Source of the DNA: a bacterium 1XD42-54
Lineage (GTDB): Bacteria; Bacillota; Clostridia; Lachnospirales; Lachnospiraceae
Direction: 5' to 3'
Assembly (NCBI GenBank): GCA_003612585.1
Contig: RAZH01000007.1
Span: 62,001 to 126,000, forward strand
Length of the DNA: 64,000 nt
The first letter of the stretch is position 1. Every line of letters begins with the position of its first letter. The notes beneath the pieces are model-generated. The model was given only the letters and a program-made list of their open reading frames with translations. It was not told the origin of the DNA and made no database searches. Positions 1 through 64,000 of the stretch are shown in pieces. Made by a program: the position numbers and the translations under genes.

Positions 1-719
1 TTCAGCGCCTCTATCTCCGCCTCTGTGTTTCCCCCATTGTACAAATCCGCATACGCCTGGGCAAAAACAAAGGTTTCCAGCCACCAGCGGTTCGCACCGA
101 TCGGCGTATCAATTCCGTTTTCCTGAAACACCTTACAGCATTCCAGCAGATCCTCCGGAGTCTCCGGCAGCTTCAGGTCATACTGTTCAAACATATCCTG
201 ATTCACAAATAACCCATATGCAACAACCTCCTGCGGAATCGCAACCAACCTGCCATTTACGGTATTTGCCGTTTTCACGACCTCTCTTAAATTCTCTGCA
301 CTGTCAAGGCAGGACAGATCCAGCAGCTTTTCCTCTTCCCCAAGGGCCTGAATCACGTCAGGATTCAGCAGATAAATATCATCCATATTGTTGCGCGCCC
401 GCTCAAGCGCCACGTCATCGTACGTTTTTTCCTGATAGTTTTCCGCCGTATAGGTTATATACGCAAGATTAACCCCCAGCTTCTCCTCTGCCATGGCTAC
501 GGTTTGGTCAAACGCACTTCTCGCGACATTTTCAGCATTTGGTTTTATCTTTTCCATGGGGCTGAATAAATTTACTGTCTTTTTATTTCCAACCTCTGTC
601 ACAATCAGATTTTCCCCTGTTTGTCTGTCCTGCCCACACGCTGTTACGCCAAATACCGCCATTGCTGCCAGCAGCGCTACCTGAACGAATCTGCTGCCCT
701 TATATTTTTTTCTTACCAT
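1..719 (-). CDS. Extracellular solute-binding lipoprotein (sugar ABC transporter type), partial
   Basis: The reading frame starts at ATG 717-719 and runs off the left edge of the window, leaving about 239 residues. It opens with a basic, hydrophobic signal peptide ending in a lipobox (FGVTAC, Cys at about residue 28), so the product should be lipid-anchored on the outer face of the membrane. The next part contains AIPQEVVAYGLFVNQDMFEQY, a pattern typical of family 1 (MalE-like) solute-binding proteins, where a small-residue strand precedes the binding cleft. The ligand cannot be read from the fragment. It lies 86 bp downstream of a hybrid histidine kinase in the same orientation, so a sensory or uptake partnership is possible, but no permease genes are visible. 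Confidence 0.8.
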   Translation of the reverse strand, partial: MVRKKYKGSRFVQVALLAAMAVFGVTACGQDRQTGENLIVTEVGNKKTVNLFSPMEKIKPNAENVARSAFDQTVAMAEEKLGVNLAYITYTAENYQEKTYDDVALERARNNMDDIYLLNPDVIQALGEEEKLLDLSCLDSAENLREVVKTANTVNGRLVAIPQEVVAYGLFVNQDMFEQYDLKLPETPEDLLECCKVFQENGIDTPIGANRWWLETFVFAQAYADLYNGGNTEAEIEAL

Positions 720-780
720 TCCTATTTTTGAGCCCTTTCCTCTCCTATACAATTCCAATATCTGTAAAGGCGTTTATGCA

Positions 781-801
781 AGATAGAATACCATTCTATC
801 T
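781..801. other. Perfect 9-bp hairpin after the histidine kinase gene
   Basis: AGATAGAAT (781-789) and its exact complement ATTCTATCT (793-801) are separated by three bases and lie 4 bases beyond the kinase stop codon. No T-run follows in the direction of transcription, so it is a weak terminator at best. It could instead stabilise the mRNA end or serve as a protein-binding site. Confidence 0.4.
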
Positions 802-805
802 TTCT

Positions 806-3391
806 CTATCGGTACGCTCTGATCACCGCCTTTAACAGCTCGATATCAAGAGGCTTTGCCACATGGGCGTTCATCCCCGCATCCAGCGCCGCCTTTTCAT
901 CTTCTGCAAAAGCATTTGCCGTCATCGCAATAATCGGTATCTCTTTTGCACGGCTGCAATCCAGCGCCCGGATTGCCTTTGTGGCCTCATAACCGTTCAT
1001 TACCGGCATCTGCACATCCATCAGGATTGCATCAAACTCAGCTGGATCAGCATTTTGGAAACGTTCCACTGCCCTCTGTCCATTTTCCACAATTTCACAG
1101 CTGGCGCCTTCCATATCCAGAAGCTCTGTCAGAATTTCCGCATTGATCTCGTTATCCTCCGCCGCAAGAAAATGCAGCCCTTCCAGACTGTTGTCCTGTA
1201 CACTGTATTCTTTTTCCGCATCTCCCATCTGCAGCTCCTGAATTTTGTCCTTCAGTGCAGAGACAAAAAACGGTTTGGTCAAAATACCTGTATTCTTGAT
1301 CTGAAGAACGGATTCTACGCCGTTGGCATCAAAATCGGTCAGAAAAATCAGTGGCACACGATCAGGTAGTGTCTCCCGTACAGCCTTCGCCGCGGCTTCC
1401 CCTACTTTTCTGGCACCCTCATCTCTTTCCGCCCCCTGCGGACACCAATCCATGAGAATCACATGATAATTCTTTTCTGCTCTCATCCCATCCCGTATCA
1501 CCTGTATGGCTTCTTCTTCGTCATCTGCCGTATCCACCAGAATTTCAGCTTCTTCCATCAGTAGCCGGATATTCTTGCAAGCCTGCTCATCCCGATTCAC
1601 AACCAGAATCCGGCTAATTCCGTTTTCCTTCCAGAAGCGCTTGTCAGCCTGGTCTTCCGGGATACGGAATTCCAGTTCAACCCGAAACAGACTGCCCTTA
1701 TTTACTTCACTGAAAACCTCGATTGTGCCGCCCATAAGCTCGACAATATTCTTCGTGATTGCCATGCCAAGCCCCGTACCTTGCACCTTGTTGGTTGTAC
1801 TGTTTTCCGCCCTTGTAAATGCATCAAAAATGGTAGTCAGGTATTCCGGCGTCATTCCATAGCCATCATCCTGCACCTCAATCCGGATATGCTCATACTG
1901 ACCCGACCGTTGTTTCAATCCGATGATACGGAACCAGATGTTTCCGCCATCCGGCGTATATTTCACCGCATTAGAAAGAAGATTGATCAGAACCTGATTG
2001 ACCCGCATCTCGTCTCCGATCAGATATTCATGCTTGATATCCCGGACCTCGACGTAAAAATTCTGATGCTTTGCTTTCGCCATTGGCTGAATAATCGCAT
2101 CCACCGACGATACCAGATCATTCAGGGTAAATCTCTCATAAGCAAGCACAACCTTCCCGCTTTCAATTTTAGATACATCGAGAACATCATTTATCAGACT
2201 GAGCAAATGCTGTCCGGAGGCCATGATCTTTTTCGTATATTCCCGCACTTTGACCGGATTCTCCGCATCCATGGAAAGAAGCTTTGTAAAACCAAGAACC
2301 GCATTCATCGGCGTTCGAATGTCGTGCGACATATTCGAGAGAAATGTTGTCTTGGAATGATTCGCAATCTGAGCGGCCTGCAACGCCTCCGCAAGCTGTT
2401 TGTTATGAATTTCGCGCTCCGCTTCCCGTTCCGACCTGATCTTATTTTGCTGACTCTGATTCCAGTAATACAAAACGCAGCACACAAAAAATGCCACCAG
2501 CATCACAGCGACAACAATATAGATATTCTGGTTGACCGTTCTGCCCTCCTGCTGAATTGCCTCAATCGGTACATACCCAACCAGAAAAATCGTCCCTCCA
2601 TTCACTGCCCACATATAATTCAGCGCCTGCACGCCTTGAATATTATGATAAAACAAAAGATCCCTGTTGTTTTCCAGACAATCGGCAACCTCTTTTTGAA
2701 GCTTCTCATCTTCAATGCTGTTCGCCCGGTAAAAATCTTCCAGATTCAAATGCCCCGCACTGCGTTTTCCCATGCCTTTTGGTTTCAGCACAAAACGCTG
2801 TGTCTCTGCATCCATAATGTAAAGCATAGCCCGCTGATTATAAAATCCGTCCGGTAATGAACGGTCCAGGAAATCATAGACGTACTCAATATAAAGCGTG
2901 GCGATCTCCTGACCGTCTTTTTCAACAGGACATTTCATGGAATAAGCCCATGCGCCCATATAATTGACGTAGGATTCTGAAATCGGAAGACCATTCACTT
3001 CTCCCCCTTGGGTAAAGTCCAGAGCTTCTCCTGAAAAGTTTTCCCCTGTATTGGAAACTCCTTGCGTCTGCCCCGACTGGATCAGAGATACTTTTGCTAT
3101 CATCTGGTTCTTCCCGTAGGAACGAATATATTCTTCAGGATCTTCTGTCGATGCAACTTCCCTTGCAATCATGGTCTGAAATTCCGCTTCATTTCTCAGA
3201 ACCGCCTCGATTGTGCTTTTAATCAGATTCAGACTTTCGCTCAGATTTTGAATTGCGGACGCAGACATTTCCCGGGATATCTTCTGCGACACGGAAAAAA
3301 CAACAGCTCCCAAAATACTAAAAACCAATAGAATCGGAATGAACAAAGAAATCCCTCTGTTTTTCCTGCTCCGGCTCTGTTTCTCCTTCAT
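806..3391 (-). CDS. Hybrid sensor histidine kinase with two receiver domains
   Basis: Membrane-bound sensor of about 861 residues. The order is: first membrane helix (about 15-37), extracellular sensor of about 250 residues (Cache-like by layout only), second helix (about 290-313), HisKA dimerisation helix with phospho-acceptor motif SHDIRTPMNA (about 355), HATPase_c with DDGYGM and GTGLGMAITKNIVELMGG, then two receivers. The first receiver has the acceptor Asp in ILMDW and Lys in LTKPFF. The second has ILMDVQMPVMNG, MTANAF and AKPLD. No output domain or Hpt domain is present, so it should pass phosphate to a separate partner not seen here. I chose ATG 3391, 9 bases after a GGGAG site, over an in-frame TTG two codons upstream. 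Confidence 0.9.
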   Translation of the reverse strand: MKEKQSRSRKNRGISLFIPILLVFSILGAVVFSVSQKISREMSASAIQNLSESLNLIKSTIEAVLRNEAEFQTMIAREVASTEDPEEYIRSYGKNQMIAKVSLIQSGQTQGVSNTGENFSGEALDFTQGGEVNGLPISESYVNYMGAWAYSMKCPVEKDGQEIATLYIEYVYDFLDRSLPDGFYNQRAMLYIMDAETQRFVLKPKGMGKRSAGHLNLEDFYRANSIEDEKLQKEVADCLENNRDLLFYHNIQGVQALNYMWAVNGGTIFLVGYVPIEAIQQEGRTVNQNIYIVVAVMLVAFFVCCVLYYWNQSQQNKIRSEREAEREIHNKQLAEALQAAQIANHSKTTFLSNMSHDIRTPMNAVLGFTKLLSMDAENPVKVREYTKKIMASGQHLLSLINDVLDVSKIESGKVVLAYERFTLNDLVSSVDAIIQPMAKAKHQNFYVEVRDIKHEYLIGDEMRVNQVLINLLSNAVKYTPDGGNIWFRIIGLKQRSGQYEHIRIEVQDDGYGMTPEYLTTIFDAFTRAENSTTNKVQGTGLGMAITKNIVELMGGTIEVFSEVNKGSLFRVELEFRIPEDQADKRFWKENGISRILVVNRDEQACKNIRLLMEEAEILVDTADDEEEAIQVIRDGMRAEKNYHVILMDWCPQGAERDEGARKVGEAAAKAVRETLPDRVPLIFLTDFDANGVESVLQIKNTGILTKPFFVSALKDKIQELQMGDAEKEYSVQDNSLEGLHFLAAEDNEINAEILTELLDMEGASCEIVENGQRAVERFQNADPAEFDAILMDVQMPVMNGYEATKAIRALDCSRAKEIPIIAMTANAFAEDEKAALDAGMNAHVAKPLDIELLKAVIRAYR

Positions 3392-3459
3392 CCTCAATCT
3401 CCCTTTCTATCAAAGCATCTGTGTCCTCCCCCAAAAGGAAACAAATACGACAGAGTTAT

Positions 3460-3933
3460 TTAATTTCCATCCGTGCAATTCGCCGCGTCAATTGCAATCG
3501 TCAGCATCAATGCCATCAATTCATCTTCCGGATTAACAATATCAATCACATATGTATCTCCCCAGTGAAACAGTTCCTTCCTGATATGCGCTACACTTCT
3601 GTCGCCGGAAAACACCTCGTAATCCCAGCCCATAAAATCTCCTTCTGCATTCCAGCCATTCAAATCAATCTCATATTTTGGCTTTAACCATGTAAATTTC
3701 CGCTGCACCCTCCCACAGTATCTGCCCTCCATTTCAATCTCAAATGCAGGAAGCATCGTGATCAATTTCTGCCGGATCACCCCCAGCTCACTGCCGGAAG
3801 TGTCGTAAACATGCAGACGGTGTCCAAATGCAAAAAGCTCTGCTTTCACAAAATATTTTTCTGTTTCATTTTCATCATATATGTCATAAGTATCGCTCCA
3901 TGAAAATACTCTCTGTTTTATCAACAATTTCAT
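3460..3933 (-). CDS. LURP-one-related / YxjI-like beta-barrel protein
   Basis: A 157-residue soluble protein with the repeated strand pattern of the LURP-one/tubby-like fold (Pfam LOR, formerly DUF567): KQRVFSWSDTYDIYDENE, then YFVKAELFAFGHRLHVYD, then IRQKLITMLPAFEIEM, each a strand pair. The C-terminal helix LMALMLTIAIDAAN is the usual buried hydrophobic helix of the fold. Bacterial members have no settled function; membrane phospholipid interaction is suggested from the scramblase relatives. A good AGGAGAG site precedes the ATG. It stands alone, divergent from the polymerase gene to its right. Confidence 0.75.
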   Translation of the reverse strand: MKLLIKQRVFSWSDTYDIYDENETEKYFVKAELFAFGHRLHVYDTSGSELGVIRQKLITMLPAFEIEMEGRYCGRVQRKFTWLKPKYEIDLNGWNAEGDFMGWDYEVFSGDRSVAHIRKELFHWGDTYVIDIVNPEDELMALMLTIAIDAANCTDGN

Positions 3934-4129
3934 CTTAAGTCTCTCCTGCCTTCCTAATTTATGTCTCTAATCTATCATGAAATTATATTTTTTTCAAACG
4001 CTCTTTGTTTTTCTTTTCAAATCTCTGCCACACAAACAGGGACATTTCTCTGTTCGCCCAGCAGAACACATAAAAACCAGGATACGATCACATAATATTC
4101 CTATCAAATTAGAAAGAGACGCCCATATT

Positions 4130-5389
4130 ATGCAGCACCCAGTAATCCTTCATTCCGATATGAATAATTTTTACGCTTCCGTTGAATGCCTGGATAATCC
4201 CAGCCTGCGCGGAAAACCGATGGCAGTGACCGGCGATCCTGATGCCCGGCATGGGATTGTTCTGGCCAAAAATTATGAGGCAAAAAAATATGGTGTTGCA
4301 ACTGGCGATCCTTTATGGATGGCCAGACAAAAATGCCCGGATATCATATTTACTCCTCCAAGGTATGAGCGATATATCGAGTTTTCGCAGGCCGCCAGTG
4401 AAATATATGAGGAGTATACTGACAGAGTGGAGTCCTTTGGCCTTGATGAGTGCTGGCTCGATGTAAGTGAATCCATCAATCTCTTTGGAAATGGGAAGGA
4501 AATAGCTGATCAAATCCGTGACCGGATGAAACAGGAACTTGGTCTTACTGCGAGTGTTGGGGTGTCCTATAACAAAATTTTTGCAAAGCTCGGAAGCGAC
4601 CTGAAAAAGCCAGATGCCACCACTGTAATTGGTGACGATTTCCGGGAAAAAATCTGGAAACTTCCCGCTGATATGCTTCTTTATGTCGGGAAGGCCACAT
4701 ATGCAAAGCTGATAAAACACGGCATTCACTCTATTGGTGATCTGGCCCGCAGTGAGCCTGCATTTTTAGAACAACTGCTGGGGAAAAACGGAATCATGCT
4801 CTGGACATTTGCCAATGGACTTGACCGTTCGCCTGTTTCGCACGTCTATTCTCACCGGGTCATCAAAACCATAGGCAACAGCACCACCACGCCGCGCGAT
4901 CTGACAAGCGACACAGACATCCGCATCATCCTGCATATTCTATCAGAAAGTGTTGCAGAACGAATGCGTCTGGAACACTTTTACTGCCGCAGTGTTCAAA
5001 TCAGCATACGTGATAATACCCTGACGTCCTATGAACGTCAGGGTAGGCTTCTGCTTCCGACTTGTACCGCACAGGCAATTTTTGAAAAAGCGTTTGAATT
5101 GTATTGCCGCAATCGTCCATCGAATCCAGTACGCAGTCTTGGGGTACGCGCCTGCAACCTTTCTTATATGAAATATCGTCAGCTTTCCTTTTTAGCAGAC
5201 GCCGTCAAAGACCAGCGCCAGGAAGAACTGGAACGGAGTATTGATCACATACGTCATCGTTATGGCCACTATGCCATTCAGCGCGGAATTATGCTCATAG
5301 ATAAAAATTTATCTCATCTCGATCCAATTTCAGAACACACGATTTATCCAGAAGCATTTTTAAAAAGACAATCAAATGACCCATTTTAG
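4130..5389 (+). CDS. dinB: Y-family DNA polymerase (DNA polymerase IV type)
   Basis: Error-prone translesion polymerase of 419 residues. The palm carries the metal-binding motifs HSDMNNFYASVE near the start and SFGLDECWLDVSES at about 105-118. The thumb helix-hairpin-helix region GVSYNKIFAKLGSDLKKPD and a little-finger domain follow, so the length is normal. The steric-gate position is Tyr (FYASVE), as in archaeal Dpo4, rather than the Phe of E. coli DinB. An in-frame ATG at 3977 would add 51 residues of low-complexity leader; I prefer ATG 4130 because the family begins here and AGAAAGAGA lies upstream. It is one of few plus-strand genes in this half and converges with the sigma factor gene. 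No LexA-type site was identified. Confidence 0.88.
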   Translation: MQHPVILHSDMNNFYASVECLDNPSLRGKPMAVTGDPDARHGIVLAKNYEAKKYGVATGDPLWMARQKCPDIIFTPPRYERYIEFSQAASEIYEEYTDRVESFGLDECWLDVSESINLFGNGKEIADQIRDRMKQELGLTASVGVSYNKIFAKLGSDLKKPDATTVIGDDFREKIWKLPADMLLYVGKATYAKLIKHGIHSIGDLARSEPAFLEQLLGKNGIMLWTFANGLDRSPVSHVYSHRVIKTIGNSTTTPRDLTSDTDIRIILHILSESVAERMRLEHFYCRSVQISIRDNTLTSYERQGRLLLPTCTAQAIFEKAFELYCRNRPSNPVRSLGVRACNLSYMKYRQLSFLADAVKDQRQEELERSIDHIRHRYGHYAIQRGIMLIDKNLSHLDPISEHTIYPEAFLKRQSNDPF

Positions 5390-5457
5390 AAGGCCTCACC
5401 TGTGGATGCAAAACTGTTTCTGAAATAAAATACTCGAAAAGTAAGGCGGCTCATCTC

Positions 5458-6300
5458 CTATGCTTTTCTCACAACGGAAAACGCTGGCCCATTTAAAAAA
5501 TCTTCTATAAACTTTTTCAGACTCTGTGGGGACTGATACGTTTTACAGAAAGAAAATTCCTGGGAAAGACCGTCAATTTCCTCCATTGCCGCTTTAAACA
5601 CTTTTATTTCTTTTGGTACAGCATTCGTAAAATCCAGCTTTGCCGGATTGATGCGATGATTCTGAATCGCATAATTCACTCTTTTTACACAGCGGCAGGA
5701 GCCGTTGCCATATGCACCGCAGTATTCCTTTAAAAAGTCCGCCACCTTTCGGCGTACTCTCGAAAGGCGCTGCCGGTAAGCCTCGGGCGTAATGTCAAGA
5801 ATCTCCGCTGCAATCCGGCTGTCGAGCTGAAACATTGTTCCCAAAATAAAAATACAGCGGTTTTCGGCATCCAGACATTGAAGCATAACATTGGTACAGG
5901 AGAGCTTTAATTCTTCCGCCAAAATGGACTGTTCCACATTCTGTGTCAAATCCGGCACATTCGTAATGTCTGCATTTTTGATATCGTCCCCATAAAATTC
6001 AAAGGTAAGCGGGAACCTGGCAAACATATGCTTTTTATAATTTTTCAGATAGTTCGAAGCAATGCTGAATACCCAGGTTCCAAAAGCGCTCTCCCCTTTG
6101 AAAGATGACAGATGGGTAATGATTTTCAGCAAAATATCCTGCGTTGCGTCTTCCGCATCCGGATAAGTTCCCAGCATACGCAAAGAAAGGTTAAACACCA
6201 AATCTTGTACGCTGAGGATCACGGTCTCAAGGGCTTCCTTATCTCCTGCAGTGGCTTTCTGGATAAAATCCAGCAACTCTTCATTTGTAAACTGATTCAT
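5458..6300 (-). CDS. RNA polymerase sigma factor, ECF-like, with Cys-bearing C-terminal extension
   Basis: 280-residue sigma-70 family factor. Region 2 is seen in DLVFNLSLRMLGTYPDAEDATQD and GTWVFSIASNYLKNY (DNA melting and -10 recognition). Region 4 is seen as AAEILDITPEAYRQRLSRVRRKVADFL. Beyond region 4 lies an extension of about 90 residues beginning CGAYGNGSCRCVKRVNYAI, absent from classical ECF factors but common in one clostridial subgroup. An in-frame ATG at 6360 would add 20 residues; ATG 6300 is chosen because GAGGAAGT lies just upstream. No anti-sigma gene is adjacent, so how it is held inactive is unclear. Confidence 0.82.
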   Translation of the reverse strand: MNQFTNEELLDFIQKATAGDKEALETVILSVQDLVFNLSLRMLGTYPDAEDATQDILLKIITHLSSFKGESAFGTWVFSIASNYLKNYKKHMFARFPLTFEFYGDDIKNADITNVPDLTQNVEQSILAEELKLSCTNVMLQCLDAENRCIFILGTMFQLDSRIAAEILDITPEAYRQRLSRVRRKVADFLKEYCGAYGNGSCRCVKRVNYAIQNHRINPAKLDFTNAVPKEIKVFKAAMEEIDGLSQEFSFCKTYQSPQSLKKFIEDFLNGPAFSVVRKA

Positions 6301-6413
6301 ACTTCCTCTTTTCTGAAGTGCAAATGATATTGGTTTTGGGAAATACAGAAAAAAATACATCTGTATCAGACTTCAAACTTTGCGGCACTTCCACGTAAAG
6401 CGGTTCCCTCCTA

Positions 6414-6428
6414 TGTGATAAAATCACA
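6414..6428. promoter_or_regulatory. Palindrome TGTGA-N5-TCACA upstream of the sigma factor gene
   Basis: A perfect 5-bp inverted repeat with AT-rich centre (TGTGATAAAATCACA) about 115 bases upstream of the sigma factor start. The half-sites equal the CRP/FNR-family core, but the spacer is 5 rather than 6. It may be an operator for a CRP-family regulator; no direct proof. Confidence 0.3.
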
Positions 6429-6524
6429 GTTCAATAAGTACATGAAATTAGACAATGTTTCTTCTTCTGTGTGACAGAATTTTTTTATTTTTCAATGCGA
6501 TTTTATTAGCTGCCACCGCAGATG

Positions 6525-6561
6525 CAAAAAAGCACTCCTCAGATTACCTCTGAGAAGCGCT
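6525..6561 (-). terminator. Intrinsic terminator behind the stranded lysS tail
   Basis: A 13-bp stem (AGCGCTTCTCAGA with TCTGAGGAGTGCT, two wobbles) and a 5-base loop are followed by six Ts on the minus strand. It starts 12 bases after the stop codon of the lysS tail fragment, the position expected for the original lysS terminator. A related hairpin sits downstream of the intact lysS at 23835-23871. Confidence 0.85.
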
Positions 6562-6572
6562 CTCATTTTCTG

Positions 6573-7052
6573 TTAATACAGCTTGGCACCAGCCGGAATA
6601 TGATGATCAACCATCAGAAGATGAAGTTTTTCTTCTCCCTCTTCCTCGTGGATGGCGCTGAGCAGCATTCCGCAGGATTCAATTCCCATCATGGCCCTTG
6701 GCGGCAGGTTAGTAATCGCAATCAGTGTCTTTCCTACCAGATCTTCAGGCTCATAGAAAGCGTGAATACCGCTTAAGATTGTGCGGTCTTTGTCTGTTCC
6801 ATCGTCCAGTGTAAACTGGAGAAGCTTTTTGCTCTTAGGTACTGCCACACATGCTTTCACTTTTACAGCTCTGAAATCAGACTTGCTAAATGTATCGAAA
6901 TCCACTTCATCTTTGAACAACGGTTCAATCTCTACTTTAGAGAAATCAATGACTTCCTCTACTGGTTCAGCAACTGTTTCTGCTGCCTTCGTCTCTGACT
7001 TTGCCGCTTTTTTCGCAGCCGCGTCTGTTCCAAGCGATTTCATCGTCGGGAA
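6573..7052 (-). pseudogene. lysS: Displaced C-terminal tRNA-binding domain of LysRS (second copy)
   Basis: This encodes about 156 residues that align end to end with the last 157 residues of the intact lysS at 24013-25947. Shared blocks include [60 protein letters not shown] and the C-terminus IPAGAKLY. Similarity begins abruptly at TTCCCGACGATGAAATC, which matches the junction in lysS, and nothing upstream encodes a catalytic domain. No ribosome-binding site precedes the ATG at 7043, so it is probably untranslated. Most likely this is the original host tail, cut off when the element entered lysS. If the crossover was at the other end of the repeat, it would instead be the element-borne copy. 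Confidence 0.85.
7039..7052. repeat. Proposed attachment-site core, integrase side
   Basis: TTCATCGTCGGGAA matches TTCATTGTCGGGAA at 24467-24480 in 13 of 14 positions. Homology between the two lysS tails ends exactly here on the outer side. It is therefore the likeliest strand-exchange site, although a perfect 30-base identity near the 3' end of the repeat (starting at 6606 and 24046) is an alternative. Confidence 0.5.
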
Positions 7053-7144
7053 TTTTTTTGATTTTTCTTCATTACCCTTCGTGATGCTTCGCTGAGCTAT
7101 TCCTATTAAATTGTCTTCTCTTCATCACCATTCATGATGAATCA

Positions 7145-7201
7145 TTGTCAAATCATATCTGTTGTCAATTTGATGTCATTTGGTTATTTCTGTTGTCAGA
7201 T
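7145..7201. repeat. Direct TTGTCA repeats, probable integrase arm sites (left)
   Basis: TTGTCAAAT (7145-7153), TTGTCAATT (7162-7170), ATGTCATTT (7173-7181) and TTGTCAGAT (7193-7201) lie in the same orientation between the lysS tail fragment and the integrase stop codon. The same 9-mer occurs twice at the opposite end of the element, as expected for arm-type binding sites. Confidence 0.5.
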
Positions 7202-7222
7202 GAAAGGGTTCATAAGCCCTTC

Positions 7223-8458
7223 TTAAAATACATCCATTGTTGCAGCCAAATGTTCAAATGTTTCCTGTTTTTTCTCCTCTGTCGCTTCTGCATAGATATC
7301 CATAGTGGTCTGAATATCCTTATGCCCCATGATCGACTGGATTATTTTCAGGTTTGTTTCTCTTTCACAAAGCCTTGTGCAAAATGTGTGTCTCAAGCTG
7401 TGCGCTGAAAAATCCGGCAACAGCACCGGCTCTCGATGCTCTTTTTTTGCCTCTACTTCTTCTGTTGCATTATAAGCAGATGAGATTCTCTTGATTGCAC
7501 GATTGACTGACTGGGCATTCATTATATTTCCATAACGGTTACAGAAAACAAAGCCTGTCATCCCATCAATCTCTGCATCTGTCCAGCCATTTTCTTTCTG
7601 CTCTTCCCAGATCATTTCAAAAGCATCTTTCACTGTATCCAACATGGGAATCGTACGCATTCCGGCTTCAGTTTTCGGCGTTGAAATGTGATTTTCCGAT
7701 GCCCGGTCTTCTCCTACTGGATAATACGTCAGATTATGATTGATGCTGATAATTCGCTTCTCATAATTGATGTCTTCCCATCGAAGCCCTAAAACTTCGC
7801 CGATTCGGCACCCGGTTCCAAGAAAAATCGTAAAAATCGGCCACCAGTGAAAATAAATCGGATGCGTAGCAATATATTCCATGAATGCTCTCTGCTGTGG
7901 AATAGTCAGTGCATGTCTCACACCGGTTTTCATGCCTAAGTTTTTCTTTAATTCTGCCATGACTCCATCCGTAGGATTTTTTCTGATAATGTCATCCCTT
8001 ACAGCCAGTTGAAAAGTCGGATGCAATAACGTGTGAATGGTTTCCAACGTGTTGATTTTCAGTTCCTGCTTCTCAATCAGGTGATTATAGAACTGCACCA
8101 CATCAGAATACTTAATCTCTGCTATATTCCGCTTTCCAAATGTATCCCGGATAAATCGGTCATACATATAAAGATAATTGCTCTTGGTCGTTGGTTTCAG
8201 ATTGTTTTTGAGACTCATGTAACGGTCAAATACAAAATTTATTGTAGCCTTTCCGGCAACATAAATATCCAGACCGTCCATCTGATCTTTCATGAGCTGT
8301 GCTTCTTTTTCCCGAAGCGTTACAAGGTCTTGTGCATAAACATATTTACGTCTTCCGAGAGGATCCGTATAAGTATATACATATCTCCCATCTGAACGTC
8401 TCTGTGATTCACCTTTCCGCAGGACTCTGCCCCGCAGATCTTTTCTTGTCTGTGCCAT
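7223..8458 (-). CDS. int: Tyrosine-family site-specific integrase (Tn916-like)
   Basis: 411-residue integrase that would catalyse insertion and excision of the element. An N-terminal arm-binding domain (RRSDGRYVYTYTDPLGRRKYVYA) is followed by a SAM-like core-binding domain (about 70-165). The catalytic domain has the full set of active residues: Arg218 in GTGCRIGEVLGLRW, Lys262, His353-x-x-Arg356 in HSLRHTFCTR, His379 in IMGHKD and Tyr389 in MDIYAEA. It lies at the end of the element next to the stranded lysS tail, reading toward it. The start has AGGAGG seven bases upstream, inside a hairpin (8466-8485) that could limit translation. Confidence 0.95.
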   Translation of the reverse strand: MAQTRKDLRGRVLRKGESQRRSDGRYVYTYTDPLGRRKYVYAQDLVTLREKEAQLMKDQMDGLDIYVAGKATINFVFDRYMSLKNNLKPTTKSNYLYMYDRFIRDTFGKRNIAEIKYSDVVQFYNHLIEKQELKINTLETIHTLLHPTFQLAVRDDIIRKNPTDGVMAELKKNLGMKTGVRHALTIPQQRAFMEYIATHPIYFHWWPIFTIFLGTGCRIGEVLGLRWEDINYEKRIISINHNLTYYPVGEDRASENHISTPKTEAGMRTIPMLDTVKDAFEMIWEEQKENGWTDAEIDGMTGFVFCNRYGNIMNAQSVNRAIKRISSAYNATEEVEAKKEHREPVLLPDFSAHSLRHTFCTRLCERETNLKIIQSIMGHKDIQTTMDIYAEATEEKKQETFEHLAATMDVF

Positions 8459-8465
8459 ATAAAAT

Positions 8466-8485
8466 CCTCCTTTAAATAAAGGAAG
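8466..8485 (-). promoter_or_regulatory. Hairpin enclosing the integrase ribosome-binding site
   Basis: On the transcript, CTTCCTTTA pairs with TAAAGGAGG (9 bp, one wobble, about 2-4 base loop). The whole Shine-Dalgarno sequence AGGAGG is in the 3' arm, 7 bases before the integrase ATG. This is a plausible translational brake on integrase synthesis. Confidence 0.45.
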
Positions 8486-8494
8486 GACTACATA

Positions 8495-8665
8495 TTATTC
8501 AGGTCTGTTCAATACTTTTTCCAGTCCCTGCAAGACAACTTCTGTCACAGTCATTTTGTGTTTCCTGGCATAATCACAGATACACTTATACATAGAATCT
8601 TCCACCCGGATACTCAACACTTTCTTTTTTATATTTTCCGACTTCGGTCTTCCTATTTTCGCCAT
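8495..8665 (-). CDS. Small ribbon-helix-helix-like protein (56 aa)
   Basis: A short gene immediately upstream of the integrase: 56 residues starting MAKIGRPKSENIKKKVLSIR. The KVLSIRVEDSMYKCICDYA strand-helix arrangement and following helix MTVTEVVLQGLEKVL fit a CopG/Arc-type ribbon-helix-helix DNA-binding fold. GGAGGAAT lies about 12 bases before the ATG. Being 36 bp before int in the same direction, it may regulate integrase expression or act as an accessory recombination factor. Function is inferred only from fold and position. Confidence 0.65.
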   Translation of the reverse strand: MAKIGRPKSENIKKKVLSIRVEDSMYKCICDYARKHKMTVTEVVLQGLEKVLNRPE

Positions 8666-8758
8666 ATCTGTTCTTATTCCTCCACATCCATATTATAATT
8701 TTCGTATGACAAGAAGTCAATCCCTATTTTTCGTCCTTCCACGATTTTCTTCTGTTCC

Positions 8759-8968
8759 CTACGCAATCCGAAATGTCTCCAGATATTTTTCAAAAATCTC
8801 ACAGTTTACAAGAGCAACCTTGTCAATCTTATACACTGCTTTAGCTTCTTTCGCCAACTCCTGGAATTTCGTCAGCCCAATGCTGTAAAGCTCTGCCCCT
8901 TCCTGATAACGGACAAATTTCTTCGCTATTTTCTTTGTTTTCTCTACATCTCTACGTGCATATCCCAT
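8759..8968 (-). CDS. Excisionase-like protein (DUF6462 type)
   Basis: 69-residue small helix-turn-helix protein: VRYQEGAELYSIGLTKFQELAKEAKAVYKI..., the winged-helix layout of Tn916-type Xis and of DUF6462 proteins found beside integrases. ATG 8968 is chosen because AGGAGGTG ends just upstream and overlaps the only longer start, a GTG at 8977. It lies 93 bp upstream of the ribbon-helix-helix gene, with int next, giving a likely xis-regulator-int order. Two paralogues sit at the other end of the element (23277-23763). Confidence 0.7.
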   Translation of the reverse strand: MGYARRDVEKTKKIAKKFVRYQEGAELYSIGLTKFQELAKEAKAVYKIDKVALVNCEIFEKYLETFRIA

Positions 8969-8984
8969 ACACGGCACCTCCTTT

Positions 8985-9031
8985 TTTGCATAAAAAAAGC
9001 AGCTAACCTATTTTTCGTAGACTAACTGCTC
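8985..9031 (-). terminator. Intrinsic terminator after the toxin-antitoxin operon
   Basis: AGCAGTTAGTCTA pairs with TAGGTTAGCTGCT across a 7-base loop (13 bp, three wobbles), followed by seven Ts on the minus strand. It begins 28 bases after the toxin stop codon and separates the toxin-antitoxin operon from the excisionase-integrase genes. Confidence 0.75.
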
Positions 9032-9059
9032 GTGTTTTTGTTCCATATTCTGTTTTAAT

Positions 9060-9392
9060 TTACGAAACGTCTTCTGTTTGACTTAACTGTTTATGAACAT
9101 CACGTCCACCATACATAATTCGCACTACATATACCGTTTCAGTTTCATCATCTGTTTTGTAAAATACCAGATAATTACCCACTGGAAAGAATCGAAGGCC
9201 TCTACTGTGCCACGGTTCTTCCTCATAGAGCCGATTTCTGTTCGGCATAGTATCCAGCTTCCGAATTGCCGTCATAATCCGCTCTGTCTGTCCTGCAGCA
9301 TTCTCCGGAGCTAACAGTTCCTCTGAAATATATCTGAAAATATTTCGCAGATCTTTCTTTGCTCCTGCTGTATACATCACTTTATATTTCAT
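9060..9392 (-). CDS. RelE/ParE-family toxin
   Basis: 110-residue protein with the compact RelE/ParE fold: MKYKVMYTAGAKKDLRNIFRYI, then helix ENAAGQTERIMTAIRKLDTMPN, then the core strands RGLRFFPVGNYLVFYKTD and VYVVRIMYGGRDV. Family members either cleave ribosome-bound mRNA or poison gyrase. The RIMYGGRD ending is common to ParE-type members, so the target cannot be assigned firmly. Its ATG overlaps the antitoxin stop by 4 bases, indicating translational coupling. In an integrated element it probably acts in stabilisation against loss. Confidence 0.85.
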   Translation of the reverse strand: MKYKVMYTAGAKKDLRNIFRYISEELLAPENAAGQTERIMTAIRKLDTMPNRNRLYEEEPWHSRGLRFFPVGNYLVFYKTDDETETVYVVRIMYGGRDVHKQLSQTEDVS

Positions 9393-9697
9393 ATACCAAA
9401 TTCCCGTTTCATTTCTGCTTCAACTTCATCTGCTGAATATACTCTGCCAGCCCTAATATCTTCCATGCCTTTCTCTATTTCTGCATCGAACTGTTCCTTT
9501 GTCAGAGAGCCATATGCAACAGGCTCTTCATAAGCTGGAAGTTTCATTTCAAAAGGAATTCCTCTCTGGAGTACAATCTGTCTCAGAAACATTCCTACTG
9601 CATTGGACATTGGAATACCAAGTCGATCAAGCACCTGTTCTGCCTGTTCTTTCACTTCAGGTTCGACACGTGCAAATACATTTGCTGTTCTTGCCAT
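9389..9697 (-). CDS. RelB/DinJ-family antitoxin
   Basis: 102-residue partner of the downstream toxin. The N-terminus MARTANVFARVEPEVKEQAE and LGIPMSNAVGMFLRQIV form the ribbon-helix-helix DNA-binding part of RelB/DinJ antitoxins. The acidic C-terminal tail (KGMEDIRAGRVYSADEVEAE) is the usual toxin-wrapping segment. ATG 9697 is chosen over an upstream start at 9781 because AGGAGGCG precedes it and the family begins with MA(R/K)TANV. It should autorepress its own operon; no operator was identified with confidence. Confidence 0.85.
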   Translation of the reverse strand: MARTANVFARVEPEVKEQAEQVLDRLGIPMSNAVGMFLRQIVLQRGIPFEMKLPAYEEPVAYGSLTKEQFDAEIEKGMEDIRAGRVYSADEVEAEMKREFGI

Positions 9698-9797
9698 AGA
9701 TATCGCCTCCTCTTTTTTCTTCATTATATCTTGTTTGATTGCAAGTTGCAAGCGATTCGCAATCTGTTTTCGTAATTTCATACACTGGCAGACGGCA

Positions 9798-9852
9798 GGT
9801 GGCAGATAAGGTATCTATAAAAATCTATATTTTCTTCAATGACTCTGCCACC
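9798..9852. other. 9-bp inverted repeat between primase gene and toxin-antitoxin operon
   Basis: GGTGGCAGA (9798-9806) and TCTGCCACC (9844-9852) are perfect complements around an AT-rich loop of 37 bases. It starts 2 bases after the primase-helicase stop codon. No T-run follows, so it could be a weak terminator, an mRNA end or a regulatory site. Confidence 0.35.
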
Positions 9853-9854
9853 CA

Positions 9855-11729
9855 TCATTCTTTTAATCGAATACTGTTTTCCTGCTTTTCATTTATTTGA
9901 TACTCCAACTCATTCTTCATCCGACTTCTTACATCACGCATGGTTCTTCCAGAGATTCCCTGCTCTTTTGCTTTTTCATCTAGTTTCCTGATTGAAATTT
10001 CTTTTTTATCAGCAAGCAGTTCCTTGATCAACTTTGCCCCTCTCTCCAGCTTTGTTTCTGTTGCTTTTCCTTCTTTCCCATCTAACAATTCATCAGCGGA
10101 AATCTCATAGGCTCCCACCCATCGGAAACCTTCTTCGTCTCCCAGTTTAAACGCCATTGTCTCCCCCGGTGGCGCTAGCGAACTTTTTTCATGAATCAAT
10201 ACCCTCGTGGTTGGATCTTTTCTTACTTTCCCAATGAAAATCAAGCTTCGCACTGCTGCCATGATATCAATAGAACCAAGTCCTCGATAAGTGCTCTGTG
10301 TTCCGGAGGACTTATTCAGATGTCCGATCAATACAATGGCACAACCGGTCTTCTCTGCAATCATTCCCAGTTTTCGAAACACCGGGCGTACTTCATTTGC
10401 ACGGTTCATATCCACATCTGCTCCAATAAACGCCTGTACCGGATCAATAATTACAAGCCTCACTTGATTCTGTCTGACTGCTTTTTCAATTCGATCATCG
10501 GATAACGTCAACACTTCTTCCGAATCATCAATCACCATAACCCGACTTAGATCAGCTCCTGCTTCTACCAGTCTTGGCTTGATCGTATCACCCATACCAT
10601 CCTCCGCTGTCTGATAGATTACATTGAATGGTTCGATATCTTCCATATTCGGAAACAATTTTCTGTTGGTACAGGCTGCCGTCAGCATCATTGCAAAATA
10701 AGTTTTTCCCTCTCCCGGATTGCCCTGAATAATTGTCAGTTTTCCAAATGGAATATAGGGGAACCACAACCAATCCACATTGGTCTGTTCAATGTCTTCA
10801 TAACACAACATCGGCACCAGCTCTTCTGTTTCTGGTACTTTGATTGTGATTGTTTCTGCAATTGCTTTCTTTCTGTCGGCGTTTTTATCACAGAGAATTT
10901 CGTTCCAGTCTTTTCGTGATGGTTTCAGACGAATTACACTGTACCCTTCCAGAATTTCTTCTGCCAGCTTCTCACAAGCCTCATTCCCTGCCTGGTCATT
11001 ATCCAGGCACAGGAAAACAGAAGTAATCTGAGGGCGTTCAGAAAGAAAAGTCATCAGTGCCACACTGGAGACTCCACCCAGACTCAGATAGCTACGTTTC
11101 TTCCAATCTTTTGGAAATAACTGGATAAATGAAAGCAAATCAATGGCTGCTTCAAATACAAACAACTGATTATCCGTTCCTCTGTAACTGAATCCATAAG
11201 ATTTATCAGAACCTGCTACATCTCCACGATATTTTATTTCACCAGTTCCCCGGCAGTGTGCATATCTTGGAATACCATCTGCATCTCTGCCGACAAATAT
11301 AACATTATGATGCTTCTTTTCTTCGTAAATATCACCTCTGTCAATCCAATCTTCCACCAGTGTTTTCTCAATCTCTCTTTTTTCTGTCAGATACTTCATG
11401 ATTTTTTCATTATCCTCATTTTTCTCCGGTAATCGGAAGTCTTTAGACGGGGCGGGGCAGGACTTCTGCCTGCCTTCGCCTTCTTCCCCAATCAGAATTT
11501 TCACTGCTTCTGGGAATGTTGCATAATAAAATTCCATCACAAAGTCTACCGGATAACCACCCTTACTCTGACTATGCCGATACCATCGATTTCCGGATAT
11601 CGTTACACTGTCATGCTTTTTCCAACGGTATTCCCTACCACTTTTCACCAACTGTTCCCCTTGTGCGTTCAGAAAAGACACAAGATCGGTCTGGTTTGCT
11701 CTTGCAATCTGTTCTTCTGTATACTGCAT
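9855..11729 (-). CDS. Primase-helicase fusion of the mobile element (Toprim plus RecA-like ATPase)
   Basis: About 624 residues. The N-terminal part has a DUF3991-like module (FYYATFPEAVKILIGEE). It is followed by a Toprim domain with Glu193 in FVFEAAID and the DxD pair in LCLDNDQAGNEA (about 243-251). The C-terminal half is a RecA/DnaB-like ATPase with Walker A GNPGEGKTY (about 336) and Walker B-like LVIIDPVQAFIG, then a short winged-helix tail. Such proteins act in replication of mobilised elements, unwinding DNA and priming. I chose ATG 11729, spaced 8 bases from AGGAAAGGA. It lies 38 bp downstream of the relaxase gene, probably in one operon. Confidence 0.8.
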   Translation of the reverse strand: MQYTEEQIARANQTDLVSFLNAQGEQLVKSGREYRWKKHDSVTISGNRWYRHSQSKGGYPVDFVMEFYYATFPEAVKILIGEEGEGRQKSCPAPSKDFRLPEKNEDNEKIMKYLTEKREIEKTLVEDWIDRGDIYEEKKHHNVIFVGRDADGIPRYAHCRGTGEIKYRGDVAGSDKSYGFSYRGTDNQLFVFEAAIDLLSFIQLFPKDWKKRSYLSLGGVSSVALMTFLSERPQITSVFLCLDNDQAGNEACEKLAEEILEGYSVIRLKPSRKDWNEILCDKNADRKKAIAETITIKVPETEELVPMLCYEDIEQTNVDWLWFPYIPFGKLTIIQGNPGEGKTYFAMMLTAACTNRKLFPNMEDIEPFNVIYQTAEDGMGDTIKPRLVEAGADLSRVMVIDDSEEVLTLSDDRIEKAVRQNQVRLVIIDPVQAFIGADVDMNRANEVRPVFRKLGMIAEKTGCAIVLIGHLNKSSGTQSTYRGLGSIDIMAAVRSLIFIGKVRKDPTTRVLIHEKSSLAPPGETMAFKLGDEEGFRWVGAYEISADELLDGKEGKATETKLERGAKLIKELLADKKEISIRKLDEKAKEQGISGRTMRDVRSRMKNELEYQINEKQENSIRLKE

Positions 11730-11767
11730 TTTCATCATCCTTTCCTGCCTGTCCTGCTGACAGACTT

Positions 11768-13495
11768 CTATAAATTCATATCATAGTTCCGTTTTTTCCT
11801 CACTGTCTGTTGTTTTGCATCACGTTCTTCACACTCTTTCTTCTTTTCAGCCAGTTGTTTCCGAATAGAAGTCTTCTTTTCTGGTTTCCGCTCCGTCTCA
11901 TTCACCGACTGTTGCTCTGCTTTACTGTTTTCTTCGAAAATATCTTCTGTCTGGGCTGCGTGAAATGCCGGGAACTTCACCTGCTTCTCCCTTTTTTCTT
12001 CTGAACGCCCGGAGGTATCTGTTTCTGCCATTTCCCGGTCACATCTGGCAATGTCTGCACAACTCTGTACCTTTTTTACAAATGCAAGTTCGTCCTGATA
12101 AGGCTGATTATCTGCTTTCAGCTCTTCGATCACAGACCGGAGTTCTTCTTTCTCGCGTTTCCATCTGGCTGTTGGCACCTTTCCATTTTTATCCAAGTGC
12201 TGTTTCAGTTCCCGTTCACATTTGCGATAATAATTGATTTCTTTCTTATGCTGCTGATAGTATTTCTCTCGTTTTTTCGGAAAAAAGAAATGGTTGTACT
12301 CGTCTATCAATGGCTGGTTTGCCTTTATTACTTCTGCCATCTTTTGCAGATTTTCCAATTTCTTTAACTGCTCTCGCTTTTCGGAAATTTCTTTTTTGCT
12401 GACTGATACAACACCATTCAGTTCATCAATCCTTTCCTGCAGATCCTCCATTGTCTCTATCTTATGAGTCTGGAGGTAATTGATGGATTTTGCAAACTCC
12501 TGTAAGTTGGAGAGATTCTTCCCTCTCCGTTTCATCTCCGCATAGAAATTTGGAAGCGGTGGTCTGCCTTGCGTTTTCTTATCATAATAATCTTGCAAGC
12601 TTTCCAGAAGTGTCGGATTCTGCCTGCGATCCAGTTCGGCTTTCATTTCCTCATACGCTGTCTTCATCCACTGAATAGATTCTTTCAGAGAAATAAACAT
12701 CTGGTTGAACTGCCGGATAGCTCGGTTCAGTTCCCCAATCACTGTTTTAATTCCCTTTTTCTCCATTGCTCGCACTTCATACCCTTCATGGATCGTCGGA
12801 AGCAGATCAATTCCCTGCTCTTTGTAAGAGCGGTGATCAATTCTTGCTGCCATGTGACATTCCCGGAATTTTTCGTTCACCTTCTCTGTCCACGCTCTTC
12901 TCCATTCCTTTAAAAGCTCCGGATCATTCCATCCGGTAGTAGAAACAGCATTGAATATATCCTTTCCTTTGGCATCTTTAATCCGATTTCCGTATTCATC
13001 CAAAACATATTCCCGTTTCTGCTTGTTTCCCCAGCTTCCTTCTTCTGTAAAAGGACGGATTGGAGCAAGTACATGAAAATGTGGATTGTCCGGTTCATCT
13101 TCGTTCTTTGATTTTCCCTCATGAACTGCCAGATCTACAATCATGCCACGAGCTACGAACTGCTCCCAGCAAAACTCTCTCGCCAATTCTATATTTTCAT
13201 CCAATGTCAGTTCATTTTGTAAAGCAATATCAAAAGAATAAGCTAACTGTGCCCGTTTACTTTTCTCTATCTGCTCTACCTCATTCCAAAGTGTTTCCCG
13301 GTCAGACAAACGTTCCGGCACATATTCCGGTGTCAGGATTTCTGTGAAAACCACTCCCGACTTTTTTGTATAATCATGCGTCTGTCCATAGTAATCGTTA
13401 TAAAGCTTTTGCCCCGAAATATAAGCTGCGGAATTAACCACTGTCTGACCTTTTCCTCTGGAAACTTGCTTTACTGAAAAATGATACAGTGCCAT
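11768..13495 (-). CDS. MobA/MobL-family conjugative relaxase
   Basis: 575-residue relaxase that would nick at an origin of transfer and stay bound to the transferred strand. The N-terminal 230 residues show the MobA_MobL signature: MALYHFSVKQVSRGKGQ, SAAYISGQKL, the HUH-type metal ligands in NPHFHVLAPIRPF (about 140) and ARIDHRSYKEQGID...PTIHEG. The rest is long and charged with coiled-coil character. The ATG overlaps the DUF3847 stop (TAATG), so translation is coupled. With no type IV secretion genes in the element, it must borrow a mating apparatus in trans. Confidence 0.92.
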   Translation of the reverse strand: MALYHFSVKQVSRGKGQTVVNSAAYISGQKLYNDYYGQTHDYTKKSGVVFTEILTPEYVPERLSDRETLWNEVEQIEKSKRAQLAYSFDIALQNELTLDENIELAREFCWEQFVARGMIVDLAVHEGKSKNEDEPDNPHFHVLAPIRPFTEEGSWGNKQKREYVLDEYGNRIKDAKGKDIFNAVSTTGWNDPELLKEWRRAWTEKVNEKFRECHMAARIDHRSYKEQGIDLLPTIHEGYEVRAMEKKGIKTVIGELNRAIRQFNQMFISLKESIQWMKTAYEEMKAELDRRQNPTLLESLQDYYDKKTQGRPPLPNFYAEMKRRGKNLSNLQEFAKSINYLQTHKIETMEDLQERIDELNGVVSVSKKEISEKREQLKKLENLQKMAEVIKANQPLIDEYNHFFFPKKREKYYQQHKKEINYYRKCERELKQHLDKNGKVPTARWKREKEELRSVIEELKADNQPYQDELAFVKKVQSCADIARCDREMAETDTSGRSEEKREKQVKFPAFHAAQTEDIFEENSKAEQQSVNETERKPEKKTSIRKQLAEKKKECEERDAKQQTVRKKRNYDMNL

Positions 13496-13887
13496 TAGCC
13501 GTCATCTCCTCTTTCTGCTTTTTCAACTGCTTCTGCAATTTGCTGTTGTTCTTTGTGTAAAGCTGCCATGTAACCCTGTCGTACAATACTCTTGTTGTAA
13601 CTGCTGTTCTTCAACTGATCCATAACATCCTGAACTTCTTCCTGCTCCAAATCTCTGGATAATGGAAATGCTTTTTCAAACTCTGCACCTTTAACAATCA
13701 ATCTATGGGAACGTTCCTTTCGCTCCACCAACTTCTTTCTCTGCTCCAGAAGATTTTTATTGTGGATCGCATGTTCCAGTTCCTTTTTACTTTTTTCCAT
13801 GTTGGCTTTCAGTTCTTCCAATGACATGGATTCATATTTGGGATTTTTCGCTCTGCTCAATTTCTTTTCCTCCTTATTTTTATGCAA
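13495..13887 (-). CDS. DUF3847 mobilization accessory protein
   Basis: 130-residue, highly charged, mostly coiled-coil protein (LEELKANMEKSKKELEHAIHNKNLLEQRKK). The mid-part HRLIVKGAEFEKAF is diagnostic of DUF3847 proteins, nearly always encoded directly upstream of MobA/MobL relaxases. By position it is probably a relaxosome accessory factor. AGGAGGAAAAG precedes the ATG. It heads the mob operon, and a hairpin terminator for the AIPR gene lies directly upstream. Confidence 0.75.
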   Translation of the reverse strand: MHKNKEEKKLSRAKNPKYESMSLEELKANMEKSKKELEHAIHNKNLLEQRKKLVERKERSHRLIVKGAEFEKAFPLSRDLEQEEVQDVMDQLKNSSYNKSIVRQGYMAALHKEQQQIAEAVEKAERGDDG

Positions 13888-13924
13888 ATAAAAAGAATCA
13901 GCACTGTCACCAATACCGATTCTT
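13885..13924 (-). terminator. Terminator of the AIPR gene
   Basis: AAGAATC pairs with GATTCTT, with an inner TATTG/CAGTG stem and a GTGA loop, followed by TTTTTATTT on the minus strand. It lies 74-105 bases after the AIPR stop and abuts the DUF3847 ribosome-binding site. It marks one border of the defence cargo. Confidence 0.65.
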
Positions 13925-13997
13925 ATTATAAAAACTAAAATGATTTCCTAAATTTCAAAACTTCAATCTAAGTTATACTTATTAAATTTTTAATAGA

Positions 13998-15947
13998 TTA
14001 TATAGTAAATCTCTTTACAAAATCTGTATACATCTCCTGATATGTAAGATCTCCAGCCATTTCTTCAGATAATGTATCAAAAAAATCTGTTTGACTTTGT
14101 GCTTTCTTCAACCAGTTAGTTGCACTTCCACTACCAGAAGCGGCAAGTAATTTAGACATTATTTTTACAGTAGCCTGTAAAAATTTATTTGCAAAATAAT
14201 CAATTATTTCATCTTTGTATGATGAATTTCGATTATCTCTATAAAAACTAAAATAATCAAATGTATTTTTCTCGCCGATAGTCCCGTAATTATCTTTAAG
14301 CGTAAAATATAAAGCAATACAATAAAACATACATGTATTATTCACCTCTTTATATCTCTGATTTAATTGAATCATCTTTTGCTGCTGTTCAATGTTTCCC
14401 CAACTGGCGGATATATGCTCATTGCATTTTGCGATTCTCTCATCGTAACTCTTTTTCATTTTATTTCTTGCTTGAATATATAAATATTTAACAAACAATG
14501 CTTCATCAATTTCTTCCTTACTCTTTTGAAATAAAACACCTTTCTTATCATCTTCTTCAGAAAGATAAAATATTTGATCATAATAAGCATTAACTAAATA
14601 TTCTGTATCTGAAGCATCTTTATTAAAAAGTGTCTTTTTCTTATCTTTTGCTGTAAATGGTGATTGTAAAAAAGCAGCAAACGCTAACTGTGCAAGTTCC
14701 TCATTGGTGATTCTTTGATGTTTTTCGAATCTTGGTTGTGGCGGAACAGTCTGACCTCTTCTTATCTCTACAAATATATTCGGAGCTTCACCTGTCATAC
14801 ATATTCTCTGCAATTCTTTTTGCTCAGTATTATTTGCAACCATATCTCTTGAAGACATTGGATTCTGTAAATTATTATAAATAGAAATATTACCACTAAG
14901 CTTTTCATTATTAACCTGCATTATTCTCACAAGAACATATACTTTTTTTAACTGCTCTATTTCATCCGGTTCATTGTTAATTAATGCATTTCGCAAATAT
15001 GCTCCTAATGTGTTTGTAGTTTGTGCACCATTAATAATTGAAAAATTAGTAATCTCAATTAAATCAACATCTCCATTACGGCCCTTACGATGTGCATCTA
15101 ATTCTTCGCAAAGAATAGTTATTCCATTATTATAATTCCAAAATCGTTCTGGTTCATTTTTTATGGTTTTCATCATTGCTTCGTACGTTTTAGATTTTTT
15201 CTGGTCTAAAGAGTCTCTTAGATTCTGACCAAATAAAATATTTCTTCCCATTGAAGAACTCACATATTTATTGCATAAAACAGCCAAATCATATCCTCTT
15301 ATATTGCAAAGCATCGCATTATCTGACGAATTCTCATAAAGAATATAATTATTAAACATATCCGAAGTGAACTCTGCATAAGGAACCTTTAAAATATGGT
15401 CCTCTCGCCCCAGACTCTCTAGTACAACTTCCATTTCATTTATTGTTACTATTTTTTCATTTGCCTTAAAATTTTTTCCATAATTCAATATTCCTGTATG
15501 ATAAACATAATATGTACAATTATTTTTGAACGAAGAATTAAAATTTGTTTCTGAAATTATATCTCGCAAATTTGACTGGACACTATTAGGATTTTTCAAA
15601 TACCTCCTAATAGCATCATGCATTTCCAAAAAGCATACTCTTATCTCTTCTTCTGTTAACTCTGTGTATTTAGACTGAATAATATCATAATAGTATTCAT
15701 CTCCATCCTCAGTCTCAATAAATAAATCAATACCGCTGTCTGGAGGAGCAACAATAATTTTAGATATTTTATCAACATTTTCTGGTGAAATTTTACAATC
15801 TAATGTTTCACCATACATTATTTTTAAAATAGCTAATGTAAACGCATCCTCTGGTGTGTTATTTCTTACTATTGCTCTATGATTTGGCAATCCAGCAAAA
15901 TCCTTATAAAAATTATCGACAAGTATTCTAACTTTATTTTCAGACAT
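13998..15947 (-). CDS. AIPR-family (abortive infection phage resistance) protein
   Basis: 649 codons including the stop. The central part INGAQTTNTLGAYL, VRIMQVNNEKLSGNISIYNNLQNP and SRDMVANNTEQKELQ is the hallmark of AIPR proteins. The N-terminal 100 residues look like a restriction-endonuclease fold: SGIDLFIE supplies Asp74, and YDIIQSKY supplies Gln91-x-Lys93, a PD-(D/Q)xK arrangement. It is likely a nuclease effector triggered on phage infection; this is inference from the family. ATG 15947 follows AGGTGAAAG and is preferred over an extension to 15989. It is AT-rich, 238 bp downstream of the AAA ATPase gene, separated by a hairpin array and a possible promoter of its own (TATAAT, 15973-15978). 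Confidence 0.8.
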   Translation of the reverse strand: MSENKVRILVDNFYKDFAGLPNHRAIVRNNTPEDAFTLAILKIMYGETLDCKISPENVDKISKIIVAPPDSGIDLFIETEDGDEYYYDIIQSKYTELTEEEIRVCFLEMHDAIRRYLKNPNSVQSNLRDIISETNFNSSFKNNCTYYVYHTGILNYGKNFKANEKIVTINEMEVVLESLGREDHILKVPYAEFTSDMFNNYILYENSSDNAMLCNIRGYDLAVLCNKYVSSSMGRNILFGQNLRDSLDQKKSKTYEAMMKTIKNEPERFWNYNNGITILCEELDAHRKGRNGDVDLIEITNFSIINGAQTTNTLGAYLRNALINNEPDEIEQLKKVYVLVRIMQVNNEKLSGNISIYNNLQNPMSSRDMVANNTEQKELQRICMTGEAPNIFVEIRRGQTVPPQPRFEKHQRITNEELAQLAFAAFLQSPFTAKDKKKTLFNKDASDTEYLVNAYYDQIFYLSEEDDKKGVLFQKSKEEIDEALFVKYLYIQARNKMKKSYDERIAKCNEHISASWGNIEQQQKMIQLNQRYKEVNNTCMFYCIALYFTLKDNYGTIGEKNTFDYFSFYRDNRNSSYKDEIIDYFANKFLQATVKIMSKLLAASGSGSATNWLKKAQSQTDFFDTLSEEMAGDLTYQEMYTDFVKRFTI

Positions 15948-15972
15948 TCTTTCACCTATTTTCTTTAGTTTT

Positions 15973-15978
15973 ATTATA
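15973..15978 (-). promoter_or_regulatory. Possible -10 element of an AIPR promoter
   Basis: A perfect TATAAT on the minus strand, 25 bases upstream of the AIPR start. No good -35 hexamer lies at the right distance (AAAACA-like at best). Taken alone this is weak, but it would make AIPR transcription independent of the upstream genes. Confidence 0.35.
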
Positions 15979-16038
15979 TATACTACCATGTAATATGTTT
16001 TAGCACCATTTTTTTCACCTAGATATTCACTTTCACCA

Positions 16039-16183
16039 CAAAGGAAATTCCTTTGCCCGAAATCTATGATTTCGCTATATCTTTGGATTGAAATTTTTCA
16101 AATCCAGGAATAGCACCGCAGGTCACACGATACAGGCAGATGCAATCACCTGTATAGAAGTGCGCTCTTAGCTTCGCTAAGAG
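16039..16183 (-). ncRNA. Array of five consecutive hairpins, possible structured RNA
   Basis: Five inverted repeats fill this gap. They are CTCTTAGC/GCTAAGAG (16165-16183), ATACAGG/CCTGTAT (16130-16155), a TGGATT-GAAA/TTTC-AATCCA stem (16084-16106), CGAAATC/GATTTCG (16058-16074) and CAAAGGAA/TTCCTTTG (16039-16055). There is no open reading frame and no T-run. The first hairpin begins 2 bases after the AAA ATPase stop codon. Candidates are a regulatory leader for the AIPR gene, a non-coding partner of the system, or a transcript-processing region. The RNA class is not recognised. Confidence 0.5.
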
Positions 16184-16185
16184 AA

Positions 16186-17304
16186 TTATATTTCCGTTTC
16201 ACCACATATTTTTTTGAGTACTACAAGTGAAAAAGTATCTTTAATCAAATGTTTTATTTCTCTTGCATTTGATTGAGTAACTGCACCTTTCTTTATTTTG
16301 TCGAACAGCTCTCTGTCTTCGATACCATAATCTTTCTTTAACCTTTCTATTTCCCTCTCCGCAATTTTTTCTTTTGCCATATCTGGTAAATCAGCAAATT
16401 TAATAATTGAGTCAAAACGGTTATATATAGGCAATCCCAGATGTTCTTTTATCTCATCAATTGTTTTGTAATTTGAAGTACACACAATAATTGCCTTATT
16501 TACTACCACTTTGTAATTATGATCTTCATAAATCCCCTCATCAAATAATTGATAAAATGCACTATGAAATACAGATAAAGCTTTATCAAACTCATCAAAC
16601 AACAATACATTTGTTTCTCTAGCCAAAAGATCTTGTGCAAAGCTTTTCTCGTTATATCTTCCACCAAAAATGTAATTGGCTGACTCATTATTCTGATACA
16701 TGGAGAACTGTTTTCTTAATAATTTTCCACCCATCAATTCTGCCATATACTGTGCGGATTCCGTCTTTCCAAGCCCTGAATCTCCATATAACAATATTAC
16801 AACAGGCTTACTCTGCTTACCATCTACCAAAGGATATATTGCCTGAAGCAATTTCTTTTTTGCTCTTTCCTGACCAATTACTCTTTCACTATATTGGCTG
16901 TTAAATGTTTGTATCATTTCCTTTGAAACTTCCAAATATGGCTGTTGCGTTTCATGAATAATACTTTTATCAAATGTTCGATATATCTGCTCTCGAATAT
17001 TTTTCGGTGGATTTTGAATGTACATATTTGTTATGGACATTTGGAAAATAAAATTTATAAAGTTTATAATAACATGTTCTTGAACACTGCAATACTCGTC
17101 TGCATGAATAACAAAATCTTGAACTCTTAGTTTCTTCTTTTTCTTAGGCTTTGGTTCTGGCTGCCCTGGAATGTTAACAAACACATCCATTTTTTTATTA
17201 CCATCATCAAGTTTCGCTGCCATTTCACTAAGATTTCTTGCACTTTTCGGAACAATCTTTTCAAAAGCAGAATCAGATCCTACAAAAATTTCAATCTTCT
17301 TCAC
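16186..17304 (-). CDS. Hsp100/Clp-type AAA+ ATPase of the defence cargo
   Basis: About 372 residues. The ATPase core has Walker A YGDSGLGKTESAQYMAE (about 174), Walker B NVLLFDEFDKA (about 232), sensor 1 IIVCTSN and an arginine-finger box IYNRFDSIIKFADL closely like the NR(I/V/F)D box of Hsp100 unfoldases. The N-terminal 120 residues match nothing I recognise, and no ClpP-binding loop is visible. GTG 17304 is chosen because AGGTG lies 6 bases upstream; a GTG at 17313 is possible. It overlaps the upstream gene by 14 to 23 bases, so the two are co-translated. It probably remodels a partner protein within the cargo system, not as a general chaperone. Confidence 0.75.
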   Translation of the reverse strand: MKKIEIFVGSDSAFEKIVPKSARNLSEMAAKLDDGNKKMDVFVNIPGQPEPKPKKKKKLRVQDFVIHADEYCSVQEHVIINFINFIFQMSITNMYIQNPPKNIREQIYRTFDKSIIHETQQPYLEVSKEMIQTFNSQYSERVIGQERAKKKLLQAIYPLVDGKQSKPVVILLYGDSGLGKTESAQYMAELMGGKLLRKQFSMYQNNESANYIFGGRYNEKSFAQDLLARETNVLLFDEFDKALSVFHSAFYQLFDEGIYEDHNYKVVVNKAIIVCTSNYKTIDEIKEHLGLPIYNRFDSIIKFADLPDMAKEKIAEREIERLKKDYGIEDRELFDKIKKGAVTQSNAREIKHLIKDTFSLVVLKKICGETEI

Positions 17305-18067
17305 GTACCACACCTGCCAATACTATATCATAAACATCTAATTCTTTTTCTCTTTCATCAGCAGACTTTTCTCCCTCAACAATTTCTTCTGCTGTAGTCT
17401 TTTCTTCTACTGGTTGAAACTCAAACTCTTTATCAATTGATAAATGATTTTCTCCACAAGTTCCAACCTTTATTCCAAAATATGTCAATTTCATTTTACT
17501 TAAATCGACAAGGTTATAATTATTTTTAAATGCTTTAAGATTAAATCTTAATAAGTTTTTCCGCTCTTTCTCTGTCTTTAACAACATATCATAATAACCT
17601 CGTTCACCTAATATTGCCTCATTTAATTTTTCCATATCTATTGGCATTTCTTCTTTAGGCACAATTGTCAAATACGAACTAATCATTTTATACAATGTTA
17701 CAGAATTTTCCGGTGCATAAACACCACTATTCTCAAATTTTTTTACATGTTCATCTTCCGATGCTGCCTGTATATAATCTGTAAGCAACGTATTTTTTAT
17801 TGTTTTATCAAAAGCGCTAGTCAGCTCAGCGGAAGCACTGGCATCAACCTTTCCCTGAAATGTTGCTTTAATATAATTCAAAATATTAAAGCCACTTTTG
17901 GCCTGAGCTTCAATTTCAGCAACTATTTTAGCTATTTTTTCTTTATTTTCCTGCGTTGACCAATCAAGCCGTCCTCCATTGGTAACATCAACATAATCCT
18001 GTGCAGCAGCTTCATCAAAATATACTATTTTTAGAAACTCTGTTTTCTCAATGTTATTATTTTTCAA
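17291..18067 (-). CDS. DUF6414-like protein of the defence cargo
   Basis: 258 residues starting at TTG with AGGAGCAG upstream. The opening KTEFLKIVYFDEAAAQDYVDVTNGGRL resembles DUF6414 proteins, which begin with a Y(F/L)D...DY strand-helix. Next comes an Ala/Ser-rich middle segment (IKATFQGKVDASASAELTSAF) and an acidic C-terminal tail. There are no transmembrane segments or catalytic motifs. The gene overlaps the AAA gene and follows the methyltransferase by 15 bp, so all three are one transcription unit. The DUF6414 name rests on pattern resemblance; function unknown. Confidence 0.55.
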   Translation of the reverse strand: MKNNNIEKTEFLKIVYFDEAAAQDYVDVTNGGRLDWSTQENKEKIAKIVAEIEAQAKSGFNILNYIKATFQGKVDASASAELTSAFDKTIKNTLLTDYIQAASEDEHVKKFENSGVYAPENSVTLYKMISSYLTIVPKEEMPIDMEKLNEAILGERGYYDMLLKTEKERKNLLRFNLKAFKNNYNLVDLSKMKLTYFGIKVGTCGENHLSIDKEFEFQPVEEKTTAEEIVEGEKSADEREKELDVYDIVLAGVVREED

Positions 18068-18082
18068 CTTTTCTGCTCCTTA

Positions 18083-20881
18083 CTATTTCTGTTCCTCGCA
18101 CAATTTCTGATATCTTTGCATCAGTTCTGCAACACAGGCAGCTTCGCTTTTATAGGCTTCACTGCCTTTTGTGAATCCGTATGCCTGCATGACTGCCATA
18201 TCATTCTGGCGATGTGCTTTTCGCAGTTCCGGCGGCATGGTCAGTTCATCATAAAGATCTGCAAGGCTGCTATCCGGATATAATGCTCTGGCATCAAGGA
18301 TTGCCTGTGCAGTCTGTTCGATTTTTTGTCGTTGCTGAGCGGTCGGCTCTGGCCATGGAAATGTATTATATACCACATTACTTGCATAACTATAATCGCT
18401 CTTTAATCTGCCACAAACTGTTCGCATCCACGCCATATGAACATTCGATGTCAATACACCAAAATGATACAGAGAAATGTCCGGTATCAAAAACAATTTA
18501 CTTCCAGCAATAACATCAGCATCGATTACTTCCATCGGAATATATCTTCGATTTTGTGAAGATACTTTCGGTAATGCTAACGCCGGATTTATTCTGTCTT
18601 CGCTATAATATCGGAGTCGAACTGGAAATGTCGGCTTGTCAGCATAATGATTAGTATCAGGACTTGGACAACTTAATCGAAATTCACGAACGTTCTTTAC
18701 ACGTTCCATAATTTTAGGATATTTTTTTAACTCCGATGGCAATATATCTTTCAGCCAAAGGCAATATCTCGATTTTCTCGCAATAAAATCTTTTCCCATC
18801 ATATAAGGATGTATATATTTTTCCGCCTGCGGCTCATTTTGTAGAAATATATTTTTTTCATCTTCCGTCATAACATAGTTTCCATCGTCTTTCATCTCAC
18901 AGCCAATATACATTTTAGGTACATCAGAAATTGGCGTTTTTCTACTTACAATGAAAACATTATCCGCATCAACAAGATATGGATTTATATTTTTTGCTAA
19001 TGTCATTCTTCCATCAGAGAATATTTTCTTTACATTTCCACCCACCTGGCTAAATCCGACTATTACACAATGTACATGTGCCTTTAAACTAGCTTCGCTA
19101 TCCCACTGAAAAGTTCTATGTGCAAAATCAATTTTCACACCTGCTTTAAAAAGCGGTTCCCATAAATTTGCAACTTGTTCACCCTGACATATTGAATTGG
19201 TAGAAACATAGGCACAATGTATCAACGTATTATTAATAAAATCTGCGGCTTTCTTATACCAGCAAGAAACGTAGTCCAAGGTTCCATAGTTTTTCCAATC
19301 TGATAAAACTAATTTTGCATCCTTTTTCTGCTCAGTGTTCATATTTTTAGTTCCTACAAATGGTGGGTTACCCATGATATAAGATAACTGCATTTTAGGA
19401 ACAATACTTTCCCAGTCCAGTTTTAGTGCATTACCTTCTACAATAAACGCATTGGTCGTCAATGGCAAAAAATCCAGATTCATATGAACGATGTCTTCTG
19501 TTTCTTTCATCATCTGTGATTCAGCAATCCATAAAGCAGTCTTGGCAACTGTAACAGCAAAATCATTAATCTCAATTCCATAAAACTGATCAATAGAAAC
19601 GTGGATTGGTGAGGATTCATCAAAGCCAAAAGTAATCTGTCCTCTCTGCAATTCTTTTATGACTTCGTTCTCCAATCGCCGTATACTGATATATGTTTCC
19701 GTAAGGAAATTTCCACTTCCCGATGCCGGATCAAGCCACCGGAGATTTGCCAGCTTCGTCTGGAAGTCTCTCAGCTTTTTATCTTTTGTTCTCTGCACGG
19801 TTATCTGCTGAATTTCTTTCAGCTCATTTTTCAGATCGTCCAGAAACAGTGGATCAATGACCTTGTGAATATTCTCAATGCTGGTGTAATGCATACCGCC
19901 GGAGCGTCTTGTCTCTGGATTCAACGTACTCTCGAACACAGCGCCAAATATGGTCGGACTGATTTCTGACCAGTCAAAATCTGCTGATGCTTTTTCTAAT
20001 AAAAGATTTCTGATTTCATCCGTAAAAGGCGGAATCTCAATATCTTCATTTGCAAAAAGTCCACCATTTACATACGGAAAAACTGCAAGCTGTGGGTTAT
20101 CATCTTTCAAATAAGGATCTCTATCCTCCGGCTTTGTATCAAGGATCTGGAAAAGTTCGATCATTGCTTTTCTCATTTTTCTTGCATCAAATTCTTCCAG
20201 ATAATCATGGAACATACCATGCTGTCCGAAAATGCCGGCATCCTCTGCATACAGGCAGAATACCATTCTGACACAAAGGATATTCAGACTTTTCATTGCA
20301 CGCTCTGTTGTTGGATCGGCATATTGTTTTGCCAGTGCATCATACAGCAACCCTACAATTTCACCTGCGGCAATGGAAACTTCCATTTCTCTCTGAAGAT
20401 TTGTGTTTCCCTCGTCCACAAGGAACTGTAACCGATAATATTCTTTTTCCAGATTCTCCAACTGGATAATCTCCGGATCACCGCCCGGCTTTTCCATGTC
20501 ATAAATATAAAATGACTGAAAATTGCTAGTTACAATCCATCTTGGTCTTTTTGAATATGGCAGTTCAGAAGAATATCTTTTTGCCTGTTCAAAGGGTGTC
20601 AGCATAGAGCCATCAGACTGCCGGATAGCAGCCGTCAGGCTCTTGTTGATACTTTTCTGTTCAATCATTACATGAGTTTTCTCAATATACCCGTCAATAA
20701 AACTGGTGTGATCAAGATGTACCTGATCCTCAAAGGAAATAAACTGTGATATTTCAGTTACACCAAATACCATTGTCAGAAGCTCCACCCAGAAAATCTG
20801 GCTGTCTCCCTTTTCATATCCACGGTCTTTCCAGTTTTTTGCAAATGCTTTCGCTGCTGCTCTTTGTTGTGCATCTGTCAT
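18083..20881 (-). CDS. MmeI-like single-chain restriction-modification enzyme (type IIL)
   Basis: 932-residue fusion of nuclease, DNA methyltransferase and specificity domains. The N-terminal PD-(D/E)xK site is visible as Asp63 in FIDGYIE and Glu74-x-Lys76 in VMIEQKS, the same spacing style as MmeI. A helical linker leads to the gamma-class adenine methyltransferase with motif I LDPASGSGNF (about 383-392) and catalytic motif IV NPPF (505-508). The C-terminal third should hold target recognition. Both activities appear intact. AGGAGGGTG precedes the ATG. The coding sequence for roughly residues 490-840 is visibly more AT-rich than the first third, consistent with exchange of recognition domains. 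It is 15 bp downstream of a small HTH gene that may control it. Confidence 0.9.
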   Translation of the reverse strand: MTDAQQRAAAKAFAKNWKDRGYEKGDSQIFWVELLTMVFGVTEISQFISFEDQVHLDHTSFIDGYIEKTHVMIEQKSINKSLTAAIRQSDGSMLTPFEQAKRYSSELPYSKRPRWIVTSNFQSFYIYDMEKPGGDPEIIQLENLEKEYYRLQFLVDEGNTNLQREMEVSIAAGEIVGLLYDALAKQYADPTTERAMKSLNILCVRMVFCLYAEDAGIFGQHGMFHDYLEEFDARKMRKAMIELFQILDTKPEDRDPYLKDDNPQLAVFPYVNGGLFANEDIEIPPFTDEIRNLLLEKASADFDWSEISPTIFGAVFESTLNPETRRSGGMHYTSIENIHKVIDPLFLDDLKNELKEIQQITVQRTKDKKLRDFQTKLANLRWLDPASGSGNFLTETYISIRRLENEVIKELQRGQITFGFDESSPIHVSIDQFYGIEINDFAVTVAKTALWIAESQMMKETEDIVHMNLDFLPLTTNAFIVEGNALKLDWESIVPKMQLSYIMGNPPFVGTKNMNTEQKKDAKLVLSDWKNYGTLDYVSCWYKKAADFINNTLIHCAYVSTNSICQGEQVANLWEPLFKAGVKIDFAHRTFQWDSEASLKAHVHCVIVGFSQVGGNVKKIFSDGRMTLAKNINPYLVDADNVFIVSRKTPISDVPKMYIGCEMKDDGNYVMTEDEKNIFLQNEPQAEKYIHPYMMGKDFIARKSRYCLWLKDILPSELKKYPKIMERVKNVREFRLSCPSPDTNHYADKPTFPVRLRYYSEDRINPALALPKVSSQNRRYIPMEVIDADVIAGSKLFLIPDISLYHFGVLTSNVHMAWMRTVCGRLKSDYSYASNVVYNTFPWPEPTAQQRQKIEQTAQAILDARALYPDSSLADLYDELTMPPELRKAHRQNDMAVMQAYGFTKGSEAYKSEAACVAELMQRYQKLCEEQK

Positions 20882-20896
20882 TGTGGCACCCTCCTG

Positions 20897-21103
20897 TTAC
20901 TTTTCATCTGTAAATTCCATCATCTCATCAACGGTGCAGTCCAGTTTCTTGCAGATTTTCTCAATCGTTTCCATTGAGACATACTGATTTTTTCCCATTC
21001 GGGCAAGAATATTACCACTAATCCCGGTAAGGTACTGCATCTCTATCCGCTTCATATTTTTATCTATGAGCATTTTCCATAATCTGTTATAACTTACGCC
21101 CAT
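20897..21103 (-). CDS. Cro/C1-type HTH regulator (68 aa)
   Basis: A short helix-turn-helix protein: LWKMLIDKNMKRIEMQYLTGISGNILARMGK, then VSMETIEKICKKLDCTVDEMMEF, the standard Xre/Cro pattern. ATG 21103 is preferred since GGAGGCG falls between it and the longer start at 21124. It lies 15 bp before the restriction-modification gene in the same direction, like controller (C) proteins of restriction systems. It could delay nuclease expression after entry into a new host or regulate the whole cargo operon. Confidence 0.82.
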   Translation of the reverse strand: MGVSYNRLWKMLIDKNMKRIEMQYLTGISGNILARMGKNQYVSMETIEKICKKLDCTVDEMMEFTDEK

Positions 21104-21192
21104 AAGCGCCTCCATATTTTTCATATAAACATATTTTGATTATATCACGATTTCGTTAGGTTAAATACCTGTAATTTTTGATATCTTCTACC

Positions 21193-21241
21193 AAATGGTT
21201 GGAGAGGCTGTTCTAACACAAGACAACCTCTCCAACCATTT
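21193..21241. terminator. 15-bp perfect hairpin between ssb and the HTH gene
   Basis: AAATGGTTGGAGAGG and CCTCTCCAACCATTT are perfect complements around a 19-base loop. On the minus strand the run after the stem is only TTTGG, so it is a moderate terminator for ssb, but the strength of the stem argues for a real transcript end or boundary of the cargo. Confidence 0.6.
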
Positions 21242-21249
21242 ATTTCGGA

Positions 21250-21660
21250 TTAGTCAAATGGGAGCTCACCATCTGGTACTTCTATGAATCCGTCTTCATC
21301 TGTTTTCTCTGTTCCTGACAAATTCGCTTCGGCACCGCTGTCCTTGTTCTGAGCAAATTCATGTTCTTCCACAACCACATCTGTGGTATAAATTGTCTTC
21401 CCGTCTTTGTCCTTATAACTGCCAGTACTGATACGACCGCCAATTACAATCCTCATTCCCTTATGAAGATATTTCTGTGCAAATTCTGCACTCTTTCCGA
21501 ATGTGACACAAGAAATAAAATCTGCTTCCTGCTCACCGTCACGTTTATACCTTCTGTTTACCGCAAGTGTATATCTTGCTACTGCCATATCATTATCTTT
21601 CCCGGCATATTTAATCTCCGGGTTCTTTGTCAGTCTTCCCATTAAAATCACTTTATTCAT
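21250..21660 (-). CDS. ssb: Single-stranded DNA-binding protein of the mobile element
   Basis: 136 residues with the OB fold of bacterial SSB: MNKVILMGRLTKNPEIKYAG, VARYTLAVNRRY, ADFISCVTFGKSAEFAQKYLHKGMRIVIGGRI and YTTDVVVEEHEF. The C-terminus ends PDGELPFD, the acidic tip that recruits partner proteins. ATG 21660 is chosen by homology; an in-frame start at 21723 adds only an unrelated leader. On mobilizable elements such SSBs protect the transferred strand and help its replication. A long leader with no other clear gene lies upstream. Confidence 0.93.
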   Translation of the reverse strand: MNKVILMGRLTKNPEIKYAGKDNDMAVARYTLAVNRRYKRDGEQEADFISCVTFGKSAEFAQKYLHKGMRIVIGGRISTGSYKDKDGKTIYTTDVVVEEHEFAQNKDSGAEANLSGTEKTDEDGFIEVPDGELPFD

Positions 21661-21812
21661 AATCGTTACCATCCTTTCCGGGCATTTCACCCTGTAAACA
21701 TTGTTATCAGTTTCATTTTTCATCAGCGGTCTGGTGTGCGTTTCCCTGTCACCTGCAGCCGTCTCAGACTGCCTCTGCCTGCATCAGCAGGACACTGACC
21801 ATAAGGCTCCGG

Positions 21813-21875
21813 TCAGCCGCCCATCATCGGGAGTGTCATTATGATTCCGCTTGCTTCCAGAAAAAGAAAGGTCAT
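21813..21875 (-). CDS. Possible 20-residue leader peptide upstream of ssb
   Basis: A tiny frame, MTFLFLEASGIIMTLPMMGG, with AGGAG properly spaced before its ATG. It lies in a GC-richer leader upstream of ssb that also contains small hairpins (CCTGG...CCAGG and CCTGC...GCAGG). It could be a regulatory leader peptide. Evidence is only the ribosome-binding site and position. Confidence 0.3.
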   Translation of the reverse strand: MTFLFLEASGIIMTLPMMGG

Positions 21876-22360
21876 GGCAGAACTCCTGGTAAGCTTCCAG
21901 GGTGCACTTATCAATTGTCAAGGTTCAGCGAAGGAACATTCCAAAACGTCCTCTAATTACTAAAGTCAAATAACTTAACATGATGCAAAAGAATCGTGAT
22001 ATTTTTTTGCATTTTTATCATTTTTTCTTTTAATTTCATTAGTCCCTTCACATACTCTGTACTGGGACGAACAAAAACGGACATGATTTTGAAGAATTTT
22101 TGAAAAATAATTGTTCCTCTACCTATAAAGCGTTGGAAACAGTATTTACCAACCCTCTTTTGCAAGTTTTTTCGCATAAGTGAAATATTTCCTCACTAAT
22201 TGCAAGTTTCAGAGAGCGTTTGGACGGTACTTTCGCAGAAAAATTTATTTTCCTACTAATCACACATGGGAAAGCAGAGAATGTCAGATGATTTTGAAAA
22301 AATCAAAAAAGAAGCATCAACCACTATTGCAGCCAATGCTTCTTCAATTTACTTTCTTAC
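21876..22360. other. Intergenic stretch without a clear gene
   Basis: About 480 bases between the possible leader peptide and the DUF6809-like gene. A 74-codon minus-strand frame (21953-22177) lacks a ribosome-binding site and looks accidental. The segment nearest ssb is GC-richer and has short hairpins, and could hold the ssb promoter (TTGACA at 21917-21922) or an origin of transfer. The rest is AT-rich and I see nothing else in it. Confidence 0.4.
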
Positions 22361-22660
22361 TTACGAAAGAGATTTCAATATACTTTTTATTACTTTCTTT
22401 AATTTCAATCCATCTTTCAGCCCCAGACGATAAAAAAATTCTTCTGTATCTGCTCCACTACTGAATATGGCATCACAGTATTTTGTAATTGCCTCTTTCT
22501 GTTCTGGTGATAATGAAGCAATTACCTTTTCATATTCTTCTTCAACTTTATCTGGCTCTGTCACAGATTGCTGTTTCATTTTCCAGTCTGCATACTCTTT
22601 CCCCATGTGCTCTGTTATTGTTAGACTGATAAATTCTTCAATCTCCTTTGTCAATTTCAT
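22361..22660 (-). CDS. Small element protein, DUF6809-like
   Basis: 99-residue, helical, soluble protein: MKLTKEIEEFISLTITEHMG..., SPEQKEAITKYCDAIFSSGADTE and a basic C-terminus LKLKKVIKSILKSLS. The pattern resembles DUF6809 proteins recurrent on mobile elements of gut clostridia. No catalytic motif is seen. It heads toward the ssb leader and follows a 59-residue gene by 29 bp. Function unknown. Confidence 0.6.
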   Translation of the reverse strand: MKLTKEIEEFISLTITEHMGKEYADWKMKQQSVTEPDKVEEEYEKVIASLSPEQKEAITKYCDAIFSSGADTEEFFYRLGLKDGLKLKKVIKSILKSLS

Positions 22661-22689
22661 AGATTTATACCTGCCCTTTCCATGTTATC

Positions 22690-22869
22690 TCACTGTTTCA
22701 GATAACTCCGGTAACTATCCAGAACTGAATCGGTAACACCACTTTTATATATTTTACGAATATCAACAATCTGTTCATCTTTCAACAGTTTCAACCAATC
22801 CAGTAAATCTTTTCTGCTGTTTGCGAAATTGCAGCATCTTCCATCTGCATATTCAATCCTGTATCTCAT
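22690..22869 (-). CDS. Hypothetical 59-residue element protein
   Basis: A short frame starting MRYRIEYADGRCCNFANSRK, with GGAG about 5 bases before the ATG. It has a predicted strand pair followed by helices (LLDWLKLLKDEQIVDIRKIY), is soluble, and sits 9 bp downstream of the TnpV-like gene. I do not recognise a family. Tight spacing with its neighbours and a good start support it being real. Confidence 0.6.
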   Translation of the reverse strand: MRYRIEYADGRCCNFANSRKDLLDWLKLLKDEQIVDIRKIYKSGVTDSVLDSYRSYLKQ

Positions 22870-22878
22870 ACGCTCCTC

Positions 22879-23262
22879 CTATACATATACCAATTCACTC
22901 AACACAATTTCCCGCACACGATTCCTGATATTATTACACTGTCGCACCCACTCTATAGGATTCTGTGCTTTTAATTTCTCTGTCACGCCTTCAGCACTTC
23001 TCATTTGTGCTTCAACCAGCTCATACTGTTTCTGCAACTGTTCATTAAGGTCTGCCAGATAACTGTCCAGTTTTCCGGTCAACAGAAGATAAGAATACAT
23101 TCCCGATTTATGATTTTTCAGATATTCTTTCCGAAGCATTCCCCAGTAACCAATCGGTCTAGTTTCCTCCGGCAAGGCTAACATCGGTATGTAATAATCT
23201 CCTACCAGCACATAATCTAGTCCATTGTTATCATCGTGTATTATTTTTCTCTGTTCACTCAT
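22879..23262 (-). CDS. tnpV: TnpV-like transposon-encoded protein
   Basis: 127 residues: YVLVGDYYIPMLALPEETRPIGYWGMLRKEYLK followed by LADLNEQLQKQYELVEAQM and ENPIEW-like AQNPIEWVRQCNNIRNRVREIV. This is the signature of TnpV proteins from clostridial Tn4451-type and related elements. Their role is not established. ATG 23262 follows GAGGAGAAG; the slightly longer start at 23280 overlaps the upstream gene. It lies in a tight run with two DUF6462-like genes. Confidence 0.75.
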   Translation of the reverse strand: MSEQRKIIHDDNNGLDYVLVGDYYIPMLALPEETRPIGYWGMLRKEYLKNHKSGMYSYLLLTGKLDSYLADLNEQLQKQYELVEAQMRSAEGVTEKLKAQNPIEWVRQCNNIRNRVREIVLSELVYV

Positions 23263-23276
23263 GTTCTTCTCCTCTA

Positions 23277-23504
23277 TCAAATCTTCCTCTGTTCTCGCAG
23301 ATACGCTTCAAATATACTTCTACGAATCAATACTTTTTTCCCAATCTTATAGACTGCCCCGGCTTCATGTGCCATACGGACAACGGGTTTGATTCCCAGC
23401 CTGTAATATTCACACGCCATATTGTAGGTCACATAGGCATGGCTCATAAATTCCAGATCTTCATCATCAATCTCATCTGAAAACATCCATACATTACCGC
23501 TCAT
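23277..23504 (-). CDS. DUF6462-like small DNA-binding protein, copy A
   Basis: 75 residues with the core VTYNMACEYYRLGIKPVVRMAHEAGAVYKIGKKVLIRRSIFEAYL, which aligns with the excisionase-like protein at 8759-8968 and with the next gene. The layout is a winged helix of the Xis type. It overlaps its upstream neighbour by 11 bases. It may regulate element transcription or excision; which of the three paralogues is the true excisionase is not clear. Confidence 0.65.
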   Translation of the reverse strand: MSGNVWMFSDEIDDEDLEFMSHAYVTYNMACEYYRLGIKPVVRMAHEAGAVYKIGKKVLIRRSIFEAYLREQRKI

Positions 23505-23763
23505 CCATCATTTCCTCCCTGTCTTTTCCTGTCGCCGGTTCATGGAATCGTTCCAGATAAATATCAAAAATATCCTTGTTAATCAGTACCGTTCCATCTA
23601 TTCTATAAATTGCACCTGCATCACTGGCAAGCTCCAAAAGTTTCTTATGGGAAATACTGTAAATGATTTCTGCCTGTTGATAGCGTAGATACTGTCGGCG
23701 TAATTTTCTAAGCTGCTCTGGTACTTCTTTCATACTTGTAATTGGTTTATAACTTTTACCCAT
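23494..23763 (-). CDS. DUF6462-like small DNA-binding protein, copy B
   Basis: 89 residues: LRYQQAEIIYSISHKKLLELASDAGAIYRIDGTVLINKDIFDIYL, paralogous to the copies at 23277 and 8759. The Xis-like winged-helix core is preceded by a basic arm (KEVPEQLRKLRRQYL). ATG 23763 is selected because GGAGGAAAAC lies just upstream; a start at 23829 would cross into the lysS terminator. It is the first element gene after the lysS junction region. Confidence 0.65.
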   Translation of the reverse strand: MGKSYKPITSMKEVPEQLRKLRRQYLRYQQAEIIYSISHKKLLELASDAGAIYRIDGTVLINKDIFDIYLERFHEPATGKDREEMMDER

Positions 23764-23834
23764 GATGTTTTCCTCCAAAATTAGATTTACTGTTTTACAG
23801 AAGCTGACCGCTGGGATGTGACTTTCCAAGGACG

Positions 23835-23871
23835 AAAAAAAGCACCTCTTAGATTAACTCTAAGAAGTGCT
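23835..23871 (-). terminator. Terminator downstream of the chimeric lysS
   Basis: AGCACTTCTTAGA pairs with TCTAAGAGGTGCT (13 bp, one wobble) around GTTAA, then seven Ts. It resembles the terminator at 6525-6561 in stem and loop, but lies 142 bases beyond the lysS stop because the arm-repeat segment sits between. The element seems to carry its own substitute terminator. Confidence 0.85.
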
Positions 23872-23952
23872 CTTACTTCATTGCCCAAACCTGTGCCCTT
23901 TCACCTGAAATTCGTCATGCTTCATAACGATTCATCATTCTCCCAAATTTTG

Positions 23953-23972
23953 TTGTCAAATTGTTGTCAAAT
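23953..23972. repeat. Direct TTGTCAAAT repeats, probable integrase arm sites (right)
   Basis: TTGTCAAAT occurs at 23953-23961 and 23964-23972, 11 bases apart, between the lysS stop and its terminator. Copies and variants occur at 7145-7201 near the integrase, in the same orientation. Confidence 0.5.
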
Positions 23973-24012
23973 GCGGTCTGACATCATGGTTTTAGACATT
24001 TTATATTTAATT

Positions 24013-25947
24013 TTAGTACAGCTTTGCACCAGCCGGAATATGGTTATCAACCATCAGAAGATGAAGTTTTTCTTCGCCCTCTTCCTCATGGATTGCACTG
24101 AGAAGCATTCCACAGGATTCAATTCCCATCATGGCTCTCGGCGGCAGGTTAGTGATAGCGATAAGCGTCTTTCCAACCAGTTCTTCTGGTTCGTAATAAG
24201 CGTGAATACCGCTTAAAATCGTACGATCTGTGCCTGTTCCGTCATCCAGAGTAAACTGTAACAGCTTCTTGGATTTCTTAACTGCTTCACAAGCTTTTAC
24301 CTTTACAGCTCTGAAATCTGACTTGCTGAAAGTATCGAAATCAACAAATTCCTCAAATAAAGGCTCTACCTTTACCTTGGAGAAGTCGATAACTTCTTCT
24401 TTCTCCGGTGCTGCTGTGGAAGTGCTGTTTTCTGACTTCGCAGACTTCTTGTCAGTGTCCAGGGACTTCATTGTCGGGAAGGCGAGCACATCGCGAATTG
24501 CTGCCGAATCCGTCAGAAGCATACACATGCGGTCAATCCCAAAACCGATTCCACCTGTCGGCGGCATGCCGATTTCAAGTGCATTCAGGAAATCTTCGTC
24601 CGTTGTATTTGCTTCCTCATCGCCCTGTGCCAGCTGCTCTTCCTGCGCTTTGAAGCGCTCTCGCTGGTCGATCGGGTCATTCAGTTCAGAATAGGCGTTT
24701 GCCATTTCCCAGCCGTTCATAAAGAACTCAAAACGCTCTACGTATTCCGGATTCTCCGGCTTTTTCTTCGTGAGCGGTGAGATTTCAATCGGATGATCCA
24801 TTACAAAGGTCGGCTGAACCAGGTGCTCTTCCACAAATTCTTCAAAGAACAGATTCAGAATATCGCCTTTCTTATGGCGCTGCTCAAACTCAATGTGATG
24901 CTCTTTTGCGGCAGCTCTTGCTTCCTCAAGGGTATGAATCTCATGGAAATCCACGCCGGAATAACGCTTCACGGCATCTACCATGGTAATCCGCTCAAAC
25001 GGTTTTCCGAGATCCATCTCAATTCCATTGTAAGTGATCTTTGTAGTACCGAGAACTTCCTGCGCTACATAGCGGTACAGGTTCTCCGTCAGATCCATCA
25101 TGCCATTGTAATCCGTATAAGCCTGATAAAGCTCCATCAGCGTAAATTCCGGATTGTGGCGGGTGTCAAGCCCTTCATTGCGGAACACACGGCCAATCTC
25201 ATAGACACGCTCAAGGCCGCCCACGATCAGTCGCTTCAGGTAAAGCTCCAGAGAGATTCGAAGCTTCAAATCCTCATCAAGTGCATTGAAATGTGTCTCG
25301 AACGGACGTGCAGCCGCACCGCCGGCATTCGATACCAGCATCGGCGTCTCAACCTCCATGAAGCCCTGACCATCCAGGTATTTACGAATACTGCTGATAA
25401 TCCGGGAACGCTTTACAAACGTATCCTTCACGTCCGGATTCATGATCAGATCCACATAACGCTGGCGATAGCGCAAATCCGTATTCGTGAGGCCGTGGAA
25501 CTTCTCCGGAAGCACCTGCAGGCTCTTGGTCAGAAGTGTTACCGATTCTGCATGAATGGAAATCTCACCGGTCTTTGTCTTAAACACCTGGCCTTCGATC
25601 CCCACAATATCGCCAATATCCATTTTCTTGAATGCCTTGTATGGCTCCTCACCAATACTGTCGCGTGCCACATAAGACTGGATATTTCCCTTCAAATCCT
25701 GAACATTGCAAAAAGAAGCCTTGCCCATCACACGTTTCGACATCATACGTCCTGCAATGGAAACTGTTTTTCCTTCCAAAGCCTCAAAATTATCTATTAC
25801 ATCTGCACTGTGGTTTGTCACATCATATTTTGTAATCTGAAACGGGTCATTTCCGCCCGCCTGAAGCTCTGCCAGCTTTTCACGGCGCACCTTCAGTAAC
25901 TGATTAATATCCGGTTCCTGCACCTGCTGCTTCTTCTGTTCTGCCAC
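24013..25947 (-). CDS. lysS: Lysyl-tRNA synthetase with element-linked C-terminal domain
   Basis: Class II LysRS that charges tRNA-Lys. The order is an N-terminal OB anticodon-binding domain ([18 protein letters not shown]), the catalytic core with motif 2 [18 protein letters not shown] and motif 3 [16 protein letters not shown], then an appended Trbp111/MetRS-type tRNA-binding domain ([13 protein letters not shown]...[14 protein letters not shown]). The last 157 residues are duplicated at 6573-7052, so this tail was probably brought by the mobile element, restoring a full enzyme. GTG 25947 is chosen because AGGAG lies 8 bases upstream and homologues start (M)AEQKKQ; ATG 26040 is the alternative. 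It is cotranscribed with greA. Confidence 0.95.
24467..24480. repeat. Proposed attachment-site core inside lysS
   Basis: TTCATTGTCGGGAA, the outer limit of homology with the second lysS tail, equivalent to 7039-7052. It encodes the FPTMK turn at the end of the catalytic domain, so exchange here replaces the whole appended domain without touching the active site. Confidence 0.5.
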
Positions 25948-26055
25948 TTCTTCCACTCCTTTTTCTATTCTAAGCGAATCTCTGCCTGAATAAGATCCGT
26001 CTTTTCTCTCCTTCGTGTACTGTATCACGTTTCGTTCCATAAATGATGCAACACA

Positions 26056-26538
26056 CTAGATTGATCGCTGTATCTCCAGCACTTCATACTCGACAATTCC
26101 GGCCTGCGTCTCTACCGATACTTTGTCTCCAACCCTTCGCCCGATCAGGGCCCTGCCTACCGGAGACTCATTGGAAATCTTTCCCTGCAGGCTGTTTGCC
26201 TCGGAAGATCCTACGATCTTAAATTCCATCTCTTCTTCAAATTCCACATCAAACACTTTGACTGTGCAGCCGACGTTGATCTTTCCGACATCAACTTCGT
26301 CCTCCACCACTACCTCGGCATTTTTCAGAATCTTTTCAATTTCTTCAATCCGGGCCTCGATATCACGCTGCTCGTCCTTTGCTGCATCATACTCTGCATT
26401 CTCCGAAAGGTCACCCTGCTCTCTAGCCTCTTTGATCTTGCCTGCCACTTCTTTTCTTTTATTGACCTTCAAATCATGGAGCTCGTCCTCCAGCTTTTTC
26501 AGACCCGCATAGGTCAGAAGTTTCTTCTTTTCTTCCAT
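26056..26538 (-). CDS. greA: Transcription elongation factor GreA
   Basis: 160 residues. The N-terminal coiled coil LTYAGLKKLEDELHDLKVNKRKEVAGKIKEAREQGDLSENAEY carries the acidic tip residues (DLSENAEYDAAKDEQ) that stimulate transcript cleavage by stalled RNA polymerase. The C-terminal FKBP-like domain ends GRALIGRRVGDKVSVETQAGIVEYEVL. ATG 26538 matches the family start. It lies 108 bases upstream of lysS, behind a consensus promoter, and the pair greA-lysS is a common clostridial operon. Confidence 0.96.
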   Translation of the reverse strand: MEEKKKLLTYAGLKKLEDELHDLKVNKRKEVAGKIKEAREQGDLSENAEYDAAKDEQRDIEARIEEIEKILKNAEVVVEDEVDVGKINVGCTVKVFDVEFEEEMEFKIVGSSEANSLQGKISNESPVGRALIGRRVGDKVSVETQAGIVEYEVLEIQRSI

Positions 26539-26598
26539 TACCAATCTACACCCTTCCTTGACATTTTTTATCATCTATTGTATGCCAACAATCACACA

Positions 26599-26627
26599 AT
26601 TATATCCGATTCCCTCCTGTTTGTCAA
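26599..26627 (-). promoter_or_regulatory. Consensus vegetative promoter for greA-lysS
   Basis: On the minus strand a perfect TTGACA (26622-26627), a 17-base spacer and a perfect TATAAT (26599-26604). The start site would lie about 50 bases upstream of greA. Confidence 0.9.
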
Positions 26628-26668
26628 GATTACACAAACAGCATTTTCCAACGTAAAAACCAGCGTTT

Positions 26669-27640
26669 TTAAAGGCTTTCCCCACCTTTGGCAAACCCGC
26701 TGGCAAGCCGTTCAAGTTCCTCATATGTCTCCGCCAGATTAATCTTCGCGCGCAGCTTTGCAGCTCCCGGACACCCTGTCGTATACCAGGAGAAATGCTT
26801 ACGCATCTCGCGAATCCCGACATACTCACCCTTATATGCAATCTGCATCTGCGCATGGCGCAGCATCAGCTCTGCAATCTGTGCCCTTGAGGGACGCCCG
26901 GCTATCTCCCCCGTTTCAAGATACTGTTCTATTTCCCGGAAAATCCAGGGATTTCCTCTGGCCGCACGTCCTACCATGACTGCATCACAGCCGGTTTCTT
27001 CCAGCATCCTTTTCGCCTTTGGCCCGGAATCCACATCCCCGTTTCCAATTACCGGGATGCGCACTGCTTCCTTGACCTGTCGGATGATATCCCAGTCAGC
27101 CTCTCCGGAATAATACTGTTCCCTTGTTCTTGCATGAACCGCAATCGCAGCCGCTCCGGAAGCTTCCGCAATCCTTGCAATTTCCACAGCATTGACGCTC
27201 TCTTCCGTAAAACCTTTTCTTATTTTTACTGTCACAGGCTTCCTGATCGCGCGTGCGGTTTTGGTGATGATCTGCTCCACCAGCGCCGGATTTTTCATCA
27301 AAGCAGAGCCTTCCCCATTTCCCGCTACCTTGGGCACAGGACATCCCATATTCAAATCCAGGATGTCAAACGGGCGCTCCTCAATATACGCTGCCATCTC
27401 ACTGATAATGTCCGGATCTGAACCAAACAGCTGTAACGACACCGGATGTTCCTCCGGAGAAATTTCAAGCAGCGCCTCCGTATTTTTGTTGTGAAAAGAA
27501 ATCGCTTTTGCACTCACCATTTCTGTGCAGACCATGCCTGCTCCGTTTTCTTTACAGAGCAAACGAAAAGGCAGGTCTGTTACCCCTGCCATTGGCGCCA
27601 GTATAATACGATTCTTCAGATTTACATTTCCTATCTTCAT
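26669..27640 (-). CDS. dusB: tRNA-dihydrouridine synthase B
   Basis: 323-residue FMN enzyme that reduces specific uridines in the tRNA D-loop. The TIM barrel starts LKNRIILAPMAGVTDLPFR and contains DLNMGCPVPKVAGNGEGSALMKNP with the catalytic Cys, VTVKIRKGF, AIAVHARTREQYYSG and IGNGDV...GCDAVMVGRAARGNPWIF, all diagnostic. A C-terminal helical domain completes it. It is the last gene of a likely birA-DUF6145-dusB unit, 29 bp after its neighbour. Confidence 0.95.
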   Translation of the reverse strand: MKIGNVNLKNRIILAPMAGVTDLPFRLLCKENGAGMVCTEMVSAKAISFHNKNTEALLEISPEEHPVSLQLFGSDPDIISEMAAYIEERPFDILDLNMGCPVPKVAGNGEGSALMKNPALVEQIITKTARAIRKPVTVKIRKGFTEESVNAVEIARIAEASGAAAIAVHARTREQYYSGEADWDIIRQVKEAVRIPVIGNGDVDSGPKAKRMLEETGCDAVMVGRAARGNPWIFREIEQYLETGEIAGRPSRAQIAELMLRHAQMQIAYKGEYVGIREMRKHFSWYTTGCPGAAKLRAKINLAETYEELERLASGFAKGGESL

Positions 27641-27669
27641 CGTGAACTACTCAATCCTCTATAAAAGCT

Positions 27670-28008
27670 CTACACATGAATCTCTCTTGCCCCGTCAATT
27701 ACAACCTGATAGTACAGCTCAAGGGAGCGCATCAGCCCTTCCTTCTTACGCTGCAACTCCTTCACCTTAAGCGCAGCACCGATTTCATCGTAAGTATAAT
27801 CTCCCTCTGCCGCCTCTGTTTTAAATTGTAACTTTCCTTCTGCATCATATTCGATCAGAAAAATTCCGCCTACATCGTGTACAAAAAGAACGCACATAAT
27901 TTTCAGCTCATCCTGAACGGACTGCGGAAGGCTTCGAAACGACTCGCCCAGATAATATTTCTCCTCATATGAATTTGCTCCGCAAAGCACCATTGAATCC
28001 TTTGCCAT
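27670..28008 (-). CDS. DUF6145-like small protein between birA and dusB
   Basis: 112 residues: MAKDSMVLCGANSYEEKYYLGESFRSLPQSVQDELKIMCV, then LFVHDVGGIFLIEYDAEGKLQFKTEAAEGDYTYDEIGAALKVKELQRKK. It is soluble and alpha/beta. It resembles DUF6145 proteins of Lachnospiraceae found beside dusB; the name is from memory of the pattern and the function is unknown. AGGAGGAGC precedes ATG 28008; a start at 28032 would overlap birA. Confidence 0.65.
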   Translation of the reverse strand: MAKDSMVLCGANSYEEKYYLGESFRSLPQSVQDELKIMCVLFVHDVGGIFLIEYDAEGKLQFKTEAAEGDYTYDEIGAALKVKELQRKKEGLMRSLELYYQVVIDGAREIHV

Positions 28009-28028
28009 CGTGCTCCTCCTGTTTCCCG

Positions 28029-29009
28029 TCATACATATCCATAAATTCCCCGTACAGAAACTTCACCGGCATACACCGATGTCAACGTCCCATCTTCCCG
28101 GCGGACCAGAAGCTCTCCTGCACTGTTGATTCCTTCCGACACTCCGTCGTATTCATTTCCGGGCTCCAGGACACGAACCTTTCCTCCGATGCCAACCAAA
28201 AGACTGTCATATTCTTCCTTCAGAGCTGAAAAATCCTGTGTCTCCATAAAGCGCCCATAATACTCTTCAAACCGTTTCATGCAGGCCGCAATCAGGACGG
28301 CACGGTTTGGCCGATATCCGATCAGACGGTGCAGGGAAATGGCTTTCTGCTCAATCTCCGGTGGAAAGCCTGCCACATTCGTATTGATGCCTGCCCCGAT
28401 TACTACATATTTAATATAATCAATTTCACTGCTCATCTCCGAAAGGATTCCACAGATCTTTTTCCCGTCAATCACGACATCGTTCGGCCATTTGATTTTC
28501 GCGTCCACGCCGCAATAATCTCTGCAGCCGGATGCAACTGCCATGCCCATAATCAGCGTCAGCATGGAAGCCTTCGCCGGCGGCATCTCTGGACGGACAA
28601 TCAGGCTCATGGCAACTGCACTGCCAGGGGCCATCACCCATGTGCGCCCTCGCCGGCCCTTGCCCTGATTCTGCTCTTCTGCCAGCACAAGCGTCCCCGC
28701 AGGCGCACCGCTCTCTGCAAGACGGCTTGCTTCATTATTGGTTGAATCGACACTGTGCAGAAAACAGATATTCTTTCCTGCCCACACGGTATCCATCCGG
28801 CTTCCGGTTTCCTCCGGCGTAACGATATCCGGACGTGCCAGAATCCGGTAGCCTTTGCGTGGCACTGACTCAATCTCATAGCCTTCTTCTTTTAACTGAT
28901 TGATAACTTTCCATACGGCAGTGCGTGAAACCTCAAACTGCTCACACAGCTCCTGCCCGGACACATAGCCTTCCGCATGCGAAAGCGCCCAGAGTATTTT
29001 ACTTTTCAT
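28029..29009 (-). CDS. birA: Biotin-protein ligase / biotin operon repressor BirA
   Basis: 326 residues. An N-terminal winged helix (GYVSGQELCEQFEVSRTAVWKVINQLKEEGYEIES) shows it is the bifunctional form that also binds DNA. The ligase domain has SVDSTNNEASRLAE, the biotinyl-AMP loop QGKGRRGRTW, KIKWPNDVVIDGKKICGIL and a C-terminal SH3-like domain. It attaches biotin to carboxylase subunits and may repress biotin uptake genes, none of which are in the window. ATG 29009 follows AAAGGA. Confidence 0.95.
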   Translation of the reverse strand: MKSKILWALSHAEGYVSGQELCEQFEVSRTAVWKVINQLKEEGYEIESVPRKGYRILARPDIVTPEETGSRMDTVWAGKNICFLHSVDSTNNEASRLAESGAPAGTLVLAEEQNQGKGRRGRTWVMAPGSAVAMSLIVRPEMPPAKASMLTLIMGMAVASGCRDYCGVDAKIKWPNDVVIDGKKICGILSEMSSEIDYIKYVVIGAGINTNVAGFPPEIEQKAISLHRLIGYRPNRAVLIAACMKRFEEYYGRFMETQDFSALKEEYDSLLVGIGGKVRVLEPGNEYDGVSEGINSAGELLVRREDGTLTSVYAGEVSVRGIYGYV

Positions 29010-29062
29010 TGTCAGTCCTTTCTCACAAAACAGCACTGTGTCTCAAAAGACACAGCCCTGTC

Positions 29063-29329
29063 TTATCCTATATTAAAATAAACCAGACTGGCCGCATAAA
29101 AGACAGCCCAAATCCCTGCACCGCCCATCAAAAGCTTTTTCCCCCGGACCACAAACAATAATGCAAGCGATACATGAAGCAATACGCCTAGAATCAGAAT
29201 AAAATTCAAAAACCAATGATTCTGCAGGATGTGAAACAGGTACAATACGCAAAGTATACCTGCGAGCATCGCAATGACAGCGCAAAATCCTTCTAAGATC
29301 CTGATATCTTTTTCTCTTGCTTTTTTCAT
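29063..29329 (-). CDS. Small membrane protein with three helices
   Basis: 88 residues: a basic start (MKKAREKDIRI), then three hydrophobic helices (FCAVIAMLAGILCVLYLFHIL, FLNFILILGVLLHVSLALLFVV and MGGAGIWAVFYAASLVYF). No family recognised. It lies 24 bp downstream of argF and 53 bp upstream of birA in the same direction, so it may ride on the argF transcript. AGGGAAT precedes ATG 29329. Confidence 0.65.
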   Translation of the reverse strand: MKKAREKDIRILEGFCAVIAMLAGILCVLYLFHILQNHWFLNFILILGVLLHVSLALLFVVRGKKLLMGGAGIWAVFYAASLVYFNIG

Positions 29330-29353
29330 CGCATTCCCTGCCCTGTGAACCAT

Positions 29354-30343
29354 TTAAATACCCATCGTTGCTGCGATGACCGCTTTGATCGTATGCATCC
29401 GGTTCTCTGCCTCATCAAATACAACAGACTGTTCGGATTCGAATACCTCATCCGTAACTTCCATTGCATCCAGTCCGAACTTTTCGTGAATCTCTTTTCC
29501 AATTTTCGTATCAAGATCATGGAATGCCGGAAGGCAATGCATAAACAGCGCGCTTTCCTTTGCCAGAGACATTACCTGTGCATTCACCTGATACGGCAGC
29601 AGCACCTTAATCCGCTCTGCCCATACTTCCTCCGGTTCTCCCATGGAAACCCACACATCCGTATAAATGACGTCAGCGTCTTTCGCGCCTTCTTCAATAC
29701 TCTCTGTCAGTGTAATGATACTGCCGCTCTCTTTTGCATACTCTTGACACTGTGCAACCAGGCGTTCCTCCGGAAAATATTCCTTTGCTGTACACGCTGT
29801 AAAATGCATGCCGAGCTTTGCACAGACAATCATCAAAGAATTGCCCATGTTGTAACGTGCGTCTCCGAAATATGCCAGCTTCTTTCCTTTCAGTTCTCCA
29901 AGATGCTCCCGAATCGTCAGCATATCGGCCAGCATCTGTGTCGGATGGTATTCATTGGTCAGACCATTCCACACCGGCACACCTGCATGCTTTGCAAGCT
30001 CTTCCACAATATCTTGCCCATAACCGCGGTATTCAATTCCATCATACATGCGTCCGAGCACGCGCGCTGTATCCTTAATGCTTTCCTTTTTCCCGATCTG
30101 AGACCCCTGCGGATCAAGGTACGTCACATGCATACCAAGATCATGCGCAGCCACCTCAAATGCACAGCGCGTTCTGGTGCTGGTCTTTTCAAAAATAAGC
30201 GCTATATTTCTTCCTGTCAGATACGGTGTCAGCTCTCCGGCTTTCTTTTTGGCCTTCAGATCAGCTGCCAGGTCAAGCAGATATCTGATCTCCTCTGCGC
30301 TGTAGTCCTTCAATGTCAGGAAATTTCTTCCTTTTAAATCCAT
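29354..30343 (-). CDS. argF: Ornithine carbamoyltransferase
   Basis: 329 residues. It transfers carbamoyl phosphate to ornithine to give citrulline. Signatures are the carbamoyl-phosphate loop [32 protein letters not shown], the ornithine motif DVWVSMGE and [18 protein letters not shown] 30343 behind AAAGGAGAGG is the family start. No other arginine genes are adjacent, so biosynthetic (argF) and catabolic (arcB) roles cannot be separated by context. Confidence 0.95.
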
Positions 30344-30434
30344 GTTCCTCTCCTTTGCCTTGTCACAGTGTTTCTGTCGTTTTTCACTGTTTATCCTTAA
30401 CTTAACTGTAAAATTTTCTTTCATCCGTTCCTTC

Positions 30435-31373
30435 TCAGTCTTTCGCGACCTCAACAGCGGCCTTCACCATACCTGCCACATTCTGCAGCTCAGAAGGAAT
30501 AATAATCTTCGTTGCCTGGCCGTCAGCCACTTTCTCCAGCGTCTCAAAACTTTTGAGCGTCAGTACGGTCTGGTCTGCCCGTGCCTCCCGAATCAGACGG
30601 ATGCCCTCTGCTTTGGCCTGCTGCACCTTCAGGATTGCTTCCGCCTCACCTTCTGCCTCACGGATCATTTTTTCCTTCGCTGCCTCTGCACGCAGGATCG
30701 CCGCCTGTTTCTCCGCCTCTGCATCCAAAATGGCAGACTGCTTATTTCCTTCTGCAACCAGAATCGAAGATTTCTTCTCTCCTTCTGCTTTCAGAATTGC
30801 CTCTCTTCGTTCGCGCTCTGCCTTCATCTGCTTTTCCATGGCATCAATAATCTGTGCCGGAGGCAGAATATTCTTCAGCTCCACGCGGTTTACCTTGATC
30901 CCCCATGGGTCTGTCGCCACATCAAGCGTGGACCGCATCGTTGTATTGATCACCTCACGCGAGGTCAGCGTCTGATCGAGCTCCATATCACCGATAATGT
31001 TTCGGAGCGTCGTCGCTGTCAGATTTTCAATTGCCATAATCGGGTTCTCCACGCCGTACGTAAACAGCTTCGGATCAGTAATCTGAAAAAATACGACCGT
31101 ATCAATCTGCATGGTAACATTATCTTTTGTAATCACCGGCTGCGGATCAAAGTCCACGACCTGCTCTTTCAGATTTACGCGCTTTGCCACGCGGTCAATA
31201 AACGGCATTTTAAAATGAATGCCTACGTTCCAAGTGGAACGATATCCCCCGAGGCGTTCCAGAATAAATGCCTGTGCCTGCGGTACAATCCTGATACAGC
31301 TGGCCAGAACCAACAGCACAAGTACAACCAGAATCACAACGAGAATTACATTAAATGATAATCCGCCTGTCAT
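30435..31373 (-). CDS. SPFH/band-7 paraslipin (QmcA-like)
   Basis: 312-residue membrane scaffold protein. One N-terminal helix ([21 protein letters not shown]) anchors it. The SPFH domain follows ([42 protein letters not shown]...), with [18 protein letters not shown] and [20 protein letters not shown] long Ala/Glu/Arg coiled coil ends the protein. It forms a pair with the NfeD gene 4 bp upstream, as usual for the family, and probably organises membrane microdomains. Confidence 0.9.
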
Positions 31374-31377
31374 TGTT

Positions 31378-31818
31378 TCATACCTCCTCTACGATCAGCT
31401 TTACGCCTTTGATCTCTTTTATTTTGACTGTCTTTCCGTCCTCTATCTGAGCATCCTCGCGCGTCGCGCGCGCGGTCCAGTACTGTCCCTTTACTCTTGC
31501 CTGACCTGTACCTGCCAGATTGTCAATCGTTTCTGTCACAACGGCAATCTCTCCGATCAGGCTTTCTGCATTTGTCTTCACATGGCCGCGATTCATGTAA
31601 CGGACTGCCGCCGGACGCGTGACAATCAACAGCACAACAGAAACTATGCAGAATACAACAATCTGCCAGAAAACTTCTGTCCCCGCAATCGCCATTCCAA
31701 AAGACGCCAGAGCGCCTCCGGCAAACCAAATCGTAGTAAGTCCTAGCGTGACCGCCTCAACAGCCAGCAAAACCACCAGGATCACGAGCCAAACCACCGC
31801 CTGTACGTTGATTTCCAA
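31378..31818 (-). CDS. NfeD-family membrane protein
   Basis: 146 residues with three transmembrane segments (VVWLVILVVLLAVEAVTLGLT, WFAGGALASFGMAIAG, FWQIVVFCIVSVVLLIV) and a C-terminal OB-fold domain (SLIGEIAVVTETIDNLAGTGQARVKGQYWTARA). This is the short NfeD form without a ClpP-like protease part. TTG 31818 is chosen because GAGGAGG lies 9 bases upstream; ATGs further upstream lack such a site. The OB domain is thought to bind the adjacent paraslipin. Confidence 0.88.
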   Translation of the reverse strand: MEINVQAVVWLVILVVLLAVEAVTLGLTTIWFAGGALASFGMAIAGTEVFWQIVVFCIVSVVLLIVTRPAAVRYMNRGHVKTNAESLIGEIAVVTETIDNLAGTGQARVKGQYWTARATREDAQIEDGKTVKIKEIKGVKLIVEEV

Positions 31819-31891
31819 TAAAATAAGCCTCCTCTGCTTTTTGAACATCATACTATATTCTACCGCAAAACACAACCGTTTATCCCGACTG

Positions 31892-32359
31892 TCATTTCAT
31901 TTTACAGACATCCACCCATTTATCGCTGCCTGAGAACTGTTCCAGCTCCTCCATCGTCACCTCAATCGCACTGTTGCTGCTTCCTGCTGCGGGAAACACG
32001 GTCTCAAACCGTTTCAGGGATTCATCCAGATAGATTTCCACTCCATCCTTCACGCCAAACGGACAAACGCCGCCAACCGCGTGACCAATCAGCTCTGTCA
32101 CCTGGTCCGCTGACAACATCTTTGCTTTCGTATGGAAAAATGCCTTATATTTCCCGTTATCCACCTTCTGATCACCTGCTGCTACCACCAGCACCGCATG
32201 ATCATCCACCAGAAACGATAATGTTTTTGCAATTCGTGCCGGCTCGCAACCCACGGCCTGCGCCGCCAGTTCGACCGTTGCACTTGAAACCGGAAACTCC
32301 AATATCCTCTGCTGCGCTCCCCACTGTTTTAAATACTCTCTTACTACTTCAATTGCCAT
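31892..32359 (-). CDS. YbaK/ProX-type aminoacyl-tRNA deacylase
   Basis: 155 residues with the YbaK/INS fold: VELAAQAVGCEPARIAKTLSFLVDDHAVLVVAAGDQKVDNGKYKAFF, then the conserved loop GHAVGGVCPFGVKDGVEIYLDESL. The invariant Lys in IAKTL is present. Such proteins hydrolyse mischarged tRNAs (for example Cys- or Ala-tRNA-Pro). ATG 32359 with AGGAGG upstream is favoured over a long N-terminal extension. It follows the Cys-rich protein by 16 bp. Confidence 0.88.
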   Translation of the reverse strand: MAIEVVREYLKQWGAQQRILEFPVSSATVELAAQAVGCEPARIAKTLSFLVDDHAVLVVAAGDQKVDNGKYKAFFHTKAKMLSADQVTELIGHAVGGVCPFGVKDGVEIYLDESLKRFETVFPAAGSSNSAIEVTMEELEQFSGSDKWVDVCKMK

Positions 32360-32375
32360 TTTTTCCTCCTGCCCT

Positions 32376-32618
32376 TTACAATACTGTCTTATTTTCACAT
32401 GCGCTGCACCCGCTGCATCTACTGCACTGACAGCCCACGCCTGTTCTGTCTCCTGCATTTTTTGCCGGTATCTTCTTTCCCGCATGTTTTTGTCCTGCAA
32501 CGTTCTCTGTATGCCCACAACTGCAGCAACATCCGCCCTTTTTCTTCCGAATATTCCGCAGCGCAAGCAAAAACCACACGATTACGACCGCAACAATTAT
32601 GTAATCCAGAATCTTCAT
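32376..32618 (-). CDS. FeoB-associated Cys-rich membrane protein
   Basis: 80 residues: a single N-terminal helix (YIIVAVVIVWFLLALRNI), a basic stretch, then two Cys clusters, GGCCCSCGH and CQCSRCSGCSAC. This layout defines FeoB-associated Cys-rich proteins (FeoX/DUF-type), thought to help ferrous iron passage or sense metal at the pore. It is about 100 bp downstream of feoB in the same direction, with CGGAGGCG before ATG 32618. Confidence 0.85.
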   Translation of the reverse strand: MKILDYIIVAVVIVWFLLALRNIRKKKGGCCCSCGHTENVAGQKHAGKKIPAKNAGDRTGVGCQCSRCSGCSACENKTVL

Positions 32619-32718
32619 ATACCGCCTCCGTTTCTGTTCAACGCCCCAGACACCGTTTTCTGTTTCCTGCATCTGTCACAGTTTATTTAAACAGCAAACC
32701 GTAAACGCTTCATGGTCC

Positions 32719-34725
32719 TCACACAAATAGACACAAGATCTGATAAACTAAAAACGCTGCCATCCATGCTACCGTACACTGCAGCAGCGCTACACCTGCC
32801 GCCTTCCATCCGGATGCAAGTTCCCGGCGAATCGCTGCAATCGCTGCCACACACGGCGTATACAGCAAGGTAAATACCAGAAAACTAACTGCCGTCACAG
32901 GCGTAAATACAGCGGACAGGGCCTCTCCGAGATGTTCCATCGACGTTCCAAGCAAAATGCTCATCGTACTGACTACTGCTTCCTTGGCTGTAAATCCCGT
33001 AATCAAAGCAGTAGATACCCGCCAGTCCTCAAAGCCAAGTGGTCTGAAAACAGGGGCAATCCATTTGCCGACCAGAGCCAGCAGACTGTCTGCGCTGTCC
33101 TGCACCACATTCAGCTTCAGGTCAAAAGTTTGCAGGAACCAGATGATTACGGTTGCTGCAAAAATAATCGTAAATGCTTTCTGAATAAAATCTTTCGCCT
33201 TATCCCACATCAGAAGCAGCACACTTTTCGCGGAAGGAAACCGATAGTTGGGAAGCTCCATGACAAACGGTACTGGATTCCCGCGGTAAACCGTATGCTC
33301 CAGAATAAGCGCACAGAGAATCCCTACCACCATGCCAAACACATACAGCCCGATCATCACAAGCGGCTGATATCTCTGAAAAAATGCTGCTGCAAACACT
33401 GCATAAATCGGAATCTTTGCAGAACAGCTCATAAACGGTGTCAAAAGAATCGTCATCCGCCTGTCGCGCTCCGATGACAGCGTTCTGGACGCCATAATTG
33501 CCGGCACCGAGCAACCAAATCCAATGAGCATAGGCACGAAACTTCTTCCGGACAATCCGATCTTACGCAGCAGCTTATCCATAACGAATGCCACTCTTGC
33601 CATATATCCGGTATCTTCCAGAATCGACAGAAAGAAAAACAGAACCACAATCAGTGGCAGAAAACTGAGTACGCTTCCAACGCCTGCAAAAATACCGTCA
33701 ATCACAAGGCTTTCCACCACCGGATTGATGCCGTATGCCTCCAGCCCTGCGGCTGCGGACTGCGCTGCCACATCAATACCGGAAGCCATCAAATCACTCA
33801 AAAAAGAACCCACTACACCGAATGTCAGCCAGAAAATTGTCAGCATAATCAGCAAAAACAGCGGAAGCGCCAGGTATTTATGCGTCAGTACACTGTCGAT
33901 TTTCAGACTCCGGATATGCTCTTTACTCTCATGGCATTTTACAACCGACTGCTCGCAAACCTTTTCAATAAAAGTATAACGCATCTCAGCCAGAGCTGCA
34001 TTGCGGTCAAGCCCGCGTTCATGCTCCATCTCCACGATACTGTGTTCCATCAACTCCAGCTCATTCTGGTTCAGCCCAAGACGCTCTATGATGTCATGAT
34101 CGCCTTCAATCAGCTTGGTTCCTGCAAACCTTGCGGAAATCCCAAGTCTCTGTGCATGATCTTCGATCAAATGCGATACAGCATGAATACACCTGTGCAC
34201 CGGACCGGGATCACAGAAATCCGTTTTTTTCGGACAGATCTTTTTCTGTGCCACATCTACAATCGTGCGTGTGAGTTCGCTGATCCCCTCATTTTTAACC
34301 GCACTGATCGGAATTACCGGAATGCCGAGCGCCTCTGACATTTTCCGTATATTGATCGTTCCTCCGTTTCCCCGCACCTCATCCATCATGTTCAGCGCAA
34401 GTACCATTGGTACGTTCATTTCCATAAGCTGAAGTGTCAGATAAAGGTTCCTTTCAATATTCGTCGCATCCACGATATTCAAAATACCGTCCGGCTTTTC
34501 ATTTAAAATGAAGTCACGTGTCACAATCTCTTCATTTGTATATGGGCGGATCGAATAAATTCCCGGAAGATCCACCACGCTGCAGCCTTTGACATCCCGC
34601 ACCTCGCCAACCTTCTGATCGACCGTCACCCCTGGAAAATTCCCGACATGCTGATTCGAACCGGTCAGCTGATTGAACAGCGTTGTCTTGCCACAATTCT
34701 GGTTTCCAACTAAGGCAAGTATCAT
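32719..34725 (-). CDS. feoB: Ferrous iron transport protein B
   Basis: 668 residues. The N-terminal G-protein domain has GNQNCGKTTLFNQLTG (G1), FPGVTVD (G2), DLPGIYS (G3) and NMMDE (G4), followed by the helical GDI domain. The membrane part has two Gate repeats and the core motifs CSVPAIMASRTLSSERDRRMTI and FMSCSAKIPIYAVFAAAFF. It imports Fe2+ under anaerobic conditions. Its ATG overlaps the feoA stop by 4 bases, so the two are coupled. Confidence 0.97.
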   Translation of the reverse strand: MILALVGNQNCGKTTLFNQLTGSNQHVGNFPGVTVDQKVGEVRDVKGCSVVDLPGIYSIRPYTNEEIVTRDFILNEKPDGILNIVDATNIERNLYLTLQLMEMNVPMVLALNMMDEVRGNGGTINIRKMSEALGIPVIPISAVKNEGISELTRTIVDVAQKKICPKKTDFCDPGPVHRCIHAVSHLIEDHAQRLGISARFAGTKLIEGDHDIIERLGLNQNELELMEHSIVEMEHERGLDRNAALAEMRYTFIEKVCEQSVVKCHESKEHIRSLKIDSVLTHKYLALPLFLLIMLTIFWLTFGVVGSFLSDLMASGIDVAAQSAAAGLEAYGINPVVESLVIDGIFAGVGSVLSFLPLIVVLFFFLSILEDTGYMARVAFVMDKLLRKIGLSGRSFVPMLIGFGCSVPAIMASRTLSSERDRRMTILLTPFMSCSAKIPIYAVFAAAFFQRYQPLVMIGLYVFGMVVGILCALILEHTVYRGNPVPFVMELPNYRFPSAKSVLLLMWDKAKDFIQKAFTIIFAATVIIWFLQTFDLKLNVVQDSADSLLALVGKWIAPVFRPLGFEDWRVSTALITGFTAKEAVVSTMSILLGTSMEHLGEALSAVFTPVTAVSFLVFTLLYTPCVAAIAAIRRELASGWKAAGVALLQCTVAWMAAFLVYQILCLFV

Positions 34726-34964
34726 CCTGCTACCTCCTCCCCTTTGGGCGCAAGCTCTATATTTCGGGCATCCTCAATCCGGATCGTCAATTCATAACCG
34801 CGGATATGGATCTCAATCGGATCACCCATTGGCGCCACCTTGCGAACCATAACCTCTGTCCCCGGTATCAGCCCCATATCCAACAGTCTGCAACGGAGCG
34901 GTCCCTCTCCGTTTACCGCACGAATCATTCCTTTTTCCCCAATGGGAAGCTTATCCAGTGTCAT
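34722..34964 (-). CDS. feoA: Ferrous iron transport protein A
   Basis: 80-residue SH3-like protein: MTLDKLPIGEKGMIRAVNGEGPLRCRLLDMGLIPGTEVMVRKVAPMGDPIEIHIRGYELTIR, diagnostic for FeoA. It interacts with FeoB to promote iron uptake. First gene of feoA-feoB-Cys-rich-ybaK; a promoter lies about 90 bases upstream. Confidence 0.95.
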   Translation of the reverse strand: MTLDKLPIGEKGMIRAVNGEGPLRCRLLDMGLIPGTEVMVRKVAPMGDPIEIHIRGYELTIRIEDARNIELAPKGEEVAG

Positions 34965-35056
34965 TTTACCGCCTTCCTTCTCTGATCTGCCGCCTCTGTA
35001 TTCCTGTCGGAATCACTTGCCGGCATTCCATCGCTTCATTATTATAATCCGTGGAT

Positions 35057-35085
35057 ATCGTATCATCTTGGTTAGTCACTGTCAA
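35057..35085 (-). promoter_or_regulatory. Promoter of the feo operon
   Basis: Minus strand TTGACA (35080-35085), 17-base spacer, TACGAT (35057-35062). The start would lie about 90 bases upstream of feoA. No convincing Fur or DtxR box was picked out. Confidence 0.75.
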
Positions 35086-35175
35086 CTTGCAAGCAATACC
35101 TTCTCAAGAAAACTTTTTAATTTTTTCCCGGAACTTTTGGCTGATTTTTTATCATAATTTTTTTCTGAAAAGATA

Positions 35176-35203
35176 TTGTATTTTTCTTTTAAAGTATTAT
35201 AAT
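35176..35203 (+). promoter_or_regulatory. Promoter of the tRNA-Val/tRNA-Ala pair
   Basis: TTGTAT (35176-35181), 16-base spacer, TATAAT (35198-35203), ending 14 bases before the tRNA-Val gene. Confidence 0.7.
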
Positions 35204-35217
35204 AAAATGTGTTAAAA

Positions 35218-35291
35218 GGAAGCATAGCTCAGCCGGGATGAGCGTTCGCCTCACACGCGAAAGGTCAGGAGTTCGAGCCTCCTTGCTTCCA
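35218..35291 (+). tRNA. tRNA-Val (anticodon CAC)
   Basis: Acceptor arms GGAAGCA and TGCTTCC pair fully. The anticodon stem-loop is TTCGC-CTCACAC-GCGAA, giving CAC, and the T loop GTTCGAG is normal. CCA is not encoded. It reads GUG codons. Confidence 0.93.
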
Positions 35292-35295
35292 TTTT

Positions 35296-35368
35296 GGGGA
35301 TATAGCTCAGCTGGGAGAGCGATGCGTTCGCAACGCATAGGTCAGGGGTTCGAGTCCCCCTATCTCCA
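35296..35368 (+). tRNA. tRNA-Ala (anticodon CGC)
   Basis: Acceptor GGGGATA pairs with TATCTCC (one wobble). The anticodon arm ATGCG-TTCGCAA-CGCAT gives CGC. CCA not encoded. It follows tRNA-Val by 4 bases and reads GCG codons. Confidence 0.9.
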
Positions 35369-35374
35369 CGATTG

Positions 35375-35418
35375 AAAAACCGCGTATTTACGGAAATGCC
35401 GTATTTACGCGGTTTTTT
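35375..35418 (+). terminator. Terminator of the tRNA pair
   Basis: AAACCGCGTA...TACGCGGTTTTTT, a strong stem with an inner TACGG/CCGTA step and a T-run on the plus strand, 7 bases after tRNA-Ala. A-rich sequence on the other side could make it bidirectional. Confidence 0.9.
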
Positions 35419-35481
35419 GTTATTCAGGATAGTGCACATTTTGCATTTTAGACTTCAGCTAAGTCTATTTTTCTTTATTGA

Positions 35482-37587
35482 TTAATGAGCTAAAACAAAC
35501 CATACGCTGGAAACCGTCAAAACCGGAATCCCAACGCCCAGCATGAATGACCAATTCACAGACGACTCTGTTTTTGGTGTGCTGTCAGGCTTCCAAATAA
35601 AATCTGTTGTTTCCTGATTTACTTCATGTCGTGTGACTTCCATGTTCTGTATTGTTGTAATGCTCTCAATTTGAACAGGCTCTTGCGAGTTCACATGAAG
35701 TTCATTTCCAGTTTCACTGATACTGACAGTACCTGTGCCCGTGCCAGCAGCCTGCGCAAGGATAACTTCCTCATTTCCTGTAAGCATCTGTCCTGCCTGA
35801 AAAGTAAAATCATCGCCGGTAAACGCAATTCCGTTTTCCGCCGAAACAGAAACATCTTCAATGCCGTTTGCTTCTATAAAATAATAGCCCTCTCCGGTAT
35901 TGATACTGAGATTGACATCCTCATCCGGCGAACATTTTATCGAATAATTTCTGGAATCGGGAAGCTCCATGCGGGAGTATACCTGACTTGCATTGTCCCC
36001 CAAATCGTTCACAATACTGGGCATCCAATTCACTGCCTGAGTCTCACCCGTCATTTGTCCATCCTCTAAAAGGATTCCCTCCGAAGAAGAATCCCAGTCG
36101 ATCCGTAAAAATGAAAGAGGCAGAATAACAGATATAATAGACTTCTTGCCGCTTTCTATCATATCGCTTTCCGTTTGGCTGTCAAGCTCCTCTACATCCT
36201 CCTCAGATACTTTCACAGGTTTATGTTTTGCTATTTTATCAATATCAATTAACTGTAAATTACTGAAATTATCCGGACGAATCTCATGGCTATAACTTTG
36301 TATTACAAAATCAGAATAATCATCTTTGATGTACATATGGTAATAAAAACCATCCGGATTCTCTTCCCTGACAGAATTTATATCATAAAATACAAGGTCA
36401 TAAATCCCCAAAGTCGGATAAGAAATGAGATCTTTTACTACTACCGCGTGTCCGCCCCCGTCATACGAGTAGGTCAGCATTTGCTGTTTGTCGGAATTTG
36501 CAATCTCCTCTACCATGCTCTTAAGATCATCCGGTTTCCATCGGCCAAACCAGCCAGTATGGACAATACTGTTATAATCTTCTTTTTCCATCAAAAACTG
36601 CATCATATAAAGGTAACAAAGCTCATGATACAAGTCGTCATTGGTATTCGGTGTCTCCATTCCGAAGAAGGTCATTGCCTCTGTATCAAAATCAGAAACC
36701 CAAAGCTTTTCCTCTTTCACAAGCCCCATCATAGCTGAAATGCCGTAACAAATCCCGCCTCTTTCTCTTGATAACTGCCTTTCAATATCCGCAGCCGTTC
36801 CTTTTTTTTCGCCGGCAAGCAAAACTTTCTTCTGTGCTTCCGTAATCTCGTATTTCTCACGCTTATTAAGGCCTTCCTCAGTGTGATAAAAACTGTTGTT
36901 ATCCACGCCCAATACCAGATTACGAGTTTTTATTACAGTCGACGCCAGCGGTCCCCAGTAGGTATTCTCTTCACTCAGAGGATCATAACAACCGGAAGTA
37001 TCTTCTGTCTCAAAAGAAGAACTCCCGCCGTCGGCAAGACTGTAGCTTCCGGTTTCCGTATACACGAGTTCTGTTTTGTTGTCATTCAATCTGACAATGC
37101 CTTCTGAAATCTCGCCGGTTCCAGCTGATACCACACAATTGAATACCATACGCTCCCCGTCCGCTGTGCTTGCGAATCCGTAGCGAATCGGTATCGGAGG
37201 ATCTGTGATAAACAGCAATTCCGAGGTCACCTCTTCTTTTCCTTTCAAGTCAAAAACAAGCAGCCGTTCAACCGGTCTATCCCATTCGTCCATTTCGATG
37301 ACACCGACAATCATTTCTGGTTCTACATCATCATCCAGATTGCCGCACCAAAAAGAGTACGGGCCTGAATAAGTTTTCCCTTCCGACAGTTCGTTCCCGG
37401 AGGCTAAACCTTTCACCGTCTTCTGCAAAACCTCGATTTGAGTAGTCTTACTGTTCAACTCCTGAAAATTTAAGCCATTTGACTCTTTCGCATCACTCTT
37501 CTGCCCCCAAATGCATACCAGTAACGACAAAAACAGAAATTTTATGCATCCTTTTGCAATCCACCTGCATTGCCTCATCTTTTCCAT
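35482..37587 (-). CDS. Secreted, C-terminally anchored papain-like protein
   Basis: About 701 residues. An N-terminal signal peptide (CIKFLFLSLLVCIWGQKSDAK) and a C-terminal helix (FMLGVGIPVLTVSSVWFVL) place it outside and membrane-tethered. Residues 75-115 resemble FG-GAP/Asp-rich repeats (NLDDDVEPEMIVGVIEMD). A possible cysteine-protease triad appears in papain order: Cys280 in GGICYGISAMMG, His380 in DGGGHAVVVKD and Asp402/Asn404 in FYDINS. The C-terminal 250 residues are beta-rich. No named family recognised. The start is ATG 37587 or 37590 behind AAGGGGG; a longer frame to 37887 would run through the tRNA-Leu gene and is rejected. Substrate and role unknown. Confidence 0.7.
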   Translation of the reverse strand: MEKMRQCRWIAKGCIKFLFLSLLVCIWGQKSDAKESNGLNFQELNSKTTQIEVLQKTVKGLASGNELSEGKTYSGPYSFWCGNLDDDVEPEMIVGVIEMDEWDRPVERLLVFDLKGKEEVTSELLFITDPPIPIRYGFASTADGERMVFNCVVSAGTGEISEGIVRLNDNKTELVYTETGSYSLADGGSSSFETEDTSGCYDPLSEENTYWGPLASTVIKTRNLVLGVDNNSFYHTEEGLNKREKYEITEAQKKVLLAGEKKGTAADIERQLSRERGGICYGISAMMGLVKEEKLWVSDFDTEAMTFFGMETPNTNDDLYHELCYLYMMQFLMEKEDYNSIVHTGWFGRWKPDDLKSMVEEIANSDKQQMLTYSYDGGGHAVVVKDLISYPTLGIYDLVFYDINSVREENPDGFYYHMYIKDDYSDFVIQSYSHEIRPDNFSNLQLIDIDKIAKHKPVKVSEEDVEELDSQTESDMIESGKKSIISVILPLSFLRIDWDSSSEGILLEDGQMTGETQAVNWMPSIVNDLGDNASQVYSRMELPDSRNYSIKCSPDEDVNLSINTGEGYYFIEANGIEDVSVSAENGIAFTGDDFTFQAGQMLTGNEEVILAQAAGTGTGTVSISETGNELHVNSQEPVQIESITTIQNMEVTRHEVNQETTDFIWKPDSTPKTESSVNWSFMLGVGIPVLTVSSVWFVLAH

Positions 37588-37813
37588 CATTTTCCCCCTT
37601 AAACAATCTGAATGCTCATCTATGCAAACGTCATTTTTCTTTTCCACATCTCTCTGAAAAGTTCCCAAACAAATAAAAATTTCAAATCGCAGAACATTAA
37701 AAGGAACCTCTACAGCAGAATATGCCAGGAATAAACGAATAATAGAAAAGAAAAAGAACGGAAAAATCCGAAGCCTCCTCAATGAGAACAGGACCCGGAT
37801 CATCATAATCTGA

Positions 37814-37893
37814 TGCGGATAACAGGACTCGAACCTGCACGGTCTCCCAATGGCACCTAAAACCATCGCGTCTGCCAATTCCGCCATATCCGC
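37814..37893 (-). tRNA. tRNA-Leu (anticodon TAG)
   Basis: GCGGATA pairs with TATCCGC. The D-arm GGCGGAATTGGCAGAC and an extended variable arm are typical of class II tRNA-Leu. The anticodon arm ATGGT-TTTAGGT-GCCAT gives TAG. CCA not encoded. Confidence 0.93.
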
Positions 37894-37946
37894 ACATCAA
37901 ATAACTTTTAAACAAAAGATACCAGACGATCATACAGACTGGTAAA

Positions 37947-38018
37947 CTGGGCCAGCTGGATTCGAACCAGCGACTGCAGGAGTCAAAGTCCTGTGCCTTA
38001 CCGCTTGGCGATGACCCA
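37947..38018 (-). tRNA. tRNA-Gln (anticodon TTG)
   Basis: TGGGTCA pairs with TGGCCCA. The U1-A72 pair is characteristic of tRNA-Gln. Anticodon arm CAGGA-CTTTGAC-TCCTG gives TTG. Confidence 0.94.
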
Positions 38019-38024
38019 TTAATC

Positions 38025-38054
38025 AAATACCCCGCAGAAATCTACGGGGTATTT
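38025..38054. terminator. Hairpin between tRNA-His and tRNA-Gln
   Basis: AAATACCCCG and CGGGGTATTT form a perfect 10-bp stem with a 10-base loop. The T-run is short on either strand. It divides the six-tRNA cluster and could end part of the transcript or act as a processing site. Confidence 0.65.
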
Positions 38055-38065
38055 AAAAATAACAG

Positions 38066-38140
38066 GGTGGATAAAGGGATTCGAACCCTTGGCCTCCAGA
38101 GCCACAATCTGGCGCGCTAACCAACTGCGCTATACCCACC
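38066..38140 (-). tRNA. tRNA-His (anticodon GTG)
   Basis: GTGGGTA pairs with TATCCAC, with the extra G at -1 opposite C73 that identifies tRNA-His. Anticodon arm CCAGA-TTGTGGC-TCTGG gives GTG. Confidence 0.94.
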
Positions 38141-38154
38141 ATATATTTTAAAAA

Positions 38155-38228
<74 letters not shown>

Positions 38229-38233
38229 AGGAA

Positions 38234-38304
38234 AGCGGGTGATGGGAATCGAACCCACGTATCCAGCTTGGAAGGCTGGTGTTCTACCATTGAACTACAC
38301 CCGC
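38234..38304 (-). tRNA. tRNA-Gly (anticodon TCC)
   Basis: GCGGGTG pairs with CACCCGC. Anticodon arm CCAGC-CTTCCAA-GCTGG gives TCC. Confidence 0.94.
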
Positions 38305-38326
38305 GTGCATGCGATACCTGGAAAAA

Positions 38327-38401
38327 TCGGGGTGACAGGATTCGAACCTGCGACCTCCTGGTCCCAAACCAGGCGCTCTAGCCAAGCTGAGCCACACCCC
38401 G
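38327..38401 (-). tRNA. tRNA-Pro (anticodon TGG)
   Basis: CGGGGTG pairs with CACCCCG; C1-G72 fits tRNA-Pro. Anticodon arm CCTGG-TTTGGGA-CCAGG gives TGG. It is the first gene of the minus-strand cluster. Confidence 0.94.
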
Positions 38402-38441
38402 CTTCGGTATTGCCAGGCGTCCTTCGCTTGACGCAAGTTGA

Positions 38442-38470
38442 ATTATAATATAGCCTTTCGCAAAAGTCAA
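38442..38470 (-). promoter_or_regulatory. Promoter of the six-tRNA cluster
   Basis: Minus strand TTGACT (38465-38470), 17-base spacer, perfect TATAAT (38442-38447), 40 bases before tRNA-Pro. Confidence 0.88.
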
Positions 38471-38542
38471 CAACTTTTTCAAAAATCATTTACAATTTCT
38501 GGTCTTTCCTTTTTCCTGACCGTTTTCCATAGATTTGCGAAG

Positions 38543-38596
38543 CAAAAACAGATTCCAAATCAAACAGCGAAAACGCCCGTTCGCTCTGGAATCTGT
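38543..38596 (-). terminator. Terminator of the L,D-transpeptidase gene
   Basis: ACAGATTCCA pairs with TGGAATCTGT, with an inner AGCGAA/TTCGCT stem, followed by TTTTT on the minus strand, 5 bases after the transpeptidase stop. Confidence 0.85.
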
Positions 38597-38601
38597 CTTT
38601 T

Positions 38602-40014
38602 TTAATAGTACAAAATAATCGGCATTCGTTCTTCCATATTTTCGTAGATAATCCGTGCTGCTTCGGAAGGCAGGTTTACACATCCGTGTGAACCATTGCT
38701 CTGATAAATGCCGCCGCCAAATGAACTACGCCACGGCGCGTCGTGGAGTCCCTGTCCATCATGGAACGGCATCCAGTAAGTAACATCCTCTTCCCAGGTG
38801 TCACCTTTTAAAACCTCCGGACTCTTTTTATACGGAATCCCGAAAATTCCGGTCACTGTGCCTCTGCCATCTCTCGGAAGTCCGGAAACAATATCTGTTT
38901 CCACAATCAGCTCGCCGTCCTTGTAGAACCAGAGATGCTGCTGCGACAAATTGACTTCTACATAATTTCCACAGATGTCATCCCTGCCGTTACGCTTATA
39001 GCCTTTGACTGCATAGACTGGTTCGCGCTCCGTCTCAGTATTGGCGTGAATATCCTGGATCAGCTGCTCTGCCTCTGCATCCTTGTCAATCTGATAACCG
39101 TAATCACCGGACTCAAAACTGATCGTCTGACCATCATGCGTTGTAAAGTCTCTCTGGTAATACAGTGTATCGTACCGCGCCGCCAGATCGTACGCATAAT
39201 TGTAGATTTCTTCCTCCCGAAGACTCGCCTCTCCATCCGCAATGTCCAGCCATTCCTGAATCACAGACCAGTCAATCACCTCTTTTTCCTCTCCGAAGGT
39301 AATCGTAATCTTCGCCTTGCAGTAAGCGTTATAAATGTTCATCAGTGCGTTCATTTCTCCGTCATCCTGCGTAACCGCCGGAAGAAAATAAAACGATTCC
39401 GGAATATCCAGCGAAGAGTCCTTCTGTGGTCTGTTATTCGCAACAATTCTGTCTACATAATCTTTAACCATGACCCGCAAATCCGCATCATCCATCTCAT
39501 TTCCGTAGACTTCCGGCTCAATATAATACTCTGTTCCGTTAAATTCCAGAGATGCGTCAATACTTGACGTTCGCGGCTGTGCCAGTCCTGCTGCGGTCAC
39601 AGACGCTTCAAACACCGCCTCATCAAATGTAAAAGGAATTTCCACCTCAAACGTATTACCGTCCATCAGGCTGAACAACAGCTTTAGATTCTGCTCCCTC
39701 ATACAGCTTTGAATATTGCTAAGAAGCTTCGTCTGATCAATGGTATAACCCATATCTTCCAGTGTAAGCGTTTTTGCAGTCTCGCCTTTTTCTTTCAGCT
39801 CCAGCTTCGGCGCACTGTAATCCTTTTCCAGAATCAGCAGTACTTCCTTACAGCTCTTGCCTGTCACATCATAACCATTCAGCGTTGTTCCGTCAAAAAA
39901 AAGACCGCTGTTTGCCTGTTCATACAAATAATAGCCCAGCGCACCCAGTCCGGCTGCTACCAGACAAAATAGAATAATAACAGCAATCTTAAGCCCTTTT
40001 TTCTTTTTTTTCAA
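38602..40014 (-). CDS. L,D-transpeptidase (YkuD) with PG-binding domains
   Basis: 470 residues. A single N-terminal membrane helix (IAVIILFCLVAAGLGALGYYLY) anchors it facing outward. Two PG_binding_4-like repeats cover about 50-290 (LNGYDVTGKSCKEVLLILEKDY...). The YkuD catalytic domain has VEVNLSQQHLWFYKDG and active-site GSHGCVNLPSEAA with the nucleophilic Cys. It cross-links peptidoglycan through 3-3 bonds or attaches proteins. The start is TTG 40014 with AAGGGA upstream; no better ATG exists. Monocistronic between its own promoter and terminator. Confidence 0.93.
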   Translation of the reverse strand: MKKKKKGLKIAVIILFCLVAAGLGALGYYLYEQANSGLFFDGTTLNGYDVTGKSCKEVLLILEKDYSAPKLELKEKGETAKTLTLEDMGYTIDQTKLLSNIQSCMREQNLKLLFSLMDGNTFEVEIPFTFDEAVFEASVTAAGLAQPRTSSIDASLEFNGTEYYIEPEVYGNEMDDADLRVMVKDYVDRIVANNRPQKDSSLDIPESFYFLPAVTQDDGEMNALMNIYNAYCKAKITITFGEEKEVIDWSVIQEWLDIADGEASLREEEIYNYAYDLAARYDTLYYQRDFTTHDGQTISFESGDYGYQIDKDAEAEQLIQDIHANTETEREPVYAVKGYKRNGRDDICGNYVEVNLSQQHLWFYKDGELIVETDIVSGLPRDGRGTVTGIFGIPYKKSPEVLKGDTWEEDVTYWMPFHDGQGLHDAPWRSSFGGGIYQSNGSHGCVNLPSEAARIIYENMEERMPIILYY

Positions 40015-40085
40015 TTTTGATCCCTTACCCTTCTGTTCTTTCTGTTTTTACTACCCCCTGGCTTCCCCAAGCCATTTCCTTCTTA

Positions 40086-40114
40086 ATATTGCACTATTAC
40101 AAGAAAATAGTCAA
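40086..40114 (-). promoter_or_regulatory. Promoter of the L,D-transpeptidase gene
   Basis: Minus strand TTGACT (40109-40114), 17-base spacer, CAATAT (40086-40091), about 70 bases upstream of the start codon and 22 bases beyond the histidine kinase stop. Confidence 0.6.
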
Positions 40115-40136
40115 GTGGAGGAATATTAAGATTCAT

Positions 40137-41465
40137 TTAAAATATAACCGTCATCTCTGTTCCTTCTCCCGGCACACTCTCCATCCTTAATTCTGCCCCA
40201 TGCTGCGCTACAATATGCTTCACAATTGCAAGTCCCAGCCCGGTTCCTCCAGTTTTTTTCGAACGACTTTTATCGACCCTGTAAAAACGCTCGAAAACAC
40301 GCTCCTGACTCTCCTTTGGTATGCCGATTCCGGAATCCTTCACCGACAGCAACGCCTTGCCATCCCTTTGTCCCACCGTAACCGCAACGCTGCCGCCCAG
40401 CTTGTTATAGCGGATTGCATTGTCACAAAGATTAAACAAAAGCTCTTCTATCATTTCTTTATTAGCATAAATCCTGCACGGACCTCCGTTGCAAAAAATA
40501 CGTACTCCATGCTGACCGGCTTCCAGCTGCAGCATCTCCACGCAGGCAGCGGCACTGTCATACAAATCCATTTCCGCAAAGGAAATATCCGCATGCCCGC
40601 CATCCAGCTCTGACAGCCGGATAATATCGTTAATCAGGGTTAACAGCCTTCTTGCACTCCTCGAAATCTCTCCTGCAAATCGCCTGACTTCTTTTTCTCC
40701 TGCAATTCCCGTCTCGATCAGCTCTGCATATCCGCATACCGCTGTCAGCGGTGTTTTCAACTCATGAGAAACATTCGCCGTAAATTCCTGCCGGAGCTTT
40801 GCTCCTTTTATAATATCTCTGTGTTGCTCCCGGATTGTCTCAATCAATGGCCTCAACTCTTCATACGTATCAATTGTTTCTTCTTCCCCCATATTTTCTT
40901 CATCAATATGCTCCGCCAGCTTCTCAATCGGACGCATAAGGCTTTCGGTCATATAATGCGATAAAATCAGACAGACCATCAGCATTAATACGCCAATTCC
41001 GGTAATTCCGAACATCGTACGCTGAAACATACCCCAAATACTGTCCGCCTCTTTGCTGATGCGCAGAACATCTCCGTTTTCCAGACGAATCGCAAAATAA
41101 TACATATCACGGTCAAGTGTGTCTGAATGGCGCACTACATGACCCTCTCCACTTTTTTCTGCCTCCTGAATCTCCGGGCGGTCCCTGTGATTGCTCATAG
41201 CGTCGGAACCCTTCTGACTGTCATAAACAACCGTGCCTGCCGCATCAACCGCAGTGACCCGAAGCTCCTGCTGTGGTCTGGTGTATCTTTCCGATAATTC
41301 TTCACCGGAAGAAACCATACCTGCCAGTGCTTCTCCATACATGCGCATGTCCTTTACGATCTGTTCCTGATACATATGGTTAAAAATCATGACCGCCATC
41401 AGCAATGTGGCGGTCAGTGTCAGAAATACTGTAAAAAGCAGGTACCGATTGATTTTTCTCTTCAT
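40137..41465 (-). CDS. PhoR-like sensor histidine kinase
   Basis: 442 residues. Two membrane helices (about 9-30 and 150-172) flank an extracellular loop of about 120 residues. HisKA has HELKTPLTAVCGYAELI, and the ATPase domain has DNAIRYNKLGGSV, DSGIGIPKESQERVFERFYRVDKSRSKKTGGTGLGLAIVKHI. It is complete. Its gene follows the response regulator by 4 bp and the phosphate transporter gene is first in the operon, so it probably senses phosphate limitation; the phoR name is not used because proof is contextual. Confidence 0.92.
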   Translation of the reverse strand: MKRKINRYLLFTVFLTLTATLLMAVMIFNHMYQEQIVKDMRMYGEALAGMVSSGEELSERYTRPQQELRVTAVDAAGTVVYDSQKGSDAMSNHRDRPEIQEAEKSGEGHVVRHSDTLDRDMYYFAIRLENGDVLRISKEADSIWGMFQRTMFGITGIGVLMLMVCLILSHYMTESLMRPIEKLAEHIDEENMGEEETIDTYEELRPLIETIREQHRDIIKGAKLRQEFTANVSHELKTPLTAVCGYAELIETGIAGEKEVRRFAGEISRSARRLLTLINDIIRLSELDGGHADISFAEMDLYDSAAACVEMLQLEAGQHGVRIFCNGGPCRIYANKEMIEELLFNLCDNAIRYNKLGGSVAVTVGQRDGKALLSVKDSGIGIPKESQERVFERFYRVDKSRSKKTGGTGLGLAIVKHIVAQHGAELRMESVPGEGTEMTVIF

Positions 41466-41469
41466 CTTT

Positions 41470-42147
41470 CTATTTCTCCTCTATCAGCATATAACCGACA
41501 TTTCGTATCGTTTTGATCATGCTGCCCGCTGCGCCAAGTTTCTGCCGCAGCGTTTTGATATGCATATCAAGCGTGCGCGATTCCCCTTCAAAATCAGTTC
41601 CCCAGACCCGCTCCAGAATCATATCCCTTGTACATACAATTCCCGCATGAACCAGCAGCACCCGCAAAAGCTCATATTCCTTATACGTCAGCTCACACAA
41701 AGTACCGTCCACAAATACGGCTCTCTGCTCCTGATCCATCAACACTGGCCCGAAATACAACCGTTGCTCTTCCATGCCGCTGCTTCTGCGCAGCAGCGCT
41801 TTTACCCGCGAAATTAGCTCCATCACACCGAACGGCTTTGTAATATAATCGTCGGCTCCCAGGTCAAGCCCTTTCACTTTATCCAGTTCCGTTGTTTTTG
41901 CAGTTGCCATGATGACCGGGACTCTGCGTGTCTTCGCATGTGCCCGGAGCTTTTCTACCACAACCAGCCCATCCTCATCCGGCAACATCACATCCAAAAG
42001 CACAAGAGCCGGGAGCCTTTCCTGCACTTTTGCAAAAAAATCAGCCGCACAGCCAAATCCCATCACCTCATATCCTGCGTTTTTCAGCGCGAACATTTCT
42101 ATTTCCCGGATATTTTCATCATCCTCAACAATGTAAATCAACGCCAT
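41470..42147 (-). CDS. PhoB/PhoP-like OmpR-family response regulator
   Basis: 225 residues. The receiver has the acceptor Asp in LVLLDVMLPDEDG, the acidic pair EDDENIRE and Lys in DDYITKPFG. The C-terminal winged helix (LTYKEYELLRVLLVHAG...LERVWGTDFEGESRTLDMHIKTLRQKLG) is OmpR/PhoB type. It lies 18 bp after the transporter gene. A run of 11-bp-phased TTTTAC repeats upstream of the operon matches the PhoP-box pattern, suggesting autoregulation. Confidence 0.93.
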   Translation of the reverse strand: MALIYIVEDDENIREIEMFALKNAGYEVMGFGCAADFFAKVQERLPALVLLDVMLPDEDGLVVVEKLRAHAKTRRVPVIMATAKTTELDKVKGLDLGADDYITKPFGVMELISRVKALLRRSSGMEEQRLYFGPVLMDQEQRAVFVDGTLCELTYKEYELLRVLLVHAGIVCTRDMILERVWGTDFEGESRTLDMHIKTLRQKLGAAGSMIKTIRNVGYMLIEEK

Positions 42148-42165
42148 AAAACTCCTCTCCCAGAC

Positions 42166-43950
42166 CTATGCCCATTCCTCCGGCAAGGCATAACGCTCCT
42201 TATATTTCTGAAACCGCGCCCTGAACTGATGATTATCCGCCTCTTTCAACGAATGCAGATATGCATGACGTCCGAACGCATTTTCATTCGCCTGTATCAG
42301 ACACACTGCTATATTCGAACAGTGATCCGCAATTCTTTTATAACTCGTGGTCAAATCAGAAAGTATAAACCCAAGCTCAATCGTACATTTTCCGCTGCGC
42401 AGCCTTTCCACGTGCCGGCTTTTCACCTCGTCTCCGATATCGTCAATGACTTCTTCCAGAGGTTCGACATTCTGCGCCAGATCAATATTTTCCGTTTTCA
42501 TGGCCTCCATGGAGATCTGCACAACTTCTTTTACCGCCTGTGAAAATACACCCAGTTCCTGAACTGCTGCCTCAGAAAAAGCCAGCTTCTTTTCATGAAT
42601 TTCACGTGCTGCCCTTGTAATACTTACTGCATGATCTGTGATTCGCTCCAAATCTCCGATGCTGTGCAAAAGCACCGACAGCGTATGGCTGTCCTTTGTC
42701 TGCATCTCATTCCCAGCCACACGCACGAGATATGTGCCAAGTCTGTCCTCATACTGATCGACGAGCGTTTCCCATTCCATCACCTGATCTGCCGCTTCCT
42801 CTGAAAAATCACGAAGCTGTGTAATCGCCGTATCAAGCGTCTCCACTGTCATCTCAGCCATCTGCGCGCATACCTTTCGGCACTGTGCCATGGCAAGCGC
42901 CGGATTTTCAAGGAATCTGTCATCCAGAATTCTCAGGCCCTCCAGCATTCTTTCACTTCTGCCCGCTTCCTGCTTTTTATCCCGAACAGTAAACATTGCA
43001 AGTTTGACCAAAAGCTCATGAAATGGCAGCCACAAAAGTGTAGCCAGTATATTAAAGATCGTATGCACTGCCGCAATGCCTGCCGCGTTGGCCGCCGTAT
43101 CGAGAAAACCAAACTGAATACGGGCATTTACGGCATAAAAAACTGACATAAAAACGATCGTACCGAGCAGATTAAAATATAAATGAACAAAAGCGGTCCG
43201 CTTTGCGTTCTTTTTTGCACCGATTGCAGAAATGAGAGCCGTCACACACGTTCCGATATTCTGTCCCATAATGATAGGAAGCGCTGCCCCAAAGGTGACT
43301 GCTCCGCTTGCACACAGGGCCTGCAAAATGCCGACCGAAGCCGAAGAACTCTGAATTACCGCGGTAAGCAATGCCCCTGCCGTCATACCAAGCACCGGAT
43401 TCTCAAACAGCAAAAAGAGACGGGTAAATTCCGGAACCCCTGCAAGCGGCTTCACTGCCCCGCTCATTGTCTCCATCCCGGTCATCAGCACTGCAAAACC
43501 GATCAAAATCGTCCCGACATCCTTTCGTTTTTCCCGTCTGGAAAACAACAGCAGACAGACTCCGACAAGTGCCAGAATCGGTGAAAAGGAAGATGGTTTC
43601 ATCATCCTGATCAAAAAACTGTCGCCCTCCAGCCCGGAAAGACTCAGAATCCAGGAAGTAATCGTTGTACCGATGTTCGCCCCCATGATAATTCCAACCG
43701 CTCTTTGCAGCGTCATAATTCCCGAATTTACAAAACCGACTACCATAACCGTAGTAGCTGAGGATGACTGAATTACCGCTGTAACTGCTGCTCCGAGCAA
43801 AACTCCCCGCGTCGTGCTTGAGGTCAGTCTCTCTAAAATCTTTTCCAGCCGTCCACCAGACACCTTGGAAAGCCCGTCCCCCATCACATGCATCCCATAA
43901 AGAAACAGCGCCAATCCCCCCGCCATTGTAAATACACTGAAAATATCCAT
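42166..43950 (-). CDS. Na/Pi cotransporter with PhoU-like C-terminal domain
   Basis: 594 residues. Two inverted Na/Pi-cotransport repeats each carry the QSSSA motif (AVIQSSSATTVMVVGFVNSG and AVIQSSSASVGILQAL) within about eight membrane helices. From about 340 a cytoplasmic PhoU-like helical bundle follows (LLHSIGDLERITDHAVSITRAAREIHEK). This is the bacterial NptA/YjbB family for phosphate uptake or homeostasis. First gene of the transporter-regulator-kinase operon, with a 5' leader of about 50 bases behind a Pho-box promoter. Confidence 0.92.
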   Translation of the reverse strand: MDIFSVFTMAGGLALFLYGMHVMGDGLSKVSGGRLEKILERLTSSTTRGVLLGAAVTAVIQSSSATTVMVVGFVNSGIMTLQRAVGIIMGANIGTTITSWILSLSGLEGDSFLIRMMKPSSFSPILALVGVCLLLFSRREKRKDVGTILIGFAVLMTGMETMSGAVKPLAGVPEFTRLFLLFENPVLGMTAGALLTAVIQSSSASVGILQALCASGAVTFGAALPIIMGQNIGTCVTALISAIGAKKNAKRTAFVHLYFNLLGTIVFMSVFYAVNARIQFGFLDTAANAAGIAAVHTIFNILATLLWLPFHELLVKLAMFTVRDKKQEAGRSERMLEGLRILDDRFLENPALAMAQCRKVCAQMAEMTVETLDTAITQLRDFSEEAADQVMEWETLVDQYEDRLGTYLVRVAGNEMQTKDSHTLSVLLHSIGDLERITDHAVSITRAAREIHEKKLAFSEAAVQELGVFSQAVKEVVQISMEAMKTENIDLAQNVEPLEEVIDDIGDEVKSRHVERLRSGKCTIELGFILSDLTTSYKRIADHCSNIAVCLIQANENAFGRHAYLHSLKEADNHQFRARFQKYKERYALPEEWA

Positions 43951-44006
43951 ATTTTTCCTCCGTAACCTTTTAAACCTTTCTGTCTATCCTGCGCGAAACA
44001 AGGCCG

Positions 44007-44061
44007 ATTATACATATATCGCGTAAAATTCAAAACCGTCTTATGTAAAATCAAGGTAAAA
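44007..44061 (-). promoter_or_regulatory. Pho-box array and promoter of the phosphate operon
   Basis: On the minus strand TTTTACC (44055-44061), TTTTACA (44044-44050) and TTTTACG (44022-44028) are spaced 11 and 22 bases apart, so all are on one helical face. A perfect TATAAT (44007-44012) follows with only a poor -35. This is the architecture of PhoP-activated promoters in Bacillus (TT(A/C/T)A(C/T)A repeats every 11 bp). Confidence 0.7.
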
Positions 44062-44106
44062 TTTTCAGTGTAAGCAGGTAGCGTGCGAGACTGCTATCGT
44101 ATCCAT

Positions 44107-44194
44107 ATAAAAAAACAAAACAAACCCGGAAAGAAAGGCAAAAATGAGGTTCCGAAACAAAAATCCACCCCTAATTTTGCCTGACCTCCCCGGG
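44107..44194 (-). terminator. Long-stem terminator after hflC
   Basis: An outer CCCGG/CCGGG stem encloses an AGGCAAAA/TTTTGCCT stem and is followed by TTTGTTTTGTTTTTTT on the minus strand. It lies about 32 bases past the hflC stop. Confidence 0.6.
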
Positions 44195-44225
44195 CTCTGA
44201 CTCTGTAAAAAGTTCTATCTTTTGC

Positions 44226-45098
44226 TTATTGCGCGTCGTACCCTTCAAAAATCTTCGCAATCGGAGAATCCGAAGACAGGATTACGGTCTTTTCCTGCCC
44301 GGTCATGGAAACGCGCAGAGCATCAAGACTGCGGACAAACGAATAGAACTCTGTTTTTTCCTCCGTGTCATATGCTTCTGAAAGAATCCGCATATACTCT
44401 GCCTCTCCTTCTGCCACAAGAATTTCCGCCTGCTTTTTCGCCTCTGAAATACTGATGGCAACTTCCTTGTCCGTGGAATTGCGAATCACCTGAGCTTCTG
44501 AATTTCCTTCCGCCGTGTAAGTGGCCGCTATATTGTCGCGTTCAGATATCATACGCTCATAGACTGCCTCCTTGTTATCATCTGGAAGATCGAGCTGCTT
44601 CGTCTCAAACAGCATAAGCTCAATACCATACTGGTCCATATTATCGTCAATCTTATCCATGACAAGCGCGGAAAGCTCTCCGTCACGGCTCGTAATTACC
44701 TCGTCCTGATTCATGCTGCTGATCGCATTTTTCAAAGCATTATACACGGCTGTGTTAATACGGCTCTCTGCATTCATCACGGAACCGTTGAGCGTCTGCG
44801 CAAACTTCATCGGCTCTGAAATCCGCCAAAGCACATAGCTGTCTGTAATCATTGTTTTTTTGTCCCGCGTGATGACCTCAGAAGGTACTAAATCGTACAA
44901 AAGCGTCTGTTTCGGAAACGCATCCACGGTCTGCACAAACGGAAGCTTCAGTGAAACTCCCGGCTGATCAACCACCTTGCTGATTCGTCCGAACTGACGT
45001 ATCAGTGTATATTCATTTTCTGCCGTTACAACCACACTGGAGCCGAGAAGCACCAGCAACAGAACAACCGCCACAGCTGCCGCTATTTTTTTCTTCAT
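44226..45098 (-). CDS. hflC: HflC-like SPFH protease modulator
   Basis: 290 residues: N-terminal helix (IAAAVAVVLLLVLLGSSVVV), then an SPFH domain (YTLIRQFGRISKVVDQPGVSLKLPFVQTVDAFPKQTLLYDL). Signatures are VLWRISEPMKFAQTL and YGIELMLFETKQLDLPDDNKEAVYERMISERDNIAATYTAEG, typical of HflC. It pairs with the HflK gene 18 bp upstream and should form a membrane ring that modulates FtsH. No ftsH is in the window. Confidence 0.92.
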   Translation of the reverse strand: MKKKIAAAVAVVLLLVLLGSSVVVTAENEYTLIRQFGRISKVVDQPGVSLKLPFVQTVDAFPKQTLLYDLVPSEVITRDKKTMITDSYVLWRISEPMKFAQTLNGSVMNAESRINTAVYNALKNAISSMNQDEVITSRDGELSALVMDKIDDNMDQYGIELMLFETKQLDLPDDNKEAVYERMISERDNIAATYTAEGNSEAQVIRNSTDKEVAISISEAKKQAEILVAEGEAEYMRILSEAYDTEEKTEFYSFVRSLDALRVSMTGQEKTVILSSDSPIAKIFEGYDAQ

Positions 45099-45116
45099 TG
45101 CCCTCTCCTCCTTCCA

Positions 45117-46160
45117 TTATTCCTCCACAGACTGTTCTTTCTGAGAACCGCCCACTCCGGATGATGCATCCTTGCCTCCGCTCTGCTTCGCCTGACCAGA
45201 GCTTCCGCTGGCACTCCCGTTCTCAAGGTTTCCCATAAAGGAATCCAGCGGCAACACTTTCTGCACACCGCCTCCGTCGTCAATGATCACCTTCAAATCC
45301 GGAAGAATATCTTCCATGGCCTCAAAAAACATCCGCTGCTTTGTCACAACCGGATTTTTTTCGTATTCTTCATACATTGCTTTGAAACGGGCCACCTGCG
45401 CCTCGGCCTCGTTGATCCGCATCTGCTTCTGCGCCTCGGCATCCTTAACAATCTCGTCTGCCTCAGCCTTTGCTGCCGGAAGCTTTTCGTTCTGGTATTT
45501 ATTTGCGTTGTTCAGTGCCGTTTCTTTTCCTTGTTTTGCTGTCTCCACTGCCTTAAACGCTTTCATAATTTCCTGCGTCGGTGGCTCTGAGTCCTGAATG
45601 GAAATGTTCACCAAGGACAGACCAATCTCATGCTTTTCCAGCTTTTCCAGAATCATTTCCTTGATATTCGCCTGAATTTCTGCCTTGCCCGTAGTCAGAA
45701 CGCTGTCCACGTCATATCTTCCAATAACGGTACGAATGCTGCTCTGCGCAATATTTCTCAGAATACGCTCCGGGTCTCCTGACGCATAAAGGTATTTTAC
45801 CGGGTCAGAAATACGATATTCCACAAAAAAATCGACATCAATAAAATTGTAGTCTGAAGTGATCATGATTGCCTCATCGGCCACCGTCTCATTGGAATTG
45901 ATCTCATAACCAATCGGGAATCCCTGAATCGTCGTATTCACCTTATGTACCTGCTGAATCACCGGTATTTTAAAATGAAGCCCTTTCTCAGAAACAGTCT
46001 CAGCTGACCCGAGTGTCACAATCACCGCTTCCTCCTGCTCTTCAATCTGATACCACATCCCGTTCCCGAGCAGCAGTACTGCCAGCAAAACAGCCACGGC
46101 AATCCCGCCATACTGCAAACGCCTCAATAGCTTTGCTTTGTCATTTCTTCCGTTGTCCAT
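45117..46160 (-). CDS. hflK: HflK-like SPFH protease modulator
   Basis: 347 residues: basic cytoplasmic start, helix (YGGIAVAVLLAVLLLGNGMWY), then the SPFH domain (EEQEEAVIVTLGSAETVSEKGLHFKIPVIQQVHKVNT). Signatures are FFVEYRISDPVKYLYASGDPERILRNIAQSSIRTVIG and VNISIQDSEPPTQEIMKAF, as in HflK. A Gly/Ser-rich tail ends it. AAGGAGGGCG precedes the ATG. First gene of hflKC, with a promoter at 46257-46285. Confidence 0.92.
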   Translation of the reverse strand: MDNGRNDKAKLLRRLQYGGIAVAVLLAVLLLGNGMWYQIEEQEEAVIVTLGSAETVSEKGLHFKIPVIQQVHKVNTTIQGFPIGYEINSNETVADEAIMITSDYNFIDVDFFVEYRISDPVKYLYASGDPERILRNIAQSSIRTVIGRYDVDSVLTTGKAEIQANIKEMILEKLEKHEIGLSLVNISIQDSEPPTQEIMKAFKAVETAKQGKETALNNANKYQNEKLPAAKAEADEIVKDAEAQKQMRINEAEAQVARFKAMYEEYEKNPVVTKQRMFFEAMEDILPDLKVIIDDGGGVQKVLPLDSFMGNLENGSASGSSGQAKQSGGKDASSGVGGSQKEQSVEE

Positions 46161-46256
46161 TTACGCCCTCCTTAATTGTCGCACATTTTTCCAAAAATCC
46201 GTTTATAATCGTATCATTCGCGGATTCCTGCGCTCTTTTTATGGAAAATTAGCATT

Positions 46257-46285
46257 ATCATACACCAAACAATACGGATTGTAAA
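46257..46285 (-). promoter_or_regulatory. Promoter of hflKC
   Basis: Minus strand TTTACA (46280-46285), 17-base spacer, TATGAT (46257-46262), about 95 bases upstream of hflK. Confidence 0.65.
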
Positions 46286-46305
46286 TACGTCTTTCCATGT
46301 ATGTC

Positions 46306-47196
46306 CTATTTCAAACCACAATTTTTCCCAAGCGCCTGCGCCAGCAGGGCAATATACTCCGGTGTCGTCCCGCAGCAGCCTCCCACCAGGCCCGCCCCGC
46401 ACTCTGTCAGCCGTTTCATCGACGCGGCAAAATGCTCCGGCGGCATGTTATAATGCGCGTTTCCCAGTTCGTCAATCTCCGGCATCCCGGCATTGGGCTT
46501 TGCGATCACAGGCACTTTCGCTACTCGTTTCATAGATGAAACGACAGCCTCCAGCTGGTCCGGCCCGACCGAACAGTTCAGCCCCACAGCCACTGCCCCC
46601 ATCTCCTGCAATGTCTCCACCATTTCCACCGCATCGCCGCCATACATCGCGCTGCCATCCGCCTGCAACGTCAGCGTACACATGACCGGAAGGTCACAGA
46701 CAGACTGCGCTGCATCCAGTACAACCAGTGTTTCCTCCACATCCAGCATCGTTTCCGCCACCAGCAGATCTGCTCCGCTTGCAGCGAGAATCTCAATCTG
46801 TTCCTGATAGACATGGTACAGATCCTGATAAGAAATTTCGCCGCGCGGTTCCAGCATTTTTCCAGTTGTCGTGACATCTCCCGCCACGTATGCCCGACCA
46901 TTTGCAGCTTCACGACTCAGAGCCAGAAGTTCCCGGTTCAGCTCTGCGATCCGTTCCTGCAATCCGTGCATGGAAAGGCTGATACGGTTCGCCGAAAAAG
47001 TCGGTGCATAAATAATCTGACTTCCTGCTGCCACGTATGCCTGCTGCAATTCCTTTACAATTTCCGGATGTTCCAGCGCCCAAAGCTCTGCGCAGACGCC
47101 CACCGGCATCCCCGCCTTTCGAAAATTTGAGCCTGTAGCTCCGTCCAGTAAAACAATCCCCTGCTCTGTCAGTTCCCTGAATTCCTGTTTTGTCAT
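46306..47196 (-). CDS. Homocysteine S-methyltransferase domain protein
   Basis: 296 residues forming a single zinc-dependent Hcy-binding barrel like the N-terminal module of MetH. It has LLDGATGSNFRKAGM, GSQIIYAPTFSANR and the zinc ligands Cys in VGLNCSVGP and CysCys in GGCCGTTPEYI. The folate, cobalamin and reactivation modules of MetH are absent, so it works with separate partners or a different methyl donor (for example S-methylmethionine). No SAM riboswitch is seen upstream. It lies 22 bp downstream of the phosphopantetheinyl transferase gene. Confidence 0.9.
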   Translation of the reverse strand: MTKQEFRELTEQGIVLLDGATGSNFRKAGMPVGVCAELWALEHPEIVKELQQAYVAAGSQIIYAPTFSANRISLSMHGLQERIAELNRELLALSREAANGRAYVAGDVTTTGKMLEPRGEISYQDLYHVYQEQIEILAASGADLLVAETMLDVEETLVVLDAAQSVCDLPVMCTLTLQADGSAMYGGDAVEMVETLQEMGAVAVGLNCSVGPDQLEAVVSSMKRVAKVPVIAKPNAGMPEIDELGNAHYNMPPEHFAASMKRLTECGAGLVGGCCGTTPEYIALLAQALGKNCGLK

Positions 47197-47218
47197 ACTT
47201 GTCTCCCTTTCTGTTCTG

Positions 47219-48001
47219 TCATCCCAAAAGTTCCGTCTCTTTTATATCATAAGGCCCGTCTGCCGGTATTTCCTCACAGCAGACAGCCAGTGTATACATT
47301 TCCTTATTTTGCAGCCAAAGTCTGCAGCTTCTCGGCACACTGCTGTTTTTCACACCAGTTCTTTCGCAAATCCCTGGCCGGCCGGCTGTCCCACCCTGTC
47401 CTCCGCCATGACCTGGCTGCTCTGCTTCATCCGGTACCCACGCCCCCGCCATACGGCTCTCACCAGGACGCAATACGAGCGGAAGACAGCCCCTCAGATC
47501 AATCCGTTGCATCCCATATGCCAATCCTCTGCCGTCCCATTTGACACAGCTTTCTTTCAGCGACCACAAAAAATGGAGCTGCGTCGCACGCTCCTTTGCA
47601 TCCAGACTTTGAAAAACCGCCCATTCTCCGGATGTACATATCCTCCGCGCCAGATTCTCCCGGTAAAGAAACTTCCCCTCAATATCAATTCCCGTCTCAT
47701 GCGCTCCGACCATGCAGGCGCAGGCCGTATCACAATGACTGATATTAAAACGGATATCCGGCCGCAGGGTACTTTCCGGTTTTCCGTCCGCCCCAATCGT
47801 CAAGCCGAGGTCCGTCAACGAACACCCATATTCTTTTCGAAGTGCAAAATCAAGCAACAATCTGGCCAGAATTCTCTGCCTCAGCTTTGCGCGCTGTCTT
47901 TCGCTGCCGCATTTCTTCTGAAACGACAGCAGGAGCGCTTCTGCGCGCTCCTGTAATCTCCGGTCGTCTGCCTGGCCGTCATATTCACAGACATAGATCA
48001 T
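47219..48001 (-). CDS. 4'-phosphopantetheinyl transferase, Sfp type
   Basis: 260 residues. The Sfp/AcpT motifs are present: FNISHCDTACACMVG, GIDIEGKF with the metal-binding Asp/Glu, and FLWSLKESCVKWDGRGL with the third acidic ligand and Lys. It moves the phosphopantetheine arm of CoA to carrier proteins. The segment between the last motif and the C-terminus is Gly/Pro-rich and unusual (DEAEQPGHGGGQGGTAG), perhaps a flexible loop. ATG 48001 follows CGGAGAAAC. No polyketide or peptide synthetase is nearby. Confidence 0.88.
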   Translation of the reverse strand: MIYVCEYDGQADDRRLQERAEALLLSFQKKCGSERQRAKLRQRILARLLLDFALRKEYGCSLTDLGLTIGADGKPESTLRPDIRFNISHCDTACACMVGAHETGIDIEGKFLYRENLARRICTSGEWAVFQSLDAKERATQLHFLWSLKESCVKWDGRGLAYGMQRIDLRGCLPLVLRPGESRMAGAWVPDEAEQPGHGGGQGGTAGRPGICERTGVKNSSVPRSCRLWLQNKEMYTLAVCCEEIPADGPYDIKETELLG

Positions 48002-48089
48002 ATGTTTCTCCGATTTCTGCTTACAGATTTCCTCACAGTATAGCAAACCTTGCCCCATAGTGTCAACTGCGCCACAAAACCATATGCGT

Positions 48090-48746
48090 TCAGATACCGA
48101 CGGCTTTTGGTCTTTCTGTCAGGTCCTCCTCAAACGCATCCTTCAGTTTTTCTAATGCACGTTTTTCCAGCCTTGAGACGTAAGAACGGCTGATTCCAAG
48201 GCTCGTTGCAATTTCCCGCTGTGTTTTTTCCTCCATACCGCATAACCCATATCGCTCACAGATGATAAGTAACTCCCGCTCATTCAGCACCTTGCAGATA
48301 CAACTTCTTAACTGGCTTATGTTTCTTTGCGTTTCCAGATTTTCCAGTATATCCACCGGCTCGCTTTCCAGCACATCCATCAGCCGCAGCTCCCGTCCCT
48401 CCTGGTCAACACCGATCTTTTCATACATCGATACCTCCCGTGTCAGTTTTTTCCGGGAACGCAGCATCATAAGCAGCTCATTTTCAATACATCTCGCCGC
48501 ATAAGTGGCAAGCTTATTATTCTTCCCGCTGTCAAAAGTCATGACTGCTTTAATAAGCCCGATAATCCCTATCGAAATTAAATCATCTGTATCATGCTCC
48601 GGCGCCTGATATTTTTTTGCAATATGCGCTACCAGCCTTAGATTGTGCTCGATCAGCAGATTCCTAGCTGCCGTATCCCCTTCTTTATACTTCTCCAGAT
48701 AATACTTTTCTTCCTCAGGAGAAAGCGGCTTCTTAAATGTTTTCAA
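48090..48746 (-). CDS. sigK: Sporulation sigma factor, SigK type, without pro-sequence
   Basis: 218 residues. It contains ARNLLIEHNLRLVAHIAKKY, DTDDLISIGIIGLIKAV and KLATYAARCIENELLMMLRS (region 2), then EKTQREIATSLGISRSYVSRLEKRALEKL (region 4). These are closest to SigK/SigE, and the N-terminus starts right at LSPEEEKYYLEKY, so the roughly 20-residue pro-sequence of B. subtilis SigK is missing, as in C. difficile. The start is TTG 48746 with GAGGTG 6 bases upstream; the GTG in that site has no site of its own. Both lie inside the terminator hairpin of the preceding liv operon. It should drive late mother-cell genes. Confidence 0.82.
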   Translation of the reverse strand: MKTFKKPLSPEEEKYYLEKYKEGDTAARNLLIEHNLRLVAHIAKKYQAPEHDTDDLISIGIIGLIKAVMTFDSGKNNKLATYAARCIENELLMMLRSRKKLTREVSMYEKIGVDQEGRELRLMDVLESEPVDILENLETQRNISQLRSCICKVLNERELLIICERYGLCGMEEKTQREIATSLGISRSYVSRLEKRALEKLKDAFEEDLTERPKAVGI

Positions 48747-48807
48747 AAAAAGCACCTCTAAGCGGTTTTATTTTATCTTATGTTTACTCACCGCCAAAAG
48801 TGCTTTT
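48744..48807 (-). terminator. Terminator of the liv operon overlapping the sigK start
   Basis: AAAAGCAC (on the transcript) pairs with GTGCTTTT, with an inner GCGGT/ACCGC stem, followed by TTTG. The 3' arm includes the sigK Shine-Dalgarno GAGGTG and the T-run contains its TTG start. Confidence 0.7.
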
Positions 48808-48833
48808 CCATATTTTTACATTAATTTTCTATT

Positions 48834-49532
48834 TTACTTGCCCAAGTATGCCGCACGTACCTGCTCATTCACCAGAAGCTCTTTTCCGCTTCCGGTCAAC
48901 GTGATATTGCCTGTCTCCATCACGTAACCGATATCTGCCGTGCGCAGCGCCATATTTGCATTCTGCTCAATCAGCAAAATCGTCACGCCCTGTTTGTTGA
49001 TCTCTTTGATAATCTCAAAAATCCCCTGTACAATCAGCGGCGCCAGCCCGAGCGACGGTTCATCCATCATAATCAGCTTCGGACGGCTCATCAGCGCTCT
49101 GGCCACAGCCAGCATCTGCTGCTCGCCTCCGGAAAGCGTACCCCCGGCCTGCCAGTGGCGTTCCTTCAGGCGTGGAAACAGATCATATACCCAGTTCAGG
49201 TCCTCTGTCAGATTATCCTTACGCATGTAAGCGCCGATTTTCAGATTCTCCAGAACAGTCAGATCTGGAAAAATCTTTCGTCCTTCCGGAACGAGCGTGA
49301 TTCCCTTTGCCACAATATCATTCGTGTCTCTTCCCGTGATGTCCTCACCCAGAAATTCAATCTTTCCGTTTGACGGCTTTACGAGAGAAACGATGGAGCG
49401 CAGCGTTGTGGATTTTCCGGCGCCATTTGCGCCGATCAGTGTGACGATGCTCTTTTCCGGCACCTCAAAACTGATTCCTTTTACAGCCTCGATTCCGCCA
49501 TAATTTACTTTCAGATCATTTACTTTAAGCAT
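48834..49532 (-). CDS. livF: Branched-chain amino acid ABC transporter ATPase LivF
   Basis: 232 residues. The ABC cassette has Walker A GANGAGKSTT, LivF-type signature LSGGEQQMLAVARALM, Walker B LIMMDEPSLGLAPLIV and a switch His replaced in the usual LivF context (LLIEQNANMAL). LVPEGRKIFPDLTV is specific for LivF. ATG 49532 is chosen over a GTG at 49541 on ribosome-binding-site spacing. It overlaps livG by 8 bases and ends the operon. Confidence 0.95.
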   Translation of the reverse strand: MLKVNDLKVNYGGIEAVKGISFEVPEKSIVTLIGANGAGKSTTLRSIVSLVKPSNGKIEFLGEDITGRDTNDIVAKGITLVPEGRKIFPDLTVLENLKIGAYMRKDNLTEDLNWVYDLFPRLKERHWQAGGTLSGGEQQMLAVARALMSRPKLIMMDEPSLGLAPLIVQGIFEIIKEINKQGVTILLIEQNANMALRTADIGYVMETGNITLTGSGKELLVNEQVRAAYLGK

Positions 49533-50370
49533 CTTCTTCACTCACCCCCAAATAAGCCTCGATGACATGCGGATTGTTCTGTACCTCTTCCGGCGTTCCC
49601 TTTGCCAGTAGCTTGCCGAAATCCAGTACGTACACACGGTCTGAAATCTGCATGACAAGATCCATATGATGTTCGATAATAAAAATAGTCAACTGATATT
49701 CGTCACGAATCTGACGGATAAAATCAGCAAGCTCCTGCGTCTCCTGCGGATTCATACCAGCTGCCGGCTCATCCAGCAAAAGCAGCTTCGGCTGTGTCGC
49801 AAGCGCCCTCGCGATCTCCAGACGGCGCTGAAGTCCATACGGCAATGACCCGGCTATCTCATCCTTTAAATGTGCCAGATTCTGCATTTCCAGAAGCTCC
49901 ATCGTCTCTTTGCGCATCCTTGCTTCCTCCGCATAATTCAGGCGGAAGGTCGCTGTGAGCAGATTCTGCTTTGCACGCATATGCTTTGCAATCAGTACAT
50001 TGTCGAATACCGTCATTGTGGAAAACAGACGGATATTCTGGAAGGTCCGCGCAATTCCCGCTTTCGTGATCAGGTCCGGCGTGGGCACAAGACGCTTTTT
50101 GTATGTTCCGGCATTCTCGCCTTTGTACATCTTTTTCATTTTTCCGCGCGGATGGCTCTCCAGCAATTGCTTTCCATAGAAAGAAACAGAACCGTTTGTC
50201 GGCTCATACACGCCGGTAATACAGTTAAAAGCAGTCGTTTTGCCGGCGCCGTTCGGTCCGATCAGTGCAACGATTTCTCCCTCATTCACCTCAAGAGACA
50301 AATTGTCAACCGCTACCACACCGCCAAACTGCATCGTAATATCATTTACCCGGAGGACATTGTTGCTCAT
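49525..50370 (-). CDS. livG: Branched-chain amino acid ABC transporter ATPase LivG
   Basis: 281 residues with Walker A GPNGAGKTTAFN, the LivG hallmark ARTFQNIRLFSTMTVFDNVLI, signature LPYGLQRRLEIARALA, Walker B LLLDEPAAGMNPQE and IFIIEHHMDLVMQ. It energises import with LivF. GGAGG lies before the ATG, which overlaps the livM stop by 4 bases. Confidence 0.95.
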   Translation of the reverse strand: MSNNVLRVNDITMQFGGVVAVDNLSLEVNEGEIVALIGPNGAGKTTAFNCITGVYEPTNGSVSFYGKQLLESHPRGKMKKMYKGENAGTYKKRLVPTPDLITKAGIARTFQNIRLFSTMTVFDNVLIAKHMRAKQNLLTATFRLNYAEEARMRKETMELLEMQNLAHLKDEIAGSLPYGLQRRLEIARALATQPKLLLLDEPAAGMNPQETQELADFIRQIRDEYQLTIFIIEHHMDLVMQISDRVYVLDFGKLLAKGTPEEVQNNPHVIEAYLGVSEEDA

Positions 50371-51437
50371 AACTTAACCTCCTTTTTTCTGCCAAACCTT
50401 TTTTTGAAAAACTTACAGATTCCATCTACCGAAAACTCACGGCTTCCCATAATGCCTTTTCGTGCAAACAGGACGATTGCCATGATAATAACAGAAAATA
50501 CAACCTTTCGGAAACCGGCACGCAAAAACGGGACCTTGAAATCTCCGATTTTCGTTTCCACATCCAGGAAACGCAGCCACCACTCCGAGCATGCGATAAA
50601 CAGAAACGATGCGATGCAGCTTCCCGTCACACTTCCGAGTCCTCCGATCACGACAATCAGAAGAATCTCATACGTCATAGCTGATTTAAAAGTCTGTGAC
50701 TGAATGGAGGACTGATACATGGCCAGAAGGCCGCCGCCCACTCCTGCAAAAAACGAAGAGATACAAAACGCCATTCGTTTATGCTTTGCAAGGTTAATGC
50801 CCATAGCCTCTGCCGCGATCTCATCATCGCGGATGGCCTTGAACGCCCGTCCGTACGAAGAATGAATCACGAGTACCATCACTGCGATACAGACACCGCA
50901 GACCAGAAACGGGAACGTCACGGATGTAAAGCTCGGATATTTCCGGAGCATATTAGAACCGTTCGTGATTGGTCCCAGCACATCCCACTGGAAAAATGCG
51001 CGAATGATCTCTGCAAAACCAAGTGTTGCAATCGCCAGATAATCACTCTTCAGCCGCAGCACCGGAAGGCCGATCAGCCAGGCAAAGGCTGCTGCCAGAA
51101 TGCCGGAAGCCAGAAGGCCCGCAAACACCGGCACGGAAAACTGAATCACGCCGCCATGAAAATACTGATACACAGACGCGCGTGCATCCACGGGTATCGT
51201 CAGAACCGCATACGCATAGGCGCCGATCAGCATAAAACCGGCCTGTCCCAGAGAGAACAATCCTGTAAAACCATTCAGAAGATTCATGGAAACTGCCACC
51301 AGAGAGTAAATACATCCCTTTTTCAGTACCGTGAGCGCAATGTGCGTCGCCGGAAGCCTCTGCTCCAGAATCATAATCACCGCAAGCAGCGCCAGAAGAA
51401 GCAGCGCTGAGATTATTATATTTTTCTTTTTTCCCAT
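50367..51437 (-). CDS. livM: Branched-chain amino acid ABC permease LivM
   Basis: 356 residues, about eight to ten helices, with the LivM loop ATLGFAEIIRAFFQWDVLGPITNGSN and cytoplasmic coupling segment GRAFKAIRDDEIAAEAMGINLAKHKRMAF. The basic C-terminus (KKRFGRKKEVKL) is cytoplasmic. ATG 51437 is selected because GAGGTGG overlaps the alternative GTG at 51446. It lies 14 bp downstream of livH. Confidence 0.94.
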   Translation of the reverse strand: MGKKKNIIISALLLLALLAVIMILEQRLPATHIALTVLKKGCIYSLVAVSMNLLNGFTGLFSLGQAGFMLIGAYAYAVLTIPVDARASVYQYFHGGVIQFSVPVFAGLLASGILAAAFAWLIGLPVLRLKSDYLAIATLGFAEIIRAFFQWDVLGPITNGSNMLRKYPSFTSVTFPFLVCGVCIAVMVLVIHSSYGRAFKAIRDDEIAAEAMGINLAKHKRMAFCISSFFAGVGGGLLAMYQSSIQSQTFKSAMTYEILLIVVIGGLGSVTGSCIASFLFIACSEWWLRFLDVETKIGDFKVPFLRAGFRKVVFSVIIMAIVLFARKGIMGSREFSVDGICKFFKKRFGRKKEVKL

Positions 51438-51451
51438 AACAGCCACCTCTC

Positions 51452-52336
51452 TTACACTTTATCCGTTGCCTTTTCGCCAAACAGACCAGTCGGCTTGACG
51501 ATGAGGATAACGATCAGAAGCGCAAACGTGAATGCGTCTGAAAACGTCGTCCATCCAAGGCCTTTGATGATATTTTCACAGATACCGATAATAAATGCGC
51601 CGATCACAGCGCCCGGAATCGAGCCGATTCCGCCGAATACCGCAGCGACAAAAGCTTTCAGCCCCGGCATTGCTCCGGAAGTAGGAACAACGGATGCATA
51701 ATTTGTAAAATACAAAAGCGAACCGACTGCTGCCAGAAAAGAACCGATCACAAAGGTCATACTGATGATATTGTCTACCTTAATTCCCATCAGACGGCTC
51801 GTCTCAAAGTCATTTGCCACAGAGCGCATCGCCATACCGATTTTCGTGTGATTGATCAGCTGCATCAGTGCAAACACCAGAACAATCGTCAACACCGGCG
51901 TCACAACAGTAACAATTTTTGTAGTTGCCGGACCGATCTTGATCGTGTTGGAAATGATCGGAATCGCCGGATAAGTCTGTGCAAGACCACCTGTTATGTA
52001 AAGTGCCAGATTCTGAAGCAGATAAGATACTCCGATCGCTGAAATCATAACAGACATACGCGGCGCATTGCGCAGTGGTTTATAGGCTACACGTTCCACC
52101 ACCAGGCCGAGAACTACCGTCGCAACCAGCGTCAGCGGAATGGAAAGATACAGCGGCATGATTGTAGAGGAATACACCAGAACCAGCGCTGCCACCGTAA
52201 AAATATCACCGTGAGCAAAATTGATGAGCCTGAGAATGCCGTAAACCATCGTATAACCGATGGCAATCAGGGCATACTGGCCGCCCACAGAAATTCCGGC
52301 CAAAAGATATGGCAGGTTTTTGCTGATAAAATCCAT
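51452..52336 (-). CDS. livH: Branched-chain amino acid ABC permease LivH
   Basis: 294 residues, about eight helices. It carries LRLINFAHGDIF and ERVAYKPLRNAPRMSVMISAIGVSYLLQN, plus the coupling loop TKIGMAMRSVANDFETSRLMGI, diagnostic for LivH. ATG 52336 is the family start; an extension to 52381 lacks a site. It lies about 205 bp after livK, behind a strong hairpin that could reduce transporter mRNA relative to binding protein mRNA. Confidence 0.94.
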   Translation of the reverse strand: MDFISKNLPYLLAGISVGGQYALIAIGYTMVYGILRLINFAHGDIFTVAALVLVYSSTIMPLYLSIPLTLVATVVLGLVVERVAYKPLRNAPRMSVMISAIGVSYLLQNLALYITGGLAQTYPAIPIISNTIKIGPATTKIVTVVTPVLTIVLVFALMQLINHTKIGMAMRSVANDFETSRLMGIKVDNIISMTFVIGSFLAAVGSLLYFTNYASVVPTSGAMPGLKAFVAAVFGGIGSIPGAVIGAFIIGICENIIKGLGWTTFSDAFTFALLIVILIVKPTGLFGEKATDKV

Positions 52337-52412
52337 AACAAAAAAGCTCCCTTCTCTTCGGAACAGAAAAATATTCTGCATTGTCCCAAATTTTCATAAA
52401 AATAAACTCAAG

Positions 52413-52516
52413 AAAAAGGCTGCCGCAGGATGCTTATGAGAAAACTGTTTCTTTGCCTGCCATCCATGATATCCGGACAGCAGACCGGAACAAAGCTTCC
52501 CAGCGCCTCCTGCGGC
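52413..52516 (-). terminator. Attenuating hairpin between livK and livH
   Basis: GCCGCAGGA and TCCTGCGGC (perfect 9-bp stem) enclose about 77 bases that include further pairing, then AGCCTTTTTCTT on the minus strand. It starts about 26 bases after the livK stop. Partial read-through would give more binding protein than permease. Confidence 0.7.
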
Positions 52517-52541
52517 ACCCCTTACTCATTCTGCTTTTAAA

Positions 52542-53702
52542 TTAGTTAACGCCCTGTTCTGCCACGAAATCCCACTGAGCAGTCTCGGTATTTGCTACCT
52601 TAACGTATGCGGTATCACGGATTGCATCGCCGTTTACATCGTCAAATGCGATTGCACCGGTAACGCCTGTGCAGGTAGTGCTCGGAAGAGCCTCTGTCAC
52701 TGCTGCCGGGTCCGTAGAGCCAGCATTCTTGAGTGCCTCAAGTGCTGTAAAGTATGCATCATATCCCATTGCCGTAACTGCCGCAACGGTGTCGTTTCCG
52801 CCGTTGTTTGCCAGGTTGGTGCTGTCTGCATTGATCCACTCTTTGATGCCGCTATCAAACTCCTCGTTTCCACCTTCCTGATAGAATGTGGTTACATATA
52901 CCTGAATATTTTTGCCTTCTGCTGCGCTCAGGATAACATTAGAATCCCATGTATCGCCTGCCAGAAGCGGCATTTCAGCACCCTGGGAAGCTGCCGTATC
53001 AATAATGAGCTGAGCTGCCTCTGTGGAAGTCGGAGCAAAAATAACATCTGCGCCTTCGTTGATGGCTGTCGTAATATAAGAAGTAAAGTCAGCATTTCCT
53101 TCCGGGAAGGTGTCCTGAATTACTTCACCGCCAAGACCCTGAAATGCCTCTGAGAAGTAGAAACCAAGACCTGCTGAATAATCATCACCAAGTTTTGTCA
53201 GAACGTATGCTTTCTTTGCCTCAAAATTGTCTGCTGCAAAGTTTGCAAGTACGGTACCCTGGAACGGGTCCAGGAAGCAGATACGGAAATAGTGATCGTT
53301 TCCTTCTGTTACCTGCGGATTGGTACAGGTAACGCCGATTGCCGGAACGCCTGCCTGCTCAAATGTCGGAGCTGCTGCGATCGCTGCGCCGGAACCATAT
53401 GTACCAAGAACTACGGATACGCCCTCGCTCACAAGCTGGGAAGCTGCTGTCGGAGCTTTCTCAGCAGAGGATTCATTGTCTACTACTACCAGCTCCACAT
53501 TATACTCTGTTCCGCCAATCTCAACGGTCGGAGCCACACTGTTTGCATACTGAATACCAAGCGTCTCCTGCTTGCCGCCTGCACCGTTATCTCCGGATGC
53601 CGGCTCAAAAACACCGATCTTCACTGTCTCTGCCGCCGAAACGCTCATCGTACCTGCAAAACACATTGCCGCGCATACTGCTAATGCAACCATTTTCTTC
53701 AT
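52542..53702 (-). CDS. livK: Branched-chain amino acid substrate-binding protein LivK
   Basis: 386 residues. A signal peptide ends VSAAET; the mature part is a type I periplasmic-binding fold (VKIGVFEPASGDNGAGGKQETLGIQYA, SAEKAPTAASQLVSEGVSVVLGTYGSGAAIAAAP, YFRICFLDPFQGTVLANFAADN). It delivers Leu/Ile/Val or a related ligand to LivHMGF. There is no clear lipobox (LAVCAAMC has the wrong residues before Cys), which is unusual for a Gram-positive binding protein. AGGAGG precedes the ATG. Confidence 0.93.
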   Translation of the reverse strand: MKKMVALAVCAAMCFAGTMSVSAAETVKIGVFEPASGDNGAGGKQETLGIQYANSVAPTVEIGGTEYNVELVVVDNESSAEKAPTAASQLVSEGVSVVLGTYGSGAAIAAAPTFEQAGVPAIGVTCTNPQVTEGNDHYFRICFLDPFQGTVLANFAADNFEAKKAYVLTKLGDDYSAGLGFYFSEAFQGLGGEVIQDTFPEGNADFTSYITTAINEGADVIFAPTSTEAAQLIIDTAASQGAEMPLLAGDTWDSNVILSAAEGKNIQVYVTTFYQEGGNEEFDSGIKEWINADSTNLANNGGNDTVAAVTAMGYDAYFTALEALKNAGSTDPAAVTEALPSTTCTGVTGAIAFDDVNGDAIRDTAYVKVANTETAQWDFVAEQGVN

Positions 53703-53780
53703 AACAACTACCTCCTGTTTTCGATTTCTCTTTTTTGAATTCGAAGGCTTTATCCTTGTAAAGTCTCAAACACATATTTT

Positions 53781-53809
53781 ATTCTAGTCCGGTTTTGTCC
53801 GTATTGCAA
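53781..53809 (-). promoter_or_regulatory. Promoter of the liv operon
   Basis: Minus strand TTGCAA (53804-53809), 17-base spacer, TAGAAT (53781-53786), about 75 bases upstream of livK. Confidence 0.65.
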
Positions 53810-53913
53810 GGACTTTTGTTCGCTGTACGTACAAAAAACAATTTTCCGCATCAGGCGGCCATTTGTCCGATTGTTCTTTCACTCGTGCACATTTATTTTT
53901 TCACGTGTGCTTT

Positions 53914-55161
53914 TTATTTCTCGCTTTTCCCGGTCTCCTCTTCTTTTCGCCGCAGAATATCATACACATCTGCCAAACCTTCCAGATCAACCCAAAGCTT
54001 CTGTTTCGGATGCGGAGCGCTTTCCATCTGATTTCCCTCTTCATCAAAAATTGCCGCAACGCGCACCAGAACATCTCTGCCATCCGGCTTCATAATCTCA
54101 ATCTCTTCGCCGACTGAAAATTTATTGCGTTGCTCAATCAGATAGCAACCGTCCGCTCTTTGCTCGCCTATAATTCCGAGGTACGTATACTCTTTCACAT
54201 ACGTATTGCTGTCATAAATCTGCGACTCGTCCCCTGGTTTTCCATAAAAAAATCCGGTCGTAAACTGGCGGTACGTACAGTTCGAAATCTGCTCCTGATA
54301 CCATGCCATGTTTGCTGCATACTGTTTTGGGTCCCTCTGGTAGTCATCCAGCGCTTTCCGATACGTCCGGGCCACGGTTGCCACATAGAGGGCCGTTTTC
54401 ATACGCCCTTCTATTTTCAAACTGTCAATCCCGGCTTCCACAATATCCGGAATATGTTCAATCATACACAGGTCCTTGGAGTTGAAAATAAAGGTTCCCC
54501 GCTCATTCTCCTCCACCGGCAGATACTCTCCGGGCCTTGTCTCCTCCATAACCGCATATTTCCATCTGCAAGGATGCGTACACGCGCCCTGATTCGCATC
54601 TCTTCCCGTAAAATAATTGCTGAGCAGGCACCGCCCGGAATAGGAAATGCACATCGCCCCATGTATAAAGCTTTCAATCTCCATCTCCGGCGGTATATTT
54701 GCACGGATTTCCTGTATCTCAGCAAGTGAGAGTTCCCGCGCAGAAACTACCCGCTTCGCCCCAAGCTCCCACCAGAAACGGTAGGTTGCATAGTTCGTGT
54801 TATTTGCCTGCGTGCTGATGTGGCGTTCGATCTCCGGGCACACTTCTTTTGCAATCATGAAAACACCGGGATCTGCAATAATCAGCCCATCCGGCCCGAT
54901 CATTTTTAATTCCTCAAAATACTGCCGTACTCCATTCAAATCCTCATTGTGAGCCAGAATATTGGCCGTCACATATACCTTTACCCCGTATTCATGCGCA
55001 AAGGCAATCCCCTCCCGCATTTCCTCCATCGAAAAATTCTTCGCCTTTGCACGAAGGCCAAAAGCCTCCCCGCCGATATACACGGCATCCGCGCCAAAAA
55101 TCACGGCTGTTTTCAACACCTCCAGGCTGCTTGCCGGGATCAATAATTCCGGATGTCTCAC
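53914..55161 (-). CDS. U32-family peptidase (YrrN/RlhA-like)
   Basis: 415 residues. The barrel contains PELLIPASSLEVLKTAVIFGADAVYIGGEAFGLRAKAKNFS, VYVTANILAHNED, ISTQANNTNYATYRFW, ESFIHGAMCISYSGRCLLSNYFTGRDANQGACTHPCRW with the conserved Cys cluster, and SLKIEGRMK. Members are annotated as peptidases but several (RlhA, TrhP, UbiU/V) act in RNA or cofactor hydroxylation. GTG 55161 with AGGAGG upstream is the start. It follows the O-methyltransferase gene, as yrrN follows yrrM in B. subtilis. Confidence 0.92.
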   Translation of the reverse strand: MRHPELLIPASSLEVLKTAVIFGADAVYIGGEAFGLRAKAKNFSMEEMREGIAFAHEYGVKVYVTANILAHNEDLNGVRQYFEELKMIGPDGLIIADPGVFMIAKEVCPEIERHISTQANNTNYATYRFWWELGAKRVVSARELSLAEIQEIRANIPPEMEIESFIHGAMCISYSGRCLLSNYFTGRDANQGACTHPCRWKYAVMEETRPGEYLPVEENERGTFIFNSKDLCMIEHIPDIVEAGIDSLKIEGRMKTALYVATVARTYRKALDDYQRDPKQYAANMAWYQEQISNCTYRQFTTGFFYGKPGDESQIYDSNTYVKEYTYLGIIGEQRADGCYLIEQRNKFSVGEEIEIMKPDGRDVLVRVAAIFDEEGNQMESAPHPKQKLWVDLEGLADVYDILRRKEEETGKSEK

Positions 55162-55310
55162 GTCTTTTCCTCCTTTTGTATACCTGAAAATTATTTCTAA
55201 CCTATACGCAAGTACGCCCCGGCATACTGCTGCGAGGCGCACATATTTTCTGCATAATTCTTATCATTTTCGGTTCCGTTTCTGTCTGTCGTTCCTGCTT
55301 CTTTGACCGT

Positions 55311-56006
55311 TTATCTTTCTTTCCCCTGGCACTGCGCTTCGCATTGTCTCCATTCGATCGTCTCACTTTGTTTGACAGTGACAGCCGCCCCGTCCCCTAC
55401 TGGAACAATTGAAGTCAGCAGTCCATCCGTGTGCTTCAATACATAAAGATATTCCCGCATTCTCTTGTAAATCGTGCGGTTCCGGCGTTCCACTGCGTAA
55501 TGCGATTCAATGATATCGCCGTCCTGCAATACATTGTCTGAGACCAGAATCCCTCCGGTGCGAAGCAGCCGCAGTGCTTCCGGCAGAAAATGGATATACT
55601 GGCCCTTTGCCGCATCCATAAAAATCATATCATAAGGGCCATCCAGGGTACGCATAATTTCCAGCGCATCTCCCTCCAAAAGCGTAATCCGACGCTCCAT
55701 ACCGGATGCCGCAAAATTATCCCTGGCCTGTGGAATCCGCTTTTCATACTTTTCAATTGTTGTAATATGACAGTTTGCATCTGTATTTTCTGCCATTAAG
55801 ATTGCCGAAAATCCCACTGCTGTTCCGACCTCGAGAATCTTGTCAGGCCTATGCATGGCCAGCAGGACACGAAGAAAACTCTGCATGTCCTTTCGGATAA
55901 TCGGAACCTCATGTGCCAGCGCATCCCGCTCCAATGCATCGAGAAACGCTCCATTCCCTGCATCGAGCGATGCAATGTATGCTGCCATCCGCTCCTGGAC
56001 GATCAT
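55311..56006 (-). CDS. SAM-dependent O-methyltransferase, YrrM/TrmR type
   Basis: 231 residues with the class I Rossmann methyltransferase motif KILEVGTAVGFSAILMA, ITTIEKYEKRIPQA, and the metal-binding DMIFMDAAKGQY typical of the COMT-like O-methyltransferase family. In B. subtilis the yrrM product (TrmR) methylates 5-hydroxyuridine at tRNA position 34, consistent with its U32 neighbour. It starts at ATG 56006, overlapping ylbF by 4 bases. Confidence 0.9.
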   Translation of the reverse strand: MIVQERMAAYIASLDAGNGAFLDALERDALAHEVPIIRKDMQSFLRVLLAMHRPDKILEVGTAVGFSAILMAENTDANCHITTIEKYEKRIPQARDNFAASGMERRITLLEGDALEIMRTLDGPYDMIFMDAAKGQYIHFLPEALRLLRTGGILVSDNVLQDGDIIESHYAVERRNRTIYKRMREYLYVLKHTDGLLTSIVPVGDGAAVTVKQSETIEWRQCEAQCQGKER

Positions 56007-56344
56007 ATGACCTCCTGCTCATCGAGATCCACTGCTCCGGCAACATCCGCCATAATTCGCTGTAAGATCCGACATACTCTCAATTCTGATTCCAGAAATT
56101 CATGTACAAGTGCATTCTTCCGGAATTCCTCATAGTCCCTGCACAGACGTTCCTGCTCCCCATACATATCGAGAGGCTCCTGTGCATTCTGCACCGCAAA
56201 AACATGCCGCCGGAAATCATTGATCTCCTGGCGCAGACCGGGTTCCATGCGAACAGCATCGCGCACCTGGCAGAACCGGACGTATTCTTTGCTCTCCTGT
56301 ATGGCCTGAATCAGCGCCTCCGTACATTTTTCTATCGTTTCCAT
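56003..56344 (-). CDS. YlbF/YmcA-family regulator
   Basis: 113 residues, all helical: ALIQAIQESKEYVRFCQVRDAVRMEPGLRQEINDFRRHVFAVQNA, the YlbF (Com_YlbF, DUF964) pattern. In B. subtilis YlbF, YmcA and YaaT form a complex that directs RNase Y in mRNA maturation. Here the gene lies 20 bp after RNase J, which suggests a link to that nuclease instead or as well. ATG 56344 is the family start. Confidence 0.85.
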   Translation of the reverse strand: METIEKCTEALIQAIQESKEYVRFCQVRDAVRMEPGLRQEINDFRRHVFAVQNAQEPLDMYGEQERLCRDYEEFRKNALVHEFLESELRVCRILQRIMADVAGAVDLDEQEVI

Positions 56345-56364
56345 AAATTTAACCCGCTTATGTT

Positions 56365-58056
56365 TTATTCCACTTCCATAATAATCGGCAGAATCATCGG
56401 GCGCCGTTTTGTGCGTTTCCACAGAAAATCTCCCAGAGAATCCCGGATGGTATTCTTAATCTTGGACCAGTCTGTCACATGATGGCTGTTACAATATGAC
56501 ATTGCGTCTTCGACAATGTTGCGCGCTTCATCCATCAGATCTTCTGCTTCTCGTACATACACAAAACCTCTTGATACAATATCCGGCCCGGCCAGAATCT
56601 GACCTGTATAGCGTTCCAGTGTAAGCACCGCAATCACGATGCCATCCTCAGCCAGATGCTGTCTGTCACGCAGCACGATATTCCCGACGTCTCCGACTCC
56701 GAGACCATCTACAAGAATGGTTCCTGTCTGTACATGACCGGCTACCCGCGCCTTCTCGCTGTTCATCTCCAGCACATCTCCCGGTTTCAGCAGATAAATA
56801 TGATCTTTTGCTATACCAAGGCTCTCTGCGATCTGCGCCTGTGCTTTCATATGGCGGTACTCACCGTGAACCGGAACCGAATACTTTGGACGCACCAGAG
56901 AATACATCAGCTTAATTTCCTCCTGGCACGCATGGCCTGAGGTATGCGCATTCTGGAAGATAACATTTGCGCCTTTCATGGACAGCTCATTGATTACCTT
57001 TGAGACTGCTTTCTCATTGCCCGGAATCGGGTTAGAACTGAAAATAACCGTATCTCCCGGCTTAATTGATACCTTTTTATGCATATTCGCAGCCATCCGG
57101 GAAAGCGCTGCCATGGATTCTCCCTGGCTGCCTGTCGTAATCAGCACCATCTGCTCATCCGGATAATTTTTCATCTGTTCCAGCTCGATCAGTGTATTTT
57201 CCGGAATGTTCAGATACCCCAGTTCGGAGGCAGTCTGGATAATATTCACCATGCTGCGGCCTTCCACAACCACTTTTCGCCCGTACTTGTAAGCCGAATT
57301 AATAATCTGCTGTACACGGTCCACGTTCGATGCAAAAGTTGCAATAATAATCCGTGTATTGTGATGCTCTGAAAACAGATTGTCAAATACGTGGCCGATG
57401 GTGCGTTCCGATGCCGTAAACCCTGGCCGTTCTGCATTCGTACTGTCACACATAAGCGCAAGCACGCCCTTTTTTCCGATCTCCGCAAAGCGCTGCAAAT
57501 CAATCGCATCTCCAAACACGGGGGTATAATCTACTTTAAAATCGCCCGTATGCACCACAATCCCCGCCGGTGAATAAATAGCCAGCGCTACTGCATCCGC
57601 AATACTGTGATTTGTTTTGATAAATTCAATGCGAAATTCCCCGAGATTGATCGACTGTCCGGGCTTTACCACCTTTCGTTTTGTTGTGCGCATCAGGTTG
57701 TGTTCTGTCAACTTGCGCTCAATCAGGCCCATAGTCAGTTTCGTCGCGTATAATGGCACGCTGAGTTCTTTCAGGATATAGGGCAGCGCTCCGATATGGT
57801 CTTCATGACCGTGCGTAAAGACAATTCCCTTTACCCGGTCTATATTTTCTTTTAAATATGTGACATCCGGAATCACCAGATCAATTCCCAGCATATCGTC
57901 CTCCGGGAAAGCAAGTCCGCAGTCTACAACTACAATACTGTTGTTGTATTCAAATGCCGTCATATTCATTCCGATCAGTCCAAGTCCGCCGATCGGTATA
58001 ATTTTCAGATTTTCATTTTTTTCCTTTTTTTCATTTTTATTCCGTTCTTTTCTCAA
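56365..58056 (-). CDS. rnj: Ribonuclease J
   Basis: 563 residues. The metallo-beta-lactamase core has FTHGHEDHIGALPY, HTGDFKVDYTPV and MCDSTNAERPGFT; the beta-CASP insert has TFASNVDRVQQIINSA and HTSGHACQEEIKLM; and a C-terminal domain ends DFLWKRTKRRPMILPIIMEV. It is an essential endo- and 5'-3' exonuclease for rRNA and mRNA processing. The start is TTG 58056 with GGAGG upstream. The N-terminus has a Lys/Glu/Asn-rich arm. Confidence 0.95.
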   Translation of the reverse strand: MRKERNKNEKKEKNENLKIIPIGGLGLIGMNMTAFEYNNSIVVVDCGLAFPEDDMLGIDLVIPDVTYLKENIDRVKGIVFTHGHEDHIGALPYILKELSVPLYATKLTMGLIERKLTEHNLMRTTKRKVVKPGQSINLGEFRIEFIKTNHSIADAVALAIYSPAGIVVHTGDFKVDYTPVFGDAIDLQRFAEIGKKGVLALMCDSTNAERPGFTASERTIGHVFDNLFSEHHNTRIIIATFASNVDRVQQIINSAYKYGRKVVVEGRSMVNIIQTASELGYLNIPENTLIELEQMKNYPDEQMVLITTGSQGESMAALSRMAANMHKKVSIKPGDTVIFSSNPIPGNEKAVSKVINELSMKGANVIFQNAHTSGHACQEEIKLMYSLVRPKYSVPVHGEYRHMKAQAQIAESLGIAKDHIYLLKPGDVLEMNSEKARVAGHVQTGTILVDGLGVGDVGNIVLRDRQHLAEDGIVIAVLTLERYTGQILAGPDIVSRGFVYVREAEDLMDEARNIVEDAMSYCNSHHVTDWSKIKNTIRDSLGDFLWKRTKRRPMILPIIMEVE

Positions 58057-58178
58057 TCTGCACCTCCATGCTCATTAAATATTATATTATTTCCCACGAG
58101 AACAGCGGAATACCTATGTATTCCGTTCTCCAAGTTTTCTGTATGATTTTTCTGTTTAAATTTTTTCTCTTTATCTTC

Positions 58179-58442
58179 TCAGAGCTCAATATCCACGTCC
58201 TCTAAAAGCTCTGCAAAAATTTTCGATACTGCTTCCAGTTCGCCGTCATCTTCTACAAAGGTATAGCACGCCTCTGCTTCTCCGTCCTTTGACAGATCCT
58301 TCAGAATGTATGCATCTGCCTCCTCATCCTCTGTCTCTGTCACCAGAAGATACGATACGCCGCCAATTCTGGTTTCTTCCACCACAAAGAACCCGACCGT
58401 TTTGTCTTCTCCGACCGGGCAAAACTCTATTTTTTTATTCAT
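58179..58442 (-). CDS. DUF1292 protein (YrzB-like)
   Basis: 87 residues, very acidic: [50 protein letters not shown], the DUF1292 pattern. Always found beside ruvX and ireB in Firmicutes; function unknown. AAGGGAA precedes the ATG. It overlaps the ruvX end by 8 bases. Confidence 0.88.
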
Positions 58443-58872
58443 CTTTTTCCCTTCCGTGGCTGTCGAGATATCCTTGCAGAATATACACAGCCGCAATCAT
58501 ATCGACGTATTCTTTTCGATTCTCACGCCGGACACCGCCTTCCATCAATGCGCGGTTCGCGGCCACTGTCGTCAGCCGCTCATCCCACATCGTCACTGTA
58601 AGGCCTGTCCGCCGTTCCAGCATCTCTTTAAATGCCAGCGTTTTTTCTGCCCGTTCTCCGATTGTATTGTTCATATTTTTCGGAAATCCAAGTACAAGAG
58701 AAGTCACTTCGTACTCCCGGATCAACTCCTCAATCCGGGCTAGTGTCCTGCGCAGCTTGTTTTCCGATTCCCGGCGGATGATTTCAATTCCCTGTGCCGT
58801 AAGTCCCAGCGGATCGCTGATCGCAACCCCTACGGTCTTGGAACCGAAATCAAGCCCCATAATGCGGATCAT
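58435..58872 (-). CDS. ruvX: Putative Holliday junction resolvase RuvX / pre-16S nuclease
   Basis: 145 residues of the YqgF/RuvX RNase H-like fold: [23 protein letters not shown] with the first catalytic Asp, [22 protein letters not shown], and [19 protein letters not shown]. It processes the 5' end of 16S rRNA in E. coli. ATG 58872 is chosen with AGGAGGC upstream; it overlaps the ireB stop by 4 bases. Confidence 0.93.
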
Positions 58873-59144
58873 TCCGCCTCCTGCTGCCAAGATTTATGCT
58901 TGATGTATTCTCTTAAAAGCTCCTCTACCAGCTCATCGCGTTCTACTTTCATAATCATGCTGCGTGCATTTTTGTGGTTCGTAATGTACGTAGGGTCCCC
59001 CGACATAATATAACCTACAATCTGATTCACCGGATTGTAGCCCTTTTCTGTCATTGCGTTGTATACAATATCAAGTACCGTCTTCACGCGTACTTCAGGG
59101 TCTGCGCTGAAGTTAAAATACTGTGTGTTATTAATATCTGCCAT
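58869..59144 (-). CDS. ireB: IreB-family regulatory phosphoprotein
   Basis: 91 residues: [55 protein letters not shown], diagnostic of IreB (DUF965, B. subtilis YrzL). In Enterococcus it is phosphorylated by the Ser/Thr kinase IreK and modulates cell-wall stress. First gene of the ireB-ruvX-DUF1292 unit, behind a promoter and two Spo0A-like boxes. Confidence 0.95.
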
Positions 59145-59190
59145 CTTTCCACGTCCTTATTCGCTTCTGTATCTTCATCAATTAATATAC

Positions 59191-59219
59191 ATTCTAATAT
59201 AATTCGAAAAATAATTCAA
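59191..59219 (-). promoter_or_regulatory. Promoter of the ireB operon
   Basis: Minus strand TTGAAT (59214-59219), 17-base spacer, TAGAAT (59191-59196), about 45 bases before ireB. Confidence 0.7.
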
Positions 59220-59238
59220 TCCCTTTCCCGGAATCCTT

Positions 59239-59266
59239 TTCGACATTTCCAGAAATTCTTTCGACA
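59239..59266 (-). promoter_or_regulatory. Two Spo0A-like boxes upstream of ireB
   Basis: Perfect TGTCGAA on the minus strand at 59239-59245 and 59260-59266, 21 bases apart (two helical turns), 20 bases upstream of the -35. The 0A-box consensus is TGTCGAA. Spacing suggests cooperative activator binding. Confidence 0.5.
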
Positions 59267-59286
59267 GAACCTGCCTCTTTGCTTGC

Positions 59287-60696
59287 CTAAAGAAAGATCC
59301 TGCTATCAGACTCCCCCATATGCTCCTGCTCCAGGAGAAACACATGCGGCGCCAGTTCTTTTCCCAGGCGACCGCGTACCAGAACATTTTCATAGTTCTG
59401 CCCCGCCGGCACAGCGGCTCTGATATACTGCCCGGTGTAACCAATATAGTATTCCTGCCCCTTTATTGTCGTTTTTTCCTCAAAAAGAACTTCTGTTTCA
59501 CATCCTGTATACTGCGCCTCGAACGCACCGCGATTCTTCTCCCCAAGCGCAATCAGCCAGTCGCTGCGGGCCGCCTTTTCCTGCTCCGGAATCTGATCCG
59601 GCATCGACGCGGCTCTTGTCCCATGCCGTCTGGAATATTTAAAAATATGCGTCTCATACAGACGGATTCTCTCCAGAAACTCCACCGTGGCATCAAACTC
59701 TTCCTGTGTTTCTCCGGGAAATCCGACAATGACATCTGTTGTGACAGCCGGCCGGTCAAAAAACCGCCGCAAAATCTGACATTTTTCCTCAAATTCCTCT
59801 GCTGTGTAACGACGGTTCATACGCCGCAGTGTCTCCGTACATCCGCTTTGCAAAGAAAGATGAAAATGCGGACATAGCTTAGGAAGCGCTGCCAGGGCCC
59901 CGGCAAACTCCTCCGTAATAATTCCAGGCTCAAGGGAACCAAGACGGATTCTTGAAATCCCCTCGATCTCATGAACCGCCCGAATCAAATCGAGAAGCGT
60001 AAGCCCCAGATCTGTCCCGTAGGAACTTAAATGAATCCCGGTCAGCACCACCTCACGACAGCCGTTTACAGCAAGTTCGGAAGCTTCATGAATCACGTCT
60101 GCAAGCGCGCGGCTGCGTACGCGGCCTCTGGCATACGGAATAATACAATAACTGCAAAACTGATTACAGCCATCCTGCACTTTGATATGCGCGCGCGTAT
60201 GTTCCTGCATTCTGGAAAGAAAAAGATTCTCGTATTCCCTCGTATGATTGATATCAAGCCTCTGCTGCACACCGCCCGCTGCCTTTGTCTCCTGCCCGAA
60301 CTCCGCCTCCGGCGCTTTTGCCGTTTCACAGCCGTGCGTCTCTCCACGCATCTCCTCAAAATACCGAAGTGCCTCCACCAGATCTTTCTTGCAGTTGTTG
60401 CCAAGAACAATATCTACGGCGACATCCTCCTCAACCGGGTTCTGCGCTGTCTGAACGTAGCAGCCGGCAGCCACCACAACCGCTTCAGGATTCATTTTTC
60501 TCGCCTTATGCAGCATCTGCCTCGACTTGCGATCCGCAATATTGGTCACAGTACACGTATTAATCACATAGACATCCGCCCCCGGCTCAAACGGCACAAT
60601 CTCATACCCTGCATCCGCAAGAAGCTGCGCCATGGCCTCTGTCTCGTAAGCATTTACTTTACAGCCCAAATTATGAAGCGCTGCTTTTTTTTTCAT
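59287..60696 (-). CDS. mtaB: tRNA threonylcarbamoyladenosine methylthiotransferase MtaB
   Basis: 469 residues. The N-terminal UPF0004 domain (AALHNLGCKVNAYETEAMAQLL, VINTCTVTNIADRKSRQMLHKA, AGCYVQ) binds one Fe-S cluster. The radical SAM domain has CNQFCSYCIIPYARGRVRSR with the CxxxCxxC triad, then SLQSGCTETLRRMNRRYT, and a C-terminal TRAM domain. It adds a methylthio group to t6A37 of ANN-decoding tRNAs. CGGAGGTAAGG precedes the ATG. Confidence 0.96.
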   Translation of the reverse strand: MKKKAALHNLGCKVNAYETEAMAQLLADAGYEIVPFEPGADVYVINTCTVTNIADRKSRQMLHKARKMNPEAVVVAAGCYVQTAQNPVEEDVAVDIVLGNNCKKDLVEALRYFEEMRGETHGCETAKAPEAEFGQETKAAGGVQQRLDINHTREYENLFLSRMQEHTRAHIKVQDGCNQFCSYCIIPYARGRVRSRALADVIHEASELAVNGCREVVLTGIHLSSYGTDLGLTLLDLIRAVHEIEGISRIRLGSLEPGIITEEFAGALAALPKLCPHFHLSLQSGCTETLRRMNRRYTAEEFEEKCQILRRFFDRPAVTTDVIVGFPGETQEEFDATVEFLERIRLYETHIFKYSRRHGTRAASMPDQIPEQEKAARSDWLIALGEKNRGAFEAQYTGCETEVLFEEKTTIKGQEYYIGYTGQYIRAAVPAGQNYENVLVRGRLGKELAPHVFLLEQEHMGESDSRIFL

Positions 60697-60805
60697 ACCT
60701 TACCTCCGCTTTGCTGTTCTCTGTCTGACTTTTATAGCGCCATACAATATTTGCACTTTCAGTCCTGTGTTTTCTTTCTCCAAACGGCATTTGCCACTTT
60801 CAGGC

Positions 60806-60834
60806 TTGACTTTTATATCTCCAAACGGTAAGAT
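60806..60834 (+). promoter_or_regulatory. Promoter of the HPr-like gene
   Basis: TTGACT (60806-60811), 17-base spacer, TAAGAT (60829-60834), about 50 bases before the ATG. Confidence 0.75.
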
Positions 60835-60888
60835 AGTGGCAGATTCGAAGGAACTACACAACTATCAAACGCGGGAGGCATTTTATTT

Positions 60889-61119
60889 ATGAAAACAGTT
60901 CAAATTTCTTTAAATTCTATTGATAAAGTAAAATCATTCGTAAACGATATCACAAAATTCAGCAACGATTTTGACCTCGTTTCCGGAAGATATGTTATTG
61001 ATGCAAAATCTATCATGGGTATTTTCAGCCTCGATCTTTCCAAACCGATTGATCTGAATATCCATGCAGAAGACAACATTGATGAGATCATGAATGTACT
61101 TTCTGCATACATCATCTAA
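60889..61119 (+). CDS. HPr-like protein lacking the phosphoryl-transfer histidine
   Basis: 76 residues, the length of HPr. The second half matches HPr well: VSGRYVIDAKSIMGIFSLDLSKPIDLNIHAED, including Ser41 in KSIMG, the site equivalent to regulatory Ser46. The segment that should read GIHARPA is LNSIDKVKSF, so His15, Arg17 and Pro18 are all missing. It cannot carry phosphate from enzyme I, and may act as a Crh-like regulatory protein or as something else with an HPr fold. It has its own promoter, a GGGAGGC site and a terminator, and is on the plus strand alone. Confidence 0.85.
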   Translation: MKTVQISLNSIDKVKSFVNDITKFSNDFDLVSGRYVIDAKSIMGIFSLDLSKPIDLNIHAEDNIDEIMNVLSAYII

Positions 61120-61145
61120 ACGGATGACAGCGTTTTATAAGAGCT

Positions 61146-61200
61146 GCAGCAGATTCTGCCCGCTTCGCCGAGCTTATCTGCTGCATTTTCTTTGTTTTCT
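61146..61200 (+). terminator. Terminator of the HPr-like gene
   Basis: GCAGCAGAT and ATCTGCTGC form a 9-bp stem, followed by ATTTTCTTTGTTTTCT on the plus strand. It lies between the converging HPr-like gene and thiI. Confidence 0.75.
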
Positions 61201-61215
61201 GTATTTTCTTTTGAT

Positions 61216-62397
61216 CTATTCAACGCGGATAATCTCTGTCGTCTCTATCGCCGTCTGCACAAGCTCATCAATCTTTTCATCCAGCTTTCTCTCAGAACGC
61301 TTAATCGCATTCAGATTCGGCTTTGTCACAGGATGCTTAGCCACAAAAATGGTACAGCAATCCTCAAACGGCAAAATAGAAGTCTCATACGTTCCAATAC
61401 GCTCCGCAATGCTGACAATCTCCTGCTTGTCAAAACCAATCACCGGACGGAACACTGGCAGGGTGCAGACCTCATTCGTCGCCGCAAGGCTCTGCATCGT
61501 CTGGCTCGCCACCTGTCCGATGCTTTCCCCGGTAATCAGCGCATGATCTCCCCGCTCTTTCGCAAAATGTTCTGCGATCTTCATCATATAACGGCGCATA
61601 ATGATCGTCAGCTCATCGTGTGGACATTTGTCATAAATGTAAAGCTGAATATCTGTAAAATTCACTACATGAAGGTTGATCGGCCCGGAATACCGCGCAA
61701 CCTGTTGCGCCAGATCCACCACTTTCTGTTTGGCACGCTCACTCGTATAAGGCGGAGCGTGGAAATACGTTGCATCCAACCGGACGCCGCGCTTGCTGAT
61801 CATATACCCTGCTACCGGGCTGTCAATTCCACCGGAAAGCAGCAGCATAGCCTTGCCATTTGTCCCCACCGGCATACCGCCCTGGCCCGGAATGATCTTT
61901 GAATAAATATAAATCTTTTCCCGGATTTCGACATGTAGCGTGATCTCGGGATCATGCACATCTACCTTCATTTCCGGAAATGCTTCCAGAATCCGGCCGC
62001 CCAGCTCGCAGTTCACTTCCATGGACTCGATGGGATAACTCTTTCGCGCCCGTCTTGTCACTACTTTGAAGGTCTGCTGATGCGTCTCATATACATGCTC
62101 AAGAAATGCAATCACATCATTGCCAAGCTGTCTCAGCCCTGCTTCCTCTACCTTCATAACCGGGCAGATTCCTACAATACCGAATACGTACTGCAAAGCC
62201 TGAATCGTTTCGTCATAATCATACGTTTCATTGCAGTCAATATAAATCCTTCCCTGCTCCTTGTATACATGAAATTCGCCTTCTACATCCCGGAGTGCAT
62301 GGACAATACGGCTGACCAGCGCGTCCTCAAACAGATGACGGTTCTTTCCCTTGATGGCGATCTCTCCATATTTGATCAAAATTGTTTTAAATATCAT
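61216..62397 (-). CDS. thiI: tRNA 4-thiouridine synthase ThiI
   Basis: 393 residues: ferredoxin-like and THUMP domains (KYGEIAIKGKNRHLFEDAL, VVTRRARKSYPIESMEVNCELG), then a PP-loop ATPase (LLSGGIDSPVAGYMISKRGV) and YMMKIAEHFAKERGDHALITGESIGQVASQT. There is no rhodanese extension, so it is the short Firmicute form that takes sulfur directly from a dedicated cysteine desulfurase, which is the gene 36 bp upstream. It makes s4U8 in tRNA; role in thiamine synthesis is less likely without the extension. Confidence 0.96.
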   Translation of the reverse strand: MIFKTILIKYGEIAIKGKNRHLFEDALVSRIVHALRDVEGEFHVYKEQGRIYIDCNETYDYDETIQALQYVFGIVGICPVMKVEEAGLRQLGNDVIAFLEHVYETHQQTFKVVTRRARKSYPIESMEVNCELGGRILEAFPEMKVDVHDPEITLHVEIREKIYIYSKIIPGQGGMPVGTNGKAMLLLSGGIDSPVAGYMISKRGVRLDATYFHAPPYTSERAKQKVVDLAQQVARYSGPINLHVVNFTDIQLYIYDKCPHDELTIIMRRYMMKIAEHFAKERGDHALITGESIGQVASQTMQSLAATNEVCTLPVFRPVIGFDKQEIVSIAERIGTYETSILPFEDCCTIFVAKHPVTKPNLNAIKRSERKLDEKIDELVQTAIETTEIIRVE

Positions 62398-62433
62398 GGC
62401 TCTATTCCCTCTTCGTTCTTCCTGTTTCCTTTT

Positions 62434-63591
62434 TTAATGACGCGCATACCGCCGCAATACAGGCAACAGCTCATTCAGTGTAGCAAGGCAGTATGTAATC
62501 TCCTCCTCCGTCGTATAAGCGCTGAAGCTAAAACGAAGCGTAGATTCTAGCAGCTCCTGCCGCAGATGCAGTTCCTTCAGAACCGCGCTCACCGGAAGCT
62601 TTTTATTGGAGGAACACGCAGAGCCCGCGGAAACATAAATCCCCCGCTCCTCCAGTGCATGAAGCAGCACCTCGCTGCGCACACCAGGAAATGCTGCGCT
62701 GACAATATGCGGAGCGCTTTTGCTGCCTTCCTCTGAGTGAATCACCACGGAAGGAAGCTTGGCAAGTCCTTCCATCATAGTTGCCTTCAGCTTCAACAGA
62801 TGCGCCGTATGTTCCTCCAGATGTTCATACGCTTCTTTCGCCGCCTGCGCCATGCCGGCCGCTCCCGGCACATTGTCCGTACCAGAACGCATCCCCTTCT
62901 GCTGTCCGCCTCCAAGCAAAAGCGGATGGATTTTTACTTTATCATTTATATACAGAAAACCGATCCCCTTCGGTCCGTGTATCTTATGCGCACTGACTGA
63001 GAGCATGTCTATTTCCAGCTTTTTCGGATAAACCGGCAACTTACCGTACGCCTGCACGCCATCTACATGAAACAAAATCTTGGGATTCCGCTTTTTGATC
63101 AGTTTTGCAGCCTCTGCAACCGGTTCAATGGCTCCCACTTCATTATTTACATACATCATCGACACAAGAATCGTATCGTCGTCAAGCGCCTCTTCCAGAT
63201 CTTTCAGACTGATATGCCCTCTCTCATCCACCGGAAGATACGTCACCCGAAATCCCTGCTCCTCCAGATAGTGAAGCGGAAGCAACACCGCCGCATGCTC
63301 GACTGCTGTCGTAATCAGATGCTTCCCGGCTCTCTGATTGGCCATGGCAGCTCCAATCAGCGCCCAGTTATTGGACTCCGTGGCTCCAGAAGTAAAATAT
63401 ATTTCTTTTTCATGTACTTTCAGTGTCTTCGCAATCGTTTCTCTTGCCTCGCGCAGATAACGCTCTGCCTCCACACCTTTCATATGTTTGGAGGATGGGT
63501 TTCCGTAATCCTCCATCATTGTACGAACAACCACCTCACGCACTGCTTCCGTACATCGCGTTGTGGCTGAATTGTCCAGATATGCTTCCAC
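62434..63591 (-). CDS. Cysteine desulfurase (NifS/IscS type) partner of ThiI
   Basis: 385 residues, PLP-dependent. AYLDNSATTRCTEAV starts it, VEHAAVLLPLHYLEEQG, DGVQAYGKLPV and SVSAHKIHGPKGIGFLY (PLP Lys) follow, and the sulfur-carrying Cys is in SAGSACSSNKKLP. It supplies persulfide sulfur to ThiI. GTG 63591 has GGGAG upstream. It forms a two-gene operon with thiI, the nifZ-thiI arrangement of B. subtilis. Confidence 0.95.
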   Translation of the reverse strand: MEAYLDNSATTRCTEAVREVVVRTMMEDYGNPSSKHMKGVEAERYLREARETIAKTLKVHEKEIYFTSGATESNNWALIGAAMANQRAGKHLITTAVEHAAVLLPLHYLEEQGFRVTYLPVDERGHISLKDLEEALDDDTILVSMMYVNNEVGAIEPVAEAAKLIKKRNPKILFHVDGVQAYGKLPVYPKKLEIDMLSVSAHKIHGPKGIGFLYINDKVKIHPLLLGGGQQKGMRSGTDNVPGAAGMAQAAKEAYEHLEEHTAHLLKLKATMMEGLAKLPSVVIHSEEGSKSAPHIVSAAFPGVRSEVLLHALEERGIYVSAGSACSSNKKLPVSAVLKELHLRQELLESTLRFSFSAYTTEEEITYCLATLNELLPVLRRYARH

Positions 63592-63677
63592 CAGACTCCC
63601 TCTTTTCTCCTGTATTTTCGGATGACACCATTTTTACAGATATACAAACACGCAATCAGATGATCGAAATCTGCGCG

Positions 63678-64000
63678 CTACAGACTGCAAAATCCCTTGG
63701 CTGCCAGACATCCTTCCACCTCTGCGATGTCATTGCAGTGGAATACCATAATCGGGCTTCCCGATTCACGATTAAAGGACAGGTACAGATAATCGACAGA
63801 AATATTGCTGTCATTTAAGGCTGCCAGCAGCCGGCTCAGCTCACCAACCCGGTCCTGAATCTCAATCCCAAGCACATCCGTCACCTTACACATATATCCG
63901 ACTGCTTCCAGCGCCTGCACCGCACGGCGTGGGTCAGACACGACCATTCTTACAATTCCATACTCGGGGCTGTCATTCGTCACAGAACCTAGAATATTGA
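63678..64000 (-). CDS. Tandem ACT-domain protein, partial
   Basis: The frame stays open to the right edge, giving at least 107 residues. It continues upstream of an in-frame GTG (63983) through NILGSVTNDSPEYGIVRMVVSDPRRAVQALE, so the true start lies outside the window. The visible part holds the end of one ACT domain and a second one (VTDVLGIEIQDRVGELSRLLAALNDSNISVDYLYLSF). Such proteins of about 140 residues bind amino acids and lie beside phenylacetate-CoA ligase or regulatory genes; ligand unknown. Confidence 0.85.
   Translation of the reverse strand, partial: NILGSVTNDSPEYGIVRMVVSDPRRAVQALEAVGYMCKVTDVLGIEIQDRVGELSRLLAALNDSNISVDYLYLSFNRESGSPIMVFHCNDIAEVEGCLAAKGFCSL

Follow-up and report, generated by a model that had tools for sequence, protein, structure and literature searches.

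Type IIG restriction, Dodola and AIPR genes as probable cargo around a putative transfer origin of an integrative mobilizable element

Five adjoining genes in a Lachnospiraceae genome raise the question of whether neighbouring genes with defence-type domains form one immune system or share a mobile element. They lie in a 64,000-nucleotide stretch of bacterium 1XD42-54 (contig RAZH01000007.1; hereafter the window), and an initial annotation read them as one undescribed defence locus. A Pfam scan bears out the five genes at that place, all on the minus strand and with the expected domains: HTH_26, five MmeI domains, DUF6414, AAA_2 and AIPR (Table 1). Every part of the locus is of a known kind, and the block is a cargo set of a mobile element, not a single new immune system. 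We consider it highly probable that the locus forms the cargo region of an integrative mobilizable element, where slot 1 holds a type IIG restriction enzyme and the Dodola gene pair, an origin of transfer (oriT) follows, and slot 2 holds the AIPR gene. A role in phage defence is well supported by homology; this part of the initial annotation stands for the restriction and DUF6414-AAA genes and falls for a joint system of five.

Table 1. Features of the locus and its element, with positions in the window
Feature	Position	Strand	Basis or remark
Intergenic stretch with 19-nt-arm hairpin	21125..21249	-	element backbone
HTH_26 regulator, small	20897..21124	-	Pfam HTH_26; element backbone
MmeI-like type IIG restriction-modification enzyme, 932 aa	18083..20881	-	Pfam, PADLOC and motifs
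dolA (DUF6414), Dodola	17291..18067	-	PF19952 114.9 bits; PADLOC DolA 248.7 bits
dolB (ClpB-like AAA+ ATPase), Dodola	16186..17313	-	PADLOC DolB 415.2 bits
Hairpin array, putative oriT of MobQ-type relaxase	16040..16180	-	
AIPR-family protein, 649 aa	13998..15947	-	PF10592 130.8 bits (Pfam cut-off 25); AbiU 80.5 bits (partial)
DUF3847 gene, mobilization module backbone	13495..13860	-	domain scan; relatives
MobA/MobL-type relaxase	11768..13495	-	NCBIfam MobQ 242 bits (cut-off 200)
Tn916-type tyrosine integrase of the element	7223..8458	-	
Tn916-Xis-like protein	23277-23504		
Duplicated lysS 3' end (putative attachment region)	6565..6960		partner 24005-24400

Gene spacing divides the block. Gaps of 15 nt separate the MmeI-like gene from the HTH gene and from dolA, and dolB, which starts with GTG, overlaps dolA by 23 nt. 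The AIPR gene lies across the hairpin array, 238 nt past dolB if it starts at 15947 and 196 nt if it starts at 15989 (663 aa), so the tight packing claimed for all five genes holds for MmeI-DolA-DolB and breaks at AIPR. By eye, a ribosome-binding-like sequence precedes the start at 15947, and most aligned relatives begin about there. Two hairpins border the block as the initial annotation had described: one at 21193–21241 with 19-nt arms that are 95% complementary and contain a perfect 15-bp part read by eye, and a terminator-like one at 13893–13924. The AT-richness noted for three of the genes also holds, with GC fractions of 0.318 (dolA), 0.322 (dolB) and 0.297 (AIPR) against 0.392 for MmeI, 0.403 for ssb and 0.420 for mob.

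The HTH gene had been counted as a member of the system. A 94% identical copy stands in L047 (loci and genomes fetched for comparison carry L and G numbers), which is without MmeI, Dodola and AIPR, and this rules the gene out as a part of the defence system. Its nearest NCBIfam model, VanU, scores 60 bits, under the cut-off of 150. The intergenic stretch before it, with a promoter-like, TATAAT-containing segment recognized by eye, is 85% identical in L047 and 82% identical in L099, where the hairpin is partly altered; in L048 only the half adjoining the HTH gene is kept. Because this stretch is conserved, we read the HTH gene, together with its likely promoter, as element backbone, and the type IIG and Dodola genes may ride on the transcript of that promoter.

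The first gene of slot 1 encodes an MmeI-type IIG enzyme. The protein has all five MmeI Pfam domains, matches PADLOC model PDLC03598 at 1177 bits and keeps its motifs intact (D-x10-ExK at 63, DPASGSGNF at 384 and NPPF at 505), with nuclease motif, methylase motifs and recognition domain all in one chain. Such an enzyme would methylate its host and cut unmethylated incoming DNA. The window gene differs from its class by an AT-richer stretch, at about residues 401–800, that takes in most of the recognition domain and some of the methylase. GC is 0.33–0.37 over these residues and 0.38–0.45 on either side, and this dip hints at a mosaic gene whose recognition region was exchanged.

The two genes that follow match a named system, Dodola, at 249 bits for DolA and 415 bits for DolB, which removes the claim that they are undescribed; a match of this kind, set beforehand as an outcome against the proposal, was found for two of the five genes. 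The PADLOC matches cover residues 2–257 of 258 in DolA and 2–372 of 375 in DolB, and the DUF6414 protein adjoins a ClpB-like protein whose single AAA domain has Walker A, Walker B, sensor-1 and NRFD motifs. The pair shares with Dodola both genes, their order, their adjacency and the models over nearly full length; it differs in lying 15 nt behind a type IIG gene, within a slot of a mobilizable element. DolB finds Clp-type AAA chains as its nearest solved structures, and the DolA profile returned one structure match, at E 0.24, which we took as chance. Searches for DolB yielded no match at E ≤ 1e-30 in phage records and no relative in viral contigs probed with close-relative patterns, and our literature search found no paper naming DUF6414. 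In the excerpted text of PMC11514479, protection by dolA-dolB against phage SPP1 is cited and the paper's own assays show only minimal impact; Clp-like structure matches are ascribed there to DolA and a ClpB domain to DolB, in separate sentences, and in the window the AAA domain lies in DolB. An excerpt of PMC12322248 gives the Dodola mechanism as unknown and describes protection against all streptococcal phages tested. In the window, an AAA+ ring of DolB together with DolA would supply a second anti-phage layer.

Do the restriction enzyme and Dodola cooperate? Type IIG, dolA and dolB form a tight unit and are probably one operon. It is nonetheless unlikely, in our estimate, that the three genes act together as one composite system, for instance with the AAA+ pair gated by the restriction-modification complex, remodelling it or removing it from modified or broken DNA. 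Composite action would fit the gaps of 2–15 nt in the window's lineage and the 11-nt overlap in L084, where MmeI is 62% identical yet DolA only 33% and DolB only 36%. It would also fit a 19-row MmeI tree on which the Dodola label must change three times, with well supported branches forcing at least two of these changes; L. brevis, with a divergent enzyme that is only nearby, is counted under the label. On these label changes, type IIG enzymes and Dodola seem to have met repeatedly, with one gain plus losses as the alternative.

The neighbourhood census bears on composite action from both sides. DolA adjoins DolB in 40 of 40 loci, a count that is partly selection since the loci were mostly found by DolB; six of 46 DolB ORFs are without a recognized DolA. 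A same-strand gene lies within 100 nt upstream of 20 of the 40 DolA ORFs, and a restriction or BREX gene stands directly upstream, on the same strand and at ≤100 nt, in 10 of the 40 loci. Grouping DolB at 85% identity gives 32 clusters, 28 with a recognized DolA; the ten loci fall in seven of the 32, and two of these seven are the window's lineage. The upstream gene encodes a type IIG enzyme in the window, L099, L100, L101 and L084, BrxL in L085, L106 and L107 (the last placed by the cluster and layout of L106) and HsdS in L115; in L119 it gives a weak type II REase match (32 bits), following a strong one. A type II system near one Dodola copy is also mentioned in the PMC11514479 excerpt.

Several observations weigh against composite action. 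According to the PMC12322248 excerpt, a clone carrying only Dodola protected S. thermophilus from the streptococcal phages tested, in hosts that may have restriction genes of their own. DolA is downstream in three of 30 MmeI loci; the other 27, several of which are fragments or at a contig end, have no DolA in the flank. The upstream partner varies even within one DolB cluster, with HsdS at 23 nt in L115, and with a 117-aa ORF at 245 nt in L117, where an AAA/SMC-like gene lies farther out. Defence-island clustering can explain adjacency without cooperation. A broader form of the idea makes DolA-DolB a mobile AAA+ partner of restriction-type systems, one that acts on restriction-modification complexes or on the ends they make; it is prompted by the pair's apparent joining of type IIG (at least twice), BREX, type I and type II genes. 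We hold it to be doubtful, and were it true, the operon of type IIG, DolA and DolB would count as a composite form of Dodola. We prefer to read the pair as a second layer that shares slot 1 with the restriction enzyme. With the pair closely following a type IIG enzyme in two lineages, this arrangement offers a test case for the Dodola mechanism. Among titles in the Dodola, DUF6414, AIPR and MobQ-oriT literature, mostly without subscription journals, we found none on a type IIG-Dodola operon.

Dodola genes in the wider sample have further settings. Of 299 family genomes, 14 have DolB at 80 bits or more, the gene being broken or a fragment in three (G159, G110 and G279), and other matches in these genomes, under 58 bits, look like Clp background. 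DUF6414 occurs in 10 of 398 phylum genomes, the window's own included; of 10 DUF6414 stretches from the Pfam search, only L173 and L177 passed the DolA profile. DolA-DolB lies directly after BrxL at 3152–7180 of L085 and 4483–11107 of L106, with PglZ before BrxL in L106. On Enterococcus faecium plasmids a TIR gene stands 12 nt upstream of a DUF6414-AAA pair (L152, 4539–7125; L155, 4581–6954), possibly as another effector of a Dodola-like unit. In L081, L111–L113 and L118, DolA-DolB lies inside a set of genes that we take to resemble a conjugative element, some with an adjoining ardA-like antirestriction gene.

The hairpin array between dolB and the AIPR gene is most likely a putative oriT of the MobQ-type relaxase. 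The initial annotation had made it a part of the defence locus; transfer explains it better, and relatives with neither AIPR nor Dodola also have it. Positions 15990–16190 fold into several hairpins with an MFE of -55.3 kcal/mol (z -3.5; 0 of 200 shuffles as good). The core hairpin reads TCTCTTAGC-GAA-GCTAAGAG, then CGCACTT, with the core AAG at 16169; the window's core letters are TAAGAGCGCACT, also written TAAGAGCGCACTT. By blastn, 16 of 299 family genomes have some match to the array and four reach E below 1e-6: the window's own, L002/L047 (84%), L003/L048 (75%) and L004/L049 (79% over 71 bases). The other 12 have short matches only, at E 1.3e-4 or weaker. One of these weak matches, L005, overlaps the oriT core. 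Distant blastn against plasmid and phage records gave no match at E ≤ 0.01.

The core accompanies mobilization genes. In the form AAGNGCGCACTT it lies upstream of the mob gene and on the same strand in 21 of 30 mob loci, 115–1225 nt from the start; the 21 include near copies and represent 13 distinct 92-nt sequences. GTGCG follows the core in all 21, and the window itself reads GTGTG. In L138, L139, L140, L149 and L150 the mob flank examined holds no core. L121–L124 have none within the 1.5-kb flank, and longer stretches show it for three of them, at 2.7 kb from mob in the window, 5.4 kb in L047 and 3.9 kb in L048; the stretch of the fourth, L151, ended at a contig end. In L099 the core is 2.7 kb from mob. 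Relaxing the core gives three matches across 705,627 bases of other loci, collected chiefly for their Dodola or AIPR genes; two matches fall in elements of this same kind and the third in L083.

Base pairing around the core is kept as its letters change. A perfect stem of 7–8 bp precedes the core in 14 of 17 distinct copies and is absent from the other three. The arms of the 14 come in six sequences, and 200 shuffles rarely gave any such stem (at most 0.005), which argues that the hairpin itself is maintained. A second stem of 5–9 bp follows the core in 13 of 17 copies, four of the 13 being no better than 0.05 against shuffles; the window copy is among the four without it, its loop exceeding the set limit, though folding shows the stem.

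This organization resembles MOBQ transfer origins. PMC3832669, in the part drawn on here, prints the MOBQ consensus TAAGTGCGCCCT, also given as NWACCNNTAAGTGCGCCCTYNN, and an excerpt of PMC10333310 has a similar Gram-positive consensus; by eye, the window core agrees with 10 of the 12 letters printed in PMC3832669. As in the RSF1010 and pHAE1 type, a TAAGNGCGC-CT core comes after a hairpin, and both lie upstream of a MobA/L relaxase and on its strand, so that a nic-like core near the consensus lies in a MobQ mobilization region. The window array differs from this type in its exact core letters, in the second hairpin and GTGTG that follow, and in its distance of 2.7 kb from mob, which arises because the AIPR gene lies between. 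We propose that the relaxase would nick within the array, which would then be no defence RNA. An excerpt of PMC11541004 states that the relaxase usually lies in the part entering last.

The AIPR gene is separate from the Dodola pair. PF10592 is found in 24 of 24 aligned relatives, and the AbiU match of the window protein is partial; identity with MzaE of the MZA system was rejected, as the NCBIfam model scores 59.1 bits, below its cut-off of 1050. AIPR relatives turn up in 33 of 299 family genomes and 4 of 47 genus genomes, own included in each, and only one other family genome, G096, has a near-full-length match (43%). A profile search of all fetched loci (cut-offs 30 bits for AIPR and 70 for DolB; flanks 1.5 to 10 kb; some loci repeating the same place) found AIPR in 107 and DolB in 83, 23 of them with DolB alone, some of which may be Clp background. 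The two occur together in four loci, all in the window's own genome. Outside that genome no fetched locus has AIPR beside DolA or DolB, and on this ground we rejected AIPR as a regular Dodola partner; the conserved co-occurrence of DUF6414-like, AAA and AIPR genes that the initial annotation had set as a check was not seen in these loci.

A nuclease activity of the AIPR protein is a lead only. Three residues, D74, Q91 and K93, are invariant in the 24 aligned proteins, within a GxD...QxK pattern at 72–93 that resembles a PD-(D/E)xK nuclease site. It stays a lead because no Pfam nuclease model matched the N-terminus of any of the 24 and an excerpt of PMC3506569 assigns AIPR proteins a HEPN domain at the N-terminus. 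The AIPR profile has no match among solved structures at E ≤ 1. The protein would act as an independent effector, probably abortive-type or nucleolytic.

Type III toxin-antitoxins have an RNA, and an RNA is linked to AbiF. A structured RNA of this kind, controlling or neutralizing AIPR, might be seen in an array that sits just upstream of AIPR with a z of -3.5 against shuffles, and we rejected it as highly improbable: the array accompanies mob genes rather than the candidate toxin gene, is present without AIPR in four relatives (L047, L048, L049 and L099), has no Rfam match even at E up to 5 and resembles the MOBQ oriT consensus printed in PMC3832669. Intergenic structure next to a defence gene tempts one to a defence reading; here the array is best explained as a transfer origin.

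Comparison with relatives places the two groups of cargo in different slots. The element is, on its gene content and flanks, an integrative mobilizable element in the lysS 3' end. This end occurs twice, with 81% identity over 399 aligned columns, and the integrase-side copy, in region 6565–7043, includes a tRNA_bind fragment. The duplication likely marks the attachment regions, and integration targeting lysS is probable. As we reconstruct it, the backbone would run ssb, HTH, slot 1, oriT, slot 2, DUF3847 and MobQ relaxase, and onward through primase/helicase and toxin-antitoxin genes to the tyrosine integrase; TnpV and a ParE/RelB pair also flank the cargo. Such an element would gain by protecting its host.

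The array keeps its backbone place as the cargo changes, within the few close-backbone arrangements seen (the window, L099, L048/L100 and L047/L151). In L047, ssb, HTH and array follow one another with slot 1 empty, and an acetyltransferase and other genes fill slot 2 before DUF3847-mob. L099, a Blautia sp. MSJ-19 locus added by a scan of genome contigs, has type IIG-DolA-DolB and then the array in the window's order; instead of AIPR its slot 2 holds an alpha/beta hydrolase gene and one with DUF3791. L048/L100 has type IIG-DolAB and a GmrSD-type gene where the window has AIPR. In L049 the array stands directly before DUF3847-mob with no cargo between; no ssb, HTH or Dodola was found there, the other side of the array running to the contig end. 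Because the oriT-like array recurs without AIPR or Dodola and the slot is filled differently in relatives, the AIPR gene reads as separate cargo between array and mob genes, in a second slot.

These arrangements mostly refute the reading of HTH, type IIG, DolA, DolB and AIPR as one two-layer system with an ATPase-gated AIPR nuclease, which we regard as very improbable. The five genes do adjoin one another on one strand, and the excerpt of PMC3506569 describes the AbiU1/AIPR family as frequently associated with restriction-modification. Against this, the oriT-like array divides AIPR from DolB, and nothing in these data supports the gating idea; HTH occurs in L047 without the other four genes, other genes replace AIPR in L099, L100 and L047, and no fetched locus of another genome pairs AIPR with Dodola.

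Slot 1 and slot 2 thus hold neighbouring defence genes as distinct cargo, and this two-slot layout round an oriT gives a starting point when mobilizable elements of the same type are searched for defence cargo. Defence-type genes fill slot 2 in two elements, since a GmrSD-type gene stands there in L048/L100 and AIPR in the window. The GmrSD-type restriction gene lies between oriT and mob at 11328–13376 of L048/L100, in Frisingicoccus caecimuris.
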